Source: Massilibacillus massiliensis (GTDB taxonomy: Bacteria > Bacillota > Negativicutes > FLKF01). Taken from it: DNA of 64,000 bases. Positions 1 through 64,000 of the stretch are shown here, in pieces. The notes below the pieces were generated by a model, which was given only the letters and a program-made list of their open reading frames with translations, searched no databases and was not told where the DNA came from. Position numbers and translations under genes: made by a program. The DNA lies in contig NZ_LT575483.1 of assembly GCF_900086705.1 (NCBI RefSeq), positions 1,631,534 to 1,695,533 on the forward strand, given 5' to 3'. Numbering within the stretch: the first letter of the stretch is position 1; each line of letters begins with the position of its first letter.

Positions 1-147
1 CCAACAAGCACCACCAACGATACAACCGGCAATTATAGGCATAACAAAATACGCCTTTCCTAATATATAAGCACCAACGCTACATAAAAGTAAGCCAATT
101 GCAGTTTGCGTTAATATAGACTTTATGCATGTTAATAAATTTTTCAT
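1..147 (-). CDS. atpI: ATP synthase subunit I (AtpI-like), partial
   Basis: The first 49 codons are visible; the gene runs off the left edge. The start ATG at 147 follows a GGGGG ribosome site. The peptide begins MKNLLTCIKSIL and has a hydrophobic stretch (TAIGLLLCSVGAYIL), then a second one ending IIAGCIVGGACW, as in the small membrane protein AtpI that precedes atpB in F-type ATP synthase operons and helps assemble the c-ring. The upstream gene is an AtpZ-like protein, which is the usual partner. In Bacillus the upp gene also sits just upstream of the atp operon, which fits the rest of this window. Family call rests on context and hydrophobicity more than on motifs. Confidence 0.6.
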   Translation of the reverse strand, partial: MKNLLTCIKSILTQTAIGLLLCSVGAYILGKAYFVMPIIAGCIVGGACW

Positions 148-478
148 ATTCCCCCACAAACAGTTTTTCCAAACCATATAGTAAAGAATATCCTGCCTTT
201 TAAAATAAATAATACCTATTGCCCTAAAAATTTAGAAAATTCTGAACAGAACTTCATTCAGGCCTTTATTTTTCCTTCGACAAAAGGCCAAGTTTATCCT
301 GCTAAAATATTCGCTGTTTTTTAGTAAAAACATTAAAATCAGGACTTGATTATGAATTTTATACTTTTTTGCATAAACCCAACAAATCATTTATTATATG
401 ATAAGTATTACTTATGTTTATGCAGTATTTGTAAAATATAAAACTCATTTATCATAATGACTCTATAATTATACCATA
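148..478. other. intergenic gap between atpZ and atpI
   Basis: No ORF is supported here. The stretch is AT-rich. A weak inverted repeat (GGCCTTT...AAAGGCC, about 262-293) is present. A promoter for the ATP synthase operon reading leftward is expected in this gap because atpI and atpZ are too far apart for simple coupling, but I cannot place one firmly. Confidence 0.4.
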
Positions 479-721
479 TTATTTATTTTTGCCAAGTAGT
501 TTTTTATAAGTCGACCAAATCGCTGCGATAAAACCTAAAAAAATGCCGCTAATTGTCGCAATCGGGCTTGAAACGAGTTTTTCATCAATATAAATTCCGC
601 CATAGAGACACACGCCAATTGTAATAACAAAATTTATTCCCAACCCTGTAGCAAATCCCAATGCCTGCAAAGTAGACTGCGTATCCTTCTTATTATTTCC
701 TTTTTTATCCACATTATTCAT
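479..721 (-). CDS. atpZ: AtpZ/AtpI-family F0F1-ATPase assembly protein
   Basis: About 80 residues with two predicted membrane helices: LGFATGLGINFVITIGVCLYGG and ATISGIFLGFIAAIWSTYKKL. The pattern of a short charged N-terminus, helix, GIYID loop and second helix ending with Y-K-K is that of the AtpZ (ATPase_gene1) family. These proteins precede atpI and help with ATP synthase assembly or Mg2+/Ca2+ transport. The start is uncertain: the ATG at 721 is almost on top of a GAAAGG motif, so a GTG at 712 with better spacing is an alternative. The next gene downstream on the same strand is an atpI-like gene, which supports the call. Confidence 0.7.
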   Translation of the reverse strand: MNNVDKKGNNKKDTQSTLQALGFATGLGINFVITIGVCLYGGIYIDEKLVSSPIATISGIFLGFIAAIWSTYKKLLGKNK

Positions 722-788
722 CCTTTCAAAAAAATATTGCATAAATATTGCATATAAACCATATTGTATCTGGCCTATCTATTTCATA

Positions 789-832
789 AAAAAAGCTGCC
801 GCAAATTTGATTTTGCCAGCAGCTTTTATGTA
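789..832 (-). terminator. intrinsic terminator after wecB
   Basis: On the minus strand an AAAAGCTGC...GCAGCTTTTTT hairpin with an inner GCAAA/TTTGC extension follows the wecB stop and ends in a T run. Confidence 0.7.
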
Positions 833-837
833 CTATA

Positions 838-1992
838 TTATACTTCAAACGAATCAGGTTTATGATCCGTCCAACCATATTTCCAAAGAATCGCTTCCAC
901 AATACGTCTTGATGCTTGTCCATCGCCATAAGGGTTACAAGCATTTGACATCTTATGATATTCCTTTTCGTCAGTTATTAACAACTTTGCTTCATCATAT
1001 ACACGCTGTTTATCCGTACCGATCAATTTTACTGTGCCGGCACCAATTGCCTCCGGACGTTCAGTTGTATCACGAAGAACAAGCACAGGTTTTCCTAATG
1101 CAGGTGCCTCTTCTTGAATACCACCCGAGTCAGTTAAGACCAAATATGAACGTGCGAGTAAATTTGCAAATGGTTCATAATCGAGCGGGTCAATTAAATG
1201 CACGCGCTCCATTTTCCCTAATTCACTCTCTACAACTTCACGGACTTTAGGGTTCTTGTGCACTGGAAAAACAATTTCGATATCAGAAAATTCGTTTACA
1301 AGTGCACGCAATGCTTGATAAACATGACGCATTGGTTCCCCAAGATTTTCTCTGCGATGTGTTGTTACCAGCACAACTTTCTTATTCTTATAATCAATAC
1401 TTTTCAAAAGTTCATTTTCAAAAACAAAATTTTCATCTACTGTTTTCAAAAGCGCATCAATCACTGTATTCCCTGTGACAAATACTTGCTCGCCTTGGAT
1501 GTTTTCTTGTGCGAGATTCTGGCATGCCGTATCGGTCGGTGCAAAGTGCAGATCCGCTAAAGAACCTGTCAACTTACGATTCATCTCTTCCGGAAACGGT
1601 GAATATTTGTTCTGCGTTCTAAGTCCAGCCTCTACATGTCCAACTGCAGTTTGATGATAAAAAGCAGCCAATGCGCCGGCAAAAGTCGTTGTCGTATCTC
1701 CATGTACCAACACAATATCCGGCTTTTCTTCTGCTAGAACTTGATTCAAGCCTTGCATGGCTTTGCAGGTTATATCAAACAAAGTCTGCCCCTGCGCCAT
1801 GATATCAAGATCATGATCCGGTTTTATTTCAAATAAATTCAGTACTTGATCGAGCATATCACGATGTTGCGCTGTTACAGCAACAACAGGTGTAATTTTA
1901 TCCGGATATTTTGCCAGTTCCAAAACAACCGGTGCCATTTTAATCGCTTCCGGGCGAGTGCCAAATACAGTCATTACTTTAATACGTTTCAT
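838..1992 (-). CDS. wecB: UDP-N-acetylglucosamine 2-epimerase (non-hydrolysing)
   Basis: A 384-residue protein that interconverts UDP-GlcNAc and UDP-ManNAc in the cytoplasm, feeding cell-wall or capsule polymer synthesis. The N-terminus MKRIKVMTVFGTRPEAIKM is the family signature. Also visible are HGDTTTTFAGALAAFYH, HVEAGLRT, PEEMNRKL, TTHRRENLG and LTDSGGIQEEAPALGKPVLVLRDTTERPEA, with the catalytic Asp, Glu and His positions kept. Length matches the family. The start ATG at 1992 follows an AAAGGGG site; the open frame reaches further upstream but has no good ribosome site there. It lies directly after the tagO/wecA-like gene on the same strand, so the two likely share an envelope-polysaccharide function. 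Confidence 0.95.
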   Translation of the reverse strand: MKRIKVMTVFGTRPEAIKMAPVVLELAKYPDKITPVVAVTAQHRDMLDQVLNLFEIKPDHDLDIMAQGQTLFDITCKAMQGLNQVLAEEKPDIVLVHGDTTTTFAGALAAFYHQTAVGHVEAGLRTQNKYSPFPEEMNRKLTGSLADLHFAPTDTACQNLAQENIQGEQVFVTGNTVIDALLKTVDENFVFENELLKSIDYKNKKVVLVTTHRRENLGEPMRHVYQALRALVNEFSDIEIVFPVHKNPKVREVVESELGKMERVHLIDPLDYEPFANLLARSYLVLTDSGGIQEEAPALGKPVLVLRDTTERPEAIGAGTVKLIGTDKQRVYDEAKLLITDEKEYHKMSNACNPYGDGQASRRIVEAILWKYGWTDHKPDSFEV

Positions 1993-2050
1993 AAAATTCT
2001 CTACCCCTTTCCTACACTTTGGGACGCGAATCATCTGATTTTCCATTGTA

Positions 2051-2078
2051 AAATAGGCAGGCTATATGCCTGCCTGCA
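2051..2078 (-). terminator. hairpin between tagO-like gene and wecB
   Basis: A GGCAGGC/GCCTGCC stem with loop ATATA, followed on the minus strand by TATTTTA. It may attenuate transcription from the tagO-like gene into wecB. Confidence 0.5.
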
Positions 2079-2092
2079 ATGGTTTACTTCTA

Positions 2093-3124
2093 TCAAGAAT
2101 TCGTTCTAACTGACTTTTTTGTTTTCAAAATACCAAGTTTCTTCGCCCCAATAAATACAACTAACATCACAGCAATGATAATTGCAATCGCGAACCCACT
2201 GCTGACCTCGGTCAGCGCAATCGCACTCAAACCTAAAACCCCGCTGATGACATACATTAAAAGTACTGCCTGTCTTTGCGTGAACCCCAAATCAAGCAAA
2301 CGATGATGCAAATGTCCTCTATCAGGTTTAAAAATCGGTTTCCCGCTCATGTAACGTCTAACAATCGCAAATGCAGTATCCAAGATTGGCAGACCTAGTG
2401 CAAAAATAGGCACAATCAACGCAATAGTCGCAGCCGACTTTACTGCACCAATCACAGAGATACCCGCCAGCATATACCCTAAAAACATACTGCCAGTATC
2501 CCCCATAAAAATCTTCGCCGGATTGAAATTATACTGTAAAAACCCCAGCGCTCCGCCAGCGATCGCCGCTGTCAACACTGCAATAAGTATATAATTCTGC
2601 TGCAATGCAACCAACAAGATTGTAATCGAAGCAATCGTAGAAACACCAGCAGCAAGACCATCAAGACCATCAATTAAGTTAACCGTATTTGTAAGGCCTA
2701 CAATCCAAAATATCGTCACCGGCACTGCTAAATATTCCAGATAAATCATATCACCAAAAGGATCACTAATCCAATCGATACGAATATCAAACAAAACCAA
2801 TACTAAAGCCGCAATGATTTGACCAGCCAGCTTTACTTTAGCCGGTAAATTTTTTAAATCATCAATTACACCGACAGCCAAAATTACCGTGCCGCCGAGC
2901 AATAGTCCTATAATCTCCGTCGTTAAATCAACCGTAAAAAAAACTGCTACCATAAAGGCAACATATATAGCAAGACCACCCATTCTAGGGATAGGAGCAG
3001 TATGCACTTTGCGTTCATCAGGAGCATCCATAGCTCCAGCTTTTTTAGCTAAGGAAATAATTTGCGGCGTTAATACATACGCTATGACAAGCGCAATGAA
3101 AAACGACAAAATATAATCCGGCAT
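2093..3124 (-). CDS. tagO: undecaprenyl-phosphate GlcNAc-1-phosphate transferase (TagO/WecA family)
   Basis: A 343-residue membrane protein with about ten hydrophobic segments. It would transfer GlcNAc-1-phosphate from UDP-GlcNAc to undecaprenyl phosphate, the first step of teichoic-acid-like, O-antigen-like or other surface glycans. Family motifs visible: GAMDAPDERKVHTAPIPRMGG, VGVIDDLKNLPAKVKL, NLIDGLDGLAAG, KIFMGDTGSMFLG and the late DRGHLHHRLLDLG histidine motif. The ATG at 3124 has an AAAGAGGTG site 9 nt upstream; a GTG four codons earlier overlaps that site and is less likely. The next gene, wecB, acts on the same nucleotide sugar. Confidence 0.93.
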   Translation of the reverse strand: MPDYILSFFIALVIAYVLTPQIISLAKKAGAMDAPDERKVHTAPIPRMGGLAIYVAFMVAVFFTVDLTTEIIGLLLGGTVILAVGVIDDLKNLPAKVKLAGQIIAALVLVLFDIRIDWISDPFGDMIYLEYLAVPVTIFWIVGLTNTVNLIDGLDGLAAGVSTIASITILLVALQQNYILIAVLTAAIAGGALGFLQYNFNPAKIFMGDTGSMFLGYMLAGISVIGAVKSAATIALIVPIFALGLPILDTAFAIVRRYMSGKPIFKPDRGHLHHRLLDLGFTQRQAVLLMYVISGVLGLSAIALTEVSSGFAIAIIIAVMLVVFIGAKKLGILKTKKSVRTNS

Positions 3125-3220
3125 AAACTCAAACACCTCTTTCTATGCAACACACCAATTGTACATCACCAAAACTAGACTGTCAATCAAATAAACATAT
3201 CCTCGCACGCCCTTCACGCC

Positions 3221-3880
3221 TTAGATACAGTACCCTTTACGTTTTAATTTAGCAACGTGAAGTTTCACCAACTCATCCACATCGACATCATATCGCTGCG
3301 CAAGTAAATACATCATCGTAAAACAGCACTGCGCTACATCAAGAAGCTCTTCGGCACTGCCAATCATCACTTCCCGATCTGTTAAAGCTGAATATTCACC
3401 GGACGCCCCCATATTTTTGCCCAAATATTGTGTCAGTTCACCAAGTTCTTCTTGAATTTTACATACTGTAGTGAGCAATGTCACTTCCGGCAAATCCAGC
3501 TTTGGCAAGGCAAGATATTTATAATTCCCCTCTGTATGAAGGCAATATTGATGACTTTTATCAAATGAATATCCTTTGCTTTCAAGTTTGGACAAGTGAC
3601 GTTCAATTAATTTAGCGATCTCAATATTATAACTTTCTTCCATAACAAAAATCATCGTAACACAAGTTTGTGCCACATCCAACAACTCTGCATTTACTTC
3701 TGCCAGCACACTTTTAGCAGCAGAAAGCTCAGAGATTTCAATCCCTTTTAAACGCTGATAAGGCAAAAATGCCAACGTTGCTCTGGCAAGTTCTCCCGCC
3801 TCCTCAATAATTTTTAACAAGGTTGAATTTAAAGTTGGTGACAATTGATTTAATTTTGGTAAAACAATAACTTCAAACAT
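3221..3880 (-). CDS. tandem-domain MazG-like nucleotide pyrophosphohydrolase
   Basis: 219 residues made of two MazG-like helical domains in a row. Domain 1 has the metal-binding EEAGE motif at about 26-30 and ELLDVAQTC at about 65-73. Domain 2 repeats this as EELGE at about 144-148 and EELLDVAQCC at about 178-186. Such all-alpha NTP pyrophosphatases hydrolyse (d)NTPs to monophosphates, often for nucleotide-pool cleaning. Both copies keep their acidic residues, so both may be active. The start ATG is preceded by GGTGGAGAG. The gene stands alone, with a divergent dehydrogenase gene on its other side. The exact substrate cannot be told. Confidence 0.75.
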   Translation of the reverse strand: MFEVIVLPKLNQLSPTLNSTLLKIIEEAGELARATLAFLPYQRLKGIEISELSAAKSVLAEVNAELLDVAQTCVTMIFVMEESYNIEIAKLIERHLSKLESKGYSFDKSHQYCLHTEGNYKYLALPKLDLPEVTLLTTVCKIQEELGELTQYLGKNMGASGEYSALTDREVMIGSAEELLDVAQCCFTMMYLLAQRYDVDVDELVKLHVAKLKRKGYCI

Positions 3881-4270
3881 TTTATCTCTCCACCTATTAG
3901 AACTTCATTATACACCTTTATTATACAAAATTCCTTATATTTTTCACTAGCTTTTTACACAAATTTTAATTCTTTAATTTTACAAACTAGCGCACCAGCT
4001 GGTTAACCACCTACTACGAATCTCAATTCGGCTTACAACCGGATACATGCGCCTCTGGAAAAAGCCGCGCTTTCTGCTTTTTCCATGTTAGCTTAAAACA
4101 TTTTTCTATTATAGCATACCTGCGAATAAAAGATAACGATAAAAGGTGTTTTTCGTATAACATCCGAATAGAAATTCTACCAATATTACAGATATTTGCT
4201 TGCTATTTTTTTATATACATATTATTGTTATGTTATACCTAAAAAAAAAATCTCAGGAGGATATTTTCTC
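3881..4270. other. divergent intergenic region with a folded segment
   Basis: No protein gene is supported here. From about 3987 to 4091 the sequence contains nested inverted repeats: GCGCA 3990-3994 with TGCGC 4048-4052, CGAAT/ATTCG near 4017-4030, and a 9-bp hairpin GGAAAAAGC 4057-4065 with GCTTTTTCC 4076-4084. It matches no riboswitch or tRNA that I recognise. The dehydrogenase gene begins 180 nt downstream. Confidence 0.45.
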
Positions 4271-5143
4271 ATGAAAAATACATATGATATCGGCTTTATC
4301 GGACTTGGCGTAATGGGTAAAAGCATGGCAGAAAATCTGCTCAAAGCAGGCTACAAGGTCAGCGTGTACAACCGTACAAAAGAAAAAGCTTCTGCATTGA
4401 TTGCACAAGGTGCTGCTTGGAAAGATACGCCAAAAGAATTGGCGCAGACTTGTAATGTAATCATCACCATGGTTGGATATCCAAAAGATGTTGAAGATAT
4501 CTATTTTGGCGACCAAGGACTCATCGATCATGCGAAACTTGGCACCTATCTCATTGACATGACAACTTCAAGTCCAAGACTCTCAAAACAAATCTCTCAA
4601 GTTGCGCAAAGCAAAGGAATTTTTGCCTTGGATGCGCCCGTATCCGGCGGTGACATCGGAGCAAGAGAAGCAAAATTATCAATTATGGTCGGCGGAGACG
4701 AGAGAGCCTATACAGCCATGAAACCAATTTTTGAAGTGCTAGGAAAAAATATTCAATATCTCGGCTTAGCCGGTGCCGGTCAATATACAAAAATGTGTAA
4801 CCAAATTGCCATCGCCTCAAATATGATGGGCGTATGTGAAGCAATCATTTATGCCAAAAAAGTCGGACTTGATCCAAATGCTGTTTTAACCAGCATTTCT
4901 ACAGGTGCTGCCGGCTCTTGGTCTTTATCTAACCTTGCACCGCGCATGATTCAAGGGGATTATGCACCAGGATTTTATGTAAAACATTTTATCAAAGATA
5001 TGGGAATTGCGATTGAATCCGCAAAAGAAGTCGATTTAGAGCTGCCTGGTTTAAATCTAGCAAAAAAACTTTATGATCAACTATCTGCCGAAGGCGGAGA
5101 TCTTTACGGAACACAAGCTTTGATTAAAATATTAGAAAAGTAA
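4271..5143 (+). CDS. NAD(P)-dependent beta-hydroxyacid dehydrogenase (HIBADH/GarR family)
   Basis: A 290-residue reductase. The N-terminal Rossmann motif is GFIGLGVMGKSMAENLLKAG, followed by NRTKEKA typical of the 6-phosphogluconate-dehydrogenase-like family. The substrate-site motif DAPVSGGDIGAREAKLSIM and the catalytic lysine region GAGQYTKMCNQ are intact. Members reduce tartronate semialdehyde, 3-hydroxyisobutyrate or 2-(hydroxymethyl)glutarate; the substrate cannot be fixed from sequence. The start at 4271 is set by CAGGAGGATATTTTCTC. Alone on the plus strand, it is closed by a very strong bidirectional terminator. Confidence 0.85.
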   Translation: MKNTYDIGFIGLGVMGKSMAENLLKAGYKVSVYNRTKEKASALIAQGAAWKDTPKELAQTCNVIITMVGYPKDVEDIYFGDQGLIDHAKLGTYLIDMTTSSPRLSKQISQVAQSKGIFALDAPVSGGDIGAREAKLSIMVGGDERAYTAMKPIFEVLGKNIQYLGLAGAGQYTKMCNQIAIASNMMGVCEAIIYAKKVGLDPNAVLTSISTGAAGSWSLSNLAPRMIQGDYAPGFYVKHFIKDMGIAIESAKEVDLELPGLNLAKKLYDQLSAEGGDLYGTQALIKILEK

Positions 5144-5154
5144 CATAAAAAAAT

Positions 5155-5205
5155 AAAAGACTCGGTAGATCTATTTGTTTACAGAATAGATCTACCGAGT
5201 CTTTT
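5155..5205. terminator. bidirectional terminator between convergent genes
   Basis: A perfect 21-bp stem (5155-5175 with 5185-5205, 9-nt loop) flanked by A and T runs. It lies between the plus-strand dehydrogenase and the minus-strand comEB and can serve both. Confidence 0.92.
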
Positions 5206-5229
5206 TATTTTCCCAGATAGCTCAAAACA

Positions 5230-5682
5230 TTATGTAATCTCCTTGGGATCACACTCTACAATTGATCCATCTGTTTCTAGGTAAACGACTTTCGCAATCA
5301 TTGCATTTCGAATCATACGCCTGCAGAGCAGACAAGGTTTTCCCGAAGCTAATGTTCCATCGGCGTTAAATCCGACAATGTAAATTGTCGCATTCTTCAT
5401 TTTTTCCGGATCGCCATTTATAATCGCATTTTGCTCAGCATGCACCGCTTCACAAAGCTCGTAACGTTCACCTTTAGGAACATTGCAGGCTTCCCTTTTA
5501 CAATAATTCAGCTCCAAGCAACTTATTGCACCGCGCGGCGCTCCATTATATCCTGTACTGATAATAATATGATCTTTCACAATCAGTGCTCCATAAATAC
5601 GCCGTAAACAGGTTGCTCGTTTGCCAACTGCTTTTGCTATTTCTAAAAAATATTCGTTCCAATCTGGACGTACATGCCCCAT
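5230..5682 (-). CDS. comEB: deoxycytidylate (dCMP) deaminase, ComEB-like
   Basis: 150 residues. It deaminates dCMP to dUMP for thymidylate synthesis. The zinc-site motifs are CEAVHAEQNAI (His and proton-shuttle Glu) and KPCLLCRRMI (two Cys), as in the cytidine/deoxycytidylate deaminase family. It also has the extra Cys-rich insert (CLELNYCKREACNVPKGERYELC) typical of dCMP deaminases. The start ATG follows AAGAGGTGAGAAT. Its neighbour upstream on the same strand is upp, another pyrimidine gene. Confidence 0.93.
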   Translation of the reverse strand: MGHVRPDWNEYFLEIAKAVGKRATCLRRIYGALIVKDHIIISTGYNGAPRGAISCLELNYCKREACNVPKGERYELCEAVHAEQNAIINGDPEKMKNATIYIVGFNADGTLASGKPCLLCRRMIRNAMIAKVVYLETDGSIVECDPKEIT

Positions 5683-5698
5683 ATTCTCACCTCTTGAT

Positions 5699-5733
5699 TA
5701 AAAATAGAGACACCAATCGGCATCTCTATTTTA
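5699..5733 (-). terminator. terminator after upp
   Basis: On the minus strand, AAATAGAGA...TCTCTATTT with a short GC-containing inner stem (CCgattGG) ends in a T run between upp and comEB. Confidence 0.75.
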
Positions 5734-5747
5734 TGTAGACCGCATGC

Positions 5748-6383
5748 TTATTTCGTTCCAAAAATTCTATCCCCAGCATCACCAAGGCCTGGAACAATAT
5801 ACCCATGATCGTTTAAGCATTCATCTAAACCTGCTGTGTAAATCTCAACGTCAGGATGTTCCTCGTTGACAACTTTAACACCTTCCGGTGCAACAACTAG
5901 GCACATTAAAATAATAGATTTTGCCCCTTTGTCTTTTAACATCTGAATTGCTGCCGCAGAAGAACCGCCAGTTGCAAGCATTGGATCCACAACAACCAGT
6001 GTACGTTCTCCAACATCACTCGGCAATTTGCAATAATATTCTACCGGTTTTAATGTTTCTGGATCACGATACAGCCCAACATGCCCAACTTTTGCTGTCG
6101 GAATTAGATTTACAATGCCGTTAAGCATTCCTAAACCAGCACGCAAAATTGGTATAACCGCAATCTTTTTACCCGTTAATACTTTACTTTTACAAGTCGT
6201 TACCGGTGTTTTAATTTCAACTTCTCTGAGTGGCATATTTCTCGTTATTTCATACGCCATAAGCATAGAAATTTCTTCTAGCAATTGGCGAAAATCTTTC
6301 GTACCTGTACTTTCTCTGCGCATAATTGTCAACTTATGCTGAATTAATGGATGATCGATAACATTGATCTTTAAACCTGTCAT
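5748..6383 (-). CDS. upp: uracil phosphoribosyltransferase
   Basis: 211 residues, full length. It salvages uracil to UMP using PRPP. Family motifs visible: [14 protein letters not shown] near the N-terminus, [14 protein letters not shown], the PRPP-binding loop [13 protein letters not shown], and the uracil-binding C-terminus [18 protein letters not shown]. The ATG at 6383 follows a GGGGGA site. It is placed 15 nt after glyA on the same strand. The glyA-upp pair followed by ATP synthase genes is the Bacillus arrangement; here nucleotide and envelope genes lie between. Confidence 0.97.
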
Positions 6384-6398
6384 GTATTCTATTTCCCC

Positions 6399-7643
6399 CT
6401 AGTATAATGGATATTTCGCGCAAAGCTGTGCAACCATTTTTTCCGCCTGCAATTTTTTCGCATCGCTTTCTGGATCATTCAATACCAGTGCTATGATTTC
6501 AGCTACTTTCTCCATATCCTTTTCTTTAAACCCGCGCGCAGTCAGCGCCGGTGAACCAAGACGAAGACCACTTGTTACAAATGGACTCAATGGTTCAAAT
6601 GGAATCGTATTTTTGTTTGCAGTGATTCCAACATCATCTAATAATTTCTCTGCTACTTTTCCGGTTAAATTCTTCGAACGAAGATCCACCAGCATTAAAT
6701 GATTATCCGTTCCGCCGGATACAATCGTAAAGCCCTGTTCAATCAAAGCATTGGCTAATGCATTGGCATTTTTAATAATCTGTTTCTGATATTCTTTGAA
6801 TTCTTCAGATAAGGCTTCTTTTAATGCAACGGCTTTCGCTGCAATTACATGCATCAGCGGTCCACCTTGAATTCCCGGAAAAACAGCTTTATTGAATTGT
6901 TTGCCAAATTCCTCGTCCTTTGTCATAATCAATCCGCCGCGAGGCCCACGCAAAGTTTTATGTGTAGTCGTCGTAACAACATCAGCAAAAGGAACTGGAT
7001 TTGGATGAAGACCAGCAGCTACTAATCCTGCAATATGCGCCATATCAACCATCAAATATGCGCCCACTTTTTTTGCAATTTGGCTCATTCTTTCAAAATC
7101 AATCGTTCTTGCATAGGCACTTGCACCAACAACGATCATTTTAGGCTTGCAATCCTCAGCTGTTTTTTCAACTTCATCATAGTCAATTCGATTTGTATCC
7201 TCTGTAACGCCATAAGGAACAATATGAAAATATTTACCAGACATATTGACAGGACTTCCATGCGTTAAATGTCCGCCATCGGTTAAATTCATTCCCATAA
7301 CAGTATCGCCAGGTGTCAATAACGCAAAAAATACTGCCATATTTGCCTGTGCACCGGAATGAGGCTGTACATTGACATACGCAGCACCAAAAAGTTCTTT
7401 TGCGCGATCAATTGCCAACTGTTCTACTACATCAACACATTCACAGCCACCATAGTAACGTTTGCCAGGATAGCCTTCTGCGTATTTATTTGTCAACACA
7501 GATCCTTGCGCTTCCATGACAGCTTTACTCACAATATTTTCTGAAGCAATTAGTTCTAACTTATTGCGTTGACGGCTTAATTCGGCATCAATTGCCTGCT
7601 TAATTTCCGGATCTACCGTAGCCAAATCGTCTAGTAAACTCAT
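6399..7643 (-). CDS. glyA: serine hydroxymethyltransferase
   Basis: 414 residues. A PLP enzyme that converts serine and tetrahydrofolate to glycine and 5,10-methylene-THF. The Schiff-base lysine is in [16 protein letters not shown], with [25 protein letters not shown] and [11 protein letters not shown] also typical. Full family length. The start is the ATG at 7643 preceded by GAGGGG; six further codons upstream are open but lack a ribosome site. It belongs to the run ywlG-glyA-upp on the minus strand. Confidence 0.98.
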
Positions 7644-7675
7644 GTTTTCAATTCCCCTCACTTTTTATAATATCA

Positions 7676-8221
7676 TCAAGCCTGATATATAGCTCGACTT
7701 CCCCCAATAAATTTAGGCCGGGTTCTCGCTGCAATGATGACCGCCTGTCCAATCTTTTTTGTTTGCAAACGAACCGGCACAGCGACATGCTTTAGATGCA
7801 TTCCAATTAACGTTGCTCCGATATCAAGACCGGCGTGCGCACAAATCGTTTCTACCACGACAGGCTCCTGGTAACTTTTCATCGCCTGCGCAGCAAGCGA
7901 TCCACCGGCATGAGGTGCAGGAAAAACCGCAACCTGTTCCAACCGATATGCTTCCATCACTTTACGCTCTACAACCAAAGCACGATTCAAATGTTCACAA
8001 CATTGAATTGCGAAAAAGATACCTGTACTATTTGCAATTCCTTGCACTGCCTCCAATAAAGCAGTTGCTACTTCTTCAGACCCTGCCGTACCAATTTTCG
8101 AGCCAATGATTTCACTCGTCGAACAACCAATCACAACAATCTGCCCTGGCTTAACGCCGGAAACTTCAATCAGTTCCAAAAGTGCTGCCCGGGATTCCGC
8201 TTTGACTGTCTCTATATCCAT
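7676..8221 (-). CDS. ywlG: TIGR01440/DUF436 family protein (YwlG-like)
   Basis: 181 residues, matching the YwlG family in length and in motifs such as VVIGCSTSEIIG, CEHLNRALVVE, VFPAPHAGGSLA and HAGLDIGATLIGMHLKHVAVP. The molecular function is not known. The family almost always sits between rpiB and glyA in Firmicutes, exactly as here. The ATG at 8221 follows AGGAGTCTTGTGA. Identification is by motif and conserved gene order. Confidence 0.9.
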   Translation of the reverse strand: MDIETVKAESRAALLELIEVSGVKPGQIVVIGCSTSEIIGSKIGTAGSEEVATALLEAVQGIANSTGIFFAIQCCEHLNRALVVERKVMEAYRLEQVAVFPAPHAGGSLAAQAMKSYQEPVVVETICAHAGLDIGATLIGMHLKHVAVPVRLQTKKIGQAVIIAARTRPKFIGGSRAIYQA

Positions 8222-8238
8222 TCACAAGACTCCTAGTT

Positions 8239-8676
8239 TTATTTTTCTAGTGCCATGATTTTATTTACGCGACGCGCATGACGATCGCCGGAAAATTCTG
8301 TTGTTACCCATGCCTTCACAATTTCACAAGCCGGACCAAAGCCAATCACTCTTTCGCCCATTGCTAAAATGTTCGCATTATTATGTTCACGCGACATTTT
8401 CGCGGAGAAAATATCATGACAAAGTGCTGCACGTATACCTTTAATTTTATTCGCCGCAATAGAAATACCAATTCCAGTTCCGCAAAGAACGATGCCCCGA
8501 TCAGCTTCACCGCTTATTACACTATGTGCAACTTTTTCTGCAATATCCGGATAATCTACTGCTTCAGTGCCAAATGTCCCAACATCATTGACTTCTACTT
8601 TCAGTTCCGCTAATACTTTTTTTATTTCTTCTTTTAAATTTACTGCGCCATGATCACTGCCAATTGTTATTTTCAT
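8239..8676 (-). CDS. rpiB: ribose 5-phosphate isomerase B
   Basis: 145 residues. It interconverts ribose 5-phosphate and ribulose 5-phosphate in the pentose phosphate pathway. Signature segments: KITIGSDHGAVNLKE at the N-terminus, DVGTFGTEAVDYPDIA, the active-site region GIVLCGTGIGISIAANKIKGIRAALCHD with the catalytic Cys, and NANILAMGERVIG. The start follows GGAGGAAGAAAG. It lies next to the ywlE-like phosphatase and ywlG, as in Bacillus. Confidence 0.97.
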   Translation of the reverse strand: MKITIGSDHGAVNLKEEIKKVLAELKVEVNDVGTFGTEAVDYPDIAEKVAHSVISGEADRGIVLCGTGIGISIAANKIKGIRAALCHDIFSAKMSREHNNANILAMGERVIGFGPACEIVKAWVTTEFSGDRHARRVNKIMALEK

Positions 8677-8707
8677 CTTTCTTCCTCCATTTTTATTTCA
8701 CTTATTT

Positions 8708-9178
8708 TCAAGATTTTTTGTTCATGCAAGCTATAACTTTAGGCCAAACTTTTTCTATATACCTTTGTATGCTTTGTGCGCATGCTTGATAAATGGCTTC
8801 ATTTCCACCAAAAGGATCCATAACATCCAACGCTTCATCGGCATATTCAGACAACGTAAATACACGCCCTTTTAACGCAGGCATCGCTCCCAAAATAGCA
8901 TGCTTATGCCCATTGGTCATCGTTAAAATCAAATCTGTCGATAATATAGCTTCACTTGTAATCTGCCGCGAAGCATGCGATTCCAAATGCAAGCCGTACG
9001 CCTGCATCGCCAAGCATGCATGTTTCGATGCACGATCCCCGTTAATCGCTGCCAACCCTACGGATCCTACCATGATGGAGCCATCTAGATTATGCTCTGT
9101 AATTTTCTTGCGAAATAAAGCCTCCGCCATTGGACTGCGGCAAGTATTTCCTGTACAAACGAACAAAACCTTAAACAC
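8708..9178 (-). CDS. ywlE: low-molecular-weight protein phosphatase (YwlE-like)
   Basis: 156 residues. The P-loop VLFVCTGNTCRSPMAEAL at the N-terminus carries the catalytic CxxxxxR with Thr at the position used by protein-arginine phosphatases (CTGNTCR), so arginine phosphatase activity, as for B. subtilis YwlE, is likely. The general-acid Asp lies in DVMDPFGGNEAIY. A GTG start at 9178 fits the GAGGGTGA site; a TTG one codon earlier is also possible. Gene order mntP-ywlE-rpiB matches Bacillus. Confidence 0.92.
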   Translation of the reverse strand: MFKVLFVCTGNTCRSPMAEALFRKKITEHNLDGSIMVGSVGLAAINGDRASKHACLAMQAYGLHLESHASRQITSEAILSTDLILTMTNGHKHAILGAMPALKGRVFTLSEYADEALDVMDPFGGNEAIYQACAQSIQRYIEKVWPKVIACMNKKS

Positions 9179-9246
9179 CAAACTTCACCCTCTAGCAACA
9201 AAATCTACTTCTATTTTAACACAACTTTTACTTGAACTAAAAGTAT

Positions 9247-9846
9247 CTAAACAATTAAATGCCATAAAATATTTCCACCCAACAAAATCAAAACAATTCC
9301 GCCAAGTTGTTCCGAGCGCTTTCCTAATAACTTGTTTGCCTGCCTGCCGATACTCAAGCCAAACGCAGAAATAAAAAAAATCACACTGCCCAGAATCATA
9401 TTCAACTTTATCAAATTCACATCCATAATACCAAAACTAAATCCTGCCGCCAGCGCATCGATACTCACGCTGAAAGCCACTACCATCAAAGTCCAGCCAC
9501 ATAAAGGATTTTTTCTTTTATTGCCGAGTTTATCTTCATTGCTAAAACTCTCTTTGAGCATCAGAAAACCTAGCCCCACAAACACGCCCGCGCCAATTAT
9601 GTTTGCACAGTTCTCTATCATCAAAGTGGAAGAACCACTATCGATACTCAACTTATCAACAAAGGCACCCAAGAAATGTCCCAGATGATATCCTGCTAAT
9701 AACATCACAATATGAAATATAGCAAAAACAATACTGGAGGTTAAAATTACTTTACGACGAATTCGATTCATGCCAATTACAATTGCTACCGAAAATAAAT
9801 CCATGCCTAATGCGGTACTCAAAACGAAAATTTCTAAGGTTCCCAA
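9247..9846 (-). CDS. mntP: manganese efflux pump, MntP family
   Basis: About 199 residues with six hydrophobic segments. The family motif LGMDLFSVAIVIGMN near the N-terminus and its inverted partner SVSIDALAAGFSFGI near residue 130 carry the conserved Asp residues of MntP. It would export Mn2+ across the inner membrane. The track frame starts with a GTG overlapping the GGGGTGA site; a TTG at 9846 has better spacing and is chosen. In Bacillus the same family (ywlD) sits between sua5 and ywlE, as here. No manganese riboswitch was seen upstream. Confidence 0.88.
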   Translation of the reverse strand: MGTLEIFVLSTALGMDLFSVAIVIGMNRIRRKVILTSSIVFAIFHIVMLLAGYHLGHFLGAFVDKLSIDSGSSTLMIENCANIIGAGVFVGLGFLMLKESFSNEDKLGNKRKNPLCGWTLMVVAFSVSIDALAAGFSFGIMDVNLIKLNMILGSVIFFISAFGLSIGRQANKLLGKRSEQLGGIVLILLGGNILWHLIV

Positions 9847-9899
9847 TCGCTTCACCCCATTAATTCATTTGTATGAGTTACACACATAACTTATACACT

Positions 9900-10943
9900 T
9901 TATAAATTTATTATTCGATAGCCACTTGCCTTATGCATACGATTCATCACGGCTAATCCAAGTCCAGTATGTTCCGTCCCTTCAGCAAAAATAATATCCA
10001 CCTGCATTTGATCAAAACTACGTAATGCCCGATACAGATTCGTTGCAATTTCTGCAACATTCTCTCTGCTGCCATACACAACAGTGACTATGTCCTTCGG
10101 CATCATGTCTGCAACTTCTTTACTTACAATCACACCAATTTTTTTCCCTTTTGCCCTTGCTTTTGCAATCTCTTCAAACAATCCTTCAGCAATCTTGTCT
10201 TTCGCTCCCTCAAGCATGACCATAGGTGCTTTCGGTGCATAATGTGTATATTTCATCCCCGGTGCTTTCGGAACGCTGTTCTCACCGCTTAACCCAGGGT
10301 CAAGCTTTACCTCCCCGACAACTGCAGATAACATTTCCATCGTAACTGCGCCAGGACGAAGCACGGTAGGCACCTCACCAGTACAATCCACAATCGTAGA
10401 CTCAAGTCCAAATACACAATTGCCGCCATCTATAACCGCACCAATTTTACCTTCCAAATCTGCCAAAACTGCCTCTGCATTGGTCGGGCTTGGCCTGCCA
10501 GAAGTATTCGCACTCGGCGCCGCCAGCGGAACACCTGCTAAACGAATCAACGCCCTTGCAACTTCGTGATTCGGCATTCTGATTCCCACCGTATCCAAGC
10601 CTCCCGTAACTGCATCCGGTACAAATCTCTGCCGCTTTAAAATCAACGTGATTGGGCCCGGACAAAAAGCCTCGATCATCTTACGTGCTGTATCACTGAT
10701 ATCAATTGCTAATTTATCAAATTCGGAAAAATCAGCCACATGCAAAATCAATGGATTATCCGAAGGTCTTCCCTTCGCTGCATAAATTGATCGAACTGCA
10801 TCACCGTCCAAACCATTTGCCCCTAGGCCATACACAGTCTCGGTCGGGAAGGCAACCAAACCTCCCTGCTGCAAAATTTTTGCCGCCGGCAGCAATGCCA
10901 ACGGATCTGACTTTTCCTTGATTTTAATTACCTTTGTTTCCAT
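9900..10943 (-). CDS. sua5: threonylcarbamoyl-AMP synthase (Sua5/YwlC)
   Basis: 347 residues, the long two-domain Sua5 form. The N-terminal YrdC domain shows GGLVAFPTETVYGLGANG, KGRPSDNPLILHV, TVGIRMPNH and PLAAPSANTSGRPSPT. The C-terminal Sua5 domain follows the linker PGMKYTHYAPKAPM. It makes the activated threonylcarbamate used for the t6A modification of ANN-decoding tRNAs. The ATG at 10943 follows AGGAG; the open frame 14 codons longer lacks a ribosome site. It follows prmC with a short gap on the same strand. Confidence 0.96.
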   Translation of the reverse strand: METKVIKIKEKSDPLALLPAAKILQQGGLVAFPTETVYGLGANGLDGDAVRSIYAAKGRPSDNPLILHVADFSEFDKLAIDISDTARKMIEAFCPGPITLILKRQRFVPDAVTGGLDTVGIRMPNHEVARALIRLAGVPLAAPSANTSGRPSPTNAEAVLADLEGKIGAVIDGGNCVFGLESTIVDCTGEVPTVLRPGAVTMEMLSAVVGEVKLDPGLSGENSVPKAPGMKYTHYAPKAPMVMLEGAKDKIAEGLFEEIAKARAKGKKIGVIVSKEVADMMPKDIVTVVYGSRENVAEIATNLYRALRSFDQMQVDIIFAEGTEHTGLGLAVMNRMHKASGYRIINL

Positions 10944-10981
10944 ACAAAAGACTCCTATTTTAAATGATACGAAATTACTGA

Positions 10982-11848
10982 TCAAACCTTATCTAAAATC
11001 ACAACCCGCTCAATGCCGCCATAATCCTTTAAAATGATTGCTTCACCAAACGCCGAGAAGTTCTTCGCCAGTTCAGCGACTGCCGCAGCTTGATGAATGC
11101 CTACTTCAAAAGCCATAAAGCCGCCCGGTTTGAGTAAATCCAAACCTCCACCAATCAACCTGCGATAAAAATCCAAACCATCTATCCCACCGGCTAACGC
11201 ATGATGCGGTTCACATTTCACTTCGGCAGTCAAACCTTGAATATCCCCATCTGGAATATAAGGCGGATTTGAAACAATCACATCGAATACCTGCCCTCGA
11301 ATTGGACTATAAACATCGCCGTGAAAAAAAGTCACACGATCCTGTACACCTATTTTTTCAGCGTTACGCTTTGCAATCTGTATTGCTTCTTCGGAAATAT
11401 CTACTGTACTACCCACGGCTTGTGGTAAATTCGCTAAAAGCGACAAGACAATCGCACCGCTTCCAGTCCCGATATCCACAAAATCTACTTTGCCTCTGTC
11501 CTTCAAACGCTCAATTACAGCTTCTACTAAGATTTCCGTATCCGGGCGAGGAATTAATACCGCGGGAGACACCTCAAATGAAAGCCCCATAAATTCTTTG
11601 TAACCAATAATATACGCAACCGGCATCCGAGCCACGCGTTTTTTTATCATCGCTTTATATCTGGACAACTCTTCCGCTTGCAGTGGTTCATCAAAATGGA
11701 CATACAGATAAATACGCTCTTTTCCCAGCACATGGGAAAGCAGTACTTCCGCATCAAGGCGTGGAGATTCCACGCCTTTATCTGCAAAGTACTGCCCTGT
11801 CCATTTTAAAATGCTGCCAATCGTCCATACTTCATTTGGCTTTTCCAT
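10982..11848 (-). CDS. prmC: peptide chain release factor N5-glutamine methyltransferase
   Basis: 288 residues. It methylates the Gln of the GGQ motif in release factors. Visible: the N-terminal helical domain (SPRLDAEVLLSHVLGKER), the SAM-binding motif VDIGTGSGAIVLSLL, and the catalytic NPPY in VIVSNPPYIPDG. The start ATG at 11848 lies one base after the prfA stop (TAA-g-ATG), so it is translationally coupled to its substrate gene prfA. The ribosome site GCAGCAGG is inside the end of prfA. Confidence 0.96.
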   Translation of the reverse strand: MEKPNEVWTIGSILKWTGQYFADKGVESPRLDAEVLLSHVLGKERIYLYVHFDEPLQAEELSRYKAMIKKRVARMPVAYIIGYKEFMGLSFEVSPAVLIPRPDTEILVEAVIERLKDRGKVDFVDIGTGSGAIVLSLLANLPQAVGSTVDISEEAIQIAKRNAEKIGVQDRVTFFHGDVYSPIRGQVFDVIVSNPPYIPDGDIQGLTAEVKCEPHHALAGGIDGLDFYRRLIGGGLDLLKPGGFMAFEVGIHQAAAVAELAKNFSAFGEAIILKDYGGIERVVILDKV

Positions 11849-11849
11849 C

Positions 11850-12917
11850 TTAATTAACCTGCTGCAATTTTTCACTTTGATCTGCGGTAACCAAAGCATT
11901 GATTAATTCGTCAAGTTCACCATTTAATACAAAATCCAATTTATGAAGTGTAAGACCGATACGATGATCCGTTACCCTGCCTTGCGGAAAATTATAAGTA
12001 CGAATCCGTTCACTGCGATCCCCTGTACCGACCTGACTCTTGCGATCTGCAGCCAACTCACTGCGTTGTTCTTCCTGTGCAAGTTCCAGCACCTTTGCAC
12101 GAAGTACACGCATCGCTTTATCTTTATTCTTCAATTGTGATTTTTCATCTTGACATTGTACTACGATTCCCGTCGGCAAATGCGTAATACGAACTGCCGA
12201 TTCTGTTCTATTAACATGCTGACCGCCAGCACCACTCGCACAATACGTATCAATACGAAGTTCATTTTGTTTGATTTCCACATCGACTTCTTCCGCTTCC
12301 GGCAGAACTGCTACCGTAACTGTAGAAGTATGAATCCGTCCGCTGGATTCCGTGGTTGGTACACGCTGTACACGATGCACACCGCTTTCATATTTCAGCT
12401 TACTATATGCACCATATCCGTCAATTGCAAACGAAACTTCTTTAAAACCGCCCAATTCGGTTTCATTGGCATCCAAAACTTCTGCCCGCCAACCTTGCAT
12501 TTCCGCATAGCGGGTATACATTCTAAATAAATTGCCTGCAAACAACGCCGCTTCATCACCGCCGGCACCGCCACGAATCTCTACAATAACACTCTTATCA
12601 TCATTTGGATCTTTCGGCAATAACATAATCGGCAGTTCCGCTTCCAAAACTTCTTGTCTAGCTTTTAGATCTGTAAGCTCGCCTTCCACCATTTTTCTAA
12701 ACTCATCATCGAGCTGTTCCTCGAACATTTCCCTCGCATCTTCAATCCCCTTGCGAACTTCCTTATATTCACGGAATTTCTCAACGATTACACCCAGATT
12801 TGCATGCTCACGACTGTATTTCTGCCATTTTGCCATATCTGCAATAATATCCGGATCACTAATCATCGATTCTAACTGCATATATTTATCTTCAACTGCC
12901 TGTAATTTATCAAGCAC
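11850..12917 (-). CDS. prfA: peptide chain release factor 1
   Basis: 355 residues. It recognises UAA and UAG stop codons and releases the peptide. The catalytic GGQ is in [18 protein letters not shown] and the stop-codon recognition region follows [15 protein letters not shown]. Starts with GTG at 12917 behind AGAGGTGAAGAATA. Directly coupled to prmC downstream; yqhQ and rpmE precede it, an arrangement common in clostridia and Negativicutes. Confidence 0.97.
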
Positions 12918-12943
12918 TATTCTTCACCTCTAAAACATCAGTA

Positions 12944-13816
12944 TTATACATTCTCTACTGGTGTTGGCTTTACTGCTTCCAACGCTTGTATAGCCACTTC
13001 CACTTGGTCATCATCCGGTTGATTGGTCGTAATTTTTTGCAACCAAAGTCCCGGTAAAATTGCAACTTTAACGAAAGCATTCTCACTGCGCCCGGCAAAG
13101 CGAATGATTTCATACGAAATACCAGCAACAACTGGCAATAGCACAATTCTAGACGTAATTCTAAGCCACAAATCCGGCCAGCCTAAAAAAGCAAACATAA
13201 TGATACTTACAACCATAACAATGAGTAAAAAAGCTGTCCCACAGCGCGGATGCAACGTACTATATTTTTGGACATTTTCCACCGTGAGTTCTACCCCTGC
13301 TTCATAAGCATGGATGGTTTTATGTTCCGCTCCATGATATTGAAACACTCTTTGAATATCTTTCATTCGAGAAATTCCGTAAATATAAACTAAAAAAATC
13401 AACATCCTAAGCCCGCCTTCAGCTAAATTCAGCCAAATCGGATCGCTGATCATACCATGAAAATATTTTGCCGCTGCTGTCGGAATGATAATAAATAAAA
13501 CGATCGCCAACCCTAGTGAGAACATCATCGTCATCACAATTTCACGATTCGATAGTTCTTCGCCTTCTTCTCCGGCACGCTGCGCCGAATAAGATAACGA
13601 TTTTAAGCCTAGAATAAGCGATTCTCCTAAAGCTATAACACCACGCAGCATCGGTTTTTTTAAAATAGGATACCGCTCAGTTATAGACGAAACTTTTTCT
13701 GTTTTTACACTAATTTCACCAGACGGTTCGCGTACCGCTGTAGACACATATTCAGGCCCACGCATCATTACACCCTCGATAACCGCCTGTCCGCCAATTG
13801 TTGGCTTTACCTCCAT
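12944..13816 (-). CDS. yqhQ: YqhQ-like DUF1385 membrane protein
   Basis: 290 residues. The N-terminus IGGQAVIEGVMMRGPEYVSTAVR is the DUF1385 signature. Four hydrophobic segments follow, with the family motif FQYHGAEHKTIHAYEAG and LHPRCGTAFLL between them. A predicted inner-membrane protein of unproven function. The ATG follows CAGGGGGAACGAACC. The order rpmE-yqhQ-prfA-prmC is conserved in many Firmicutes, suggesting a link with translation genes, but no biochemical role is established. Confidence 0.9.
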   Translation of the reverse strand: MEVKPTIGGQAVIEGVMMRGPEYVSTAVREPSGEISVKTEKVSSITERYPILKKPMLRGVIALGESLILGLKSLSYSAQRAGEEGEELSNREIVMTMMFSLGLAIVLFIIIPTAAAKYFHGMISDPIWLNLAEGGLRMLIFLVYIYGISRMKDIQRVFQYHGAEHKTIHAYEAGVELTVENVQKYSTLHPRCGTAFLLIVMVVSIIMFAFLGWPDLWLRITSRIVLLPVVAGISYEIIRFAGRSENAFVKVAILPGLWLQKITTNQPDDDQVEVAIQALEAVKPTPVENV

Positions 13817-13894
13817 GGTTCGTTCCCCCTGTCTATGAAACCTTCCCCTAATTACAAATGAAGCAGAGCATCTCTGCTCTGCCAGTCATTCATA

Positions 13895-14092
13895 TTATTT
13901 ACCATAACGTTTGTTGAATTTTTCAATTCTACCGCCAGCTGTAATATCACGTTGACGACCAGTAAAGAACGGATGGCATTTGGAACATACGTCTACATGA
14001 AGTTCTGCTTTTACGGAACCAGTTGTAAATGTATTGCCACAACCGCAAACTACTTTTGCTTCTTTGAATTCTGGATGAATTCCTTGTTGCAT
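13895..14092 (-). CDS. rpmE: 50S ribosomal protein L31
   Basis: 65 residues. The zinc-binding (C+) form of L31, shown by [12 protein letters not shown] and [14 protein letters not shown], ending KFNKRYGK. Start ATG behind GAGGTGCACAAGAT. Zinc forms are replaced by zinc-free paralogues during zinc limitation in some bacteria; none is seen here. Confidence 0.98.
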
Positions 14093-14270
14093 ATCTTGTG
14101 CACCTCACTCTTTCCCCAAAACAGGGCTATAATATTTTAAATGCCGCAGCATTTAGATAAGACTTAGCTTCCCATTTCTCTTGAGGTAAAGCAAGTCGCT
14201 CTTGAAAGGAAATAATGTAATAAACACACCTCTGTTTACTACCAGACAATTATAGCATAACGCAATACGT
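14093..14270 (-). promoter_or_regulatory. rpmE 5' leader with hairpin
   Basis: The 5' region of rpmE contains an AAATGCTGCGGCATTT-type hairpin (about 14140-14157) upstream of the ribosome site. L31 leaders that bind L31 autogenously are known in several phyla, so an autoregulatory leader is possible, but I cannot match a consensus. Confidence 0.3.
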
Positions 14271-14319
14271 AGTGCAATATACATATGCAAATTAATAAAA
14301 ATAATGCTCCAGCCTGATC

Positions 14320-14568
14320 TTACCGGTAAAGAAGCGGTATTAAATAAAATAAATTAAATAAACCACACACCGTCGCAGTCGCAATAAACGCCGCTACCGG
14401 TGCCGATACACCATGATGAATCAACAATTCTTTATTAAATTCAATTAACTTCCCTTTTATCCCACTCTCACAATCCGGTTTACAAATATCCGTCTCCTGA
14501 CATTCAAGAATAATCGCCTTCATCTGCTCTTTCGTCATAAGCTCTAATTGTTCCTCAGTATAATTCAC
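14320..14568 (-). CDS. small hypothetical membrane-anchored protein
   Basis: About 82 residues from a GTG start at 14568 behind GTGGGGG. The N-terminal half is charged (NYTEEQLELMTKEQMKAII) with three Cys (ECQETDICKPDCESG); the C-terminus is a hydrophobic helix (VAAFIATATVCGLFNLFYLI). I do not recognise the family. It is the last gene before CRISPR array 1 and stands alone, with no partner that suggests a role. Confidence 0.55.
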   Translation of the reverse strand: MNYTEEQLELMTKEQMKAIILECQETDICKPDCESGIKGKLIEFNKELLIHHGVSAPVAAFIATATVCGLFNLFYLIPLLYR

Positions 14569-14695
14569 CAGAAAAACCCCCACTCTAACAGCCTTCAAAA
14601 GCTGTAAAATCACCATATTATCAAATCTACGATTTGCTATTTTACATAAAACAAATCGTAGTATATAGTATTCCGAGCAGATGGGTTATGTTCTT

Positions 14696-15595
14696 TGTAG
14701 ATTTTCAGGATGGGTCAATTTGAAGTCAAATGAAGCATTATCTGTAATTGATAAATTAGCAATTTACATTTCATTATGAGTCAATTCGAAGTGAGAGGTG
14801 TAAAAAACATGACTGATATGATCAAAAATTTACATTTCATTATGAGTCAATTCGAAGTGCATTAGCATTCACACAGAACAAGTGTTTTATTAATTTACAT
14901 TTCATTATGAGTCAATTCGAAGTTTTCGCAATAAATCAGATAGTTTGCTATTAGCCCAAATTTACATTTCATTATGAGTCAATTCGAAGTGTAGACTTTT
15001 ACAATTTCTGTTGTACGTTCGCCGTCATTTACATTTCATTATGAGTCAATTCGAAGTGCAGCTCCAACACACTCCAATGCTTGGAGCAAAATCATTTACA
15101 TTTCATTATGAGTCAATTCGAAGTTTGCCTCTTTAATTCCTCATCATAAGCATCTACTTCATTTACATTTCATTATGAGTCAATTCGAAGTTTGATCATT
15201 TAAAACAAATGCATCATCTGAAATTACATTTACATTTCATTATGAGTCAATTCGAAGTATTAATTGATCCATTTCCCGCCCCTCCCACTTCTTTTATTTA
15301 CATTTCATTATGAGTCAATTCGAAGTTATCGGCATTCACTTCGTGCAACTGTTAAAAAATATATTTACATTTCATTATGAGTCAATTCGAAGTCCAAATA
15401 GCTTATATGCGTATACGACTGACGATGCAATTTACATTTCATTATGAGTCAATTCGAAGTGATATATTAGGACTAAGCCAACAAGCAATTGCTAAAATTT
15501 ACATTTCATTATGAGTCAATTCGAAGTCGGCAACAGAAGGTAAATAATCGTAAAGTACGATTTAATTTACATTTCATTATGAGTCAATTCGAAGT
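14696..15595 (-). CRISPR. CRISPR array 1 (13 full repeats plus a degenerate terminal repeat)
   Basis: Thirteen near-identical 31-nt repeats from 14762 to 15595, period 65-68 nt, beginning ATTTACATTTCATTATGAG and ending TTCGAAGT on the plus strand. A fourteenth, degenerate copy lies at 14696-14726 exactly one 66-nt period to the left and keeps GTCAATTTGAAGT. The reverse complement ends in ATGTAAAT, the expected 8-nt 5' handle of type I-B crRNA, so transcription runs on the minus strand, the degenerate copy is the old end, and the leader is on the right. Spacers are 34-37 nt. Repeats carry the GAGTCAA variant. The repeat matches arrays 2 and 3, so all use the same Cas6. Confidence 0.97.
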
Positions 15596-15790
15596 ACGTA
15601 CCTAAACAAAGCCTTATTTTTCAATATTAATTTCATCATTTTCTGTCTATCTACTATTATATATCATATTTACATAGAAATCTGCAAAATAATTTTATTT
15701 CAATCACTCATTATCCCAATAAACATCTGCATTTGTGCATATCTGTCGTACCCCATATAAAATTGCATTTTTACAGGTCGACAGATCGAA
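15596..15790 (-). promoter_or_regulatory. leader of CRISPR array 1
   Basis: AT-rich leader nearly identical to that of array 3. It has the GCCTTATTTTTCAATA block next to the first repeat, the CTGTCTATCTACTATTATA block, and an inverted repeat TCTGTCGTACC (15742-15752) / GGTCGACAGAT (15776-15786). The CTG of the left arm is 148 nt from the array. Confidence 0.85.
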
Positions 15791-16102
15791 AAATTTTATG
15801 TTTTATTATTCTAATCAGACCTTCTGAATATTTCTTCAATATTCTCTTTGGATGTCCATGATTATTTTTCTTGGTATCGTTTTTCTACCGATACCGATCT
15901 AAAAAATCAAAATAGCCTGCCATATACTGCGTTACTACTCTAACTACAACGATAAACTTTTTTTTCGTAGCAATTACCCAACACGCAAATGATGTATTGT
16001 TTATAGTCAGAAAACATGGATTATACAGATCATAAATCGTTGTTCTTATACCAAAACTTGCGCAACTGCGTCCAAATTAACAAACCCTTTCATTTTTTAA
16101 CA

Positions 16103-16131
16103 TAAGAAAAGACAGCCTAAAATTTGAGCTG
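16103..16131 (-). terminator. minus-strand terminator opposite the small ORF
   Basis: Read on the minus strand, GACAGC...GCTGTC followed by TTTTCTT. No minus-strand protein gene lies upstream, so it would end a non-coding transcript running antisense to the small ORF at 16213-16305. Confidence 0.55.
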
Positions 16132-16171
16132 TCTCGACTGGTAATATTATGTTAAAATAAAGACCGGACTA

Positions 16172-16193
16172 GCACGAACTAGTCCGATTAACT
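16172..16193. other. 5' hairpin upstream of small ORF
   Basis: CGGACTAG / CTAGTCCG, an 8-bp perfect stem with a 6-nt loop, placed just before the AGGAGGTGAT ribosome site of the 30-residue ORF. It could protect the mRNA or control access to the ribosome site. Confidence 0.5.
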
Positions 16194-16212
16194 GAATACA
16201 GGAGGTGATACC

Positions 16213-16305
16213 TTGAAGTTTCGTTTCTCGCTCGAAATAGAAGGAACGGTACTTATTAAGGTAATGGCGCTTTTGACTTTTATCCTTAAAGTGATGTTCA
16301 CCTAA
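16213..16305 (+). CDS. small hydrophobic peptide (30 aa) between CRISPR arrays
   Basis: A TTG-initiated 30-codon ORF directly behind an ideal AGGAGGTGAT site. The peptide starts MKFRFSLEIEG and ends with a hydrophobic helix (TVLIKVMALLTFILKVMF). It has its own 5' hairpin and a 3' terminator. An opposing terminator at 16103-16131 suggests an antisense transcript. This layout resembles type I toxin-antitoxin units and the CRISPR-linked creTA units known from other type I systems, but no repeat-like antitoxin sequence of good quality was found. I do not recognise the peptide family. It could also be a harmless small membrane protein. Confidence 0.45.
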   Translation: MKFRFSLEIEGTVLIKVMALLTFILKVMFT

Positions 16306-16316
16306 TGCATTCAACC

Positions 16317-16345
16317 GAAACGTCCTGTTCTCCGCAGGGCGTTTT
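16317..16345 (+). terminator. terminator of small ORF
   Basis: CGTCCTG / CAGGGCG stem (one G-U pair) followed by TTTTTGGTTT on the plus strand, 15 nt after the stop codon of the 30-codon ORF. Confidence 0.7.
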
Positions 16346-16495
16346 TGGTTTATATAGTATATGTTCATTATATGCGATTTCATACGTATTGTAAACTGCC
16401 ATAACATATACGTAAAATAAGTCTTTTAGTTCATTAATTCTTTCTTTAATTGTTTTATATTTGTGTTAAGTACAAATTACTTTTTCTTTTGTCTC

Positions 16496-18132
16496 ATTTA
16501 CATTTCATTATGAGTCAATTCGAAGTATCTTTAAAAAGTTTATAGTCTGTTGTGCATTATTATTTACATTTCATTATGAGCCAATTCGAAGTAAGATACG
16601 AGGCGTAATTTGCCGTATCAATGCCAACATTTACATTTCATTATGAGCCAATTCGAAGTTGTCCCTGTCGTGTGATCTCCTAATCTCGTTACCGCATTTA
16701 CATTTCATTATGAGCCAATTCGAAGTGTTATTGAGGGCGGACAAGCAGGCGCATTACAGGAATTTACATTTCATTATGAGCCAATTCGAAGTTGACCTGA
16801 TTTTTGCTTGATACCTCGATTGTATAAAAATTTACATTTCATTATGAGCCAATTCGAAGTTTATCTAGTGAATTGCGTAAATATTGCATGGTGAAATTTA
16901 CATTTCATTATGAGCCAATTCGAAGTTTAACAATCTTTGCGCGTAAAACTAACCTGTATTCATTTACATTTCATTATGAGCCAATTCGAAGTCTAACCGC
17001 TGTTGCCGTAGAACTGCTGTAAAGACCATTTACATTTCATTATGAGCCAATTCGAAGTTCAATGATTTCGCTACAAAGCCAATCATGGCAATCCAATTTA
17101 CATTTCATTATGAGCCAATTCGAAGTTAAATACATGATTGATTACGATGCAAATAATTACTTATTTACATTTCATTATGAGCCAATTCGAAGTAGCGACT
17201 ACTCCATAGATGTCATTAGGTTTATCACCATTTACATTTCATTATGAGCCAATTCGAAGTAAACAAGTTCTCAATCCTCATTAATTGATTTTTACCGATT
17301 TACATTTCATTATGAGCCAATTCGAAGTAAAAGATGCTAAAAACTTAAAACTTATACCTAGCAAATTTACATTTCATTATGAGCCAATTCGAAGTATCTA
17401 ATCTCCTTGACTGCTTCTTTAACATCCGCAAATTTACATTTCATTATGAGCCAATTCGAAGTTAAGAGCACCTAAGATGCAAAAAACATATTACTGCACA
17501 TTTACATTTCATTATGAGCCAATTCGAAGTAAATTAGCGATGAAACAATAGATTTAGCGGTACAAATTTACATTTCATTATGAGCCAATTCGAAGTAAGA
17601 GCAATGAAATTATAAGAGGTGTTCATGATGAAATTTACATTTCATTATGAGCCAATTCGAAGTAAATGATAGGTGTCCCATTCCTGCCAGAAGTACCGAT
17701 TTACATTTCATTATGAGCCAATTCGAAGTACGTGAACAACGCTTCACACGTATTTTCTCGAATCTCCATTTACATTTCATTATGAGCCAATTCGAAGTGG
17801 GATATTTGGTCAGATATAGTGATGATTATATTTCAATTTACATTTCATTATGAGCCAATTCGAAGTTCTATAACTTCTATTTTTCCATCAGTGTAATGTG
17901 AATTTACATTTCATTATGAGCCAATTCGAAGTGCTATATTCTCAGCCTCATCGCAAAGAACTTTCACATTTACATTTCATTATGAGCCAATTCGAAGTTA
18001 AAGTCATGCGGAAGATCGCAAGCATAAATTTAAATTTACATTTCATTATGAGCCAATTCGAAGTCGACAGGCTAAAAAGCACATCAAAAGTGATTACGTT
18101 TATTTACATTTCATTATGAGCCAATTCGAAGT
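16496..18132 (-). CRISPR. CRISPR array 2 (25 repeats, next to cas2)
   Basis: Twenty-five 31-nt repeats, 24 spacers. The leftmost (oldest) repeat at 16496-16526 has GAGTCAATT as in arrays 1 and 3; the other 24 have GAGCCAATT. Transcription is on the minus strand, as shown by the ATGTAAAT 3' end of the reverse-complement repeat. The leader lies between the array and the cas2 stop codon. No degenerate terminal repeat is visible on the left. This array is contiguous with the cas operon and is the likely site of most adaptation, though it is not the longest. Confidence 0.98.
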
Positions 18133-18323
18133 CTTTGCCCTCACGAAGCCTTATTTATCAATACCAAAATCATTATTTTCTGTCTATCTATTATTATATA
18201 TCATATTTATCCATAAATCTGCAAAAATATTTTCTGGCAAACCGTCCGCAGGCCATTGATTCTCTCGCTTTGTCCATGTCTGTCGTACCCCCGCCTTTTT
18301 TACAGTATCGGAGGTCGACAGAT
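18133..18323 (-). promoter_or_regulatory. leader of CRISPR array 2
   Basis: It starts at the stop codon of cas2. The blocks GCCTTATTTATCAATA and CTGTCTATCTATTATTATATATC are kept, the middle part differs from the other two leaders, and the inverted repeat TCTGTCGTACC (18279-18289) / GGTCGACAGAT (18313-18323) is retained at the same distances. The right arm overlaps the first base of the cas2 stop codon. Confidence 0.85.
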
Positions 18324-18601
18324 CAGATGAAGTTTGATGTTTTATCTTCTTCCTGCACCACGAACTCTTTCTTCATCCATATATTATTTCTCCCTCTAAA
18401 GATGATGCAAGAATCGATACCTTCTCGTAATTGTTCCCGCACTTCTGCTTTTAAAGAAAGCAGCTGACTTTCTGAAAGCTCACCTTCAAAGACGGAATTT
18501 TGAATATGGGTTAAATATTTTTTACAGGTTTTAAAAACACGGCGCAAAATTTTTGGGCCTTCTTTATCCAGTTTTATATCATAGACCAATACCATATACA
18601 T
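18323..18601 (-). CDS. cas2: CRISPR-associated endonuclease Cas2
   Basis: 92 residues. Part of the Cas1-Cas2 integrase that inserts spacers. The N-terminus MYMVLVYDIKLDKEG has the ferredoxin-like beta strand ending in the conserved YD; LRRVFKTCKKYLTHIQNSVFEGELSE is the usual second element. The ATG at 18601 follows GGTGGTGA inside the end of cas1; the frame 14 codons longer overlaps cas1 and is unlikely. It is the last gene of the cas operon; the array 2 leader begins at its stop codon. Confidence 0.93.
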   Translation of the reverse strand: MYMVLVYDIKLDKEGPKILRRVFKTCKKYLTHIQNSVFEGELSESQLLSLKAEVREQLREGIDSCIIFRGRNNIWMKKEFVVQEEDKTSNFI

Positions 18602-18605
18602 AAAA

Positions 18606-19598
18606 TCACCACCAGATTCTAAATGCTTTATAAGTATCCGCACCCATCACATGCTTAATCAATTTGTAGACTTCCAAACGGATCAGATGCTGATAGGAAA
18701 CTTCCCGATTAAGCGTCCTATGTTTGATACTTGTTTTTAATTTTTCATCCAGAGCCTCCATAATCTTTTTCGCAACTGAATCTTTCATGCGAATGCAATC
18801 TACATCTTTATCGAAATCCGATTCATCGATAATTTTCTTATTTAACAAAGAAAAGATCAATCGATCCGCAAGTAACGGTTTGAAAATTTCTGCAATATCT
18901 AAGGCCAAAGAAAACCGCTTAACAGATGGCTCATGCAGATAGCTGATGGTCGGATTCGCCTGCGTCTTATATATTTCACTCAGTACCTTGGTATAAATCA
19001 CGGAATTCACAAACGATATCAACGTATTCACCATATTATCCGGCGGCCGTTTCGTACGTTTTTCGAAATCGATCTCCGCGTCGATAATCGTATCCCAGGC
19101 ACTATAATAAATTTTTCTGATATTGCCCTCAATTCCCATGAGCTCCTGTACATCCTTACAATACGGAATATGTGTACTCAGCGTTTTTATGTCCTCCATA
19201 TAAGAAGACAAATCTTTGCCACGGGCATTATAATAACGTAAATTTCTATAGATATTATCATAGGCGCCAGAAATGAATTCTCTTGCGATCTCCATTCTTT
19301 TTTCCAAATCAGTGTAATGCTCTACTTGCTTAACGAGAAGCGAACCTGACACATATTTCTCTCTTGGACAAAAACTGCCCGTATAAAACTCATAATAATT
19401 GAAAAAATGCACCGTCACACCATTTTGCGCCAAAAAGTCGAGCAATTTCGTATTCAGCGTCATTTCAGAAAAAATATAAATATCCTTTACACGCTCGATC
19501 GGAATATCTTTATGCATGCCATCCTCACGACATAGTTGAAGGGAATTATCTTTACGCTTGATTTGACCATTTGAAAAAACATAATAAGATTGCTTCAT
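18606..19598 (-). CDS. cas1: CRISPR-associated integrase Cas1
   Basis: 330 residues, full length. Metal-binding residues of the Cas1 active site are visible: Glu in MGIEGNIRK (about 157), His in SYLHEPSVKR (about 222) and Asp/Glu in LALDIAEIFKPLLAD (about 234-237). The N-terminal beta domain begins KQSYYVFSNGQIKRKDNSL, typical of type I-B Cas1. Together with Cas2 and Cas4 it captures and integrates spacers. It is followed by cas2 with a few bases between, so the two are coupled. Confidence 0.96.
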   Translation of the reverse strand: MKQSYYVFSNGQIKRKDNSLQLCREDGMHKDIPIERVKDIYIFSEMTLNTKLLDFLAQNGVTVHFFNYYEFYTGSFCPREKYVSGSLLVKQVEHYTDLEKRMEIAREFISGAYDNIYRNLRYYNARGKDLSSYMEDIKTLSTHIPYCKDVQELMGIEGNIRKIYYSAWDTIIDAEIDFEKRTKRPPDNMVNTLISFVNSVIYTKVLSEIYKTQANPTISYLHEPSVKRFSLALDIAEIFKPLLADRLIFSLLNKKIIDESDFDKDVDCIRMKDSVAKKIMEALDEKLKTSIKHRTLNREVSYQHLIRLEVYKLIKHVMGADTYKAFRIWW

Positions 19599-19623
19599 TT
19601 GAACTGCCCCATTTCAACATAAT

Positions 19624-20112
19624 TTAAATATAGCAAAACTCATAATACGCACACGATTTACAGGCTGGTTTATCAATCGTTGCCGGCAAAGTTTCTGCCA
19701 GCAGCGCTTCCTTGATCAATTCCAGATTGTGCGCAACCATTTTTATATCGTCTTCCGTCAGAAAAACTTCCTCCGTCAGATGCTCTTTCGGCACGGCCAA
19801 AACACCCTGCACATCTTTTAAACCATGCTTATGCAATACATAAAGATAATATTTAATTTGCTGAATTGCCATCTGTTTTTCTTTCTGGCTTTTCTTTACC
19901 TCGTACACAATGCCATTATGAATGTAATCGATATTAATACAATCATCCACTAAAATATGCTTGCGTTCGCGGCTATACGAAGTCTCATCGATGATTTTGC
20001 CGATCTGTACGCGCTCGCTTTCATCTTCAAGGCTAATATCTCTTGCGTAAAGCCACATCTTGCGCTTACATAAAAAATAATACGAATAGATGACACCTGT
20101 GACCTGTTTCAT
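19624..20112 (-). CDS. cas4: CRISPR-associated exonuclease Cas4
   Basis: 162 residues. A RecB-like nuclease with a 4Fe-4S cluster: one Cys near the N-terminus (YYFLCKRKMWLYARD) and three at the end (CKSCAYYEFC). The nuclease motif GIVYEVKKSQKEKQ holds the catalytic Glu/Lys. Cas4 trims prespacers and checks the PAM during adaptation. Start ATG behind GAGGTGAGAAA. Sits between cas3 and cas1, as in type I-B operons. Confidence 0.95.
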   Translation of the reverse strand: MKQVTGVIYSYYFLCKRKMWLYARDISLEDESERVQIGKIIDETSYSRERKHILVDDCINIDYIHNGIVYEVKKSQKEKQMAIQQIKYYLYVLHKHGLKDVQGVLAVPKEHLTEEVFLTEDDIKMVAHNLELIKEALLAETLPATIDKPACKSCAYYEFCYI

Positions 20113-20121
20113 TTTCTCACC

Positions 20122-22380
20122 TCAGAAATATTGATCCGCTTTATCTTCTTTTTCTAAACAAAGCCCTTGCCCTGATAAATCTGTAAAATCATAAAGTCTC
20201 CTGCAGCGATGAATGCCGAGCCATTTGATTTGTTCGATTGGGTATTGATCAATTGCTCCCTTGCTTTTTGGGGCTTTTAATAGATTTGCATTTAACGACA
20301 AGGTATACTGCAATAGATCATTTTCAGCCTTCATCCGCGTTTTTATATCATATTTCTTCTTTTCTTTGATGATTTCGATATAGTTTTGCACATCGTCATT
20401 TTGATAGAATTTATCCGGCAAAACTGTAACACTTTGAATATTGCGAAACTGTTGATGTGCTGTTTCAGCATCAATCGTGGATGGCGATAAATCATGTAAT
20501 GTTTTTAAACATGCTTCAATTTTTTTATAATACTCGGTATCTTTCACTCTGGCAATATCATATACGGCATTGACATACGCAAATTTTTCTGTTTCTAAAA
20601 AGTAACGATTGTTATATTTTTGCAGATCATCTACCGAAAACTGATAGATATCCCTATACGGATAAACTCTCCCAAGGCCATTTCCTGTATTATAAATATA
20701 TACATTGGGGCTAAGTCCACGATAATTGCGTTTACGATAGCACCGCCCCATTCTTTGGAGCAAACTATCGGCCGGGCACATTTCCGTAAACAATACATCA
20801 AAATCAATATCCAAGCTCGCTTCTACGATCTGCGTACTAATCCAAATTCCGGTTTCATCGCTATCCGAGAACTCCATGATTTCATTTTCTAACTGTTTTC
20901 TATCTTTGCGCGTAAACCTGCTATGCAATAATTTCACATAATCGATTCGATCTTTTAAGCGCTCATATACAGCTTGCGCCTTTCCTACTGTATTGCATAA
21001 AACCAATACTTTTTTATCTTGTGCATCTTCAAGAATCTTTTCATCATCAAAATCCGCCGCTTCGATAAAAGCAATTTTATGCCGTTTATCATATTCGCCT
21101 TGAAATGGCGTCTCAGGCATTTCAAAAGGAATTTCTTGCTGCGTCAGAAAATGCTGCAAGACCGGTGGAAACGTTGCCGTAATAATCGCAAACTTTCCGC
21201 CAAGTGCATGAATAATCTTCAACCCATAGATGATATACGCCAAAATCTCTGCCGAATACATTTGAATTTCATCAATGATCACTTTTGAATACTTTAAAGT
21301 AGCCGGCACGATTTCACTGCCCATTGCTTTAAATACAAACCAAAATAACTGATCGACTGTACAAATCGTCAACGGATACGCTAATAATTTTGCTTTTTCC
21401 CTGCGAACCAATGGATCTTCCATTGCAGCATGCCCTGTATCCTGCTTTGAGAAATAATAAGCTAATAAATCGGAATGCAATAAAGTAATCTTATCTTCAT
21501 CATACTGATATTGATGACTTTGTTTTCCACTGATCCGTTCATAAATTGCATTGATCGATACCTTTAATGGTAAAGTATAAAAAGCCTTACTACCGTCCAG
21601 CCAAAATAATGCCGCTTCTGTTTTTCCGCTACCCGTAGCTGCGCGTACGACTAAATTTTTATCCTTTCTATGTAACATATAGTCTTGTACCGGACGCAGT
21701 ACCTTCCATTGGTTTTGAATCACGTTGGTCAACGTCCCCTTTGGCAAAGGCTCTATTTCAATCTGCGCATGATTTTTTCCACTCGCTGCATAGTCGAGTT
21801 TATTGAGCATGCCTTTTACGACAATATACTTCAGCCATTTCGCATGTGCTTCGGCCTTGGTCATACTCCCTTGATTGCTTGCATTGTTGGTAAATTCGGT
21901 AATCAGATAGCCTAAATCCAAATAATCCGTATTTTTATAGAAAACACGCGCTTTATCATATGAATAGGATTCCGGTAAATATCGGTCAATATATCTGCCA
22001 AAATCACTTTCTGTATAAAAATCCGCTCTGGTGTGATGATTATAAATCGCTGTAACTACAACATCGATATCTTCCCCATGTTGTTCTTCTAATTCCTCCG
22101 GATTCATATATGCCGCACTTAGAAAACCATGCGGGATTTCTTCATCTCCCGAAGGAACATATTCCTCATACACCCGCCCAGCTGCCTTATGTATTTTATA
22201 TTGAAACAACGCGTTCAGCTTGCCCAAATCGTGATAAAACGCCGCCAACTCAATAAACGCTTTTTCTTCTTTACTAAACTGCGCACCATATAGACGTAAA
22301 AATTTTTTCCATAAACTCAGCAAGTCGTCCGTGTGCTCTTTCACGGTTTGTATCGGCTTCGATTTTGCTAGATACTCCAT
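20122..22380 (-). CDS. cas3: CRISPR-associated helicase/nuclease Cas3
   Basis: 752 residues, HD nuclease fused to a superfamily 2 helicase. The HD motif is in AAFYHDLGKLNALFQ (about 50); a second metal motif is NHHTRADF. Walker A is RAATGSGKTEAALF (about 248), Walker B is IIDEIQMYSAE (DEIQ rather than DEVH), and motif VI is RMGRCYRK. It degrades DNA marked by Cascade. The start ATG at 22380 follows GGAGGGGAAAACG; five codons further upstream overlap that site. A 13-bp hairpin lies between cas5 and this gene, which may lower its expression compared with the Cascade genes. Confidence 0.96.
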   Translation of the reverse strand: MEYLAKSKPIQTVKEHTDDLLSLWKKFLRLYGAQFSKEEKAFIELAAFYHDLGKLNALFQYKIHKAAGRVYEEYVPSGDEEIPHGFLSAAYMNPEELEEQHGEDIDVVVTAIYNHHTRADFYTESDFGRYIDRYLPESYSYDKARVFYKNTDYLDLGYLITEFTNNASNQGSMTKAEAHAKWLKYIVVKGMLNKLDYAASGKNHAQIEIEPLPKGTLTNVIQNQWKVLRPVQDYMLHRKDKNLVVRAATGSGKTEAALFWLDGSKAFYTLPLKVSINAIYERISGKQSHQYQYDEDKITLLHSDLLAYYFSKQDTGHAAMEDPLVRREKAKLLAYPLTICTVDQLFWFVFKAMGSEIVPATLKYSKVIIDEIQMYSAEILAYIIYGLKIIHALGGKFAIITATFPPVLQHFLTQQEIPFEMPETPFQGEYDKRHKIAFIEAADFDDEKILEDAQDKKVLVLCNTVGKAQAVYERLKDRIDYVKLLHSRFTRKDRKQLENEIMEFSDSDETGIWISTQIVEASLDIDFDVLFTEMCPADSLLQRMGRCYRKRNYRGLSPNVYIYNTGNGLGRVYPYRDIYQFSVDDLQKYNNRYFLETEKFAYVNAVYDIARVKDTEYYKKIEACLKTLHDLSPSTIDAETAHQQFRNIQSVTVLPDKFYQNDDVQNYIEIIKEKKKYDIKTRMKAENDLLQYTLSLNANLLKAPKSKGAIDQYPIEQIKWLGIHRCRRLYDFTDLSGQGLCLEKEDKADQYF

Positions 22381-22403
22381 CGTTTTCCCCTCCATATTGA
22401 AAG

Positions 22404-22439
22404 AAGGACAAGTTCTTATGAAATTCAGAACTTGTCCTT
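22404..22439 (-). terminator. intra-operon hairpin between cas5 and cas3
   Basis: A perfect 13-bp stem (22404-22416 with 22427-22439, 10-nt loop) beginning 3 nt after the cas5 stop codon. On the minus strand it is followed by CTTTC rather than a long T run, so partial termination or 3'-end protection of the Cascade mRNA is more likely than full termination. Confidence 0.7.
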
Positions 22440-22442
22440 ACT

Positions 22443-24018
<1,576 letters not shown>

Positions 24019-24020
24019 TT

Positions 24021-25709
24021 TTACGCCTCCTCAACTTTTTCTTCGCTAACTTTGTCTTCATTTATGTACTTTTCATTTTTCAATCCAAGGATAAATGCAT
24101 AGCCCAAATACTGCAGTTCATCCTCTGACGAAAATGTTTTCAAAAAGACTTGTGGAATTGGTACACTTACACTTGAATACATTCTAAACACTAAATTCCA
24201 AAACTGTTCGCGATCATTCACTTGCAAAGCATTTAACAGCTGATATACAAAACCTCGTAGTTTATTATCTGCATCCTGCGCTCTTGTTTTTTCGCCACAA
24301 ATCAAATTTCTTAAATCTCGTCCACGATAAAATGCATTATTCGCACTTTCTTTTCCCATTTTCGTCCCCCCTGACATCTCGATTTGAATATCAAGCACAT
24401 GCTTTAAATATATCGTCTGCGTATTTTCCTTTAAAGAGCTTTTTAATACACGATTGAGCAACTCATATTGATTGGTCCGATCAAAAATATTTTGTATGAC
24501 AGCTTGGTAAAGATTCAGCCATACTTTAGGACTTATCTCGATAGAAATCCCCTGGATCTTGGTTAAATTTCTTTGGCACTGTTTTAAAATTTCAAGTATG
24601 TCTTTAGCGATAATATTAAATTTATAACGATCCGTAGTTTTATCCCGCACAATCACCTGAATATTATTTTGCTCTTTGGTCTTTTCTTCAAGGATTTCCT
24701 GCACAATACGATTTAAAATCAGTTGATACGTTTCATTTTCCTGATTGGAATTTTTTATTTTATGCTTACTCTCAAGACTACTGTTCGTATCTACCAACTG
24801 CTCTACACTCGTATTTGTATTCACGAAAACAAGATTTCTCCCCAAGGCTTGGAATCCAAGCGGCGCCAACGAATAGACAAACGCACATAACGGACAAATG
24901 TATGCGTCCGGCTTATAATCCCAAAACGGTGACTTCTTCCGGCTCATATCATCTACACTGTCATTCAAAAAAGAAATATCCATCGTTTTGGGCAGCAAAA
25001 CATCACATTCGATACACGACTTCGCTTTTTTATTTTTCACAGGTTTGCAGTCTCTCAAATACTCCTTTAATGGTGCAACAAAATCCTTGTCATACACATC
25101 ATGCATATTCTTTTTTGAATTGCTCGTATTCAAAAACGCTTTATTTGACCAAATCGAATTAATCCTTGCATAAATAATATCCTTCATTAAAAAAGTTTCT
25201 TGCACTTTATCCTCTGATAAAAGTTCTTTTAACTTACAAAGTTGTTCACACTTTTCCCGATAGTCTTTTAGCTCCTTAATCTCTTTACACAACGCAGCCA
25301 ACTCAATGTTATAGCCTTGTTCCGCCAAAATCGTGCAGGCGCTAAAATAACTATTACGTACCAAACCGGTATTATTTAATACATATTTATATTTAGCATC
25401 TAACAGTTTCTTGATTTCTTTGCTTTCCTCTGCAAGATACTTATCTGTAAGCGACTTCACACTATCCATCTCTGCACAAATCCGCGTGAAATTGGCATCC
25501 TCACGAAACTTTTTAATATGCGCCTCGATATAAGCCTGAGCAAGATCATGCGACAATAAAAAATCACGCGCGACACTTAGCGAATTTCCGTCAATTTTAT
25601 AATCTTCGTCCGCCCTCGCATCCATGTGCTCCAGTAAATAACGAAAACCAACAATCCCTGCATTAAATAAAAATGCATTGACCTCTAATTTGACAAACGC
25701 TTCGTCCAT
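24021..25709 (-). CDS. cas8b: type I-B Cascade large subunit Cas8b (Cst1 type)
   Basis: 562 residues. A zinc-finger-like pair CxxC at 232-235 (SCIECDV) and 272-275 (YICPLCAF) is the clearest mark of Cst1/Cas8b proteins. The rest is largely helical and poorly conserved, as expected of the PAM-sensing large subunit. Starts at an ATG behind AAGGAGGTGGGAGA. The assignment relies on length, the zinc motif and operon position between cas6 and cas7 (Cst2), which together point to the Tneap-like I-B variant. Confidence 0.88.
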   Translation of the reverse strand: MDEAFVKLEVNAFLFNAGIVGFRYLLEHMDARADEDYKIDGNSLSVARDFLLSHDLAQAYIEAHIKKFREDANFTRICAEMDSVKSLTDKYLAEESKEIKKLLDAKYKYVLNNTGLVRNSYFSACTILAEQGYNIELAALCKEIKELKDYREKCEQLCKLKELLSEDKVQETFLMKDIIYARINSIWSNKAFLNTSNSKKNMHDVYDKDFVAPLKEYLRDCKPVKNKKAKSCIECDVLLPKTMDISFLNDSVDDMSRKKSPFWDYKPDAYICPLCAFVYSLAPLGFQALGRNLVFVNTNTSVEQLVDTNSSLESKHKIKNSNQENETYQLILNRIVQEILEEKTKEQNNIQVIVRDKTTDRYKFNIIAKDILEILKQCQRNLTKIQGISIEISPKVWLNLYQAVIQNIFDRTNQYELLNRVLKSSLKENTQTIYLKHVLDIQIEMSGGTKMGKESANNAFYRGRDLRNLICGEKTRAQDADNKLRGFVYQLLNALQVNDREQFWNLVFRMYSSVSVPIPQVFLKTFSSEDELQYLGYAFILGLKNEKYINEDKVSEEKVEEA

Positions 25710-25721
25710 TCTCCCACCTCC

Positions 25722-26453
25722 TTAAGCCAGGATCTCAAACATTCCAAAGCCTTGACTTCTTCTTGAACCAATACCTGCATGATAAAGGAAATTGAGCAGC
25801 TCCGGCTGTCCCGTCAATTTATATACACCTAAACTCACATCAATATGGTAATCAAACGCCGTAACGACTGTTTTTTTCGGTATAACAGGGACAATCGTAA
25901 AACCATGCACCAAATTCTCATCCATAGCAAAAATACTAAGCTGTGCTTGTACAATTTTTTTCGCTGTTTCGGCGAAATCATCACAAGTACAATCCACGTA
26001 TCGATCAATATTCGTCTCACGATTATGCTCACGCAGTACCATTGGACTGAGCATTTTTATCACAAATTCATTTTTATGTACCTTTTGTTCCGGAAGTAAC
26101 CTTATACTCTTCATTTGCATATGATTTTGATTCTTTAGTGGAAACGTTTTCTTTTTATTCTTTATCATTGCATTGTAAAGCAGCATCATTTCCTTTGCAT
26201 CTGCACTGCTTAAAGTAAGACTAATCAAATTGCCACCAAGCTGAATCGTGTCTCCCACAAACTTCGGATGATTCATCCTCACGCCAAATGTAAATTTTTT
26301 CGCTATACTGTCGCGATCTTTGTAAAACTCCTGAAAAAATTCTTCTCCACAATCACTTAGATTGTTTTTAATAAACGATACAAACACCGGACGAAAATCC
26401 TTCGCCAATTCCGGCTTCGCCAATTCCAAACTCACAACCATTCGCAAATACAT
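25722..26453 (-). CDS. cas6: CRISPR pre-crRNA endoribonuclease Cas6
   Basis: About 243 residues; first gene of the operon. The C-terminal glycine-rich motif HAGIGSRRSQGFGMFEI is the Cas6 G-rich loop, and FTFGVRMNHPKF near residue 57 fits the first ferredoxin-like fold. It cuts the repeat to leave the ATGTAAAT handle. The start is uncertain: the ATG at 26453 is only 2-3 nt from AGGAGG, and a TTG at 26447 or ATG at 26441 would be better spaced. A candidate promoter and a repeat-like word lie just upstream. Confidence 0.9.
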   Translation of the reverse strand: MYLRMVVSLELAKPELAKDFRPVFVSFIKNNLSDCGEEFFQEFYKDRDSIAKKFTFGVRMNHPKFVGDTIQLGGNLISLTLSSADAKEMMLLYNAMIKNKKKTFPLKNQNHMQMKSIRLLPEQKVHKNEFVIKMLSPMVLREHNRETNIDRYVDCTCDDFAETAKKIVQAQLSIFAMDENLVHGFTIVPVIPKKTVVTAFDYHIDVSLGVYKLTGQPELLNFLYHAGIGSRRSQGFGMFEILA

Positions 26454-26456
26454 CAC

Positions 26457-26551
26457 CTCCTAAATTTAAAATACAATATTATCTTACATTTCAAATAATA
26501 TCATATTTTGATAAAAATAAACACAGAGATAAGAAAATTCTTACATTAATG
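26457..26551 (-). promoter_or_regulatory. cas operon promoter region
   Basis: AT-rich region upstream of cas6. On the minus strand TTGAAA and a TATTTT box 15 nt later could form a promoter. The TTGAAATGTAA overlapping the -35 is also a 10-nt match to the CRISPR repeat end (plus strand TTACATTTCA, 26484-26493). Confidence 0.4.
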
Positions 26552-27556
26552 CTATTTCATTTTTCCTATCACTTTTACATCTTCTATGAGCAAACCAATA
26601 TCCCCATCACTCTGCAAATTCCTATTCGCATCAAACAGCTCGTATTGCTTAACTGCCAATTCTTTTGCTATCTCCGCTGATACTTTTCCCGCATTTTCCA
26701 GCACCTGCCTATTGGTAAATTGTAAAAACGCATTTAACTTGGCTTCCCAATCTGCCATATGCATGGGAATATGCTGCTTTGCCTGATCATCCGCATAATC
26801 CAGGTACATTACCACAATACGATTTAACGCTTCAATTTCTTCTTGTGTTAGATAATTTTTCGCTATATCGATATCACCTTTACGAACTTTTGCTCCTTTA
26901 AAAGAGGTAAGTCCCATATTGGGTTTTGTCGCATCAGCACGTTCTGCAATCAGTTCAGCCGCAGTATGTCCATGTACGCTATAATGCATTTTATTCTGCA
27001 CCGTTTGAAAAAATCGCTTTGTACTTTCCAGCTTTGCATCATAGTCAATGGAGGTTTTATAGATTTCTGCAATTTTTTGATAAAACCGCTGTTCTGACGC
27101 ACGAATATCTTTAATTCGTTCAAGCAACTCATCAAAATAATCAATTCCAAATACCTGCGGATTTTTTAGCCGTTCATCATTCATCGCAAAACCTTTTTTG
27201 CTGTACTCTGTCAATATACTTGATGCCCAATTGCGAAAATGCATTCCAACGTTAGAACGAACTCGATAACCAATCGCTAAAACCATTTGAAAATTATAAT
27301 GTTTGATATTACGTTTGATCTGTCTATTTCCCTCATTTTGAACTTGTAAGTATTCCTTACAAGTTGCATCCTCAAATAATTCGCCATCCGCATAAATATT
27401 TTTTATATGTAACGTTATATTCTGTGAAGATGTTTGATACAATTCAGCCAAACTTTTCTGCGACAACCAGATCGTATCACCTTCAAAATAAACATCGAGT
27501 TTCGTATCACCTTTTTCATTCTGATAAATAAGAATTTTGCCCAATACATCCTGCAT
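26552..27556 (-). CDS. RhuM-family virulence/DNA-binding protein
   Basis: 334 residues. The N-terminal half carries the RhuM signature: VYFEGDTIWLSQKSLAELYQ (helix-turn-helix-like), ITLHIKNIYADGEL, NEGNRQIKRNIKHYNFQMVLAIGYRVRS and FRNWASSIL. RhuM proteins are common in Salmonella islands and near mobile or defence loci; their function is not settled. The start ATG at 27556 follows AGGAGGTATGTTT. It lies upstream of the cas operon on the same strand, 100 bp apart, and probably has its own terminator or shares nothing with cas. No sign of truncation. Confidence 0.85.
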   Translation of the reverse strand: MQDVLGKILIYQNEKGDTKLDVYFEGDTIWLSQKSLAELYQTSSQNITLHIKNIYADGELFEDATCKEYLQVQNEGNRQIKRNIKHYNFQMVLAIGYRVRSNVGMHFRNWASSILTEYSKKGFAMNDERLKNPQVFGIDYFDELLERIKDIRASEQRFYQKIAEIYKTSIDYDAKLESTKRFFQTVQNKMHYSVHGHTAAELIAERADATKPNMGLTSFKGAKVRKGDIDIAKNYLTQEEIEALNRIVVMYLDYADDQAKQHIPMHMADWEAKLNAFLQFTNRQVLENAGKVSAEIAKELAVKQYELFDANRNLQSDGDIGLLIEDVKVIGKMK

Positions 27557-27767
27557 AAACATACCTCCTGCTCACTAAAAAACAACGTAATAGTTTTCAT
27601 CTCACTGAATTGTAGTAAATCTATCTCCATTCATTGTTATACATCTTGCTTCTAACACTTAAACTTCCAAACAACTTCCTATTAACTCCACATTTCCCTA
27701 TAAAAAATAAAGTTCCTGCCAAAGTAATACATAAATTAGCAGAAACTACACCTATCCATATATATCC

Positions 27768-28160
27768 TCAATCCATAAATCTCGCTTCAAGTCCAGCATA
27801 AAACCCATATCTATAGGCGGAATCATTTGTTAAATAATCATAATCTTCAAGTTTTTCTATCAAATCTTTCCTATCTTTCAATGCCACATGGATTTCCTGA
27901 AAGATTTCACCGGCTGCATCATTTGTAACATATCCATTAAGTTGGTTCGCAATCGATAACATTTGCATAAACTTTCCTAAATTATACATGCATAAGTTAA
28001 AGCATATACCCCCTGTCTTATCACCTTTTTCATTTAAAAATTTTCCTACACTTTCAACCATCTTAAATTCTGCATTAGTTTCTCTTAGTAACGGAACCCT
28101 GAGTAATAATTCTTGAATTCTCTCGATTTCACGCTTATCGATATTGCTTGTATCTAACAT
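27768..28160 (-). CDS. hypothetical helical protein
   Basis: 130 residues, mostly helical, no family recognised. It starts MLDTSNIDKREIERIQELLLRV and ends DYDYLTNDSAYRYGFYAGLE, followed by five more residues. The ATG is preceded by AAGGGGGATTCGTC. A degenerate fragment of a paralogue lies at 30564-30635, so the family has been duplicated locally. It diverges from the XRE regulator gene, which suggests that the two may form a regulated pair, though nothing proves this. Confidence 0.55.
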   Translation of the reverse strand: MLDTSNIDKREIERIQELLLRVPLLRETNAEFKMVESVGKFLNEKGDKTGGICFNLCMYNLGKFMQMLSIANQLNGYVTNDAAGEIFQEIHVALKDRKDLIEKLEDYDYLTNDSAYRYGFYAGLEARFMD

Positions 28161-28360
28161 GACGAATCCCCCTTATTATTCTTTTTCCAATTACCCAATA
28201 CTCTTCAATAACTCCACAAGATAATATTCAACTTTTACAGTTATTATATATCTTTTGTAGTTATATTTCAATATCTTCTATCGTTATTTTTATAAAAAAT
28301 TTGTTTTTTTATATCGTTAATGCTAATATATTATCTATAGAAGTTATCCAGGAGGCTATT

Positions 28361-28588
28361 ATGATTAATATAAAAGTTGCAGAACTAATGGGAAAACACA
28401 AATTAACCAGAAAAGCCTTGTCTGAAATGACCGGCATACGACCTAATACTATTTCCGCACTTTGGAGCGGAAATATAAAACGCTTAGAAATTCATCAAAT
28501 CGATAAACTATGTACTGCTTTGAATTGTCAACCATCAGACTTGATGGAATATATACCGGATGATAAAACAAATACAATTGATCAATGA
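28361..28588 (+). CDS. small XRE-family (Cro/C1-type) helix-turn-helix regulator
   Basis: 75 residues. MINIKVAELMGKHKLTRKALSEMTGI is the helix-turn-helix entry, with RPNTISALWSGN as the recognition helix and IDKLCTALNCQPSDLMEY as the usual closing helix of the YozG-type domain. The ATG at 28361 is fixed by CCAGGAGGCTATT. A cytoplasmic DNA-binding protein, probably controlling itself or the divergent gene. It is followed by the terminator-like repeat at 28615-28667. Confidence 0.85.
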   Translation: MINIKVAELMGKHKLTRKALSEMTGIRPNTISALWSGNIKRLEIHQIDKLCTALNCQPSDLMEYIPDDKTNTIDQ

Positions 28589-28974
28589 TTATATTTTTAA
28601 AAATCAATAAAATAAAACTTCCTATTTAGGTAATAACCATTTAAATGCTCACCTAGTTAGGAAGTTTTTCTTTTTCTATCAATACTAACAATAAAATTTG
28701 AATTAGTGAACTTCGCTAAGTTAATTTTTTATTTATTTGATTAGGAAAACAAACTGATAACATCATCATTTCTTATAGAAAGAAACTGATACACGTGAAA
28801 AAATAAAATGTGCTATACAAGTTTAGACATTAAGCACATACACAAAATATACAGCATGTACATTTTCTTCCGCAAAAAACTTAGGATAATCTCTTAAAGC
28901 CATCAAAGAACTTACTCCGTCAATAGCACAAAAATAGAATCGACTTTATCTCACAATAGAAGGGAGAAAAATTT
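28589..28974. other. intergenic region between XRE regulator and Fic gene
   Basis: It contains the terminator repeat at 28615-28667 and a weak ATGTGCT/AGCACAT inverted repeat near 28808-28840. No ORF is supported. A GGGAG site just before 28975 belongs to the Fic gene. Confidence 0.5.
28615..28672 (+). terminator. terminator-like repeat, copy 1
   Basis: AAACTTCCTATTTAGGT (28615-28631) pairs with ACCTAGTTAGGAAGTTT (28651-28667) apart from two central positions, followed by TTCTTTTT. It serves the XRE gene and recurs at 29847-29897. Confidence 0.8.
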
Positions 28975-29706
28975 ATGGATTTCACAAAAATAGACGATTT
29001 GCAGTCCAAACTTAAAGCAATGCGTCCGCTAAATCCAGCAGAGCTGAGTCGCCTTCGCAACGATTTTATCATTGAGAACACTTACAATTCAAATGCTATA
29101 GAAGGCAACACCTTAACCTTACGCGAAACAGCACTGATTTTACAGGAAGGTATCACAATCGCAGAAAAACCAGTCAAGGAACATTTGGAAGTGATTGGAC
29201 ATAAGGATGCATTTGAATATATTCTCACGCTTGCAGACAGCCAAACATTGCTTACAGAAAAAGTTATCCAAGTTATTCACTCACTTGTCCTGATTAGCGA
29301 TGCCTCAAGTCGCGGTATTTATCGCCGTCTTCCCGTGACAATCATGGGGGCAATGCATACCCCACCCCAACCCGATCTGATTCCTGTGCAAATGGAACAG
29401 TTGCTTGCTGACTACACTTCCAGCCAAGGTAAACATATTATTGAAACCCTCGCCGAATTTCATTTGCGTTTTGAAGGCATACACCCTTTCATTGATGGGA
29501 ACGGAAGAACAGGACGCTTAATATTGAATTTGGAACTTATTAAAGCTGGCCTGTTGCCAATCAATATAAAGTTTGCTGATCGCCGCAAATATTACGAATG
29601 CTTTGATTGTTATTATGGAGCATCAAAATCAGCAAAAACATTGATAGAATTGATTATACATTATGAAATTGAAGAAATAGAAAAATATCTAAACATTTTA
29701 ATTTGA
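28975..29706 (+). CDS. Fic-domain AMP-transferase, class II
   Basis: 243 residues. The catalytic motif HPFIDGNGRTGR is complete (about 170-181). An N-terminal inhibitory motif SNAIEGN (about 39-45, S/TxxxE-G/N) marks a class II, self-inhibited Fic protein that probably AMPylates a cytoplasmic target. The fold start NTYNSNAIEGNTLTLRETALIL is typical. Start behind AAGGGAGAAAAATTT. It stands alone on the plus strand between two copies of a terminator repeat, beside a Doc remnant, in an accessory region. The target cannot be told. Confidence 0.9.
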   Translation: MDFTKIDDLQSKLKAMRPLNPAELSRLRNDFIIENTYNSNAIEGNTLTLRETALILQEGITIAEKPVKEHLEVIGHKDAFEYILTLADSQTLLTEKVIQVIHSLVLISDASSRGIYRRLPVTIMGAMHTPPQPDLIPVQMEQLLADYTSSQGKHIIETLAEFHLRFEGIHPFIDGNGRTGRLILNLELIKAGLLPINIKFADRRKYYECFDCYYGASKSAKTLIELIIHYEIEEIEKYLNILI

Positions 29707-29846
29707 AATGAGTTGTCAGATTAAGCGGTATACATACACTTAAAATTTGTGTACGCTTTTTCGTTATATTTTTACTGTCGGAATGCGTACTTGTACAATT
29801 TAGCTGAATTTTTCTGCGACAACTATGTCAAGTTACTTTCAAAATA

Positions 29847-29907
29847 AAACTTCCTATTAGGTAGGAGCCATTTAACTGCTCACCTAATAGGAAGTTTTTC
29901 TTTTTTA
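29847..29907 (+). terminator. terminator-like repeat, copy 2
   Basis: A perfect 16-bp stem AAACTTCCTATTAGGT (29847-29862) / ACCTAATAGGAAGTTT (29882-29897) with a trailing T-rich run. Loop shares CCATTTAA and TGCTC with copy 1. It ends the Fic transcript and may also face the Doc remnant. Confidence 0.85.
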
Positions 29908-29947
29908 TCTTATAGATACTAAAATTTCATTGTCCATCCTTTTTATG

Positions 29948-30301
29948 CTAATTGATCCAATCTACGATCATAACTTCATCAAAGCTGCTATCCGCAATAC
30001 TCAATCCTAATGAAATTAATTCATCCTGGCTATACACCAGTACCATTTGATTCAGCTTAGCTAACATCAACATTACAGCAATACCAATTCGTTTATTTCC
30101 ATCAATGAATCCATGATTGTTAATCAGTGAATGTGCCATAATCGCAATTTTTTCTTCATCTGTCTTATATAAATCAATCCCGTCAAAAGTTGCCATTGCC
30201 CCAAGCCTAGCACTTTCAATCAATCCTTTATCCCGAATGCCGAGGTTTCCGCCAATTTTGACAATTAATGTTCATGCAATGATCAACATTAATATTTTCA
30301 T
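29948..30301 (-). pseudogene. doc: Doc-family (death-on-curing) toxin with an early stop
   Basis: One reading frame from an ATG at 30301 to 29948 (118 codons) is interrupted by TGA at codon 10 (30272-30274). After it the frame continues as a good Doc protein: KIGGNLGIRDKGLIESAR, then the Fic/Doc motif HGFIDGNKRIG at about codon 63. The stop falls where Doc proteins have an IHExLI helix, and CATGAA is still present one frame away, so two compensating small indels would explain it. The ATG overlaps the antitoxin stop (TAATG), as in working modules. A shortened protein from an internal start is possible but would lack the first helix. Confidence 0.75.
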
Positions 30302-30435
30302 TATTGTGCTAACTCCAAAAATGCTTCTTTATTTTCTTCTATAACATTATCCATCATTTGTTCTATTTCTTTACGCTGTTTTTTATCCTCGGGTAACGAT
30401 TGAAAGTCCTGTAATAAATTTTCTACTAATACCAT
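30301..30435 (-). CDS. small antitoxin-like protein upstream of Doc
   Basis: 44 residues, too short for most gene finders. The ATG at 30435 follows GGAGGGGTAAAA. It is very acidic/basic and helical (DFQSLPEDKKQRKEIEQMM, then IEENKEAFLELAQ). The stop TAA overlaps the doc start (TAATG), the classical antitoxin-toxin coupling. I do not recognise a Phd DNA-binding domain; it may be a short antitoxin tail whose C-terminus neutralises the toxin. With the toxin broken, its role is uncertain. Confidence 0.6.
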   Translation of the reverse strand: MVLVENLLQDFQSLPEDKKQRKEIEQMMDNVIEENKEAFLELAQ

Positions 30436-30563
30436 TTTTACCCCTCCAGCATTACTTGTATTATATCCTAAAAATCAACCAATGAACATATAGCACTAAA
30501 ATTCATACGTCCAATAAAAAAACACTTATATTTTTATTTCCGCACCATCAATCAACAACTTCT

Positions 30564-30635
30564 CTACACGCCTACATAAAAACCATATTCAGACACGGAA
30601 TTACTTGTCAAATTATCAACTAAGTGAAAAAGATC
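30564..30635 (-). pseudogene. C-terminal remnant of a paralogue of the 27768-28160 gene
   Basis: Read on the minus strand, the frame gives DLFHLVDNLTSNSVSEYGFY and then VGV-stop, clearly alike to DLIEKLEDYDYLTNDSAYRY followed by GFYAGLE of the intact gene 2.5 kb away. Only the last 24 or so codons can be matched; nothing upstream continues the similarity. Confidence 0.6.
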
Positions 30636-30716
30636 ATAAAGAAAAAATTTGCGAAGATAAAAACTTTCTATTGTAACACCTACACCAATTATAACTAATT
30701 TTTCTTTTTCTACAAT

Positions 30717-30744
30717 AAAAAAGAGTGAAGGTTACTCTCCACTC
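30717..30744 (-). terminator. terminator of the collar-protein operon
   Basis: GAGTGGAG / CTTCACTC stem with loop AGTAAC and a TTTTTT run on the minus strand, after the last tail-collar gene. Confidence 0.75.
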
Positions 30745-30754
30745 ATAAGGATAA

Positions 30755-31348
30755 TTAATACTTAATACAAGCTAATAATGCTACGTTACGAGGGCGGATA
30801 GAGCGAAGATAATCACTTGAAAGATTATCAACTGCAGTTGAATTATTCCACTGCCCTAATACAGCTGATTTATTTTCAGCAGCTTCATAACCGAATTTTG
30901 CTAAATCATTGTTTTTCCAGTCTATTGATCCCAAAACATGTTGCTGATCATCATCAACAAGTACTTGTGTTGAAATTTGATTACTTCCAAACTCTCTACT
31001 AACGTCTACCCCACGTCGATCATCAAATCCACGAACGAATTCGCCACGCAAATCAGGTAAATTAAACGTAGAGTTACCGTCGCCTTCACCAAAAATTATG
31101 CCTATCGCACTAAATAAATCTGCATAATCTGCTCTGGAAATTGCTGAACCATCAGCCCTCAACCAACCTTTCGGTGCACTTGCCATCGCAAAATATTGCA
31201 CAGCGCCTGCTGGCAAATTACACGGCATTTCCGGGATTACACTCTTATGAAACTTTCCGTTACACCCCAGCATCGCTAATTTTCCCGTATCCTCTTCACC
31301 ATGAGATACTACAATAATTTCTTCATTTACGTTTACTGTTCTTGCCAT
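30755..31348 (-). CDS. phage tail collar domain protein (third in tandem)
   Basis: 197 residues. The collar domain is plain: PAGAVQYFAMASAPKGWLRA, then DGSAISRADYADLFSAIGIIFGEGDGNSTFNLPDLRGEFVRGFD. It ends RPRNVALLACIKY, a C-terminus shared by all three tandem genes. Such microcystin-dependent-protein-like proteins act as phage tail-fibre or surface adhesin parts. The N-terminal half (DTGKLAMLGCNGKFHKSVIP) is different from its neighbours. No other phage gene lies near. Start behind AGGAGGAATTTTATT, a spacer identical to that before the next gene. Confidence 0.85.
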   Translation of the reverse strand: MARTVNVNEEIIVVSHGEEDTGKLAMLGCNGKFHKSVIPEMPCNLPAGAVQYFAMASAPKGWLRADGSAISRADYADLFSAIGIIFGEGDGNSTFNLPDLRGEFVRGFDDRRGVDVSREFGSNQISTQVLVDDDQQHVLGSIDWKNNDLAKFGYEAAENKSAVLGQWNNSTAVDNLSSDYLRSIRPRNVALLACIKY

Positions 31349-31367
31349 AATAAAATTCCTCCTAAAA

Positions 31368-32177
31368 TTAATATTTAATACAAGCTAATAATGCTACATT
31401 ACGCGGGCGAGTAATACCGAAGTTGTATTTAAAAGGATTCTCTATTACCGATTGATAAGAAGTAGCTGGATTATAAAGCGCATTATTTAAACCATCATAT
31501 TCGGAAATCGATACAGGATTATCTAGACCAACACGTTGGTTCATTATTACATTAGTAGTATCGTCTGCGCTTATAAAGCTAGTAATGGTTAATTGGGAAA
31601 GGCTTGGATCATTTACAGATAATGATCCCTTCTGCGCACTACCAAATAAACGTCCTGTATCAACCTCGCGTCCATCATCAAATCCACGAACAAACTCACC
31701 GCGTAAATCTGGTAAATTAAAAGTAGTACTACCATCACCAGCACCAAAAATAGTACCTACTGCAGTAAATAAATTAGCATAGACAGTTCTAGAAACTGCT
31801 GAGCCGTCGGCTTTTAACCAACCTTCTGGAGCTATTTTACGTGCAAAATACTCAACCGCCCCTGTGGGAACCGCATAAATAGAACAAGCTGAAATAATAT
31901 CATTGACAGTTTTTCCTTCGATAGTATTTGCATTATCCGCACTAAGTACATCTACTTGAATAGCTACATCTTTCGATCCGTCAAAGCTTGTACTCCCCGT
32001 TGCATCTCCTTCTAAAGAGATTTTTCTTGCGGTTGTCAATTTGTCTGCAGTTTCTGCAACAACAGCAGTCGCAGCGTCTACAATCTTGTCCTCTTTTAAG
32101 GCTCTAAGATTTTCTCTGATATCTTCCCTTGATACTTTAATATCAATATCCTCTGGTAAATCTGAATTGTAAGACAT
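31368..32177 (-). CDS. phage tail collar domain protein (second in tandem)
   Basis: 269 residues, the longest of the three. The N-terminal part is a helical and beta segment (DIKVSREDIRENLRALKEDK, TARKISLEGDATGSTSFDGSKD) resembling tail-fibre shaft repeats. The collar domain follows (PTGAVEYFARKIAPEGWLKA ... FNLPDLRGEFVRGFDDGREVDTGR), and the C-terminus is again RPRNVALLACIKY. Same AGGAGGAATTTTATT start region as the next gene. Its shaft-like N-terminus suggests a fibre that extends from a particle or the cell surface. Confidence 0.85.
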   Translation of the reverse strand: MSYNSDLPEDIDIKVSREDIRENLRALKEDKIVDAATAVVAETADKLTTARKISLEGDATGSTSFDGSKDVAIQVDVLSADNANTIEGKTVNDIISACSIYAVPTGAVEYFARKIAPEGWLKADGSAVSRTVYANLFTAVGTIFGAGDGSTTFNLPDLRGEFVRGFDDGREVDTGRLFGSAQKGSLSVNDPSLSQLTITSFISADDTTNVIMNQRVGLDNPVSISEYDGLNNALYNPATSYQSVIENPFKYNFGITRPRNVALLACIKY

Positions 32178-32196
32178 AATAAAATTCCTCCTAAAA

Positions 32197-32676
32197 TTAA
32201 TATTTAATACAAGCTAATAATGCTACGTTACGCGGGCGGGTTTCTTTATCACCATATTCAAATGTAGTCACAGGTAAAGCTTCACCATCAGGCGTGACAC
32301 CATATTCATTCGAATATGTTTTCCCCCAAAGACCTAGGTCTTTAAAAACAATGTCATTCCCTGCGATCCCCGTTTCTGTTCTTAATTTATGAGAATGTTT
32401 TTGAATAGCATCAAATTGAGAAGAGCCAAATACCCGATCATTATCTATTCCGCGCCCTTCATCAAGTCCACGAATAAATTCACCACGCAGATCAGGTAAA
32501 TTAAACGTAGTTTTATCATCACCTGTCCCAAAAGAAGTACCCACCATATTATACAAATCAGCAAACACATCTCTCGATACTTCGCGACCATCGCACAATA
32601 ACCAACCTTCTGGTGGGAACTGCCTTGCAAAATAGTTAACTGTTCCTACTGGATTTTTTTCGTTACAACAACACAT
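32197..32676 (-). CDS. phage tail collar domain protein (first in tandem)
   Basis: 159 residues, starting MCCCNEKNPVGTVNYFARQF with three Cys at the N-terminus, then the collar domain (GWLLCDGREVSRDVFADLYN, GTGDDKTTFNLPDLRGEFIRG) and the shared RPRNVALLACIKY end. The start is behind AGGAGGAATTTTTT. First gene of the three-gene minus-strand unit. An orphan cluster of tail-collar proteins with no capsid, terminase or lysis genes suggests a domesticated surface or injection-like structure, or a prophage remnant. Confidence 0.85.
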   Translation of the reverse strand: MCCCNEKNPVGTVNYFARQFPPEGWLLCDGREVSRDVFADLYNMVGTSFGTGDDKTTFNLPDLRGEFIRGLDEGRGIDNDRVFGSSQFDAIQKHSHKLRTETGIAGNDIVFKDLGLWGKTYSNEYGVTPDGEALPVTTFEYGDKETRPRNVALLACIKY

Positions 32677-32688
32677 AAAAAATTCCTC

Positions 32689-32802
32689 CTAATTTTTCAT
32701 TAAGGCCCAATATATACTAAATCCTCTTCTTTCTAATCTATTTTGTTTCGTATATCGGGCCTCACCTACATACATTCCTTTAAGATCTGTTTTTAAACAC
32801 AT
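32689..32802 (-). CDS. possible short leader ORF of the collar operon
   Basis: A 37-codon frame ending just before the ribosome site of the first collar gene. The peptide is basic (starts MCLKTDLKGMYVGEARYTKQ). No ribosome site is visible, and the frame overlaps a stem AGGCCC 32703-32708 / GGGCCT 32757-32762. It may be chance; if real it could be a leader peptide. Confidence 0.2.
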   Translation of the reverse strand: MCLKTDLKGMYVGEARYTKQNRLERRGFSIYWALMKN

Positions 32803-33229
32803 AATTTAAATTTATTTTTATTTATCGATAATTTCTAACCATCACCAGCCAAAGGATTATACATAAAGTTAGCTTTTAACAACGTTTGCATCATATCACG
32901 ATGTTTGTATGTCCGGGTGGTTTTCGAAACGTGACAAAACGTCTGTCAGAAAACCTTATCAACAGTGCATGTTTGGTCGTCATTATTTCTGCAGTTTTTA
33001 TTACAGTCTACGCACATTGCGACATTCCATTTAGGCATAAAAAAACGCCCCGAAGGGCGTATGATTAGTCTGTTATTAATTTAAATTTCTGTTTTGATTA
33101 ATTCATTTTTTATCCATGCCGTGTATTTATCAAATAAGTATCAAAGACCTGAAGATGATATAACAGCAACAAAACCACAATTTGCACTATTAATTAAACA
33201 TAGAATATTTAACGCTGGTAAGTTTATTG
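32803..33229. other. intergenic region left of array 3
   Basis: No well-supported gene. A 60-codon plus-strand frame with one hydrophobic helix exists (32886-33068) but has no ribosome site and runs through a minus-strand terminator at 33034-33060. Otherwise featureless. Confidence 0.4.
33034..33060 (-). terminator. minus-strand terminator after small ORF
   Basis: ACGCCC (33045-33050) pairs with GGGCGT (33055-33060) around CGAA, a stable UUCG-type loop on the minus strand, followed there by TTTTTTT. Confidence 0.8.
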
Positions 33230-33352
33230 TCAGAAACTACTCCAAATTCGTTTTTGGCAACTATCCGGAATTGCCGGATAGTTCAACTGTGCATGTATGT
33301 ATAAAATCAACAAAACTGTCAATACTATAAATGACCGATAAATGTTTTTCAT
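33230..33352 (-). CDS. small hydrophobic peptide (40 aa) beside array 3
   Basis: A 40-codon ORF starting MKNIYRSFIVLTVLLILYIH, one membrane helix or signal anchor, then a short polar tail (QLNYPAIPDSCQKRIWSSF). GAAGGA lies 10 nt before the ATG. A 10-bp perfect inverted repeat AACTATCCGG / CCGGATAGTT (about 33249-33273) lies in its coding region. A minus-strand terminator follows at 33034-33060. A competing 78-codon plus-strand frame (33094-33330) overlaps it and ends near a plus-strand terminator; it has no ribosome site. Family not recognised. Confidence 0.4.
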   Translation of the reverse strand: MKNIYRSFIVLTVLLILYIHAQLNYPAIPDSCQKRIWSSF

Positions 33353-33376
33353 AAAATCTCATTCCTTCTCTTACAT

Positions 33377-33410
33377 AAGACCGCTCATTGTAGCGGTCTT
33401 ATTTTTATTT
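33377..33410 (+). terminator. plus-strand terminator
   Basis: AAGACCGCT / AGCGGTCTT with loop CATTGT and ATTTTTATTT after it. No plus-strand gene is firmly placed before it, so it suggests an unannotated transcript. Confidence 0.75.
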
Positions 33411-33439
33411 ATCCGGTCTTTTTCATTTATTACTTCTAT

Positions 33440-35357
33440 TAGCATCAATCAGCATATATAAATTCGAAGTTTTCAGTTTCATATTTTCAAAAGATTTCTC
33501 GCCGACATTTACATTTCATTATGAGTCAATTCGAAGTTTACAATGATGTGTTGCTAGAACTTGAACATGCGCGCATTTACATTTCATTATGAGTCAATTC
33601 GAAGTGTTTTGGAGTAAAATAGTATCTTTATGTGAAAAAAATTTACATTTCATTATGAGTCAATTCGAAGTTTAGATAACTTAATCGAAAATGCATGTGA
33701 ACATAGATTTACATTTCATTATGAGTCAATTCGAAGTCTTATCATGATATGTATTTGAGGGAAGGGGCATAAAAATTTACATTTCATTATGAGTCAATTC
33801 GAAGTCTCATCTAAAAGCTGCTGACCACCTTTATTACCATTATTTACATTTCATTATGAGTCAATTCGAAGTAACAAAAGAAAAGGCTGAATAAGCCTTA
33901 TTTTTATGATTTACATTTCATTATGAGTCAATTCGAAGTTTCTAAGCTTTCGATATTATTGTACAAAATTTTGTACATTTACATTTCATTATGAGTCAAT
34001 TCGAAGTCGCGAAGAATAATTATATATTTAGTCGAGTGATGTGAATTTACATTTCATTATGAGTCAATTCGAAGTTTAAGTACAAAAAAGAATTAATTCA
34101 AAGCAAAAAGAATTTACATTTCATTATGAGTCAATTCGAAGTGCCAATGCGAAGTATATCAAGTCACAGATGCAGAGACATTTACATTTCATTATGAGTC
34201 AATTCGAAGTGAACTTTTTTTGCATCGTCAACACTCTTAATCATAGCATTTACATTTCATTATGAGTCAATTCGAAGTATATTTAAGAGGTACAACAAAC
34301 CCGGACCCGGATTCATTTACATTTCATTATGAGTCAATTCGAAGTTATTTTTATGCCCATATGCAAAGAGGGGAGGTGAAAATTTACATTTCATTATGAG
34401 TCAATTCGAAGTAAAATATCGAATCTATCGTATCAAATGCAGTGCGTGAATTTACATTTCATTATGAGTCAATTCGAAGTTTAATTTGGCTGGCATTATA
34501 AATCGAATCTTTCGTAATTTACATTTCATTATGAGTCAATTCGAAGTTCACCCCAATAATGCCACCTTCACCGTTCACAACAGAATTTACATTTCATTAT
34601 GAGTCAATTCGAAGTGATGCATTAAAAGAGTATCCATTTGTATTCCTAACACATTTACATTTCATTATGAGTCAATTCGAAGTCGGCACAAAACCTTTAG
34701 GGATCGACAGTAATAAGCCTATTTACATTTCATTATGAGTCAATTCGAAGTGCATTGATTCCTTGTTTACTTAGCAAGTCCGTTTGAAATTTACATTTCA
34801 TTATGAGTCAATTCGAAGTTAACATGCTTACATACTGAATGCTTAAGTAATCGTAAATTTACATTTCATTATGAGTCAATTCGAAGTAAGCCACAAAGAC
34901 ATCAATTGGAACGTGTGGAATAGATTTACATTTCATTATGAGTCAATTCGAAGTTCCAAATCCGCCCGTCAAACACTGTGATGGATCTATTATTTACATT
35001 TCATTATGAGTCAATTCGAAGTGTTCGGAGAATTCAAATTGAATACTATCGAAGAAGCATTTACATTTCATTATGAGTCAATTCGAAGTTGTGAGTTTCA
35101 ACAGAGTTGGCATTTGGACAACGTAATTTACATTTCATTATGAGTCAATTCGAAGTCTGCTTTTCTATGTTTCCTCCCATACTTCTCAAATGCATTTACA
35201 TTTCATTATGAGTCAATTCGAAGTATGGTCAGCTTCAACAATAATAACTAATTTTTCAGATTTACATTTCATTATGAGTCAATTCGAAGTAAAATCAATA
35301 AAAATTCAATGCGTTGCAACTGGTGCATTTACATTTCATTATGAGTCAATTCGAAGT
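33440..35357 (-). CRISPR. CRISPR array 3 (28 full repeats plus a half-degenerate terminal repeat)
   Basis: Twenty-eight 31-nt repeats from 33507 to 35357 with the GAGTCAATT variant and 34-37-nt spacers. To the left, at 33440-33470, only AAATTCGAAGT of a repeat remains at the right spacing, so this is the decayed old end. The leader is on the right and nearly identical to that of array 1. There is no cas gene beside it; it must use the cas operon 7 kb to the left. It is the longest of the three arrays. Confidence 0.98.
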
Positions 35358-35550
35358 CCGTACCTACACAACGCCTTATTTTTCAATATTAATTTCATCA
35401 TTTTCTGTCTATCTACTATTATATATCATTTTTATATAGAAATCTTCAAAATAATTTTATTTCAATCACTCGTTATCCCAATAAATATCTGCATTTGCTC
35501 AGATCTGTCGTACCCCATATAAAATTGCATTTTTATAGGTCGACAGATCA
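35358..35550 (-). promoter_or_regulatory. leader of CRISPR array 3
   Basis: Nearly identical to the array 1 leader. Inverted repeat TCTGTCGTACC (35504-35514) / GGTCGACAGAT (35538-35548), again with the CTG of the left arm 148 nt from the array and 34 nt between arm starts. Confidence 0.85.
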
Positions 35551-35632
35551 AATAACATTTTAAGATCTATTGCTTTTATCGGTTTTCCGATAATTCATAT
35601 ACGTTTCATAAAAAACTTAAATTCTAAAATGA

Positions 35633-35658
35633 AAGACACAGCATAAAAGCTGTGTCTT
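35633..35658 (-). terminator. terminator after the old-yellow-enzyme gene
   Basis: AAGACACAGC / GCTGTGTCTT stem with TTCATTTT on the minus strand. Confidence 0.85.
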
Positions 35659-35663
35659 CATTT

Positions 35664-36680
35664 TCATCTTTCAAATTTTCCACGAAGATATTGTTCTTGC
35701 CACTGGATATCTGCGTGTAATTCATGAGCGGCACGCAATGGCCAGTAAGGATCTCGGAGTAAATGCCGCCCTAAAAAAACGAAATCAATGCCTGATTTTA
35801 TTATTTGTTCCGCTTGATGTGGTTCTGTAATTAATCCACCACCAATTACAGGCAATCCGGTATGTTGTTTAATCGTTGCGGCAAAAGCAATCTGATAGCC
35901 GGGATATGCTCTGACAGGTGCTGAAATGACTGCACCGGAACTTACATGAACAATGTCGATTCCCTTTGATTTTACCAAATTAATCATAACCGCTATATCT
36001 TCCGGTCTGTTACCTGCCGGATCATATTCTTCTGCAGAAACACGAACAAATATAGGATAATCAGCGGGAACGACCTCACGTACAGCTTCTAAAACTTCAT
36101 CTAAGAAACGAGCCCTATTTTCCAGACTGCCACCATATTCATCCGTTCTTGTATTGGCTAATGGGGATAAAAACTGATTTATCAGATATCCATGTGCAGC
36201 ATGAATTTCAATTGCATCAAAACCGGCAGCTAAAGCCCGTTTTGCGGCATTTTTAAATAATAGTACAGTTTGTTTAATTTCTTCTTTTGATAATGCATGT
36301 GGCATACGATGTTCTTCACTGAAAGCGATTGCCGAAGGAGCCACTGGCTCTAAAGCAGTTACTTCACTTTTTCGTCCAGCATGATTGAGCTGTATTGCCG
36401 CTTTTACTCCATAGCTATGTATCGCTCCCACAATTTTACCCAGTCCGTCAACTTGCTGGTCGTCCCATATTCCTAAATCCCTATCAGAAATACGCCCACG
36501 TTTTTCTACACCCGTTGCCTCCACAATAATCAGTCCGGTTTGACCTGCTGCCCTTGTAGCATAATGAACAATATGCCAATCATTAACCATACCATCTTGT
36601 GCAGAATACATACACATCGGCGGCATAACAATACGATTTTTAAGCTCCAAGTTTTTAATTTTAAATGGTGAAAATAGCAT
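35664..36680 (-). CDS. namA: NADPH dehydrogenase, old yellow enzyme family (NamA/YqjM-like)
   Basis: 338 residues. FMN-dependent reductase of alpha,beta-unsaturated carbonyls. Motifs: LKNRIVMPPMCMYSAQDGMV with the Cys typical of the YqjM class, QLNHAGRKSE, the substrate His pair in AIEIHAAHGYLINQFLSP, NTRTDEYGGSLENRARF and the FMN phosphate site VIGGGLI...DFVFLGRHLLRDPYWPLRAA. Start behind AGGGAGTAATGAAAG. It stands between a CRISPR array and two binding proteins, alone in its transcript; a terminator lies on either side. Confidence 0.93.
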   Translation of the reverse strand: MLFSPFKIKNLELKNRIVMPPMCMYSAQDGMVNDWHIVHYATRAAGQTGLIIVEATGVEKRGRISDRDLGIWDDQQVDGLGKIVGAIHSYGVKAAIQLNHAGRKSEVTALEPVAPSAIAFSEEHRMPHALSKEEIKQTVLLFKNAAKRALAAGFDAIEIHAAHGYLINQFLSPLANTRTDEYGGSLENRARFLDEVLEAVREVVPADYPIFVRVSAEEYDPAGNRPEDIAVMINLVKSKGIDIVHVSSGAVISAPVRAYPGYQIAFAATIKQHTGLPVIGGGLITEPHQAEQIIKSGIDFVFLGRHLLRDPYWPLRAAHELHADIQWQEQYLRGKFER

Positions 36681-36783
36681 CTTTCATTACTCCCTTCAGC
36701 ATTGAGGATATTTACTATTATGTAGTTTCGACTATAAAACAATTGATTCCTCTATCGTATTAAATAAAATATCATAGATTATT

Positions 36784-36825
36784 AAAATAAACACAGACAA
36801 AAAAATTTATGCCTGTGTTTATTTT
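36784..36825. terminator. bidirectional terminator
   Basis: A perfect 13-bp stem AAAATAAACACAG / CTGTGTTTATTTT (36784-36796 with 36813-36825), between the binding-protein gene and namA. Confidence 0.85.
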
Positions 36826-36866
36826 GGATTTGATATGCTATATAATTTAACAATTCAAAAATATAC

Positions 36867-37883
36867 TTAATTTTTCTGTGCTTTAATTTGCTCTAAAATT
36901 CCGGTTTCTGTAATTGTCTTAGACAAGGTTTCACCATCTAAGCTCCATTTTTCTTTTGATTCTTCTGAATTTAAATAGTTTACTTGCAAGCCTAAATTTT
37001 CTGCATTAATCTGAAATTCTGGATCAGCAACCATTTCCTTCAAGCCTTTTTCGAGTCTGGCTTTAATTGCCGGCGGTAATTCTTTTGGTGCTACTACGCC
37101 ACACCAATTATTAAATATATTATCAATTCCTACTTCTTTAAAAGTTGGTATTTGTGCTAAGTCTGAGTCAACCAACCTCTTTTCACCCGTTGTAGCTAGT
37201 GCTATTAGTGCACCACTTTTAATTTGTTCTTTAACTATTGCTGGACTAACAAAACCAATCTGAACATGACCACCTAATAAAGCAGCAGTCACCTCACTAT
37301 TTCCACGAAAAGAAACTTGTTTTAACGAAATTCCGGCAGATTTAGCAAAGGCTTCACCAAGAACATGCGATGGTGAGCCGATTCCTGGAATTCCACATTT
37401 TACTTCTTCTGGATGTTGTTTTACATAACTAATTAGGGCATTAATGTTTTGATAGGGCTGTTTTGCTGAAGTTACCATGATCTGCGGCAGAGAGGCAATT
37501 TGAGCAATTGGCTCTAAAGCAGTTGGGTAATGGTATTTTGTTGATCCATATAATGGCTGGATAATGACATCAATTGCGCTAATACCAATCGTATAACCGT
37601 CTGGACTAGCGTTCACTAGTTCATTCCAGCCAATTGTTCCAGCGCCCCCCGGCTTGTTAACAACAACTAAAGGCTGTCCTAAATATTTAGGTGCCATCTT
37701 TTCCAATGATCGAGCCATAAGATCCAATCCGCCACCAGCACTAAAAGGTACAATAATGGTAATAGGTCTATCTGGATAATTTTTTATTGCAGTTGTTGTT
37801 TGACTTTGCATATCCGTACATCCTCCCAGCAATATTGAAATAAGTACTCCCCCCGCGATTAGCGCAATAATACGTCTTTTCAC
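36867..37883 (-). CDS. tripartite tricarboxylate transporter receptor (TctC/Bug), lipoprotein
   Basis: 338 residues. A type II signal with lipobox ISILLGGC near residue 22. The mature part starts NYPDRPITIIVPFSAGGGLD, the Bug signature, with QPLVVVNKPGGAGTIGW and GIPGIGSPSHVLGEAFA following. Bug proteins bind carboxylates (citrate, tartrate, aromatic acids) outside the inner membrane and deliver them to TctAB. No tctA or tctB is in the window. GTG start behind GGAGATGGTGTA. Close paralogue of the next gene, arisen by tandem duplication. Confidence 0.92.
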   Translation of the reverse strand: MKRRIIALIAGGVLISILLGGCTDMQSQTTTAIKNYPDRPITIIVPFSAGGGLDLMARSLEKMAPKYLGQPLVVVNKPGGAGTIGWNELVNASPDGYTIGISAIDVIIQPLYGSTKYHYPTALEPIAQIASLPQIMVTSAKQPYQNINALISYVKQHPEEVKCGIPGIGSPSHVLGEAFAKSAGISLKQVSFRGNSEVTAALLGGHVQIGFVSPAIVKEQIKSGALIALATTGEKRLVDSDLAQIPTFKEVGIDNIFNNWCGVVAPKELPPAIKARLEKGLKEMVADPEFQINAENLGLQVNYLNSEESKEKWSLDGETLSKTITETGILEQIKAQKN

Positions 37884-38029
37884 TACACCATCTCCTATTT
37901 ACATGTTCATAACTTCTTATATATTTTTTCTTCTCAATGTATCAACATACTCTACAATCTTTTATTAAACCTTCTAAAACCTACTATCCTTCTTACCTAC
38001 ATTTTTGCAACTCAAAATTTTCAGCATAC

Positions 38030-39046
38030 TTATTTTTTCTGTGCTTTAATTTGTTCCAAAATACCTGTTTCTTTTATTGTCTTAGACAATTTTTCACCAT
38101 CTTTGGACCATTTTTCTAATGAATCTTCGGAATTTAAATATTCTATCTGTAATCCTAATTTTTCAATGTTAATTTTAAATTCCGGATCTTCAATCATCTC
38201 TCTAAATCCAGTCTCTAGTCTAGATTTAACCTCTGGCGATAAACCTTTAGGCGCTGCTACACCATACCAAATATTTAATTCCATATCAAAGCCCAGCTCT
38301 TTAAAAGTTGGTATCTGTGCTAACTCGGAGTCAACTAACCTTTGTTCGCCAGTCATAGCCAATGCTCTCAAAGTACCATTTTTAATTTGTTCCTTAACTG
38401 TTGATGGGTTTACAAAAGCGATTTGCGTATGATTTCCTAATAAAGCAACGATTGCATCATTAACTCCACGAAATGGAACTTGTTCAAGGGTGATATCAGC
38501 AAATTTAGCAAACATTTCACCAGCAATATGTGATGACGATCCAATTCCTGCGTGTCCACATTTCAATTGACCGGGATGCTGTTTTGCATATTGAACAATT
38601 TCTTCTAAACTTTTCCATGGTTGTTCTGCTGGAACCACCATAATAAAAGGTAGATTTATGACTTGTGCAATAGGCTCTAAAGCAGTAGGGTAATGATATT
38701 TGGTTGTACCATATAATGGTTGTATCAATACATCTGTTGAGCTGGCTCCCAACGTATATCCATCTGAATTAGCAACAACCAATTCATTCCAGCCAATAGT
38801 TCCAGCCCCACCAGTTTTATTAACAACGATTAAAGGCTGTCCCAAATATTTAGGTGCCATTTTTTCCAAGGTTCTGGCTAAAAGATCTAATCCTCCCCCA
38901 GCACTAAAAGGTACAATCACTGTAATAGGTTTCGTAGGATACTTTTGTGTGGTACTTATCGTTTTACTTTGCATATCGGTACAACCTCCCATTAAAATTG
39001 AAATAAGGAATAACCCCGTTGCTAACGCAGTAATCCGTTTCTGCAC
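38030..39046 (-). CDS. tripartite tricarboxylate transporter receptor (TctC/Bug), lipoprotein, paralogue
   Basis: 338 residues, same length as the downstream copy and alike over the whole protein (lipobox ISILMGGC; KYPTKPITVIVPFSAGGGLD; QPLIVVNKTGGAGTIGW; KCGHAGIGSSSHIAGEMFA; C-terminus ETGILEQIKAQK). GTG start behind GGGAGATGGTGTA. Differences in the ligand loop suggest related but different carboxylate ligands. It is probably the first gene of the pair; 146 nt separate the two. Confidence 0.92.
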   Translation of the reverse strand: MQKRITALATGLFLISILMGGCTDMQSKTISTTQKYPTKPITVIVPFSAGGGLDLLARTLEKMAPKYLGQPLIVVNKTGGAGTIGWNELVVANSDGYTLGASSTDVLIQPLYGTTKYHYPTALEPIAQVINLPFIMVVPAEQPWKSLEEIVQYAKQHPGQLKCGHAGIGSSSHIAGEMFAKFADITLEQVPFRGVNDAIVALLGNHTQIAFVNPSTVKEQIKNGTLRALAMTGEQRLVDSELAQIPTFKELGFDMELNIWYGVAAPKGLSPEVKSRLETGFREMIEDPEFKINIEKLGLQIEYLNSEDSLEKWSKDGEKLSKTIKETGILEQIKAQKK

Positions 39047-39224
39047 TACACCATCTCCCTATAAATTTTTACATCTTTCATCTAATAATGTAAAAATAAT
39101 ACTATTTTTACATATAACTTCGCTAATAAATATCAATTTCCTTCCAAAAATTTTATTATTTTACATGCTATTGAAAATTCCATCATTTTAAAAATCTTAA
39201 GATAGTTTTTCTAAACACAAAAAA

Positions 39225-39249
39225 GGAACTAACCAAATCGGTTAGTTCC
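39225..39249 (-). terminator. terminator of the fdh operon
   Basis: GGAACTAACC / GGTTAGTTCC stem followed on the minus strand by a T run, 34 nt after the fdhC stop codon. Confidence 0.9.
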
Positions 39250-39282
39250 TACTTTAAAAATGATTAAATTATATTTACAAAA

Positions 39283-40002
39283 TCAGCTTATTTTCTGCGA
39301 TGATTTTGTTTCATTTAAGCCAACGGCTTGATTTATTTCTTCACGAGTAACTTCGCCTTTGGCAATCAATTCATCGATCCATTTTCCATGATGTGCATTT
39401 GCATATTTTGCGTGAATATTTCCTTTTTGCATACCACGCATGGAATCAGGATTTACAGAAGCTGCAAGATAGATATGTCCAATCGCTGCCGCAAATCCGA
39501 GTCCGGCAGCAATGCTATGCAATGGAACCATCCAAACCATAACTTCTTTGCTTAAATAATCATTGCCAATCCAAATCGCTAAACCAGTAGCAACCAAAAG
39601 AAGCCATATGACTGCTTGCAGGCTTATATTCATTTTTTCCCCACCATTATAGAAGGTTTGTTTTGGCATTCCAGATGGGTGAACGCCAATAAGCTCAGGT
39701 GGAAATTTTTGCATGAAAGTCATGTCATCTTTATCAAAACTGAATACTTCTTTCGCTAAAGTGACAAAACCTTTCCGTGCAATAAACATCCCTACTAAAG
39801 GTGTTGCAATGAATATGACTGCAAATACACGATGCATAATCTGCAATGTATGCGCACCAAATATATCATACAAGAAATGGAATGTATCCATATAGAGCGG
39901 CAAAGCGGTTAGAAATAACATGAGAAAGGAGAATGCATTCAGCCAATGACAGATAATAAAACCTTTTTCATGTCGTGGCACATACTTTTTATCAACCAAC
40001 AT
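39283..40002 (-). CDS. fdhC: formate dehydrogenase gamma subunit, cytochrome b
   Basis: About 239 residues with four membrane helices. Haem-ligand histidines appear in FIICHWLNAFSFL, LQIMHRVFAV, WMVPLHSIAAGLGFAAAIGHIYLA. It matches the FdnI family: it anchors the enzyme and passes electrons from the iron-sulfur subunit to the quinone pool. It overlaps the end of fdhB; the ATG at 40002 is 8 nt from AAAGGTGG, and an ATG two codons earlier is possible. Last gene of the operon. Confidence 0.9.
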   Translation of the reverse strand: MLVDKKYVPRHEKGFIICHWLNAFSFLMLFLTALPLYMDTFHFLYDIFGAHTLQIMHRVFAVIFIATPLVGMFIARKGFVTLAKEVFSFDKDDMTFMQKFPPELIGVHPSGMPKQTFYNGGEKMNISLQAVIWLLLVATGLAIWIGNDYLSKEVMVWMVPLHSIAAGLGFAAAIGHIYLAASVNPDSMRGMQKGNIHAKYANAHHGKWIDELIAKGEVTREEINQAVGLNETKSSQKIS

Positions 40003-40813
40003 GTCCATCGCCACCTTTCCCATTTTCATTGTTGTCTTTATGTCTCTTTGCAACAAATTTACTTAACGTGTACGCACCTGCACAACCGACAATAGCGGCA
40101 ACACCTGCGACTTGTCCAATCGGACGAATAATGTCTTTCCAAACATTCATTGCAGTTGAGGTTTTCGGATCGGCAGGCAGTCCATAAACAGCTGGTTTAT
40201 CGGTGAGAATATACATCATATTCGTCCCGCCGACTCCATTTGCATCAACGCCATAAAGCTGCGCATTTGGAAAATCTTTTTTCAGTTCCGTTAACCGTGT
40301 ATTTGCTAAAGCAACCATTTTATCCCTTGGACCAAACTGAATCGCAGTAGGCGGACAAGTTTGCGCGCAAGAAGGTACCATGCCGTTTTCGATACGATCT
40401 GCACACATGTTACATTTCGTTGATTTATGTGTTGCTTCATCTATTTTTGGTACATCAAATGGACAATTGATTACACAATACCCGCATCCAACACATTTAT
40501 CTTTATCAATCACTACAGCACCTGTAGCGGTTTTGCTGATTGCATCTTCCGGACAGCCCTTCAGGCAGGCAGGATTTTCACAATGCATACACTGCACTTT
40601 GATAAAATCCCAATGGAACTTCCCATTCTCAACGCGTTCATTCATTCTCACCAAGTTATAAGTTTTTGAACTGAAGTCTTTATGAGACTGATATGCACCA
40701 TCAAATGGTGTAATTTCAGCGGGGAGATTCTTCCATTGTTTACAAGCTACCATACAGGCACGACAAGCAGTACATTTTGAGACATCATGCAGCATGGCCA
40801 TTTGTTCTGCCAT
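39992..40813 (-). CDS. fdhB: formate dehydrogenase beta subunit, four-cluster ferredoxin
   Basis: 273 residues. Four 4Fe-4S clusters are set by CTACRACMVACKQW, CMHCENPACLKGCP, CVGCGYCVINCPF and CNMC...CAQTCP. A C-terminal hydrophobic helix (QVAGVAAIVGCAGAYTLSKF) anchors it in the membrane, as in FdnH. It carries electrons from the catalytic subunit to the cytochrome b. The start at 40813 follows AAAGGAGTGGTATAC. It is between fdhE and fdhC in the same operon. Confidence 0.94.
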   Translation of the reverse strand: MAEQMAMLHDVSKCTACRACMVACKQWKNLPAEITPFDGAYQSHKDFSSKTYNLVRMNERVENGKFHWDFIKVQCMHCENPACLKGCPEDAISKTATGAVVIDKDKCVGCGYCVINCPFDVPKIDEATHKSTKCNMCADRIENGMVPSCAQTCPPTAIQFGPRDKMVALANTRLTELKKDFPNAQLYGVDANGVGGTNMMYILTDKPAVYGLPADPKTSTAMNVWKDIIRPIGQVAGVAAIVGCAGAYTLSKFVAKRHKDNNENGKGGDGHVG

Positions 40814-40846
40814 GTATACCACTCCTTTATCTTCGAAACTATACTA

Positions 40847-41701
40847 TTATATTAAGAAAAGACCTTTTCTTTTTAATCCTTTTTCTTCTGCCAGCATATC
40901 TAAATGAACCGTAGCCCAATCGTTTAGATAAATTGGTTCCTTGCCTTCGTTTAAATAAGTTTTGCTATAAGAATGACATTCTTTACATACATCAATGCGC
41001 ATTTCCGGCTCTGCTTTTGCTTCAAGAAGACGCAGTTTATTTAAATCGTCATTGTCGCAGTAAATACAGCCGATACGCTTATAATGCCAAGTCTCATGAC
41101 AATGACTGCATACAAGATGACGTTCACGTCCCTGATTTTTCTTTTTAAGCTGAGCCAATGCCGGTAAGGAACCACAAACCGGACAATAATTGCGCTCCCA
41201 CTCAAGATCTTTCTGCCATTCTTTCCGTTCATCTTCGATGGATTTCATTACATTGGAAACAGCCAGCCAAACAACATACCGCAAAGTACTTGCATTCAAT
41301 TCTTTGTTTTCACAGAAACTCTGGATACTTTCCTCTTCCTGACAAAGAACATAACCAATCATTTCTGTAGCGGCATTGTTCGACAAATATTTATCTAGCG
41401 AGTGACAGGAGTCTTTTAAAGCTTTTGGAATATCTGCTTTTAACAAGCCTTCCAGTAATTTATGCATCATATGCTCTACTGGTTTACCTAAGGCTGCCTG
41501 TATTTCTGCATGCTGCAACAAAGGAATTCCTTTATTGAAATCCTCCGTATAGTCAGCAAAGGAAGGTAATGAAAATTTTTCTACAGCGATTTGACTTGAA
41601 ATCCCCGCCGCTTCCATATGCAGTTGTCCAATTTCCTTTAAAAAAGGATGCTTTTCAAGATATTCCAAGAGCAATGTTTTTTCCCTGTTATTGCTATTCA
41701 T
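40847..41701 (-). CDS. fdhE: formate dehydrogenase accessory protein FdhE
   Basis: 284 residues. A cytoplasmic maturation factor of exported formate dehydrogenases. The C-terminal half has the zinc-ribbon/rubredoxin-like Cys pairs CPVCGSLP, CSHCHETW, CIYCDNDD and CKECHSYS, as in FdhE. Its presence inside the operon, between fdhA and fdhB, is unusual compared with E. coli, where fdhE lies last. ATG behind AAGGTGGATTAAG. Confidence 0.9.
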   Translation of the reverse strand: MNSNNREKTLLLEYLEKHPFLKEIGQLHMEAAGISSQIAVEKFSLPSFADYTEDFNKGIPLLQHAEIQAALGKPVEHMMHKLLEGLLKADIPKALKDSCHSLDKYLSNNAATEMIGYVLCQEEESIQSFCENKELNASTLRYVVWLAVSNVMKSIEDERKEWQKDLEWERNYCPVCGSLPALAQLKKKNQGRERHLVCSHCHETWHYKRIGCIYCDNDDLNKLRLLEAKAEPEMRIDVCKECHSYSKTYLNEGKEPIYLNDWATVHLDMLAEEKGLKRKGLFLI

Positions 41702-41716
41702 TCTTAATCCACCTTA

Positions 41717-44700
41717 CTAGGCTTTCTTGATATCGATCAGACAAGCCTTAAATTCTTGTTCTTGCACATTTGGATCAAGTGCATCAATCGTAAGAACGTT
41801 CGTGCTCGGCCCTTTCGCCAATCCCTTAAAGCCCCAGCTATAAGGCATCCAGACCATATGTGTTTCTTCCCCATTGACCATCAATGGTTTTGCACGATTA
41901 GAAACCATGGCTTTCACCTTAACTTCGCCGCGTGTGGAACGAACATTCACATAGTCGCCTTGTTTAACACCAAGTTTCTGAGATAATTCCATAGACATTT
42001 CAGCAAACGGCTCTTTTACAAGCTCATTCAACCAAGGAATGTTACGCGTAATCGTCCCGGAACACCAGTGTTCTGCAATTCCAGACGTACAAAGTACATA
42101 TGGGAATTCATCTTTGGTACCGATGCGTTGTTCATTTGGCAACCGCGGATAAATTACACAAGGGTTAAACTGTATTTCTTTATGCAATCTATTCTTCGTA
42201 GGACTTTCAACCGGTTCGTAAAACTCTGGCACCGGACCGTCTACCGGTGTATACGAATGATCTCTTGACTTCATATTTTCATCGAGATCTTTATATTCTG
42301 CCGCAAATAATCTACCGAATCCTTCTCCATTCATACGGAACGGTTTCTGTCCTCCAGCAGTATGCGGGCCTTCTTTTAAGTTAGAAACATCCGGACGATC
42401 ATAGCCATCCCATTGTCCTTTCGCTTCATCCCACCAAACAATCTTGTTCTTTTCATCAAACGGTTTGCCATCTTTATCGCAAGATGCACGATTATAAAGA
42501 AGGCGAATATTGTCTGGCCAGCACCAAGCATACTCTGGGAAGATCCCAAGATCTCCTCGATCCGCTTGTCCGCGACGTTTTGCTTGATTTTTATTGCCTG
42601 CAAACACCCCGGCGTAGATCCAAAGTCCGCTGCTCGTTGTTCCATCGGCTTTAGTCTCACCAATTCCGTTTAAAAGATTACCGGTTTTTAAGTCGTAACC
42701 ATTGATTTCTCTAAGAACAGCTTCTGCTGTATCTTCTTCTGGATAATCCCAGACTAAATCCATAATCGCCCGATCTTTTTGTGCCGTCGAGTCTTTATAA
42801 AGTTCACAAATCTTCTTAAACATGCGATTAAAAATCCAAAGATCTGCTTTAGAATCGCCTACTTTATCCGGACCAGCCATACGCCATTGAATCATACGCA
42901 TGGAATTGATCATCGTACCTTCGCGTTCAAGATAAGAACACGCCGGCATGAAAATAACTTCCGTATTAATTTTAGAAGCATCAGCCCCTGGCCGTTCCCA
43001 AAAAGCGGCTGTTTCATTAATAAAGACATCCTGTACAATCAGAGTTTCCAGATTGGATAGCCCTTTATGTGTTAAATTCAAATTGGCTTGAGACATCATT
43101 GGATTTTGTCCGGCAACGTAGGTGCATTTTATTTGACCTTCGATCATTTTTTCAAAAGAAATATAAAGAGAATCATTATGATGGCTGTTGCGGATTGGCA
43201 GATAACCAAATCCATAATCGTTTTCCTGCGTTGCTTTTTCGCCGTACCAAGCTTTCATTAAATTAATCAAGAATTTTGCACGGAAAGATCCGTAAGCATC
43301 TGACCATTTTTCTAAAGTAGATGTCTCTTGTGTTGGATAGGAAAGATAGCCAGGGAAATATTGGAACATGATACCAAAATCCGTAGAACCTTGTACATTC
43401 GGTTGTCCACGCATTGCACCGATACCACTGCCCGGTTTACCAATGTTACCAAGCAAAAGCTGAAGAATCGTAAAGCAACGAATGTTTTGTACACCAACTG
43501 TATGCTGCGTCATGCCAAGTGCATAAAGCATCACACAAGGCTTGGTTGTAATAAGAAGTTCTGCAGCCTCTTGAATTTTTTCTGCCGGTGTCCCAGTAAT
43601 TTGCGAAGCCATTTCAAACGTATACCGTTTATAGTGTTCACGCAATTTTGTATATACACTGTCAGGATGATTAATATCGTCCGTTTTAATTGGTTTTCCA
43701 GCCGCATCAACTTGATAACTCCAGCTATGTGGGTCATAACTGCGTTTCTCTGCATCGTAACCAGAAAACAGACCGTCTTTAAATTCAAAGTCTTTTGATA
43801 CCAAACAGTATGCATTCGTATTTAATTTTACGTATTCTTCATCATAGCGTTTATTTTCTAAAATATAGCTGATGATAGACCCTAAAAATGCAATATCTGT
43901 ACCTGGACGCAATTGAATATGATGATCCGCAATTTTTGAAGTACGCGTAAATCTTGTATCAATGTGTACAATTTTCGCACCACGATCTTTTGCTCTCATA
44001 ATTGCCTTCATCCCCATAGGATGACATTCAGCAACATTACTGCCCTCTACCCAGATCAATTTTGCATTTTGTATGTCTGGCCAAGGATTGGTCATCGCAC
44101 CGCGACCAAATGCAGCATTTAATGCCGGCGGCGTAGTTGCATGACAAACACGCGTCTGATTGTCGGTAAATACGGCACCCATAGCACGCGTCATTTTAAT
44201 CAAAGTATAGCATTCTTCATTATTTACTTGAGAACCACCGATAAAGCTGATCGCATCGGTTCTGTTTACTTGATATTCTTTACCATCAATCGTTTCTTTT
44301 TCAATCCAATTTTCATCACGCACTTTTTTCATTGCTTTTGCAGAGCGCTCAATTGCCTCATCCCAGCTAATTTCCTGCCAAGTCGTACTGCCAGGCGCGC
44401 GATAAAGCGGCGTCTTGGGACGTTGGTCGGAATTTGGAATATGACCATAACCTAAGCCTTTACTACAAAGACTTCCTCTATTAATTGGGCTGTCAGTTGC
44501 CCCTTCTAAATTGATCAGTTTCCCATCTCTCACATGACCGATGACACTACATCCACATGCACAGAAATGACATACGGAGGTAAATTCTTTTGCTCCAGTT
44601 AGCTTGAATTGTTTCGCTGCAGCTTTTACTTTAGGAATCTGAAAGCCGAAATCTGCTAAAACTAACCCAATGCTCGCTAAACCAGTAGTTTTAAGAAAAT

Positions 44701-44719
44701 CCCTTCTGTTTAAGTTCAT
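41717..44719 (-). CDS. fdhA: formate dehydrogenase catalytic subunit, Tat-exported, cysteine type
   Basis: 1000 residues. The twin-arginine signal NRRDFLK is at residues 5-11, so it is exported folded with cofactor. A 4Fe-4S cluster is bound by Cys 50, 53, 57 and 85 (VCHFCACGC, LCSKG). The molybdopterin motifs RVCHATTPPALNAAFGRGAMTNPW and WVEGSNVAECHPMG follow. Position 192 is Cys where many homologues have selenocysteine, and the frame has no internal TGA. It oxidises formate to CO2 on the outer side of the membrane. ATG behind GGGGGAGGCAAACAA. First gene of fdhA-fdhE-fdhB-fdhC. Confidence 0.97.
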   Translation of the reverse strand: MNLNRRDFLKTTGLASIGLVLADFGFQIPKVKAAAKQFKLTGAKEFTSVCHFCACGCSVIGHVRDGKLINLEGATDSPINRGSLCSKGLGYGHIPNSDQRPKTPLYRAPGSTTWQEISWDEAIERSAKAMKKVRDENWIEKETIDGKEYQVNRTDAISFIGGSQVNNEECYTLIKMTRAMGAVFTDNQTRVCHATTPPALNAAFGRGAMTNPWPDIQNAKLIWVEGSNVAECHPMGMKAIMRAKDRGAKIVHIDTRFTRTSKIADHHIQLRPGTDIAFLGSIISYILENKRYDEEYVKLNTNAYCLVSKDFEFKDGLFSGYDAEKRSYDPHSWSYQVDAAGKPIKTDDINHPDSVYTKLREHYKRYTFEMASQITGTPAEKIQEAAELLITTKPCVMLYALGMTQHTVGVQNIRCFTILQLLLGNIGKPGSGIGAMRGQPNVQGSTDFGIMFQYFPGYLSYPTQETSTLEKWSDAYGSFRAKFLINLMKAWYGEKATQENDYGFGYLPIRNSHHNDSLYISFEKMIEGQIKCTYVAGQNPMMSQANLNLTHKGLSNLETLIVQDVFINETAAFWERPGADASKINTEVIFMPACSYLEREGTMINSMRMIQWRMAGPDKVGDSKADLWIFNRMFKKICELYKDSTAQKDRAIMDLVWDYPEEDTAEAVLREINGYDLKTGNLLNGIGETKADGTTSSGLWIYAGVFAGNKNQAKRRGQADRGDLGIFPEYAWCWPDNIRLLYNRASCDKDGKPFDEKNKIVWWDEAKGQWDGYDRPDVSNLKEGPHTAGGQKPFRMNGEGFGRLFAAEYKDLDENMKSRDHSYTPVDGPVPEFYEPVESPTKNRLHKEIQFNPCVIYPRLPNEQRIGTKDEFPYVLCTSGIAEHWCSGTITRNIPWLNELVKEPFAEMSMELSQKLGVKQGDYVNVRSTRGEVKVKAMVSNRAKPLMVNGEETHMVWMPYSWGFKGLAKGPSTNVLTIDALDPNVQEQEFKACLIDIKKA

Positions 44720-45188
44720 TTGTTTGCCTCCCCCGAATAAAAGTCTATATGAGTAGATTTCTTCTGATCAATTCATAAGCCATGATTGAAAAAAGAAATA
44801 AGCTCCAAATTTGTAAATGCATCACTTGTATTTATATAATAATAATCTATATTAATAGTTGTATTCTGTTTAATCAACATCAATTATAATATACGTGTCC
44901 ATTAGACATCTGTCAACCAACTTGTACGCAAAAAACACAAATTAAAATTGCCAATTGTTTGTAAAGTCGGATGTAGAGCTACGGATTTCATGGGACAATA
45001 CGCCTAATCATAAATAAGACAAATGCAATAAATTATTTATTTGATTTTAATTTATATGGTATAATACATTTCAAGTGTTATTTTTTAAAAGTATTACACA
45101 CGAATTTCAAAATAAATATATGCAACGATAAGATTGAATCATATATACTTAACTTCTATAGGCTATAGAAAAGGACAGGAGAAATCAT
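44720..45188. promoter_or_regulatory. divergent fdhA/fdhD promoter region
   Basis: No gene. For fdhD, an extended -10 TGGTATAAT at 45057-45065 with TTATTT 17 nt upstream is a good promoter, giving a 5' UTR of about 115 nt. For fdhA I cannot fix a promoter. No molybdenum-cofactor riboswitch was recognised. Confidence 0.5.
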
Positions 45189-45992
45189 ATGGAAAAAGAA
45201 AAGATTGAAGCGATAGAGACTTATGACACTATTGAGTTTCGTAATGCTGAATTTCACAAATCGAGTCAATGGATCTCTGAAGAAATGCCGCTTACGATCT
45301 ATTTAAATGGTAAAGAAACTACAACGATGCTTTGCTCCCCAGTAGATCAAAAATATCTGGTTATCGGGTTTTTAATCTCTGAGGGAATGGTGCAAAACCT
45401 CGAAGCAATAAAAGAAATCAACATTAATGAAAATGATGGTCTAGCATATATCGAGGCTGACATTATAGAGAAAGCAACGACAACCAACTATCTACGCCGC
45501 TGTTTAACGACTTGTTGTGGGAGGGGACGTGCCGGCTTCTATTTCGCCAACGATCACCAAACAACAAAAATAATCGATAGCAACGCCCACTTTCATGCCG
45601 CCGATATTTTAAAAAGTACGGCAACTTTACTCCATGAAGCTTCTGCTACGCATAGCAAAACAAACGGTGTGCACAGCGGGGCCATCGTAGAAAAAGGGAA
45701 TTTAATTTTATATTCAGAAGATATCGGACGCCATAATATCTTTGATAAATTATACGGCAAATGTTTAGAACAGAAGATGTCCATGGATGACAAGATGATT
45801 GTATTCAGCGGCAGGATTTCTTCTGAAATTTTAATAAAAGTAAGTAAAATGGGAATTCCGTGTGTTCTGGCAAAATCTGTACCGACTACATTGGCACTCG
45901 GTATGGCAAAAGATCTAGGCATCACAATCGTAGGAAGTATCCGCCGCGACTCTTTCCTCATTTATACACATCCCGAACGAATCGTTACCTAA
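45189..45992 (+). CDS. fdhD: formate dehydrogenase sulfurtransferase FdhD
   Basis: 267 residues. It passes sulfur from IscS to the molybdenum cofactor and is needed for formate dehydrogenase activity. Visible: MPLTIYLNGKETTTMLCSP, LVIGFLISEGMV, the catalytic double-Cys loop CLTTCCGRGRAG, GVHSGAIV, SEDIGRHNIFDKLYG, FSGRISSEILIKVSKMGIP and KDLGITIVGSIR. Start at ATG behind ACAGGAGAAATCAT. Its place opposite the fdh operon shows the functional link. One base after its stop begins the repeat element at 45993. Confidence 0.97.
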   Translation: MEKEKIEAIETYDTIEFRNAEFHKSSQWISEEMPLTIYLNGKETTTMLCSPVDQKYLVIGFLISEGMVQNLEAIKEININENDGLAYIEADIIEKATTTNYLRRCLTTCCGRGRAGFYFANDHQTTKIIDSNAHFHAADILKSTATLLHEASATHSKTNGVHSGAIVEKGNLILYSEDIGRHNIFDKLYGKCLEQKMSMDDKMIVFSGRISSEILIKVSKMGIPCVLAKSVPTTLALGMAKDLGITIVGSIRRDSFLIYTHPERIVT

Positions 45993-46146
45993 AAAACTAT
46001 GGACAGATAGGCTGCGGGTCGGCGATAAGCACTCATCTGCGTCGTTGCAGCAAGGCGGTTACTCGTCGACGTACACAAGTACGACTCCTTCGCACCCCCT
46101 TGCTGCGCCTAGCATCTGAGTACTTCTCCCCAACCGGCAGCCTATC
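45993..46146 (+). repeat. structured repeat element A (long imperfect hairpin)
   Basis: Starts one base after the fdhD stop. The first 63 bp (45993-46055) recur inverted at 49411-49473 with three differences. Folds on itself: GATAGGCTGC (46006-46015) with GCAGCCTATC (46137-46146), and GCAGCAAGG (46047-46055) with CCTTGCTGC (46098-46106), apex near CGTAC/GTACG. No ORF is supported. Confidence 0.75.
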
Positions 46147-46178
46147 TTCGTACTAGTTTATAAGTGGAGCAAATTTCA

Positions 46179-46212
46179 GTGGCGTGTATTCACATGAGTG
46201 AATACACGCCAC
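46179..46212 (+). terminator. strong hairpin, likely fdhD terminator
   Basis: 15-bp perfect stem GTGGCGTGTATTCAC / GTGAATACACGCCAC with loop ATGA, followed by TTTGTCT. Confidence 0.75.
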
Positions 46213-46227
46213 TTTGTCTACAGTCTG

Positions 46228-46259
46228 ACTGCCGCATTTTAATGCGGCAGTTTTTCTTT
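46228..46259 (+). terminator. second intrinsic terminator
   Basis: ACTGCCGCATT / AATGCGGCAGT with TTTTTCTTTT behind it, plus strand. Confidence 0.85.
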
Positions 46260-46274
46260 TCGTTCCCGGCCTTT

Positions 46275-46403
46275 TCCGGAAAAATACGTTCCGAAGGATG
46301 AAAAATGACCGGCTTACGTTAAGAAATTCGCTTGTCTGAACGAAGTGAGTTTGCGAATTTTAGTAAGTCGGTCATTTTTCAAGTTTTTTGGAGGTTTGAG
46401 GCT
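46275..46403. repeat. structured repeat element B, copy 1
   Basis: Conserved with copy 2 at 49186-49314: TTCCGGAAAAATACGTTCCG, AAGGATGAAAAA, then a long stem (46301-46331 with 46353-46379) capped by GAACGAAGTGAGTTT, then CAAGTTTTTTGGAGGTTTG and AGGC. Stem differences between copies are compensatory. Copy 1 is followed by an insertion (46404-46564). Confidence 0.8.
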
Positions 46404-46564
46404 AGTACCTTGGCTAGGTTGAAATTTAAGGTTAGGTTGCGGAGATTTTTTTGCCTTGCTAGGCGGAGGAGTCGCACATATCGGATATATGTAAGATGAC
46501 GACAACAACGCAAGTCGGAAAAATATCCGTAAGATAACCAAAGGTTTAACCTAGTCAAGGTACT
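46404..46564. mobile_element. 161-bp insertion with inverted terminal repeats (MITE-like)
   Basis: 17-bp ends AGTACCTTGGCTAGGTT (46404-46420) and AACCTAGTCAAGGTACT (46548-46564), matching apart from one G-T. It splits an element that is continuous in the other copy at about 49314. No ORF with support inside; a CGGATAT/ATATCCG inner stem is present. No clear target duplication. Confidence 0.55.
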
Positions 46565-46665
46565 CAACTTTTTGGTCCTTTTGTGGCAATGACAAAAGGA
46601 CATCTACGTATTTAGGCATACACTAAGATTTTTATAAATGTTTCGTGCAACATCGACGTTCCCTC

Positions 46666-47721
46666 TTAATTTAAAAATAAAATTTTATCTTCCGGTATAC
46701 GTAAAAACAATTCTTGATGTTCTGCTTTCATTGCCTGCCATTTATCTTTCTCAATCTGCCAGACAATCTCGCTTCCCAATCCGATTTCGCCTTGATTTTT
46801 TAAGATAACCATCATACTAAATGCATCCTCCACGACGCGTTCAATTTTGCAGATCATTTGATTCGTTTCGTCTTCTTTCGTACATAATTCCAAATAATGT
46901 GCACGTATTCCAACATGTTTGATATCATTTGGCACTTTACTTGACGTCGTTAAAATACAATTCCAGTCCATCGCCCTTACCTTAAAATCGTCTATTTTTT
47001 CAGCTCTGGAATGATTTTTACAACCTGTTAATCTGGAAGCAGCTAATGTTTTAGGACTGCTGAACATTTCTTTTTTATCACAGACAATCTCCAGTTTTCC
47101 ATCGGCGATAACAGCAGTTCGATCGCAAAGGCGATATACTTCATCACGGCTATGTGAAACAAATAAAATTGTACCGTGATAATTTTCAAGCACCTTCATC
47201 GTTTCCAATTCCATCTGCCATTTTAAATGGTTATCTAAGGCTGAAAAGGGTTCATCAAGCATAATAATTTCCGGTGAAGCAGCAAAAATTCTGGCTAACG
47301 CAACCCGTTGCTGTTGTCCGCCTGAAATCTGACCCGGATACCGTTTTTCTAAACCTGTCAGATAAAAGGATGTAATTTTTTCACGTACAATCTCTGCTCG
47401 CTCATGTTTAGGACAACGAATCCCAGCGGCAATATTTTCTTCCACTGTCATATGCGGAAAAAGTGCATAATTTTGAAATAAATAGCCCGTTTTACGTTCT
47501 TGCGGTGTCAAGTTAATTTTCTTTTCTGAATCAAACAAAACTCTGTCATTGACAATAATTTTCCCGCAGTCTGGTTTCACAATACCTGCAATACATTTTA
47601 GCGTCATGCTCTTTCCACAGCCTGATGCACCTAGCAATCCGAGAATTTCATTTTTTGCCTCGATCTGCACATCAAGCGAAAAGCTGCTTAATTTCTTTTT
47701 TATATCTATGTAAATGGACAT
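46666..47721 (-). CDS. modC: molybdate ABC transporter ATP-binding protein
   Basis: About 351 residues. Walker A is LLGASGCGKSMTLKCIAG, the signature is ISGGQQQRVALARI, Walker B is PEIIMLDEPFSALD, and the switch histidine is in LFVSHSRDEVYRL. The C-terminal extension (FKVRAMDWNCILTTSS and on) is an OB-fold-like regulatory domain, shorter than the full MOP domain of E. coli ModC. The ATG at 47721 follows AGGAGGATTGTGC. It powers molybdate import through ModB, needed for the cofactor of the nearby formate dehydrogenase. Confidence 0.9.
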   Translation of the reverse strand: MSIYIDIKKKLSSFSLDVQIEAKNEILGLLGASGCGKSMTLKCIAGIVKPDCGKIIVNDRVLFDSEKKINLTPQERKTGYLFQNYALFPHMTVEENIAAGIRCPKHERAEIVREKITSFYLTGLEKRYPGQISGGQQQRVALARIFAASPEIIMLDEPFSALDNHLKWQMELETMKVLENYHGTILFVSHSRDEVYRLCDRTAVIADGKLEIVCDKKEMFSSPKTLAASRLTGCKNHSRAEKIDDFKVRAMDWNCILTTSSKVPNDIKHVGIRAHYLELCTKEDETNQMICKIERVVEDAFSMMVILKNQGEIGLGSEIVWQIEKDKWQAMKAEHQELFLRIPEDKILFLN

Positions 47722-47732
47722 GCACAATCCTC

Positions 47733-48410
47733 CTATTTCATTTTACCGGCAGCTTGTACCCTTTTCTGGATATTCGACCAATAATTCATTAAAATCATAA
47801 TAACAAATGAAATGATAATGATAACAACAGCCCAAACATACGCAGTATCACGGTCGCCGGCTTGTACAGCTGAATAAATTGCAGTTGCCATCGTTTGCGT
47901 TCTTCCCGGAATATTTCCCGCCAGCATGATGGTCGCACCAAATTCTCCTAAAGCTCTGGCAAATGCCAGTACAGTGCCTGCAGCAATGCCCGACCAAGAT
48001 AACGGCAGAATCACACGCCAGAAAATTTTTTCTTCCGACATGCCGAGTGTCCGCGCCGCTGAAATTAAGTTATGGTCGATCTGCTCAAAAGCACCGCGTG
48101 CAGTCCGGTACATCAAGGGGAATGCTACAACGGTAGAAGCAATCACAGTCGCTTCCCATGAAAAAACAACACTCAGATCAAACTGTGCCAGAAAACTGCC
48201 GATCCAACTGTTTTTACCTAGAAGAATCAAAAGAAAAAAACCAACAACTGTTGGCGGCAAAACCAATGGCAGAGTAAAGACTCCATCAATAATCCCTTGA
48301 TAACGTTCTAAATTTATTACATATCTAGCTGCATAAAGCCCTAAGAAAAATGTAATCACAGTCGCCAGTACTGCTGTTTTTATTGATATAAATAATGGCG
48401 ATAAATCCAT
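47733..48410 (-). CDS. modB: molybdate ABC transporter permease
   Basis: 225 residues with five or six membrane helices. The permease loop LGMSEEKIFWRVILPLSWSGI holds the EAA motif, and LAFARALGEFGATIMLAGNIPGRTQTM is the ModB signature. The ATG at 48410 follows AAGGAGGTTCTTT; the open frame 20 codons longer has no site. It overlaps the same unit as modC. No modA (periplasmic binding protein) lies next to it within the window, so it must be encoded elsewhere. Confidence 0.92.
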   Translation of the reverse strand: MDLSPLFISIKTAVLATVITFFLGLYAARYVINLERYQGIIDGVFTLPLVLPPTVVGFFLLILLGKNSWIGSFLAQFDLSVVFSWEATVIASTVVAFPLMYRTARGAFEQIDHNLISAARTLGMSEEKIFWRVILPLSWSGIAAGTVLAFARALGEFGATIMLAGNIPGRTQTMATAIYSAVQAGDRDTAYVWAVVIIIISFVIMILMNYWSNIQKRVQAAGKMK

Positions 48411-48770
48411 AAAGAACCTCCTTAAAACATCTAATTGCTTTTTAAGAACAATATTTTCATGCGAATTCAACTATATTGAAGATCAATAATTTTTAAATAA
48501 ATTGCAGCATTTTATTTAATCTGACAATCCTTCTTCATTTATCATACAATTTAGAAGTATGAATTGCAAATTTTATATATGAAATCATCTCATTCTGTTC
48601 TTAATCACACAAAATAACCTTCAATCATAGTTTTAACTACAATTGAAGGTTATCTGCGTATTTGTACGTTAATTTTTTCTCAAATACATTTTTGCCGATT
48701 TAAAGGTCAATACTATTTTGAAGCTTATATTTTTAGGGAAACTGCGCAAGATTAAAACTACAAAAGGACT
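48411..48770. other. intergenic region upstream of modB
   Basis: No ORF. It contains the stem AACCTTCAAT / ATTGAAGGTT (about 48615-48654), which on the minus strand may end the transcript of the small membrane gene at 48771. The modB promoter must be in the AT-rich part near 48420-48560 but is not firmly placed. No modA. Confidence 0.5.
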
Positions 48771-49031
48771 TTAATGTGCACTGCTTTCTCTGCCACTAAA
48801 CAGACTAATCAGCCAAACAAGGATCATGGATCCAAGCAAGCTTGCAATTAACTGTCCAAGGAGTCCATATGCCGCGATTCCAACTAGACTAAGTGTAAAG
48901 TTACCAATAAATGCACCGATTATCCCTACAATAATATTCGCCCAAATACCAAATCCATGACCTTTCATCATTTGTCCTGCTAACCAACCGGCAATCGCTC
49001 CAATAATGATGGACCAAATTAAACTACCCAA
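48771..49031 (-). CDS. GlsB/YeaQ/YmgE family stress-response membrane protein
   Basis: 86 residues with three hydrophobic helices. LIWSIIIGAIAGWLAGQMMKG then NIIVGIIGAFIGNF and LGQLIASLLGSMILVWLISL is the transglycosylase-associated/GlsB pattern with glycine-rich helices. It starts with TTG at 49031, exactly 7 nt after AAAGGAGG; the longer frame overlaps this site. These small membrane proteins are often induced by general stress, but their molecular role is not known. Confidence 0.85.
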   Translation of the reverse strand: MGSLIWSIIIGAIAGWLAGQMMKGHGFGIWANIIVGIIGAFIGNFTLSLVGIAAYGLLGQLIASLLGSMILVWLISLFSGRESSAH

Positions 49032-49132
49032 TTTTATCCCTCCTTTCACTACTAGTTTCTCCAATTTTTTTTATATTAGTACTTTTTTACGTTTTATTAT
49101 GTTTTTTGCAATTTATTACTTACCAATATAAA

Positions 49133-49162
49133 GGAAATGTCGCATAAAAATGCGACATTTCC
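49133..49162. terminator. strong hairpin
   Basis: 13-bp perfect stem GGAAATGTCGCAT / ATGCGACATTTCC with loop AAAA and TTTCATTT after it on the plus strand. Confidence 0.6.
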
Positions 49163-49185
49163 TTTCATTTCGTATCTCTGGCCCT

Positions 49186-49314
49186 TCCGGAAAAATACGT
49201 TCCGAAGGATGAAAAAATACCGACTTGCGTTAAGAAATCTGTTTGTTTGAACGAAGTGAGTTTACAGATTTTAGCAAGTCGGTATTTTTTCAAGTTTTTT
49301 GGAGGTTTGAGGCC
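49186..49314. repeat. structured repeat element B, copy 2
   Basis: Same parts as copy 1 (46275-46403). Stem 49212-49241 with 49265-49290, capped by GAACGAAGTGAGTTT. Its base pairs differ from copy 1 in both arms. It runs on without insertion into CTAGACTTTTTGGTTC. Confidence 0.8.
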
Positions 49315-49410
49315 TAGACTTTTTGGTTCTTTTGTGTCGATGACAAAAGGACACCTACGCGTTTCATGGTTAGCTAAGAATTTTATATGTAATATATTAA
49401 TGAAACAGCA
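49315..49410. repeat. flank of element B shared with 46565-46625
   Basis: ACTTTTTGGTTCTTTTGTG then ATGACAAAAGGACACCTACG resembles the stretch after the insertion in copy 1 (ACTTTTTGGTCCTTTTGTG, ATGACAAAAGGACATCTACG), so element B extends beyond the insertion point. Confidence 0.7.
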
Positions 49411-49473
49411 CCTTGCTGTAACGACGCAGATGAGTGCTTATCACCGACCCGCGGCCTATCTGTCCATAGTTTT
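49411..49473 (-). repeat. element A, inverted half copy
   Basis: 63 bp matching 45993-46055 on the opposite strand with three transitions. Only the left arm is present, so it does not form the long hairpin. It begins 7 nt after the stop of the RpiR-type gene. Confidence 0.8.
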
Positions 49474-49480
49474 ACAGCAC

Positions 49481-50329
49481 CTAATATTGCCCCGTCCGAT
49501 TTAAATATTTATCAATCCGCTTCAGCCGTTCGCTGCTTTGCGCTTCATTTTTCTTGGCTACTAGGCTGATGATAATTTCAATCGATAACATCAACCCCAC
49601 AAAGGAGTTGGTAAAGGTCAGAGAATCTATATTATTGGCAATGACTTTTACTGCACCTTTGCCAATCGGCGATGTCAATTTATCCGTCAACGCAATTACT
49701 CTGCAATTCGCTTCTTTTGCCATTTCTAGTGCAAAAAAGGCGCCCTTAGCATACCGTGGATAACTGATGATTATCATGGTATCTTTCTCAGTTAAATCCA
49801 TCAAATCATCCACCATACTACTTACACTCGTAATACTTTTTACTTGCGGGAAGATAAAAGACAGCATCTTAGTAAAATAGCTCGCAATTCCTGAACAGGT
49901 TCTAAATCCAGCCACATAAATCTTTTTCGAATTTGTCAAAATTTCAGCTACTTCACGATATTTTTGTGCATTATTTAAAATTGCATCCTGCTCAATCTTA
50001 GCAAGTGAATTTTGATGGATTGCTACGATAAGTTCTTCTTCCGAAAGTTTATCAATCCTTTGCAGCTTTTCGTAAGGAATATGAGTTTTCACTACAGGTG
50101 CAACCTTTTCCGAAACTTCCTCTTGTAAAGCCTTTTTTAATTCTGCGAAGCTTCTAAACCCCAATTTTCTCGACAGGCGAATGACCGAAGAATCACTCAC
50201 TTCAAGTTCAGTAGCAATATCTGTTGAAGTCAAGAAACAAGCACGTTCTTTTTCTCGCATGATAAACTCAAAAATCAAACTCTCATTCTTCGATAAACTG
50301 GCTTCATATCCACGCTCTTCTAATGTCAT
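49481..50329 (-). CDS. RpiR-family transcriptional regulator (HTH + SIS)
   Basis: About 282 residues. The N-terminal RpiR helix-turn-helix is at ACFLTSTDIATELEVSDSSVIRLSRKLGF; the C-terminal SIS (sugar-isomerase) domain starts at SKKIYVAGFRTCSGIASYF and has DTMIIISYPRYAKGAFFALEMAKE and VIALTDKLTSPIGKGA. Such regulators sense phosphosugars or related metabolites. The start at 50329 is behind a weak GGGGCGG site; 12 more codons upstream are open. It precedes nothing on its strand; the racemase gene lies upstream and may be its target. Confidence 0.88.
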   Translation of the reverse strand: MTLEERGYEASLSKNESLIFEFIMREKERACFLTSTDIATELEVSDSSVIRLSRKLGFRSFAELKKALQEEVSEKVAPVVKTHIPYEKLQRIDKLSEEELIVAIHQNSLAKIEQDAILNNAQKYREVAEILTNSKKIYVAGFRTCSGIASYFTKMLSFIFPQVKSITSVSSMVDDLMDLTEKDTMIIISYPRYAKGAFFALEMAKEANCRVIALTDKLTSPIGKGAVKVIANNIDSLTFTNSFVGLMLSIEIIISLVAKKNEAQSSERLKRIDKYLNRTGQY

Positions 50330-50459
50330 CTCTTTTTTACCGCCCCATCCATATATAACTAACAAGCACGCTGTAACAAACTCTGCTGGTACTCATTATA
50401 TAAAGAATGCAATTTTGCGTCAACAAAAACAGCGATTTGCAAAACCAGTCAAATCAAAA

Positions 50460-51155
50460 TTAAGCAACAGTTTCCTGCTGCGCAAGTGCAACTACCTTGC
50501 GTGCAAGAACCTCTGTAGGATCTATCACATTTTCCTTAATTTTATACATTTCGAAAGCCAATGGCAACTCTGTACAACCTAAAATAAATACTTCCGCTCC
50601 TCGTTTTTTTAATTCAGTTAACACTTTATTCACACCATCTAACGGATAATCAGCCCGCCCCGCTTTTACACCATCGTAAATCAGATCCATAATATGCTGT
50701 TCAAAGATCCCTTCCGGTTTCACTACTTGAATGCCCTGTGCACTAAATGCCTGGTCATAAATGCCTGTACGACAGGTACCTTCTGTTGCTAATAAGCCAA
50801 CACAACGAATATTACGCCTTTTAACTTCTTGTGCGGTTTCTTGTATCATATTTAGCATCGTGACATGCGTAAACTTTTTAATACGATCATAAAAGTAATG
50901 CGCTGTGTTGCAGGACATCAATAAAACATCTGCACCCATCGCCTCTAAGTTAAGTGCTGACCGCACCATCTCGGGTACCGGATCTTCACCATTTTCTAAA
51001 ATTGCTTTTGTTCTGTCAGGGATAGAAGTATTGCTATCAACCAATATGTGAATATGCTCTTGATCAGATTTCGCTTTCGTCAGCCTAGTAATTTTACTAA
51101 ATAAATCAACCGTAGCCATCGGGCCCATACCGCCAATAATACCAATCTTCTTCAT
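50460..51155 (-). CDS. aspartate/glutamate racemase family protein
   Basis: 231 residues. Motif MKKIGIIGGMGPMATVDLFSKI, first catalytic Cys in LLMSCNTAHYFYD, and second Cys in FILGCTELPLAFEM. It is like RacD-type aspartate racemases. It would make D-amino acids or act on similar substrates. Start at 51155 behind GGGAGATGGCATT. An inverted repeat in the upstream region looks like an operator. With the RpiR regulator downstream it forms a probable two-gene unit. Confidence 0.88.
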   Translation of the reverse strand: MKKIGIIGGMGPMATVDLFSKITRLTKAKSDQEHIHILVDSNTSIPDRTKAILENGEDPVPEMVRSALNLEAMGADVLLMSCNTAHYFYDRIKKFTHVTMLNMIQETAQEVKRRNIRCVGLLATEGTCRTGIYDQAFSAQGIQVVKPEGIFEQHIMDLIYDGVKAGRADYPLDGVNKVLTELKKRGAEVFILGCTELPLAFEMYKIKENVIDPTEVLARKVVALAQQETVA

Positions 51156-51182
51156 AATGCCATCTCCCATACCATTTTTGAT

Positions 51183-51221
51183 TATTAATATTCGTCATTA
51201 ATTTTAATTCGAATATTAATA
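51183..51221. promoter_or_regulatory. operator-like inverted repeat upstream of the racemase gene
   Basis: TATTAATATTCG (51183-51194) and CGAATATTAATA (51210-51221), 12-bp perfect arms 15 nt apart, 28 nt before the racemase start. A likely binding site for a dimeric regulator, perhaps the adjacent RpiR protein. Confidence 0.6.
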
Positions 51222-51335
51222 TGCGTCTATTTTAGCACGGCAAAAGGCGATTGTAAACACTCTTTTAAAAAGTCTCTCTACAATCCAGAAACTTCATCGT
51301 TTACAATATAGTTTTAACTTAACAACATCTATGTA

Positions 51336-51449
51336 TCATTTAAATCTTTTAAGATAACGTTCTAAAAAACGTGCAATGATGATACCAAAAACTAAAAATA
51401 CGCCCACTACAAGTGGCGCGATATCTAAGAGAACCTCTGCTGACGGCAT
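51336..51449 (-). CDS. small membrane protein (37 aa)
   Basis: A 37-codon ORF with a good AAAGGGGATGTAAT site. One membrane helix (IAPLVVGVFLVFGIIIARFL) then a basic tail (ERYLKRFK). Family not recognised. Located between the racemase and radical SAM genes on the same strand. Confidence 0.6.
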   Translation of the reverse strand: MPSAEVLLDIAPLVVGVFLVFGIIIARFLERYLKRFK

Positions 51450-51520
51450 ATTACATCCCCTTTCCTTCCGACCTTACGATAGTTAAGGCGCAGTCACTTT
51501 AGATCCACTGCGCCAAGCTC

Positions 51521-52753
51521 TCATAGCGACTCAATATAATGGCTGAAACTACCGATGATAAGCTTTGGAAAGGCTGCTTGAATTTCTTTTATAAATGTTT
51601 TAACACCACATACTTTCCCTTGCTTTCTCGGCATAATTGCTAAAAATGCATCTGGGTCAATATTAAGATTTCTAATTTGGATCATATCCACCTTTGTTTC
51701 TGCCAAAAATATTTTCCAAGCTTCAAGTTCTTCTTCCCGATCATTGAATCCTGGAAAAAACAACATATTTAAAGATACATATATTCCATTGGCTTTGGCA
51801 TATGCAATCGATTCTATGACTGCTGCAAGTGTATAATTGCTGCGATAATAAGCTTGATAACTATCTTTTCTAGCACTGATAATACTCACACGCATCGTAT
51901 CAAGGCCTGCATCGACAATTTTTTTAATGCCTTCTGTGTAACCGGCGTTTGTATTGATATTAATTTGTCCCCGCTTTGTCACCGCACGAATCTGTTTCAT
52001 TCCTTCAGCAATATTTACAGCAGCAAGAGACGGTTCCCCCTCACATCCCTGTCCAAAGCTGATGATTGCCTCCGGTGCATTTTCCAAATGATAAATGCCA
52101 ACTGCAGCAATTTCAGCTGGGGTTGGAGTAAAATCAATACGGTTTTGGGGTGATGGACAACATTCTGAAGGCTGCAAAGAAATACAGCCAAAACAATTTG
52201 CATTGCAAGCCGGTGAAGTCGGGATTCCCGCTTCCCAACGACGATAAAATAAATTTTGCGCGGTACAACAATGCCATTGTAAAGAACAATTTGCCACTTG
52301 CTCTACAATACGATTTTGCGGCAATTCTTTTCGTGTACGTTTTACGAATTTTTTCAAATCACGCGTATTGTAATGCAATGGTTGCCATTTTGCATTTTCA
52401 TCTGTATAAATTGCTGTTACATAGAGTTCATCTTTATATAATACGACTGCCGTATAGCCATAAAGTGGCAGCATCGCTTCATCTTCCACTTTCATGAACG
52501 CCGGCATGTGAGTTCTAGTATAACCGGCCGGTAAAATCGCTGCTACCGCTCTGCCGGTCAGAGGCTCGAATGCATTATCTTGCAAACCGACAGCAAGTCG
52601 CCCCGGTAAAAACATTAAATCCGCACCTTCAGGTAAAGGAATTAAATCCTCTTCCTTTAAAGGAATGAATTCATCTCCGACACGTCCAACGCCCCGATAC
52701 GCAGGATCGTCAAAGATTTCCCCATTTTCATCTGCATATAATGCTGTAATCAT
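51521..52753 (-). CDS. radical SAM protein
   Basis: 410 residues. The SAM-binding 4Fe-4S motif is CNANCFGCIS (CxxxCxxC) in the middle of the protein, after a 190-residue N-terminal domain with SLQWHCCTAQNLFYRR. SFGQGCEGEPSLAAVNI is the second SAM motif and MRVSIISARKDSYQAYYR another barrel element. ATG at 52753 behind GAGGTGAAAACA. It precedes nothing obviously related; pth lies directly upstream. The substrate cannot be told, although this family with a long N-terminal extension occurs in Negativicutes and clostridia. Confidence 0.85.
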   Translation of the reverse strand: MITALYADENGEIFDDPAYRGVGRVGDEFIPLKEEDLIPLPEGADLMFLPGRLAVGLQDNAFEPLTGRAVAAILPAGYTRTHMPAFMKVEDEAMLPLYGYTAVVLYKDELYVTAIYTDENAKWQPLHYNTRDLKKFVKRTRKELPQNRIVEQVANCSLQWHCCTAQNLFYRRWEAGIPTSPACNANCFGCISLQPSECCPSPQNRIDFTPTPAEIAAVGIYHLENAPEAIISFGQGCEGEPSLAAVNIAEGMKQIRAVTKRGQININTNAGYTEGIKKIVDAGLDTMRVSIISARKDSYQAYYRSNYTLAAVIESIAYAKANGIYVSLNMLFFPGFNDREEELEAWKIFLAETKVDMIQIRNLNIDPDAFLAIMPRKQGKVCGVKTFIKEIQAAFPKLIIGSFSHYIESL

Positions 52754-52765
52754 TGTTTTCACCTC

Positions 52766-53335
52766 TTATACTTTCTTCTTGTTATAGCCATTCATCGCTT
52801 TATCAATTCCCTGCTTTACAATACATTCGATAACCGGTATTAATTCCTCGGCTAACTGATCAATCGCAGCTTGATCTTCGTCAGGAAATTTTGCCAGCAC
52901 ATGATCTACCACTGTCCAATTTGGTAAAGGCCTGCCTATCCCAATACGAACACGCGTAAATTCTTCTTTTCCTAAATTGAGCAGCATGGATTCCACGCCA
53001 CGATGTCCGCCAGAACTGCCGCGTTTTTTTAATTTTACATGTCCGACTGCAATATCCATATCATCATATACAGCAATGACGTCTTCGACATTTAATTTAT
53101 ACCAACGCATAATTGCGCCCACTGCATTACCACTGAGATTCATGTACGTTTGGGGTTTGACAAGCAATACTGCCTCACTGCCAATTTTACATTCGGCAAT
53201 CTGTGCTTCAAATTTATTTTTCCAATTGCTTACACCCAGATGCGCTGCAATTGCGTCGATTACCATAAATCCTACATTATGTCGCGTTTTGCTATATTCT
53301 TGCCCTGGATTTCCAAGACCAACAATTATTTTCAT
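52766..53335 (-). CDS. pth: peptidyl-tRNA hydrolase
   Basis: 189 residues. It cleaves peptidyl-tRNA released from stalled ribosomes. VGLGNPGQEYSKTRHNVGFMVID (with the catalytic His), KPQTYMNLSGNAV, VYDDMDIAVGHVKLKKRGSSGGHRGV are all present. ATG at 53335 behind CAGGAGGAAAATCCAA; the 28 codons further upstream run over a hairpin and are not used. Follows prs in the order glmU-prs-pth, common in Firmicutes. Confidence 0.96.
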   Translation of the reverse strand: MKIIVGLGNPGQEYSKTRHNVGFMVIDAIAAHLGVSNWKNKFEAQIAECKIGSEAVLLVKPQTYMNLSGNAVGAIMRWYKLNVEDVIAVYDDMDIAVGHVKLKKRGSSGGHRGVESMLLNLGKEEFTRVRIGIGRPLPNWTVVDHVLAKFPDEDQAAIDQLAEELIPVIECIVKQGIDKAMNGYNKKKV

Positions 53336-53363
53336 TTGGATTTTCCTCCTGTGAAATACTAAA

Positions 53364-53407
53364 CAATGGGGCTGTCGCAATCGAAAAAAATTGCAGCAGC
53401 CCCATTG
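53364..53407 (-). terminator. hairpin between prs and pth
   Basis: CAATGGGGCTG / CAGCCCCATTG, 11-bp stem with an inner GCAA/TTGC extension; the minus strand then reads TTTAG, so read-through is expected. Confidence 0.6.
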
Positions 53408-53432
53408 CGGTTTGCCCATTCAGACCTTACAT

Positions 53433-54386
53433 TTATTTGTCAAATAATCCGCTTACAGAAGTGTTTGTATAAACCCTGATGATTGCTTCCCCGAAAGCCT
53501 TAGCAACAGACAAGGCTTTTATTTTTTCACTTTCTTTTTCCTTTGTTAAAGGAATGCTATTGGTAATAATCAACTCTTTGATGTTGGATTTATTAATGCG
53601 GTCGACTGCCGGATCACTAAGAATTGCATGTGTACAGCAAGCATACACTTCTTTTGCTCCCATTCTTTCTAATGCTTTTGCACCTTCTACTAAAGATCCT
53701 GCTGTATCCACGATATCATCAATAATAACAGCTGTTTTGCCCTCTACACAACCGATTAGGTTCATAACTTCGGCGACACCTGGCATTGGACGGCGTTTTT
53801 CTATAATCGCGATTGGTGCTTGCAATCTATCTGCTAATTGTCTAGCTCGTGTAACCCCGCCTAAATCTGGAGAGACAACTACGATGTTCTCTAAATTCTT
53901 ATTTGTAATAAATTCGGACAAGATAGGTACACCAACCAAATGATCTAAAGGAATATCAAAGAACCCTTGAATCTGTCCAGCATGTAAATCCATCGTCATA
54001 ACCCGCGTTACACCTGCGGTTGTTAATAAGTCAGCAACCAATTTTGCTGAAATAGGTTCACGACCGCGTGTTTTACGATCTTGACGTGCATATGCATAAT
54101 AAGGAATTACCGCTGTGATATTTCTAGCAGATGCACGTTTACAGGCATCAACCATAATTAAAAGTTCCATCAAACTATCATTTACTGGTTGACAAGTAGG
54201 CTGAATGAGAAATACATCTTTGCCGCGTACACTCTCATCTATCATTACTTGCGTTTCACCGTTATTGAAGTGCCCAACATAAGCATTGCCTAGTTCAACT
54301 CCAATGTAATCTACGATTTCTTTCGCTAATTTCGGGTTCGCATTACCTGTGAAAATACATAAATTTTTAGTGTCAATCGCTGTCAT
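53433..54386 (-). CDS. prs: ribose-phosphate pyrophosphokinase
   Basis: 317 residues. Makes PRPP from ribose 5-phosphate and ATP. Typical motifs: [18 protein letters not shown] (with the loop), [42 protein letters not shown] and the PRPP loop [13 protein letters not shown]. Full length. Start behind GGAGGTCTATTAATTAAA. It supplies PRPP to upp and to nucleotide synthesis. Confidence 0.97.
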
Positions 54387-54470
54387 TTTAATTAATAGAC
54401 CTCCAACATCCTACGATTTATTTTTATTATAAAATGAATTGATATCCAAAGTTTAAATGGAATCAAAGTT

Positions 54471-55838
54471 TTATTTACGTTTGTCGTGCCAGCCTTCTAT
54501 ATTCGTTTGTCTCGCTCTGCCTATGCCAAGTGCTGCTGGCGGTACATCCTTTGTAATGGTTGAACCGGCACCAACATAAGCGCCTTTGCCAATGGTAACC
54601 GGTGATACTAAATTTGAATTACAGCCCACAAAGGCATGATCTTCAATCGTACTACGGAATTTATTTTTTCCATCATAATTTACCGTAATCGTACCACATC
54701 CCATGTTAACCCCAACGCCGATATCAGAATCACCGATATAGCTTAAATGCGGCAATTTAGAGCCTTCACCGACAACAGAGTTTTTAACTTCAACGAAATT
54801 GCCGATTTTTACACCCTTTGCAATTTTTGTGGATGGACGCAGATGTACATATGGTCCCATAATTACATCATCGCCAATTTCACATTCATGGGCATAAGAA
54901 AAATGCGCAGTAACATTATTACCGATTTTGGTATCGGTAAATCTACTGTTTGGACCAATTTCACAATTTTCTCCAATAGATGTATTCCCTTCAATCCAGG
55001 TAAACGGGTAAATAATCGTATCTTTTCCAATCGTAACCTGACAATCAATAAACGTACTTGCCGGATCCATAATTGTAACGCCCTGCTCCATCAGCAAAGC
55101 GTTCTTACGTCTGCGTAAAATCGCTTCTGCGCCAGCAAGCTGTCCCCGCGAATTAATGCCCAAAGTTTGTTCATAATCTTCGGCCACAACCGCCCAAACT
55201 TTTTGATTTTCTTTATTTAAAATTTCCAAAACATCCGTTAAATAATACTCACCCTGCGCATTCTTGCAATTTAATTTCGCCAAGGATTCAAACAAAGCAG
55301 CACGTTCAAAACAATAAATTCCAGAGTTTACTTCATCGACAAGAAGTTCCTCCGGAGTTGCGTCTTTTTGTTCTACAATTTTACTTACTGCGCCGCTTTG
55401 CGTTCTAATAATACGACCATACCCTGCAGCATTTGGCATCTTGGCCGTTAATACAGTCGCTTTTGCGCCTGCCTGTTTATGTTCACGATATAACTTTGCC
55501 AATAATTCACCTTCAAGTAACGGTGTATCACCACAAAGTACCATAACTGTCCCATCAAAATCTTTCAGCAGCTCACCTGCTTGCATCACTGCGTGCCCGG
55601 TTCCTAATTGTTCTTCTTGAACAACAAATTCTGCCTGTGCACCGATTGCTTCTTTTACGGTCTGCCCGCCAAAACCGACAACTACAATATTCTTCTCTGA
55701 ACCTGCTTGATTTGCAGCGTCTAATACATGCTGCAACATGGATCTTCCACCTACACGATGTAAAACTTTCGGCAATACCGATTTCATGCGAGTGCCTTTA
55801 CCTGCGGCTAAAATAACAGTTAACAGCCCTGCTGTCAT
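54471..55838 (-). CDS. glmU: bifunctional GlmU (GlcN-1-P acetyltransferase / UDP-GlcNAc pyrophosphorylase)
   Basis: 455 residues. N-terminal uridyltransferase: LTVILAAGKGTRMKSVLPKVLH, GTGHAVMQA, LCGDTPLL. C-terminal left-handed beta-helix acetyltransferase: NTSIGENCEIGPNSRF, LPHLSYIGDSDIGVGVNMGCGTITVNYDGKNK. It makes UDP-GlcNAc, the substrate of the wecB/tagO-type genes and of peptidoglycan. ATG behind GGAGGGATACT. Followed by prs and pth on the same strand. Confidence 0.97.
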   Translation of the reverse strand: MTAGLLTVILAAGKGTRMKSVLPKVLHRVGGRSMLQHVLDAANQAGSEKNIVVVGFGGQTVKEAIGAQAEFVVQEEQLGTGHAVMQAGELLKDFDGTVMVLCGDTPLLEGELLAKLYREHKQAGAKATVLTAKMPNAAGYGRIIRTQSGAVSKIVEQKDATPEELLVDEVNSGIYCFERAALFESLAKLNCKNAQGEYYLTDVLEILNKENQKVWAVVAEDYEQTLGINSRGQLAGAEAILRRRKNALLMEQGVTIMDPASTFIDCQVTIGKDTIIYPFTWIEGNTSIGENCEIGPNSRFTDTKIGNNVTAHFSYAHECEIGDDVIMGPYVHLRPSTKIAKGVKIGNFVEVKNSVVGEGSKLPHLSYIGDSDIGVGVNMGCGTITVNYDGKNKFRSTIEDHAFVGCNSNLVSPVTIGKGAYVGAGSTITKDVPPAALGIGRARQTNIEGWHDKRK

Positions 55839-56176
55839 AGTATCCCTCCAAATCTAAAATCCCCTACTCAGTAATCGGCTTTAAAATAAGAATGACTCCA
55901 ATGCAAGGTAATATCCCAAACAACGAGAGTCATTTTTTAATAAAACAACACTACTTTTTCGACTTCTTCGACATCGTATCATAATATCCTTCTGATAAAT
56001 AAACAAAAAATCACAAAATAGGTATTACGATAAACAACATCAATAAAACATAACATCTTTCTATTGTAAAAATTATTTTTGTGATTTGCAACCCTTTATT
56101 GCAGAAATATCGATATTTTTTTCACAAAAACAAAAAAGCACTGCTTTTTACAGTGCTTTTAACCAATAACTGTTAT
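55839..56176. other. intergenic region upstream of glmU
   Basis: No ORF. It holds an AATGACTC (55891-55898) / GAGTCATT (55927-55934) stem with a 28-nt loop upstream of glmU, of unknown purpose, and the terminator at 56135-56160 belonging to the nucleotidyltransferase gene. Confidence 0.5.
56135..56160 (-). terminator. terminator after the nucleotidyltransferase gene
   Basis: AAAGCACTG / CAGTGCTTT stem with a T run on the minus strand. Confidence 0.85.
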
Positions 56177-56926
56177 TTAAATAAAATATTGCCTTGCCAA
56201 TTCAATATCACTTATCTTATCCATATCCATTCCCAATTCCGGATAATTAGATAAGATGACGACACCGCGTACACCCAAAATTTCTGAAACACGATTTCTT
56301 GCCGCATCTACCGATAAATTCCCCAGAATAAATCTTATTAAGGTTCCCCAACCAAGTAACGATGCAAGTTTCCAAGGTTTCTTCCGATTCTTGATCATCT
56401 TCTCTGCCACAAGCATACACTGCGGAACAATATTGGGATTTACCAAAAAAATATTTCCCCCAGTAAATATACCATCACTTAATTTTACATACGTGCGTTT
56501 TGCTTGGGGAAATTTCACTTCACTTATTTGCTTTTCAATGATCGGATAATAAAAATCTCCGTCTTTTTCCTCACATTGTCTTATAAAATCATCGATGGCC
56601 TCAGTCGTAATAAACGGTACATCGACTGTCACAATTAAGGTTTTACAAGATGATTGTGACGCTTTAAGCCCTGATGTAACCGTATCCAAAATAGTTTTAC
56701 CACTTTGCGCAAAGGTTATATCATACTGCTTTAAAGGCATCCGGTCGGACAGATTGCTCGGTCCAGCTACAATAATTTTTGCGATATGCTTACTTTGCTG
56801 CAACGCTTCTAATATAAAGGAAAGCATAGGCTTACCACCAATGTCGATGAAAGCTTCATACATTTGCGCATGATCTGCACTCAGTTTCTTGCTTATACCA
56901 CCTGCTAACACAATCGCATTATACAT
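56177..56926 (-). CDS. MobA/GlmU-like nucleotidyltransferase
   Basis: 249 residues. The nucleotide-binding start NAIVLAGGISKKL and the motif GGKPMLSFILEALQQS, with TVDVPFI before a conserved acidic site, show the NTP_transferase/MobA fold. The substrate is unknown; possible roles are in cofactor or sugar-nucleotide synthesis. A MobA role in molybdopterin-guanine-dinucleotide synthesis is not supported by clear MobA motifs. ATG behind AGGAGGCTACA. Lies between a GntR regulator and glmU. Confidence 0.75.
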   Translation of the reverse strand: MYNAIVLAGGISKKLSADHAQMYEAFIDIGGKPMLSFILEALQQSKHIAKIIVAGPSNLSDRMPLKQYDITFAQSGKTILDTVTSGLKASQSSCKTLIVTVDVPFITTEAIDDFIRQCEEKDGDFYYPIIEKQISEVKFPQAKRTYVKLSDGIFTGGNIFLVNPNIVPQCMLVAEKMIKNRKKPWKLASLLGWGTLIRFILGNLSVDAARNRVSEILGVRGVVILSNYPELGMDMDKISDIELARQYFI

Positions 56927-56954
56927 TGTAGCCTCCTATGCCAATCGAACAATA

Positions 56955-57644
56955 TTATTTTTGTTTTTTCTCCATATTTTCCATGCTGATTAAAAGCGTC
57001 TGTTCTGATTTTTCCATATGATGTTCTGCCGCTTTTTGCGCAAGTTCCACATTGCCTTGTGCAATTGCTTCAACCATTTGTCTGTGTTCTTCTAAAGTTT
57101 CTTTTAAACGACCTGGATAAGACATAGAAGTAGAACGAAACCGCGTCAATTGTTCACGTAAATTATAAATAATACCAACTAATCTTGTATTGCGGCTTGC
57201 CTGATATAAGATATCATGAAATTCTGTATCTGTTTCAACGATTTTTTCCATATCATTTTGTTCTATGTATTCACCAATTAGTACAAGTAAACGCTCCAAA
57301 CGTTCTAGTTCTTCATCCGTAATCCGTTCCGCAGCAAGACCGCTTGCCAAAGAATCTAAAGATGTACGAATCTCAAAAACCTCATTGACATCGCGAATCG
57401 AAAGGTTAGCTACATATGTACCACGCCTTGGCATCATAATAACATACCCTTCCAATTCTAATTTACGAATTGCCTCACGCACCGGTGTGCGGCTCACGCC
57501 CAATTCTTCTGCCAATTGTATTTCCATTAAACGTTCACCGGGTTTTAGCACCCCTCCGCGAATTGCTTCACGTAATGTTTCGCAAACAACTTCGCGTAAT
57601 GGTTGATAACTATCCAATTTTATTGGTGCTAATCTTCGTTGCAT
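56955..57644 (-). CDS. GntR-family regulator, FadR/FCD type
   Basis: 229 residues. The winged-helix region ETLREAIRGGVLKPGERLMEIQLAEELGVSRTPVREAIRKLELEG is classical GntR. The C-terminal all-helical FCD domain (EVFEIRTSLDSLASGLAAER, ETDTEFHDILYQASRN, LEEHRQMVEAIAQGNVELAQKAAEHHM) has the His/Asp residues that bind a metal and carboxylate ligand. It lies just after ispE and before the nucleotidyltransferase on the same strand; its targets are unknown. ATG behind GAGGAGAAATT. Confidence 0.92.
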   Translation of the reverse strand: MQRRLAPIKLDSYQPLREVVCETLREAIRGGVLKPGERLMEIQLAEELGVSRTPVREAIRKLELEGYVIMMPRRGTYVANLSIRDVNEVFEIRTSLDSLASGLAAERITDEELERLERLLVLIGEYIEQNDMEKIVETDTEFHDILYQASRNTRLVGIIYNLREQLTRFRSTSMSYPGRLKETLEEHRQMVEAIAQGNVELAQKAAEHHMEKSEQTLLISMENMEKKQK

Positions 57645-57653
57645 AATTTCTCC

Positions 57654-58517
57654 TCAACTCCCACAAACTGTTTTTGTTAAAAATATCTGTGTTTTATCCA
57701 AGCCTTTTAATTTTTCTGCGATATAAGCAGCTCTTTCTTGATCCGGCGTAATTCCAAAGACGGTTGGACCACTTCCAGACATCAAACTCGCCAGAGCACC
57801 ATGCTGCAGCATAAGCCGCTTGAGTCTCTCAATTTCAGCATGCTCTTCCATAGTAACACTTTCTAGTACATTACACAATAATTTACTGATATTTTGTAAA
57901 TCCCCTTGTGTTAAACACTCAATAATATCTGTAGTTTTTGGATGTGCATTGACGCTAAGCGCATTATAATTTTGATATGCCCAAGCAGTCGATATGGAAA
58001 TTTGTGGTTTTGCTAAAATAACATAACACACAGGCATATCCGCCAAACGTTCTAAAATTTCGCCTCGCCCTGTCGCCAGCATCGTTCCACCTCGCATACA
58101 AAAAGGAACATCAGAACCTACCTGCGCACCTAATTCACAAAGTTCATCGTCATCTAACCCTAAAGAAAATAGCTGATTTAGCGCCAAAATAACAGCTGCG
58201 GCATCTGCACTTCCGCCAGCCAGACCAGCTGCAACTGGAATCCGCTTCGTCAATTCCATATGAATCCCTTGCGTAAGCTTAAACCGATCCACCATAAGCT
58301 TTGCTGCTTTATAAGCTAAATTATGCTCTACACGAATCACACCCGGAACATCACTGATTAGCTGTATGCCTTCAGCTTTAGAACTAAGTCGAACTTTTAA
58401 TTGATCCGCCAATTCGATTTGCTGCATCACCATTGAAACTTCATGATACTGATCTGGTCTTTTCCCTAATATATCTAAAGTTAAATTTATTTTCGCACGT
58501 GCATCTACTGTTAACAT
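57654..58517 (-). CDS. ispE: 4-diphosphocytidyl-2-C-methyl-D-erythritol kinase
   Basis: 287 residues. GHMP kinase of the MEP isoprenoid pathway. Visible: VDARAKINLTLDILGKRPD, the ATP loop IPVAAGLAGGSADAAAVI, GSDVPFCMRGGTMLATGRGE and LMSGSGPTVFG. ATG overlaps the cheW stop (TAATG), so the two are coupled. Followed by the GntR gene after a short gap. Confidence 0.96.
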   Translation of the reverse strand: MLTVDARAKINLTLDILGKRPDQYHEVSMVMQQIELADQLKVRLSSKAEGIQLISDVPGVIRVEHNLAYKAAKLMVDRFKLTQGIHMELTKRIPVAAGLAGGSADAAAVILALNQLFSLGLDDDELCELGAQVGSDVPFCMRGGTMLATGRGEILERLADMPVCYVILAKPQISISTAWAYQNYNALSVNAHPKTTDIIECLTQGDLQNISKLLCNVLESVTMEEHAEIERLKRLMLQHGALASLMSGSGPTVFGITPDQERAAYIAEKLKGLDKTQIFLTKTVCGS

Positions 58518-58984
58518 TACAAACTCCCATTCATCGCCTTGATATCTTGTACTTCTTTTGCTGAAAAAATTTCTTCAATGTCTAATAAAATCAGTAAACG
58601 ATCGTTTACCTTGCCAACTCCTGGAACCTGCTTCATATCAAGTTTTGCTGCTGCTGGCGGAAGATCAATATCAGCGTTTGGAACATGCCTCACTTCAGTA
58701 ACTGCATCGACAATAATTCCCATGCATCTACCGTCGACCTCAACTACCACGATTCTGCTTTCGTCTGTCGGCGCATCTGCCTTCAGTCCAAAGCGTTTTC
58801 TTATATCCACGACAGGAACAATCTCACCGCGTAAATTGATAATTCCCTCCATGAACTCCGGAGCATTTGGTACTTTAGTAAATGGCATAATACGGTTGAT
58901 ATCCTTGACTTTTGTAATGGGCAATGCATATTCTTCTGTGGCTAAACGAAATGCGAGGATTTGTAAATCTTCACGATTGTCCAT
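58517..58984 (-). CDS. cheW: chemotaxis adaptor CheW
   Basis: 155 residues. LQILAFRLATEEYALPITKV, PNAPEFMEGIINLRGEIVPVVDIRKRFGL, VVEVDGRCMGIIVDAVTEV and VPGVGKVNDRLLILLDIEEIF are the CheW fold. It couples chemoreceptors to CheA. No other chemotaxis gene is nearby, so its coupling to ispE looks accidental or regulatory. ATG at 58984 is behind GGAGTGCTCGCA; seven codons further up are open but less likely. Confidence 0.95.
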   Translation of the reverse strand: MDNREDLQILAFRLATEEYALPITKVKDINRIMPFTKVPNAPEFMEGIINLRGEIVPVVDIRKRFGLKADAPTDESRIVVVEVDGRCMGIIVDAVTEVRHVPNADIDLPPAAAKLDMKQVPGVGKVNDRLLILLDIEEIFSAKEVQDIKAMNGSL

Positions 58985-59069
58985 TGCGAGCACTCCATTC
59001 TTCATGTATTTAACTTAACATTGTTTCTACATGATGGTGGTTTTTGCCTGCAAATTCAGTTGTAAAATT

Positions 59070-61748
59070 TTAAATAAAAGAATTTTTTAGCAATGGACTA
59101 GCTGGTTCATAAGGAATGATCAACTCTTCTAAAGGTTTATGATCTTCCTGTATTTCATCCGACTCCAATACAAATTGTTGAATTGCCTGCATGGCTTCGT
59201 TATAGTGTTCATAGAAAATGACAATAAAATCTCCTGGAGTCGCATTCTTTAAAGCGGTTTGAATCGCTTCGTTTTCGGATAAGATGATGTTTACCCGCTC
59301 TGTTAAAAAGCCAGTCGTCTTTACACCTTCAGCCAATATGCCTGCGGTTTCACCAACCTTTCGGCCTCTTAAATCGCAATCTTCTTTGATATAAAGCTGA
59401 TCAAAGCCTTTACCTGCGGTTTTTCCAATATTATAGATTACATCATCACGACGGTCGCCGGGAACACCAATGACCCCAACCAATCGTTTTGCCCCGAGTC
59501 GCCGTATCGTCTGTATAACAGCCTCATAGCCAGCAAAATTATGACCATAATCTAAGCAAACATCAATATCTTTCATATGAAATAAATTTAGACGTCCAAC
59601 ATTCTCGACAAATTCCATCAACCCTCGTTTGATACATTCAATATCAACACCATAACCAAAACTTGCGGCAATGGCTGCTAACGCATTTTGTATATTATGT
59701 TTTGCCGCACCTCCTAAAGACACTGGAATATCTTTTACATTTAAAATCACTTCGTCTTGATTTCCGCAAGCAATATAAATTTTATCATGTTTTATGAACA
59801 CGGCTTTACCACCGGCTCCCAAATGTCGCCGTACTAAAATATTATTACCTGTCATGCTAAAATACACGACTTGTGCCTGCACACGCGAAGTAAGCTTTGG
59901 TGCAAAAACATCATCTGCATTGATCACAGCCGTCCCATTTACTGCAGCCAGCTCAAGTACCAATGATTTGATATGCGCCAAATCATCTAACGTTTCAATG
60001 CCATCTTGACCTAAATGATCTTCACTGATATTGGTTACAATTCCAACATCACAACGATCAAAACCCAATCCCGCTCGGACGATTCCACCTCGTGCGGTTT
60101 CTAAAACTGCAACCTCTACTCGGTCATCATGTAAAACCATCTTTGCACTCATCGGCCCGCTGCAGTCACCAGCCATTTGACACTGATCATCGAAAAACAC
60201 GCCCTCTGTCGTTGTCATCCCCACATGAAAACCAGCTTTTTGATAAATCGCACTGAGCATTCTTGTAACGGTTGTCTTCCCATTTGTCCCTGTAATCGCA
60301 ATGACAGGAATACGTCCATCGCTGCCATAAGGAAATAAATATTCAACAATTTCGCCGCCCACATCACGCGCTTGTCCGGCGCTTGGATAATGATGCATAC
60401 GGATGCCCGGTGCAGCATTGATTTCAATAATTGCACCATTTTTATCATCGATTGGTTTTCCTATATCTTTTGCGATAATATCCATTCCCATAATATCTAA
60501 GCCAATCATTTGCGCAATCCGCTGTGCCAATCGCACATTTTCCGGATGCACACTAGCAGTCACATCTACTGCAGTTCCACCTGTACTGATATTTGCAGTT
60601 TCTTTGATTTTTACAATCCGTTTTGCCTCAGGTACAAGACTTGGCGTAAGTTGCTGTTTTTCTAAAACAAGCAAAGAAATCGCATCTAAAGAAATGTTGG
60701 TCAATGGCTTATCGTGACCTTCTCCGCGCAGTGGATTTTGATTTGCAAGGCAAACCAATTCCTCCACCGTATGCGTTCCATCTCCAATAATATAAGCCGG
60801 AATACGCTCTGCTGCCGCCACCAATTGATTGTTGACCATACACAAGCGATACTGCCGCCCAACAACATAGTTTTCCACTAAAACTTCATGATCATAGGCC
60901 CGTGCAACTTGAAAGGCTTGCCGAATCTCCTGCTCACTATGAATATTTACCGTAACACCGCGTCCATGACTCCCAGCGAGTGGTTTTACAACTACGCTGC
61001 AATTCAGTGTACGCCAAGCCTCTACAGCCTCTGTTTCATTGGTAACAATAAAATTTTGTGGAACACTAATTCCATGCTCTGACAAAAATTGTGTTGTCAA
61101 ATATTTATTAGCGACTAAATCCGTCGCAAGTAAACTCGTTTGATTTGTAACAGTTGACCATATCTTTTTTACATGCTTGCCTTGTCCCAAAATCAGCAAA
61201 TCTTCGTCTGCAAATCGATGGATTGGTATATCACGTTTTTTAGCAGCCTGATAAATAGCCGCTGCACTAGGTCCCAATTGTAAACTTTCACGCAAGGTTT
61301 TTAACTTTCCAAGCGGTGTAGCAAGATCAAATGGTTCATTCATAATCAGTGCATTTAAAAAACTTTCTATTAAATACGCACATTTTTTTGCAATCGTTTC
61401 TGTTTTATAACCTACAATTACATCATAGATTTCCTGTTCATCACTTACGCGTGCTTTACCATAACCTACTTTGTCACCACAAAGATTTTGCAATTCCAGC
61501 AGTAAATGCTCAAAGATATGCGCTAAATAGGTACCCTCTCTTAGCCGTTCTACAAATCCGCCACGATGCCCTACAGAACAGTAATGTTCTTCTAAGCTCG
61601 GAACTTGCTCTAACAAGCGATCGACAAAGCCATCGATCTTTGAACTCGGTGTATCTACATATTGTCCCAAAGACAATTTGATCCAAAGAACAGAGCGATA
61701 ACTAAAAATATTCGCACCTCTGAGTACATTAAGCTTCAATATTTTCAT
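59070..61748 (-). CDS. cphA: cyanophycin synthetase
   Basis: About 892 residues. It polymerises Asp and Arg into the storage polymer cyanophycin. The N-terminal domain leads into an ATP-grasp part (LNCSVVVKPLAGSHGRGVTVNI, KNGAIIEINAAPGIRMHHYPSAG) and a Mur-ligase-like C-terminal domain (IPVIAITGTNGKTTVTRMLSAI, ARGGIVRAGLGFDRCDVGIVTNISEDHLG, DYGHNFAGYEAVIQ). Length matches the family. ATG at 61748 behind AGGAGGCTGA, with another ATG one codon earlier. cphB lies just upstream, 11 nt apart, so synthesis and breakdown are co-transcribed. Confidence 0.96.
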   Translation of the reverse strand: MKILKLNVLRGANIFSYRSVLWIKLSLGQYVDTPSSKIDGFVDRLLEQVPSLEEHYCSVGHRGGFVERLREGTYLAHIFEHLLLELQNLCGDKVGYGKARVSDEQEIYDVIVGYKTETIAKKCAYLIESFLNALIMNEPFDLATPLGKLKTLRESLQLGPSAAAIYQAAKKRDIPIHRFADEDLLILGQGKHVKKIWSTVTNQTSLLATDLVANKYLTTQFLSEHGISVPQNFIVTNETEAVEAWRTLNCSVVVKPLAGSHGRGVTVNIHSEQEIRQAFQVARAYDHEVLVENYVVGRQYRLCMVNNQLVAAAERIPAYIIGDGTHTVEELVCLANQNPLRGEGHDKPLTNISLDAISLLVLEKQQLTPSLVPEAKRIVKIKETANISTGGTAVDVTASVHPENVRLAQRIAQMIGLDIMGMDIIAKDIGKPIDDKNGAIIEINAAPGIRMHHYPSAGQARDVGGEIVEYLFPYGSDGRIPVIAITGTNGKTTVTRMLSAIYQKAGFHVGMTTTEGVFFDDQCQMAGDCSGPMSAKMVLHDDRVEVAVLETARGGIVRAGLGFDRCDVGIVTNISEDHLGQDGIETLDDLAHIKSLVLELAAVNGTAVINADDVFAPKLTSRVQAQVVYFSMTGNNILVRRHLGAGGKAVFIKHDKIYIACGNQDEVILNVKDIPVSLGGAAKHNIQNALAAIAASFGYGVDIECIKRGLMEFVENVGRLNLFHMKDIDVCLDYGHNFAGYEAVIQTIRRLGAKRLVGVIGVPGDRRDDVIYNIGKTAGKGFDQLYIKEDCDLRGRKVGETAGILAEGVKTTGFLTERVNIILSENEAIQTALKNATPGDFIVIFYEHYNEAMQAIQQFVLESDEIQEDHKPLEELIIPYEPASPLLKNSFI

Positions 61749-61759
61749 CATTCAGCCTC

Positions 61760-62572
61760 CTATTTGTGCGAAACATATGGTTTACGATTTCGTAAATCAT
61801 ATCCAAAGCCATTCGGTAAAATATGCAAAATTACATTTGTAATTGCCAAGGGATCAAACAGACTCGATTCTGAGATATTCGAATGTACGATTTGCCTGCC
61901 ATCTACAATGGTTACCGTTTGTGATCCAACAACACAACATTTGCCGTTTGCCTCTACCAAAATTGCTGTATCTTCATCTATTCCAATTCCGATCACATTT
62001 GGATTTTGCGCCACCACAGCCAGCAGACGATTGATTCTGCCTCTTTGGGCAAAATGTTGATCAATCACAACCTTGTCAATGAAGCCCATTCCTTCTGCCA
62101 TGCTAATGGTCGCCTTTTTCGGCGTCTCACTGGAATCTCCACCGATAATCATCGTATGACTCATCACAGAAGCACCTGCACTGGTTCCGGCAAGCACCGC
62201 TCCCTTCGCAAAAGTTTCTTTGATTGCCTTATCTATCACTGAACCACCCAAAATACTCGTCAAACGCAGCTGGTCTCCGCCGGTAAAAAAGATTCCTGTA
62301 TAAGTCGAAAAATTCTCTGCTAAATGTTGATCAAATGCCTGTATACGATCTGCAATATGGATAATGTCCACTTCTTTCGCACCGAGCCATTCAAATACTA
62401 ATTTATATTCAACACCGACTTCCTCAGGCAGCTCTGTGGCTGTTGTCATAACCGCAATCTTTGCATCTCTGCCCCCTGCACGCTCGATAAATGTACGAAG
62501 TATTTGACATTCACCGGATTTATCCTCATTCCCACCAATAATCAACAATACCCCTTCAACCTTGCTTTGCAT
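61760..62572 (-). CDS. cphB: cyanophycinase
   Basis: 270 residues. A serine peptidase of the S51 type that hydrolyses cyanophycin to beta-Asp-Arg dipeptides. The nucleophile is in VLAGTSAGASVMS; GGDQLRLTSILGG and GIGIDEDTAILVE are also typical. It starts MQSKVEGVLLIIGGNEDKSG at 62572 behind GGAGGCTAAT. No signal peptide, so it is an intracellular enzyme. First gene of the cphB-cphA unit. Confidence 0.95.
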   Translation of the reverse strand: MQSKVEGVLLIIGGNEDKSGECQILRTFIERAGGRDAKIAVMTTATELPEEVGVEYKLVFEWLGAKEVDIIHIADRIQAFDQHLAENFSTYTGIFFTGGDQLRLTSILGGSVIDKAIKETFAKGAVLAGTSAGASVMSHTMIIGGDSSETPKKATISMAEGMGFIDKVVIDQHFAQRGRINRLLAVVAQNPNVIGIGIDEDTAILVEANGKCCVVGSQTVTIVDGRQIVHSNISESSLFDPLAITNVILHILPNGFGYDLRNRKPYVSHK

Positions 62573-62844
62573 ATTAGCCTCCAAATCATAAATGTAGACT
62601 TCGTTTAGGTGAAGTTTCGCCTTCATCTAATCCTTGCCAAATTGTCCAAAAACCGTTTCTACGCTCACCCAAAAGTAAGGCGCTATGCGGTTTTGTCATT
62701 AGATAAAATCATCTTATACGAAATAGAACTCTCTATATTATTTGCCAACAATTCGGAAATTATATACATATTATTTTTAAAAAACACCATTCGAGGTGAA
62801 AAATCATAAAATAATAAATAAATCATAAGAACAGGAGGCTTCTC

Positions 62845-63222
62845 ATGGACAATATATTAGAAAAAAAACGTGAGACTACAATACCCCAAAATAGGATCAT
62901 TCGTATTGTAAAATCTTCACGTTTGCTTACCATCTTAGACGGTGATACTCTCATTTATCAATATCCTATTGCCATAGGCAAGCCAAGCACACCTACACCA
63001 GAAGGCAACTATGTAATCGCAACAAAAATCAATAACCCCGGCGGCATTTTAGGCTCACGCTGGATGGGATTAAATTATGATGCCTATGGAATCCACGGAA
63101 CCAATAGACCTTGGCTGATCGGTCAGATGGTTTCCAACGGCTGCATTCGTATGCATAATCAAAATGTTGAAACACTCTACTCTCTTGTGGCTTTAGGAAC
63201 CCCCGTTTACATTCGGAATTGA
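62845..63222 (+). CDS. L,D-transpeptidase (YkuD family)
   Basis: 125 residues. The catalytic motif runs from GIHGTNRPWLIGQMVSNGCI into RM (HGTnrP then SNGCIRM), complete. There is no signal peptide or anchor: the protein starts MDNILEKKRETTIPQNRI. So export would need another route, or it acts inside. L,D-transpeptidases make 3-3 peptidoglycan links. ATG behind ACAGGAGGCTTCTC. It ends overlapping the convergent HipA-like gene by 30 bp. Confidence 0.85.
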   Translation: MDNILEKKRETTIPQNRIIRIVKSSRLLTILDGDTLIYQYPIAIGKPSTPTPEGNYVIATKINNPGGILGSRWMGLNYDAYGIHGTNRPWLIGQMVSNGCIRMHNQNVETLYSLVALGTPVYIRN

Positions 63223-63975
63223 TGCCGTTAGCATGGCCGCGACTTCTTCTGCCATCTTACATCGCGTAAGAAGAAATGTTTTCAATTCTGCTCTAGTCTC
63301 TATATCGCTGAGCCATTCTTCTGGAATATCATCCACAATTTGTTCGATTTGTTCTTTTGTAATTGTTTGAAACTTCTCGACATAAGAAACAAAATCACCT
63401 TCTTGTAAATAATGCCGCAATAAGGTTCCATAAGCACGCCGCTTATTTAACTTAACACCGTTCAGCATAATTGCTAAATTTTCTTTTTCCCATCTGCCGC
63501 TGCCAAATAAGTGAGAGTTATCAATTGCATACATGCGGTAGCCATCGATTTCACGACGAATTAACATGTTTTTTCCATTTAAGGTTCGATCCCCATTATG
63601 AAACAAGTGATCAAATAACATCACCCCAGCAAATTGCTGCTTATTGGTTACCGCCTGCAAATGATAATGATGCACATATTTACAGTCCCGTAAATAATAC
63701 GTTGCAAAATGTAATCCGGCGATGACTCTTGCCCGCACCAATCGTTTAGAGCTTTTAATGAACTCCTCTGTTAAGGTCATCATATCACTGCGTGGAAAAC
63801 AAAGATCTGTTAATTGACCTATGCGGCTGGCTATATATTCATTTACTAAAACCTTAGTTCCCAATCGATTATTCTTTAACTTAACAACATAAGTTTCATC
63901 ATCATCCGCTCTGATCAAACGTGGCACTGTTACCCCGACACCAATTGCACCTATATATTCCTTTGCAAAAAGCAT
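63193..63975 (-). CDS. HipA-like kinase domain protein
   Basis: 260 residues. It resembles the small HipA-like (HipA_2) family: N-terminal nucleotide loop GAIGVGVTVPRLIRADDDETYVVKLKN, then RVIAGLHFATYYL, FAGVMLFDHLFHNGDRTLNGKNMLI (catalytic loop HNGDR...N) and YAIDNSHLFGSGRW (DNS in place of DFG). Likely a Ser/Thr-type kinase fold. No HipB-like antitoxin is next to it. The ATG at 63975 is 6 nt from GGAGGG; an earlier ATG is too close. The 3' end overlaps the L,D-transpeptidase. Confidence 0.7.
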   Translation of the reverse strand: MLFAKEYIGAIGVGVTVPRLIRADDDETYVVKLKNNRLGTKVLVNEYIASRIGQLTDLCFPRSDMMTLTEEFIKSSKRLVRARVIAGLHFATYYLRDCKYVHHYHLQAVTNKQQFAGVMLFDHLFHNGDRTLNGKNMLIRREIDGYRMYAIDNSHLFGSGRWEKENLAIMLNGVKLNKRRAYGTLLRHYLQEGDFVSYVEKFQTITKEQIEQIVDDIPEEWLSDIETRAELKTFLLTRCKMAEEVAAMLTASIPNVNGGS

Positions 63976-64000
63976 GTTCATCCCTCCATAAAGCGCATGC

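What the first reader, a model, noticed from the sequence alone, without database searches (positions are those of the whole stretch)
16103..16345. Candidate CRISPR-linked small toxin / antisense RNA unit between arrays 1 and 2
A 30-codon ORF (16213-16305) with an ideal AGGAGGTGAT site, TTG start and a hydrophobic C-terminal helix has its own hairpin before the start (16172-16193) and its own terminator after the stop (16317-16345). A terminator on the opposite strand (16103-16131) has no minus-strand gene before it, so an antisense RNA may cover the ORF. The layout is that of type I toxin-antitoxin units; CreTA modules that make CRISPR loci addictive are known from other type I systems and sit in or beside cas/array regions. 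I could not find a convincing repeat-like antitoxin sequence; the best is an 8-base TTCATTAT match near 16363.
Basis: partly seen in the sequence, partly recalled or inferred. Interest (0 to 1): 0.62.

Follow-up and report, generated by a model that had tools for sequence, protein, structure and literature searches.

The report
Multi-copy toxin/antisense-RNA module, not CRISPR-linked
The stretch between two CRISPR arrays is one of sixteen scattered copies of a small gene unit that very probably makes a 30-residue membrane toxin held in check by an RNA read from the opposite strand; it is a new family of a known kind of system, found so far only in a group of anaerobic bacteria (Negativicutes), and its place beside CRISPR looks accidental.

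Summary
The ORF, Shine-Dalgarno, hairpins and terminator are real, but this is not a one-off CRISPR accessory. The same ~290-bp unit occurs 16 times in this genome (10 with this peptide, 6 with a second, 28-residue peptide) and in five other Negativicutes genera. The peptide evolves as a protein. The mRNA's 5' hairpin doubles as the terminator of that antisense RNA. The mRNA folds end to end (z = -5.1), hiding the Shine-Dalgarno. Loops differ between copies while stems and signals are kept.

Best reading: a new family of type I toxin-antitoxin modules, working like Helicobacter AapA/IsoA. Toxicity and both transcripts are inferred, not shown.

The CRISPR/CreTA part fails. No repeat-like antitoxin exceeds chance; the 'TTCATTAT' clue is the antisense -10 box; no array was found within about 10 kb of the other 15 copies or of 16 loci from relatives (less where contigs end). 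One relative's copy lies in a prophage. No Pfam or NCBIfam family matches.

The parts
16103..16134 (-). Upstream minus-strand hairpin with T-rich tail (T2): second or back-up terminator of the antisense RNA, also in the path of array-2 read-through
   Evidence: Inverted repeat 16110-16134; similar T-tailed hairpins upstream of most copies
16129..16158 (+). Probable toxin promoter: -10 TAAAAT 16153-16158, weak -35 CTGTCT 16129-16134, 18-bp spacer
   Evidence: Aligned position in paralogues reads TTGACG-18-TATAAT (3478k, 1023k, 1028k, 1427k) or CTGTCY-17/18-TATAAT (3486k, 986k, 3581k, 1060k, G001); weak in the window itself
16163..16188 (+). 5' hairpin of the toxin mRNA; the same palindrome, followed by T on the minus strand, is the terminator (T1) of the antisense RNA
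   Evidence: all 18 copies: -14.8 to -22 kcal/mol, 5-7 T in the next 9 bases; changes on both sides with pairing kept at 7 of 9 pairs in class A
16194..16209 (+). 5' arm of the end-to-end stem, including the Shine-Dalgarno AGGAGGTGAT
   Evidence: Folding; duplex with the 3' arm better than shuffles in all 11 class A copies (p <= 0.038)
16213..16305 (+). 30-residue peptide ORF (class A): charged N-terminal part, C-terminal hydrophobic helix with two lysines; candidate membrane toxin
   Evidence: 10 paralogues; mismatch rate by codon position 0.28/0.17/0.37, dN < dS in 43 of 45 pairs; best 17-residue Kyte-Doolittle 2.32
16298..16312 (+). 3' arm of the end-to-end stem (TCACCT...GCATTC), last codons, stop and just beyond; pairs with the Shine-Dalgarno
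16317..16345 (+). Intrinsic terminator of the toxin mRNA; stem nearly invariant, loop variable
16163..16360 (-). Predicted antisense antitoxin RNA, about 198 nt, complementary to the whole toxin mRNA
   Evidence: Inferred from promoter 16395-16367 and terminator 16188-16163; transcript not shown
16348..16363 (.). GTTTATATAGTATATG, nearly invariant block at the 5' end of the antisense RNA
   Evidence: Pattern with up to 3 mismatches at 15 places in the genome, 0 with the reversed control
16367..16395 (-). Antisense promoter TTTACA-17-TATAAT
   Evidence: same distance from the terminator in 14 of 16 genome copies and in G001; equivalent -10 16-19 nt beyond TTTTGG in 10 members from other genera

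Best explanation
A type I toxin-antitoxin module of a previously unnamed family. A plus-strand promoter makes a ~180-nt mRNA: protective 5' hairpin, strong Shine-Dalgarno, 30-codon ORF, terminator. The full-length mRNA folds end to end so that the sequence around the stop codon pairs with the Shine-Dalgarno and keeps it largely shut; trimming of the 3' end would be needed to open it. A minus-strand promoter just beyond the terminator makes an antisense RNA complementary to the entire mRNA, ending at the inverted repeat that is the mRNA's own 5' hairpin. Loop-loop contact followed by full pairing would block translation and expose the duplex to RNase III. If antisense supply falls, the peptide inserts in the inner membrane and arrests growth. 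Shown by sequence: paralogy, protein-level conservation, both promoters and terminators, predicted mRNA fold, loop diversification. Inferred: transcription, processing, duplex decay, toxicity. The position between CRISPR arrays is incidental.
For: 16 copies in the genome with one architecture. Coding-type evolution. Hydrophobic peptides, mostly net positive. Conserved convergent promoters. T1 as antisense terminator in 18 of 18. Covarying 5' hairpin and end-to-end fold in both classes; SD/3'-end pairing in class A. Within class A the 5' loop and 3' loop are the most variable parts (0.60, 0.49) against 0.09 for the SD block and 0.06 for the terminator stem; no two of 16 copies share both loops. 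Same layout in G164, G001 and genera g77 and g81; the G164 copy lies beside a phage terminase small subunit, and type I modules are common in prophages (PMC6563280). A described system with this design exists: AapA/IsoA (PMC6733600).
Against: No transcript or toxicity data. The window's own plus-strand promoter is weak by consensus. Copies 1192k and 3488k lack the canonical antisense promoter (silent, another promoter, or the idea fails for them). Copy 986k has an altered C-terminus. SD/3'-end pairing is not better than shuffles in most class B and outgroup copies when only the two arms are compared. No hit to any named toxin family.
Confidence: 0.8

Rival explanations
1. The unit makes a non-toxic small membrane or signalling peptide under antisense control, kept in many copies for dosage or regulation rather than as a toxin.
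For: Toxicity is untested; copies sit beside housekeeping genes; the N-terminal half is variable.
Against: A dedicated full-length antisense gene, a hidden Shine-Dalgarno, a short hydrophobic peptide and loop diversification together are the usual signature of type I toxins.
Confidence: 0.13
2. A dispersed repeat (miniature mobile element) acting only as a bidirectional terminator, its ORF a relic.
For: 16 dispersed intergenic copies; terminator-like ends on both strands; a bias to lie downstream of a gene read in the antisense direction (14 of 16 right-hand neighbours, array 2 counted for the window copy, two-sided p 0.004).
Against: Codon-position pattern and dN < dS; conserved SD, start and promoters; no terminal inverted repeats; loops, not the ORF, are the fast-evolving parts.
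Confidence: 0.04
3. A CRISPR-regulated module (CreTA-like) in which the CRISPR effector with a repeat-like guide represses the toxin.
For: It lies between two arrays of a locus with cas1, cas3, cas5, DevR/Cas7-family, cas6 and CXXC-domain genes.
Against: Best repeat match 16-17 of 31, no better than shuffles; the 15 other copies and all relatives' loci examined are away from arrays; the antisense gene already explains the opposite-strand signals.
Confidence: 0.02

Closest known systems
AapA/IsoA type I toxin-antitoxin family of Epsilonproteobacteria (Helicobacter pylori; PMC6733600, PMC8309996)
   Same: 30-residue membrane toxin, several chromosomal copies, cis antisense RNA from its own promoter, full-length mRNA shut by a 5'-3' long-distance interaction that hides the Shine-Dalgarno
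   Different: Different phylum; IsoA3 is an 80-nt RNA, whereas here the predicted antisense RNA spans the whole mRNA and uses its 5' hairpin as terminator; common descent not tested
C. difficile CRISPR-adjacent type I modules (CD2907.1-RCd9, CD0956.2-RCd10, CD2517.1-RCd8; PMC6563280)
   Same: Convergent overlapping toxin and antisense genes, small hydrophobic toxin, next to a CRISPR array
   Different: Toxins of 50-53 aa with charged C-terminus; association with arrays is conserved across C. difficile strains and sigma-B controlled, whereas here 15 of 16 copies are away from arrays
TxpA/BsrG, BsrH/BsrE, YonT families of Bacillus subtilis (PMC6563280, PMC5848175)
   Same: Chromosomal type I modules in several families; antisense RNA and, for txpA-RatA, RNase III
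   Different: No Pfam or NCBIfam toxin-family match here; SR6 overlaps yonT only at its 3' end, here the overlap is full length
CreTA CRISPR-regulated toxin-antitoxin (PMC8501985, PMC9458426, PMC10097628)
   Same: Toxin-antitoxin module in a CRISPR-Cas neighbourhood
   Different: CreT toxins are RNAs and CreA carries degenerate CRISPR repeats; neither seen here

Membership tests
Type I toxin-antitoxin | Short (<60 aa) hydrophobic peptide with a predicted membrane helix | tested here: met
   30 aa; best 17-residue hydropathy 2.32, class A tested 2.28-2.80, class B 1.60-2.29
Type I toxin-antitoxin | The ORF is a real protein gene | tested here: met
   Codon-position mismatch 0.28/0.17/0.37 and dN < dS in 43 of 45 pairs among 10 paralogues
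Type I toxin-antitoxin | Antisense RNA gene with its own promoter and terminator opposite the toxin gene | tested here: met
   Conserved minus promoter and terminator, at sequence level only
Type I toxin-antitoxin | Antisense RNA is made and blocks toxin synthesis | not testable with these tools
   Needs RNA and translation experiments
Type I toxin-antitoxin | Peptide arrests growth when uncontrolled | not testable with these tools
   Needs an expression experiment
Type I toxin-antitoxin | Structured mRNA hiding the Shine-Dalgarno (common, not universal) | tested here: met
   z = -5.09; class A duplex p <= 0.038 in 11 of 11; weaker in class B
Named toxin families in Pfam / NCBIfam | Sequence match to a family model | tested here: not met
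   No family at E < 0.05
AapA/IsoA | 30-residue toxin in several copies, cis antisense RNA, 5'-3' interaction hiding the SD | tested here: met
   Design features only compared with PMC6733600
AapA/IsoA | Sequence homology of the toxin to AapA | not tested
   No AapA sequence was compared
CreTA | Repeat-like sequence(s) in the antitoxin gene | tested here: not met
   Best ungapped match 16-17/31, shuffle p 0.68-0.995
CreTA | Toxin is an RNA (as described for CreT) | tested here: inconclusive
   ORF conserved as a peptide argues against; RNA toxicity was not assayed
CRISPR-associated type I module as in C. difficile | Association with arrays recurs across copies and relatives | tested here: not met
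   Arrays of this repeat at four places only; no array found within about 10 kb of the other 15 copies or of 16 loci from relatives, less where contigs end
Miniature inverted-repeat element | Terminal inverted repeats | tested here: not met
   Only internal palindromes found in the window copy

The most novel reading that the evidence does not exclude
In this one locus the antitoxin is partly supplied by CRISPR array 2: its minus-strand precursor has no recognisable terminator before the module and would run on as extra antisense RNA to T1/T2, so loss of the array or of its transcription would free the toxin: addiction to the array by plain read-through, without CreA.
Probability: 0.05. Interest if true: 0.8.

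Novelty: new member of a known kind. Interest (0 to 1): 0.5.

Why it matters
The literature searches found no type I toxin-antitoxin module described in Negativicutes, the diderm Firmicutes (open-access papers only). A family with 16 diverged copies in one chromosome, each with its own loops, would be a natural test of how parallel antisense pairs avoid cross-talk. It also warns that a toxin module beside a CRISPR array need not be a CRISPR guard.

Tried and rejected
CreTA: no repeat-like sequence, no array association. Rfam: no match in the window. Phage and plasmid collections: no nucleotide match; viral contigs: none by DNA pattern or by peptide. The Runella, Marinobacter and Caldisericales pattern hits were not followed; by my estimate about two chance matches are expected for that pattern in that collection. 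Weak class A hits in g65 genomes were read and rejected: they lie in one repeated longer coding region and lack the SD/hairpin layout. Phylum-wide samples outside the class gave no match. In some copies the T2 hairpin merged with neighbouring sequence in simple folding, so T2 is less secure than T1. Structure prediction of a 30-residue peptide was judged uninformative and not run.

Full report
What is there. The arrays are read on the minus strand: the repeated leader-like sequence lies at the high-coordinate end of each (D5).

It is a multi-copy unit. A nucleotide search of the genome found further copies at once; peptide, pattern and context searches bring the total to 16. Ten encode the same class of peptide (class A, consensus MKFRFxLEIEGTVLIKVVALIAFILKVLFT). 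Six have the same architecture around a second, 28-residue peptide (class B, e.g. MQLEFGKLRLTISSKFILAVATLFELCR; one of the six with an altered C-terminus). The copies lie in gaps between ordinary chromosomal genes (neighbours judged by eye). Class B leads to relatives in other Negativicutes genera, with peptides such as MDLETKNFKLHVSSKFVIAVATALCMLAAIRW and the same signals. A class A copy in another genome (G164) lies between a phage terminase small subunit (PHROG 509, E = 1e-89) and a protein of a phage family with weak similarity to antiterminator Q, so in a prophage. In all, five other genera of the class have members, one of them only a decayed copy (G241). The class is Negativicutes, because G001, 'same class', matches the Massilibacillus MAG JARBTT01. 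Samples of about 380 genomes of other classes in the phylum gave nothing.

It codes for protein. Among ten class A copies the mismatch rate is 0.28, 0.17 and 0.37 at codon positions 1, 2 and 3, and dN is below dS in 43 of 45 pairs. The C-terminal half is hydrophobic with two lysines.

It has an antisense gene. On the minus strand TTTACA-17-TATAAT (16395-16367) points back over the ORF. The promoter stands 52-54 nt beyond the ACCG of the terminator, with 10 or 11 of 12 consensus bases, in 14 of 16 genome copies and in G001; copies 1192k and 3488k lack it, and G164 has only a weaker candidate elsewhere. In ten members from other genera a -10 lies 16-19 nt beyond the terminator's TTTTGG with a -35 at 17-18 nt, two of them at 11 of 12, the others weaker. 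The antisense RNA would end at the inverted repeat 16188-16163: in all 18 copies that palindrome is stable (-14.8 to -22 kcal/mol) and followed on the minus strand by 5-7 T in 9 bases. The same palindrome is the 5' hairpin of the mRNA.

The mRNA shuts itself. The window mRNA folds to -61.6 kcal/mol, z = -5.09. Consensus folds of class A and class B agree on three parts: 5' hairpin with many compensatory changes, end-to-end stem, terminator. In class A the arm with the Shine-Dalgarno pairs with the arm at the stop codon better than shuffles in all 11 copies (p <= 0.038); in class B and outgroup copies most are not better than shuffles. Copies with an extra base before the SD (1060k, 2623k, G164) are also ones with extra pyrimidines in the 3' arm, which keeps the pairing. 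This is the design described for AapA/IsoA, where a 5'-3' interaction blocks translation until the 3' end is trimmed (PMC6733600).

Loops diverge. In class A copies of this genome the mean pairwise difference is 0.60 in the 5' loop and 0.49 in the terminator loop, 0.48 in the 5' stem (pairing kept), 0.09 in the SD block and 0.06 in the terminator stem; no two of 16 copies share both loops. I take this as selection for, or tolerance of, pair-specific recognition; it is an inference. In C. difficile mostly only cognate antitoxins act (PMC6563280).

No CRISPR link. Arrays of this repeat exist at four places, three in the window and one near 3235k. A simple array finder sees none in about 10 kb either side of the other 15 copies, nor around 16 loci of relatives, some on short contigs. 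No part of the region resembles the repeat beyond chance. With 16 copies in 4 Mb, one falling among these arrays needs no special cause (roughly a 5-10% event by my estimate). C. difficile does have type I modules tied to arrays (PMC6563280), so the neighbourhood is not absurd, but here the tie does not recur. One link stays open: array 2's transcript has no terminator-like site before the module and could add antisense RNA by read-through.

Verdict. A new family of type I toxin-antitoxin modules, confidence about 0.8 for the kind, with toxicity and transcripts untested; the CRISPR reading is rejected.

Noticed in passing
G000:C6 986768, 3580971, 1616009, 2917576, 2961936, 3485992: Second peptide class (such as MQLEFGKLRLTISSKFILAVATLFELCR) in the same promoter-hairpin-SD-terminator-antisense frame, as if the toxin cassette had been exchanged or had diverged inside a constant shell.
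   Followed up: partly
L071 near 3589 (1192k), L073 minus strand (3488k): Two copies with intact peptide but without the canonical antisense promoter (3488k by a ~16-nt deletion).
   Followed up: no
all 16 copies in G000: The right-hand neighbour is transcribed towards the unit, in the antisense direction, in 14 of 16 (array 2 counted for the window copy; two-sided p 0.004), so read-through would make antitoxin rather than toxin.
   Followed up: partly
window 16496-16526: The repeat at the trailer end of array 2 reads GTCAATTCG like arrays 1 and 3, whereas the other array 2 repeats read GCCAATTCG.
   Followed up: no
window 15565-15793, 18102-18330, 35327-35555: Leader-like sequences of arrays 1 and 3 are about 94% identical, that of array 2 only 73% to array 1.
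   Followed up: no
window 26552-27562: RhuM-family gene directly beside cas6 on the same strand.
   Followed up: no
window 35664-39046: Three tandem ORFs of 338 codons each, two of them about 77% alike in DNA over stretches, unidentified.
   Followed up: no
L133 (G241:C111, about 3030-3085): Relative with conserved 5' part but early stop and no terminator: a decayed copy.
   Followed up: partly
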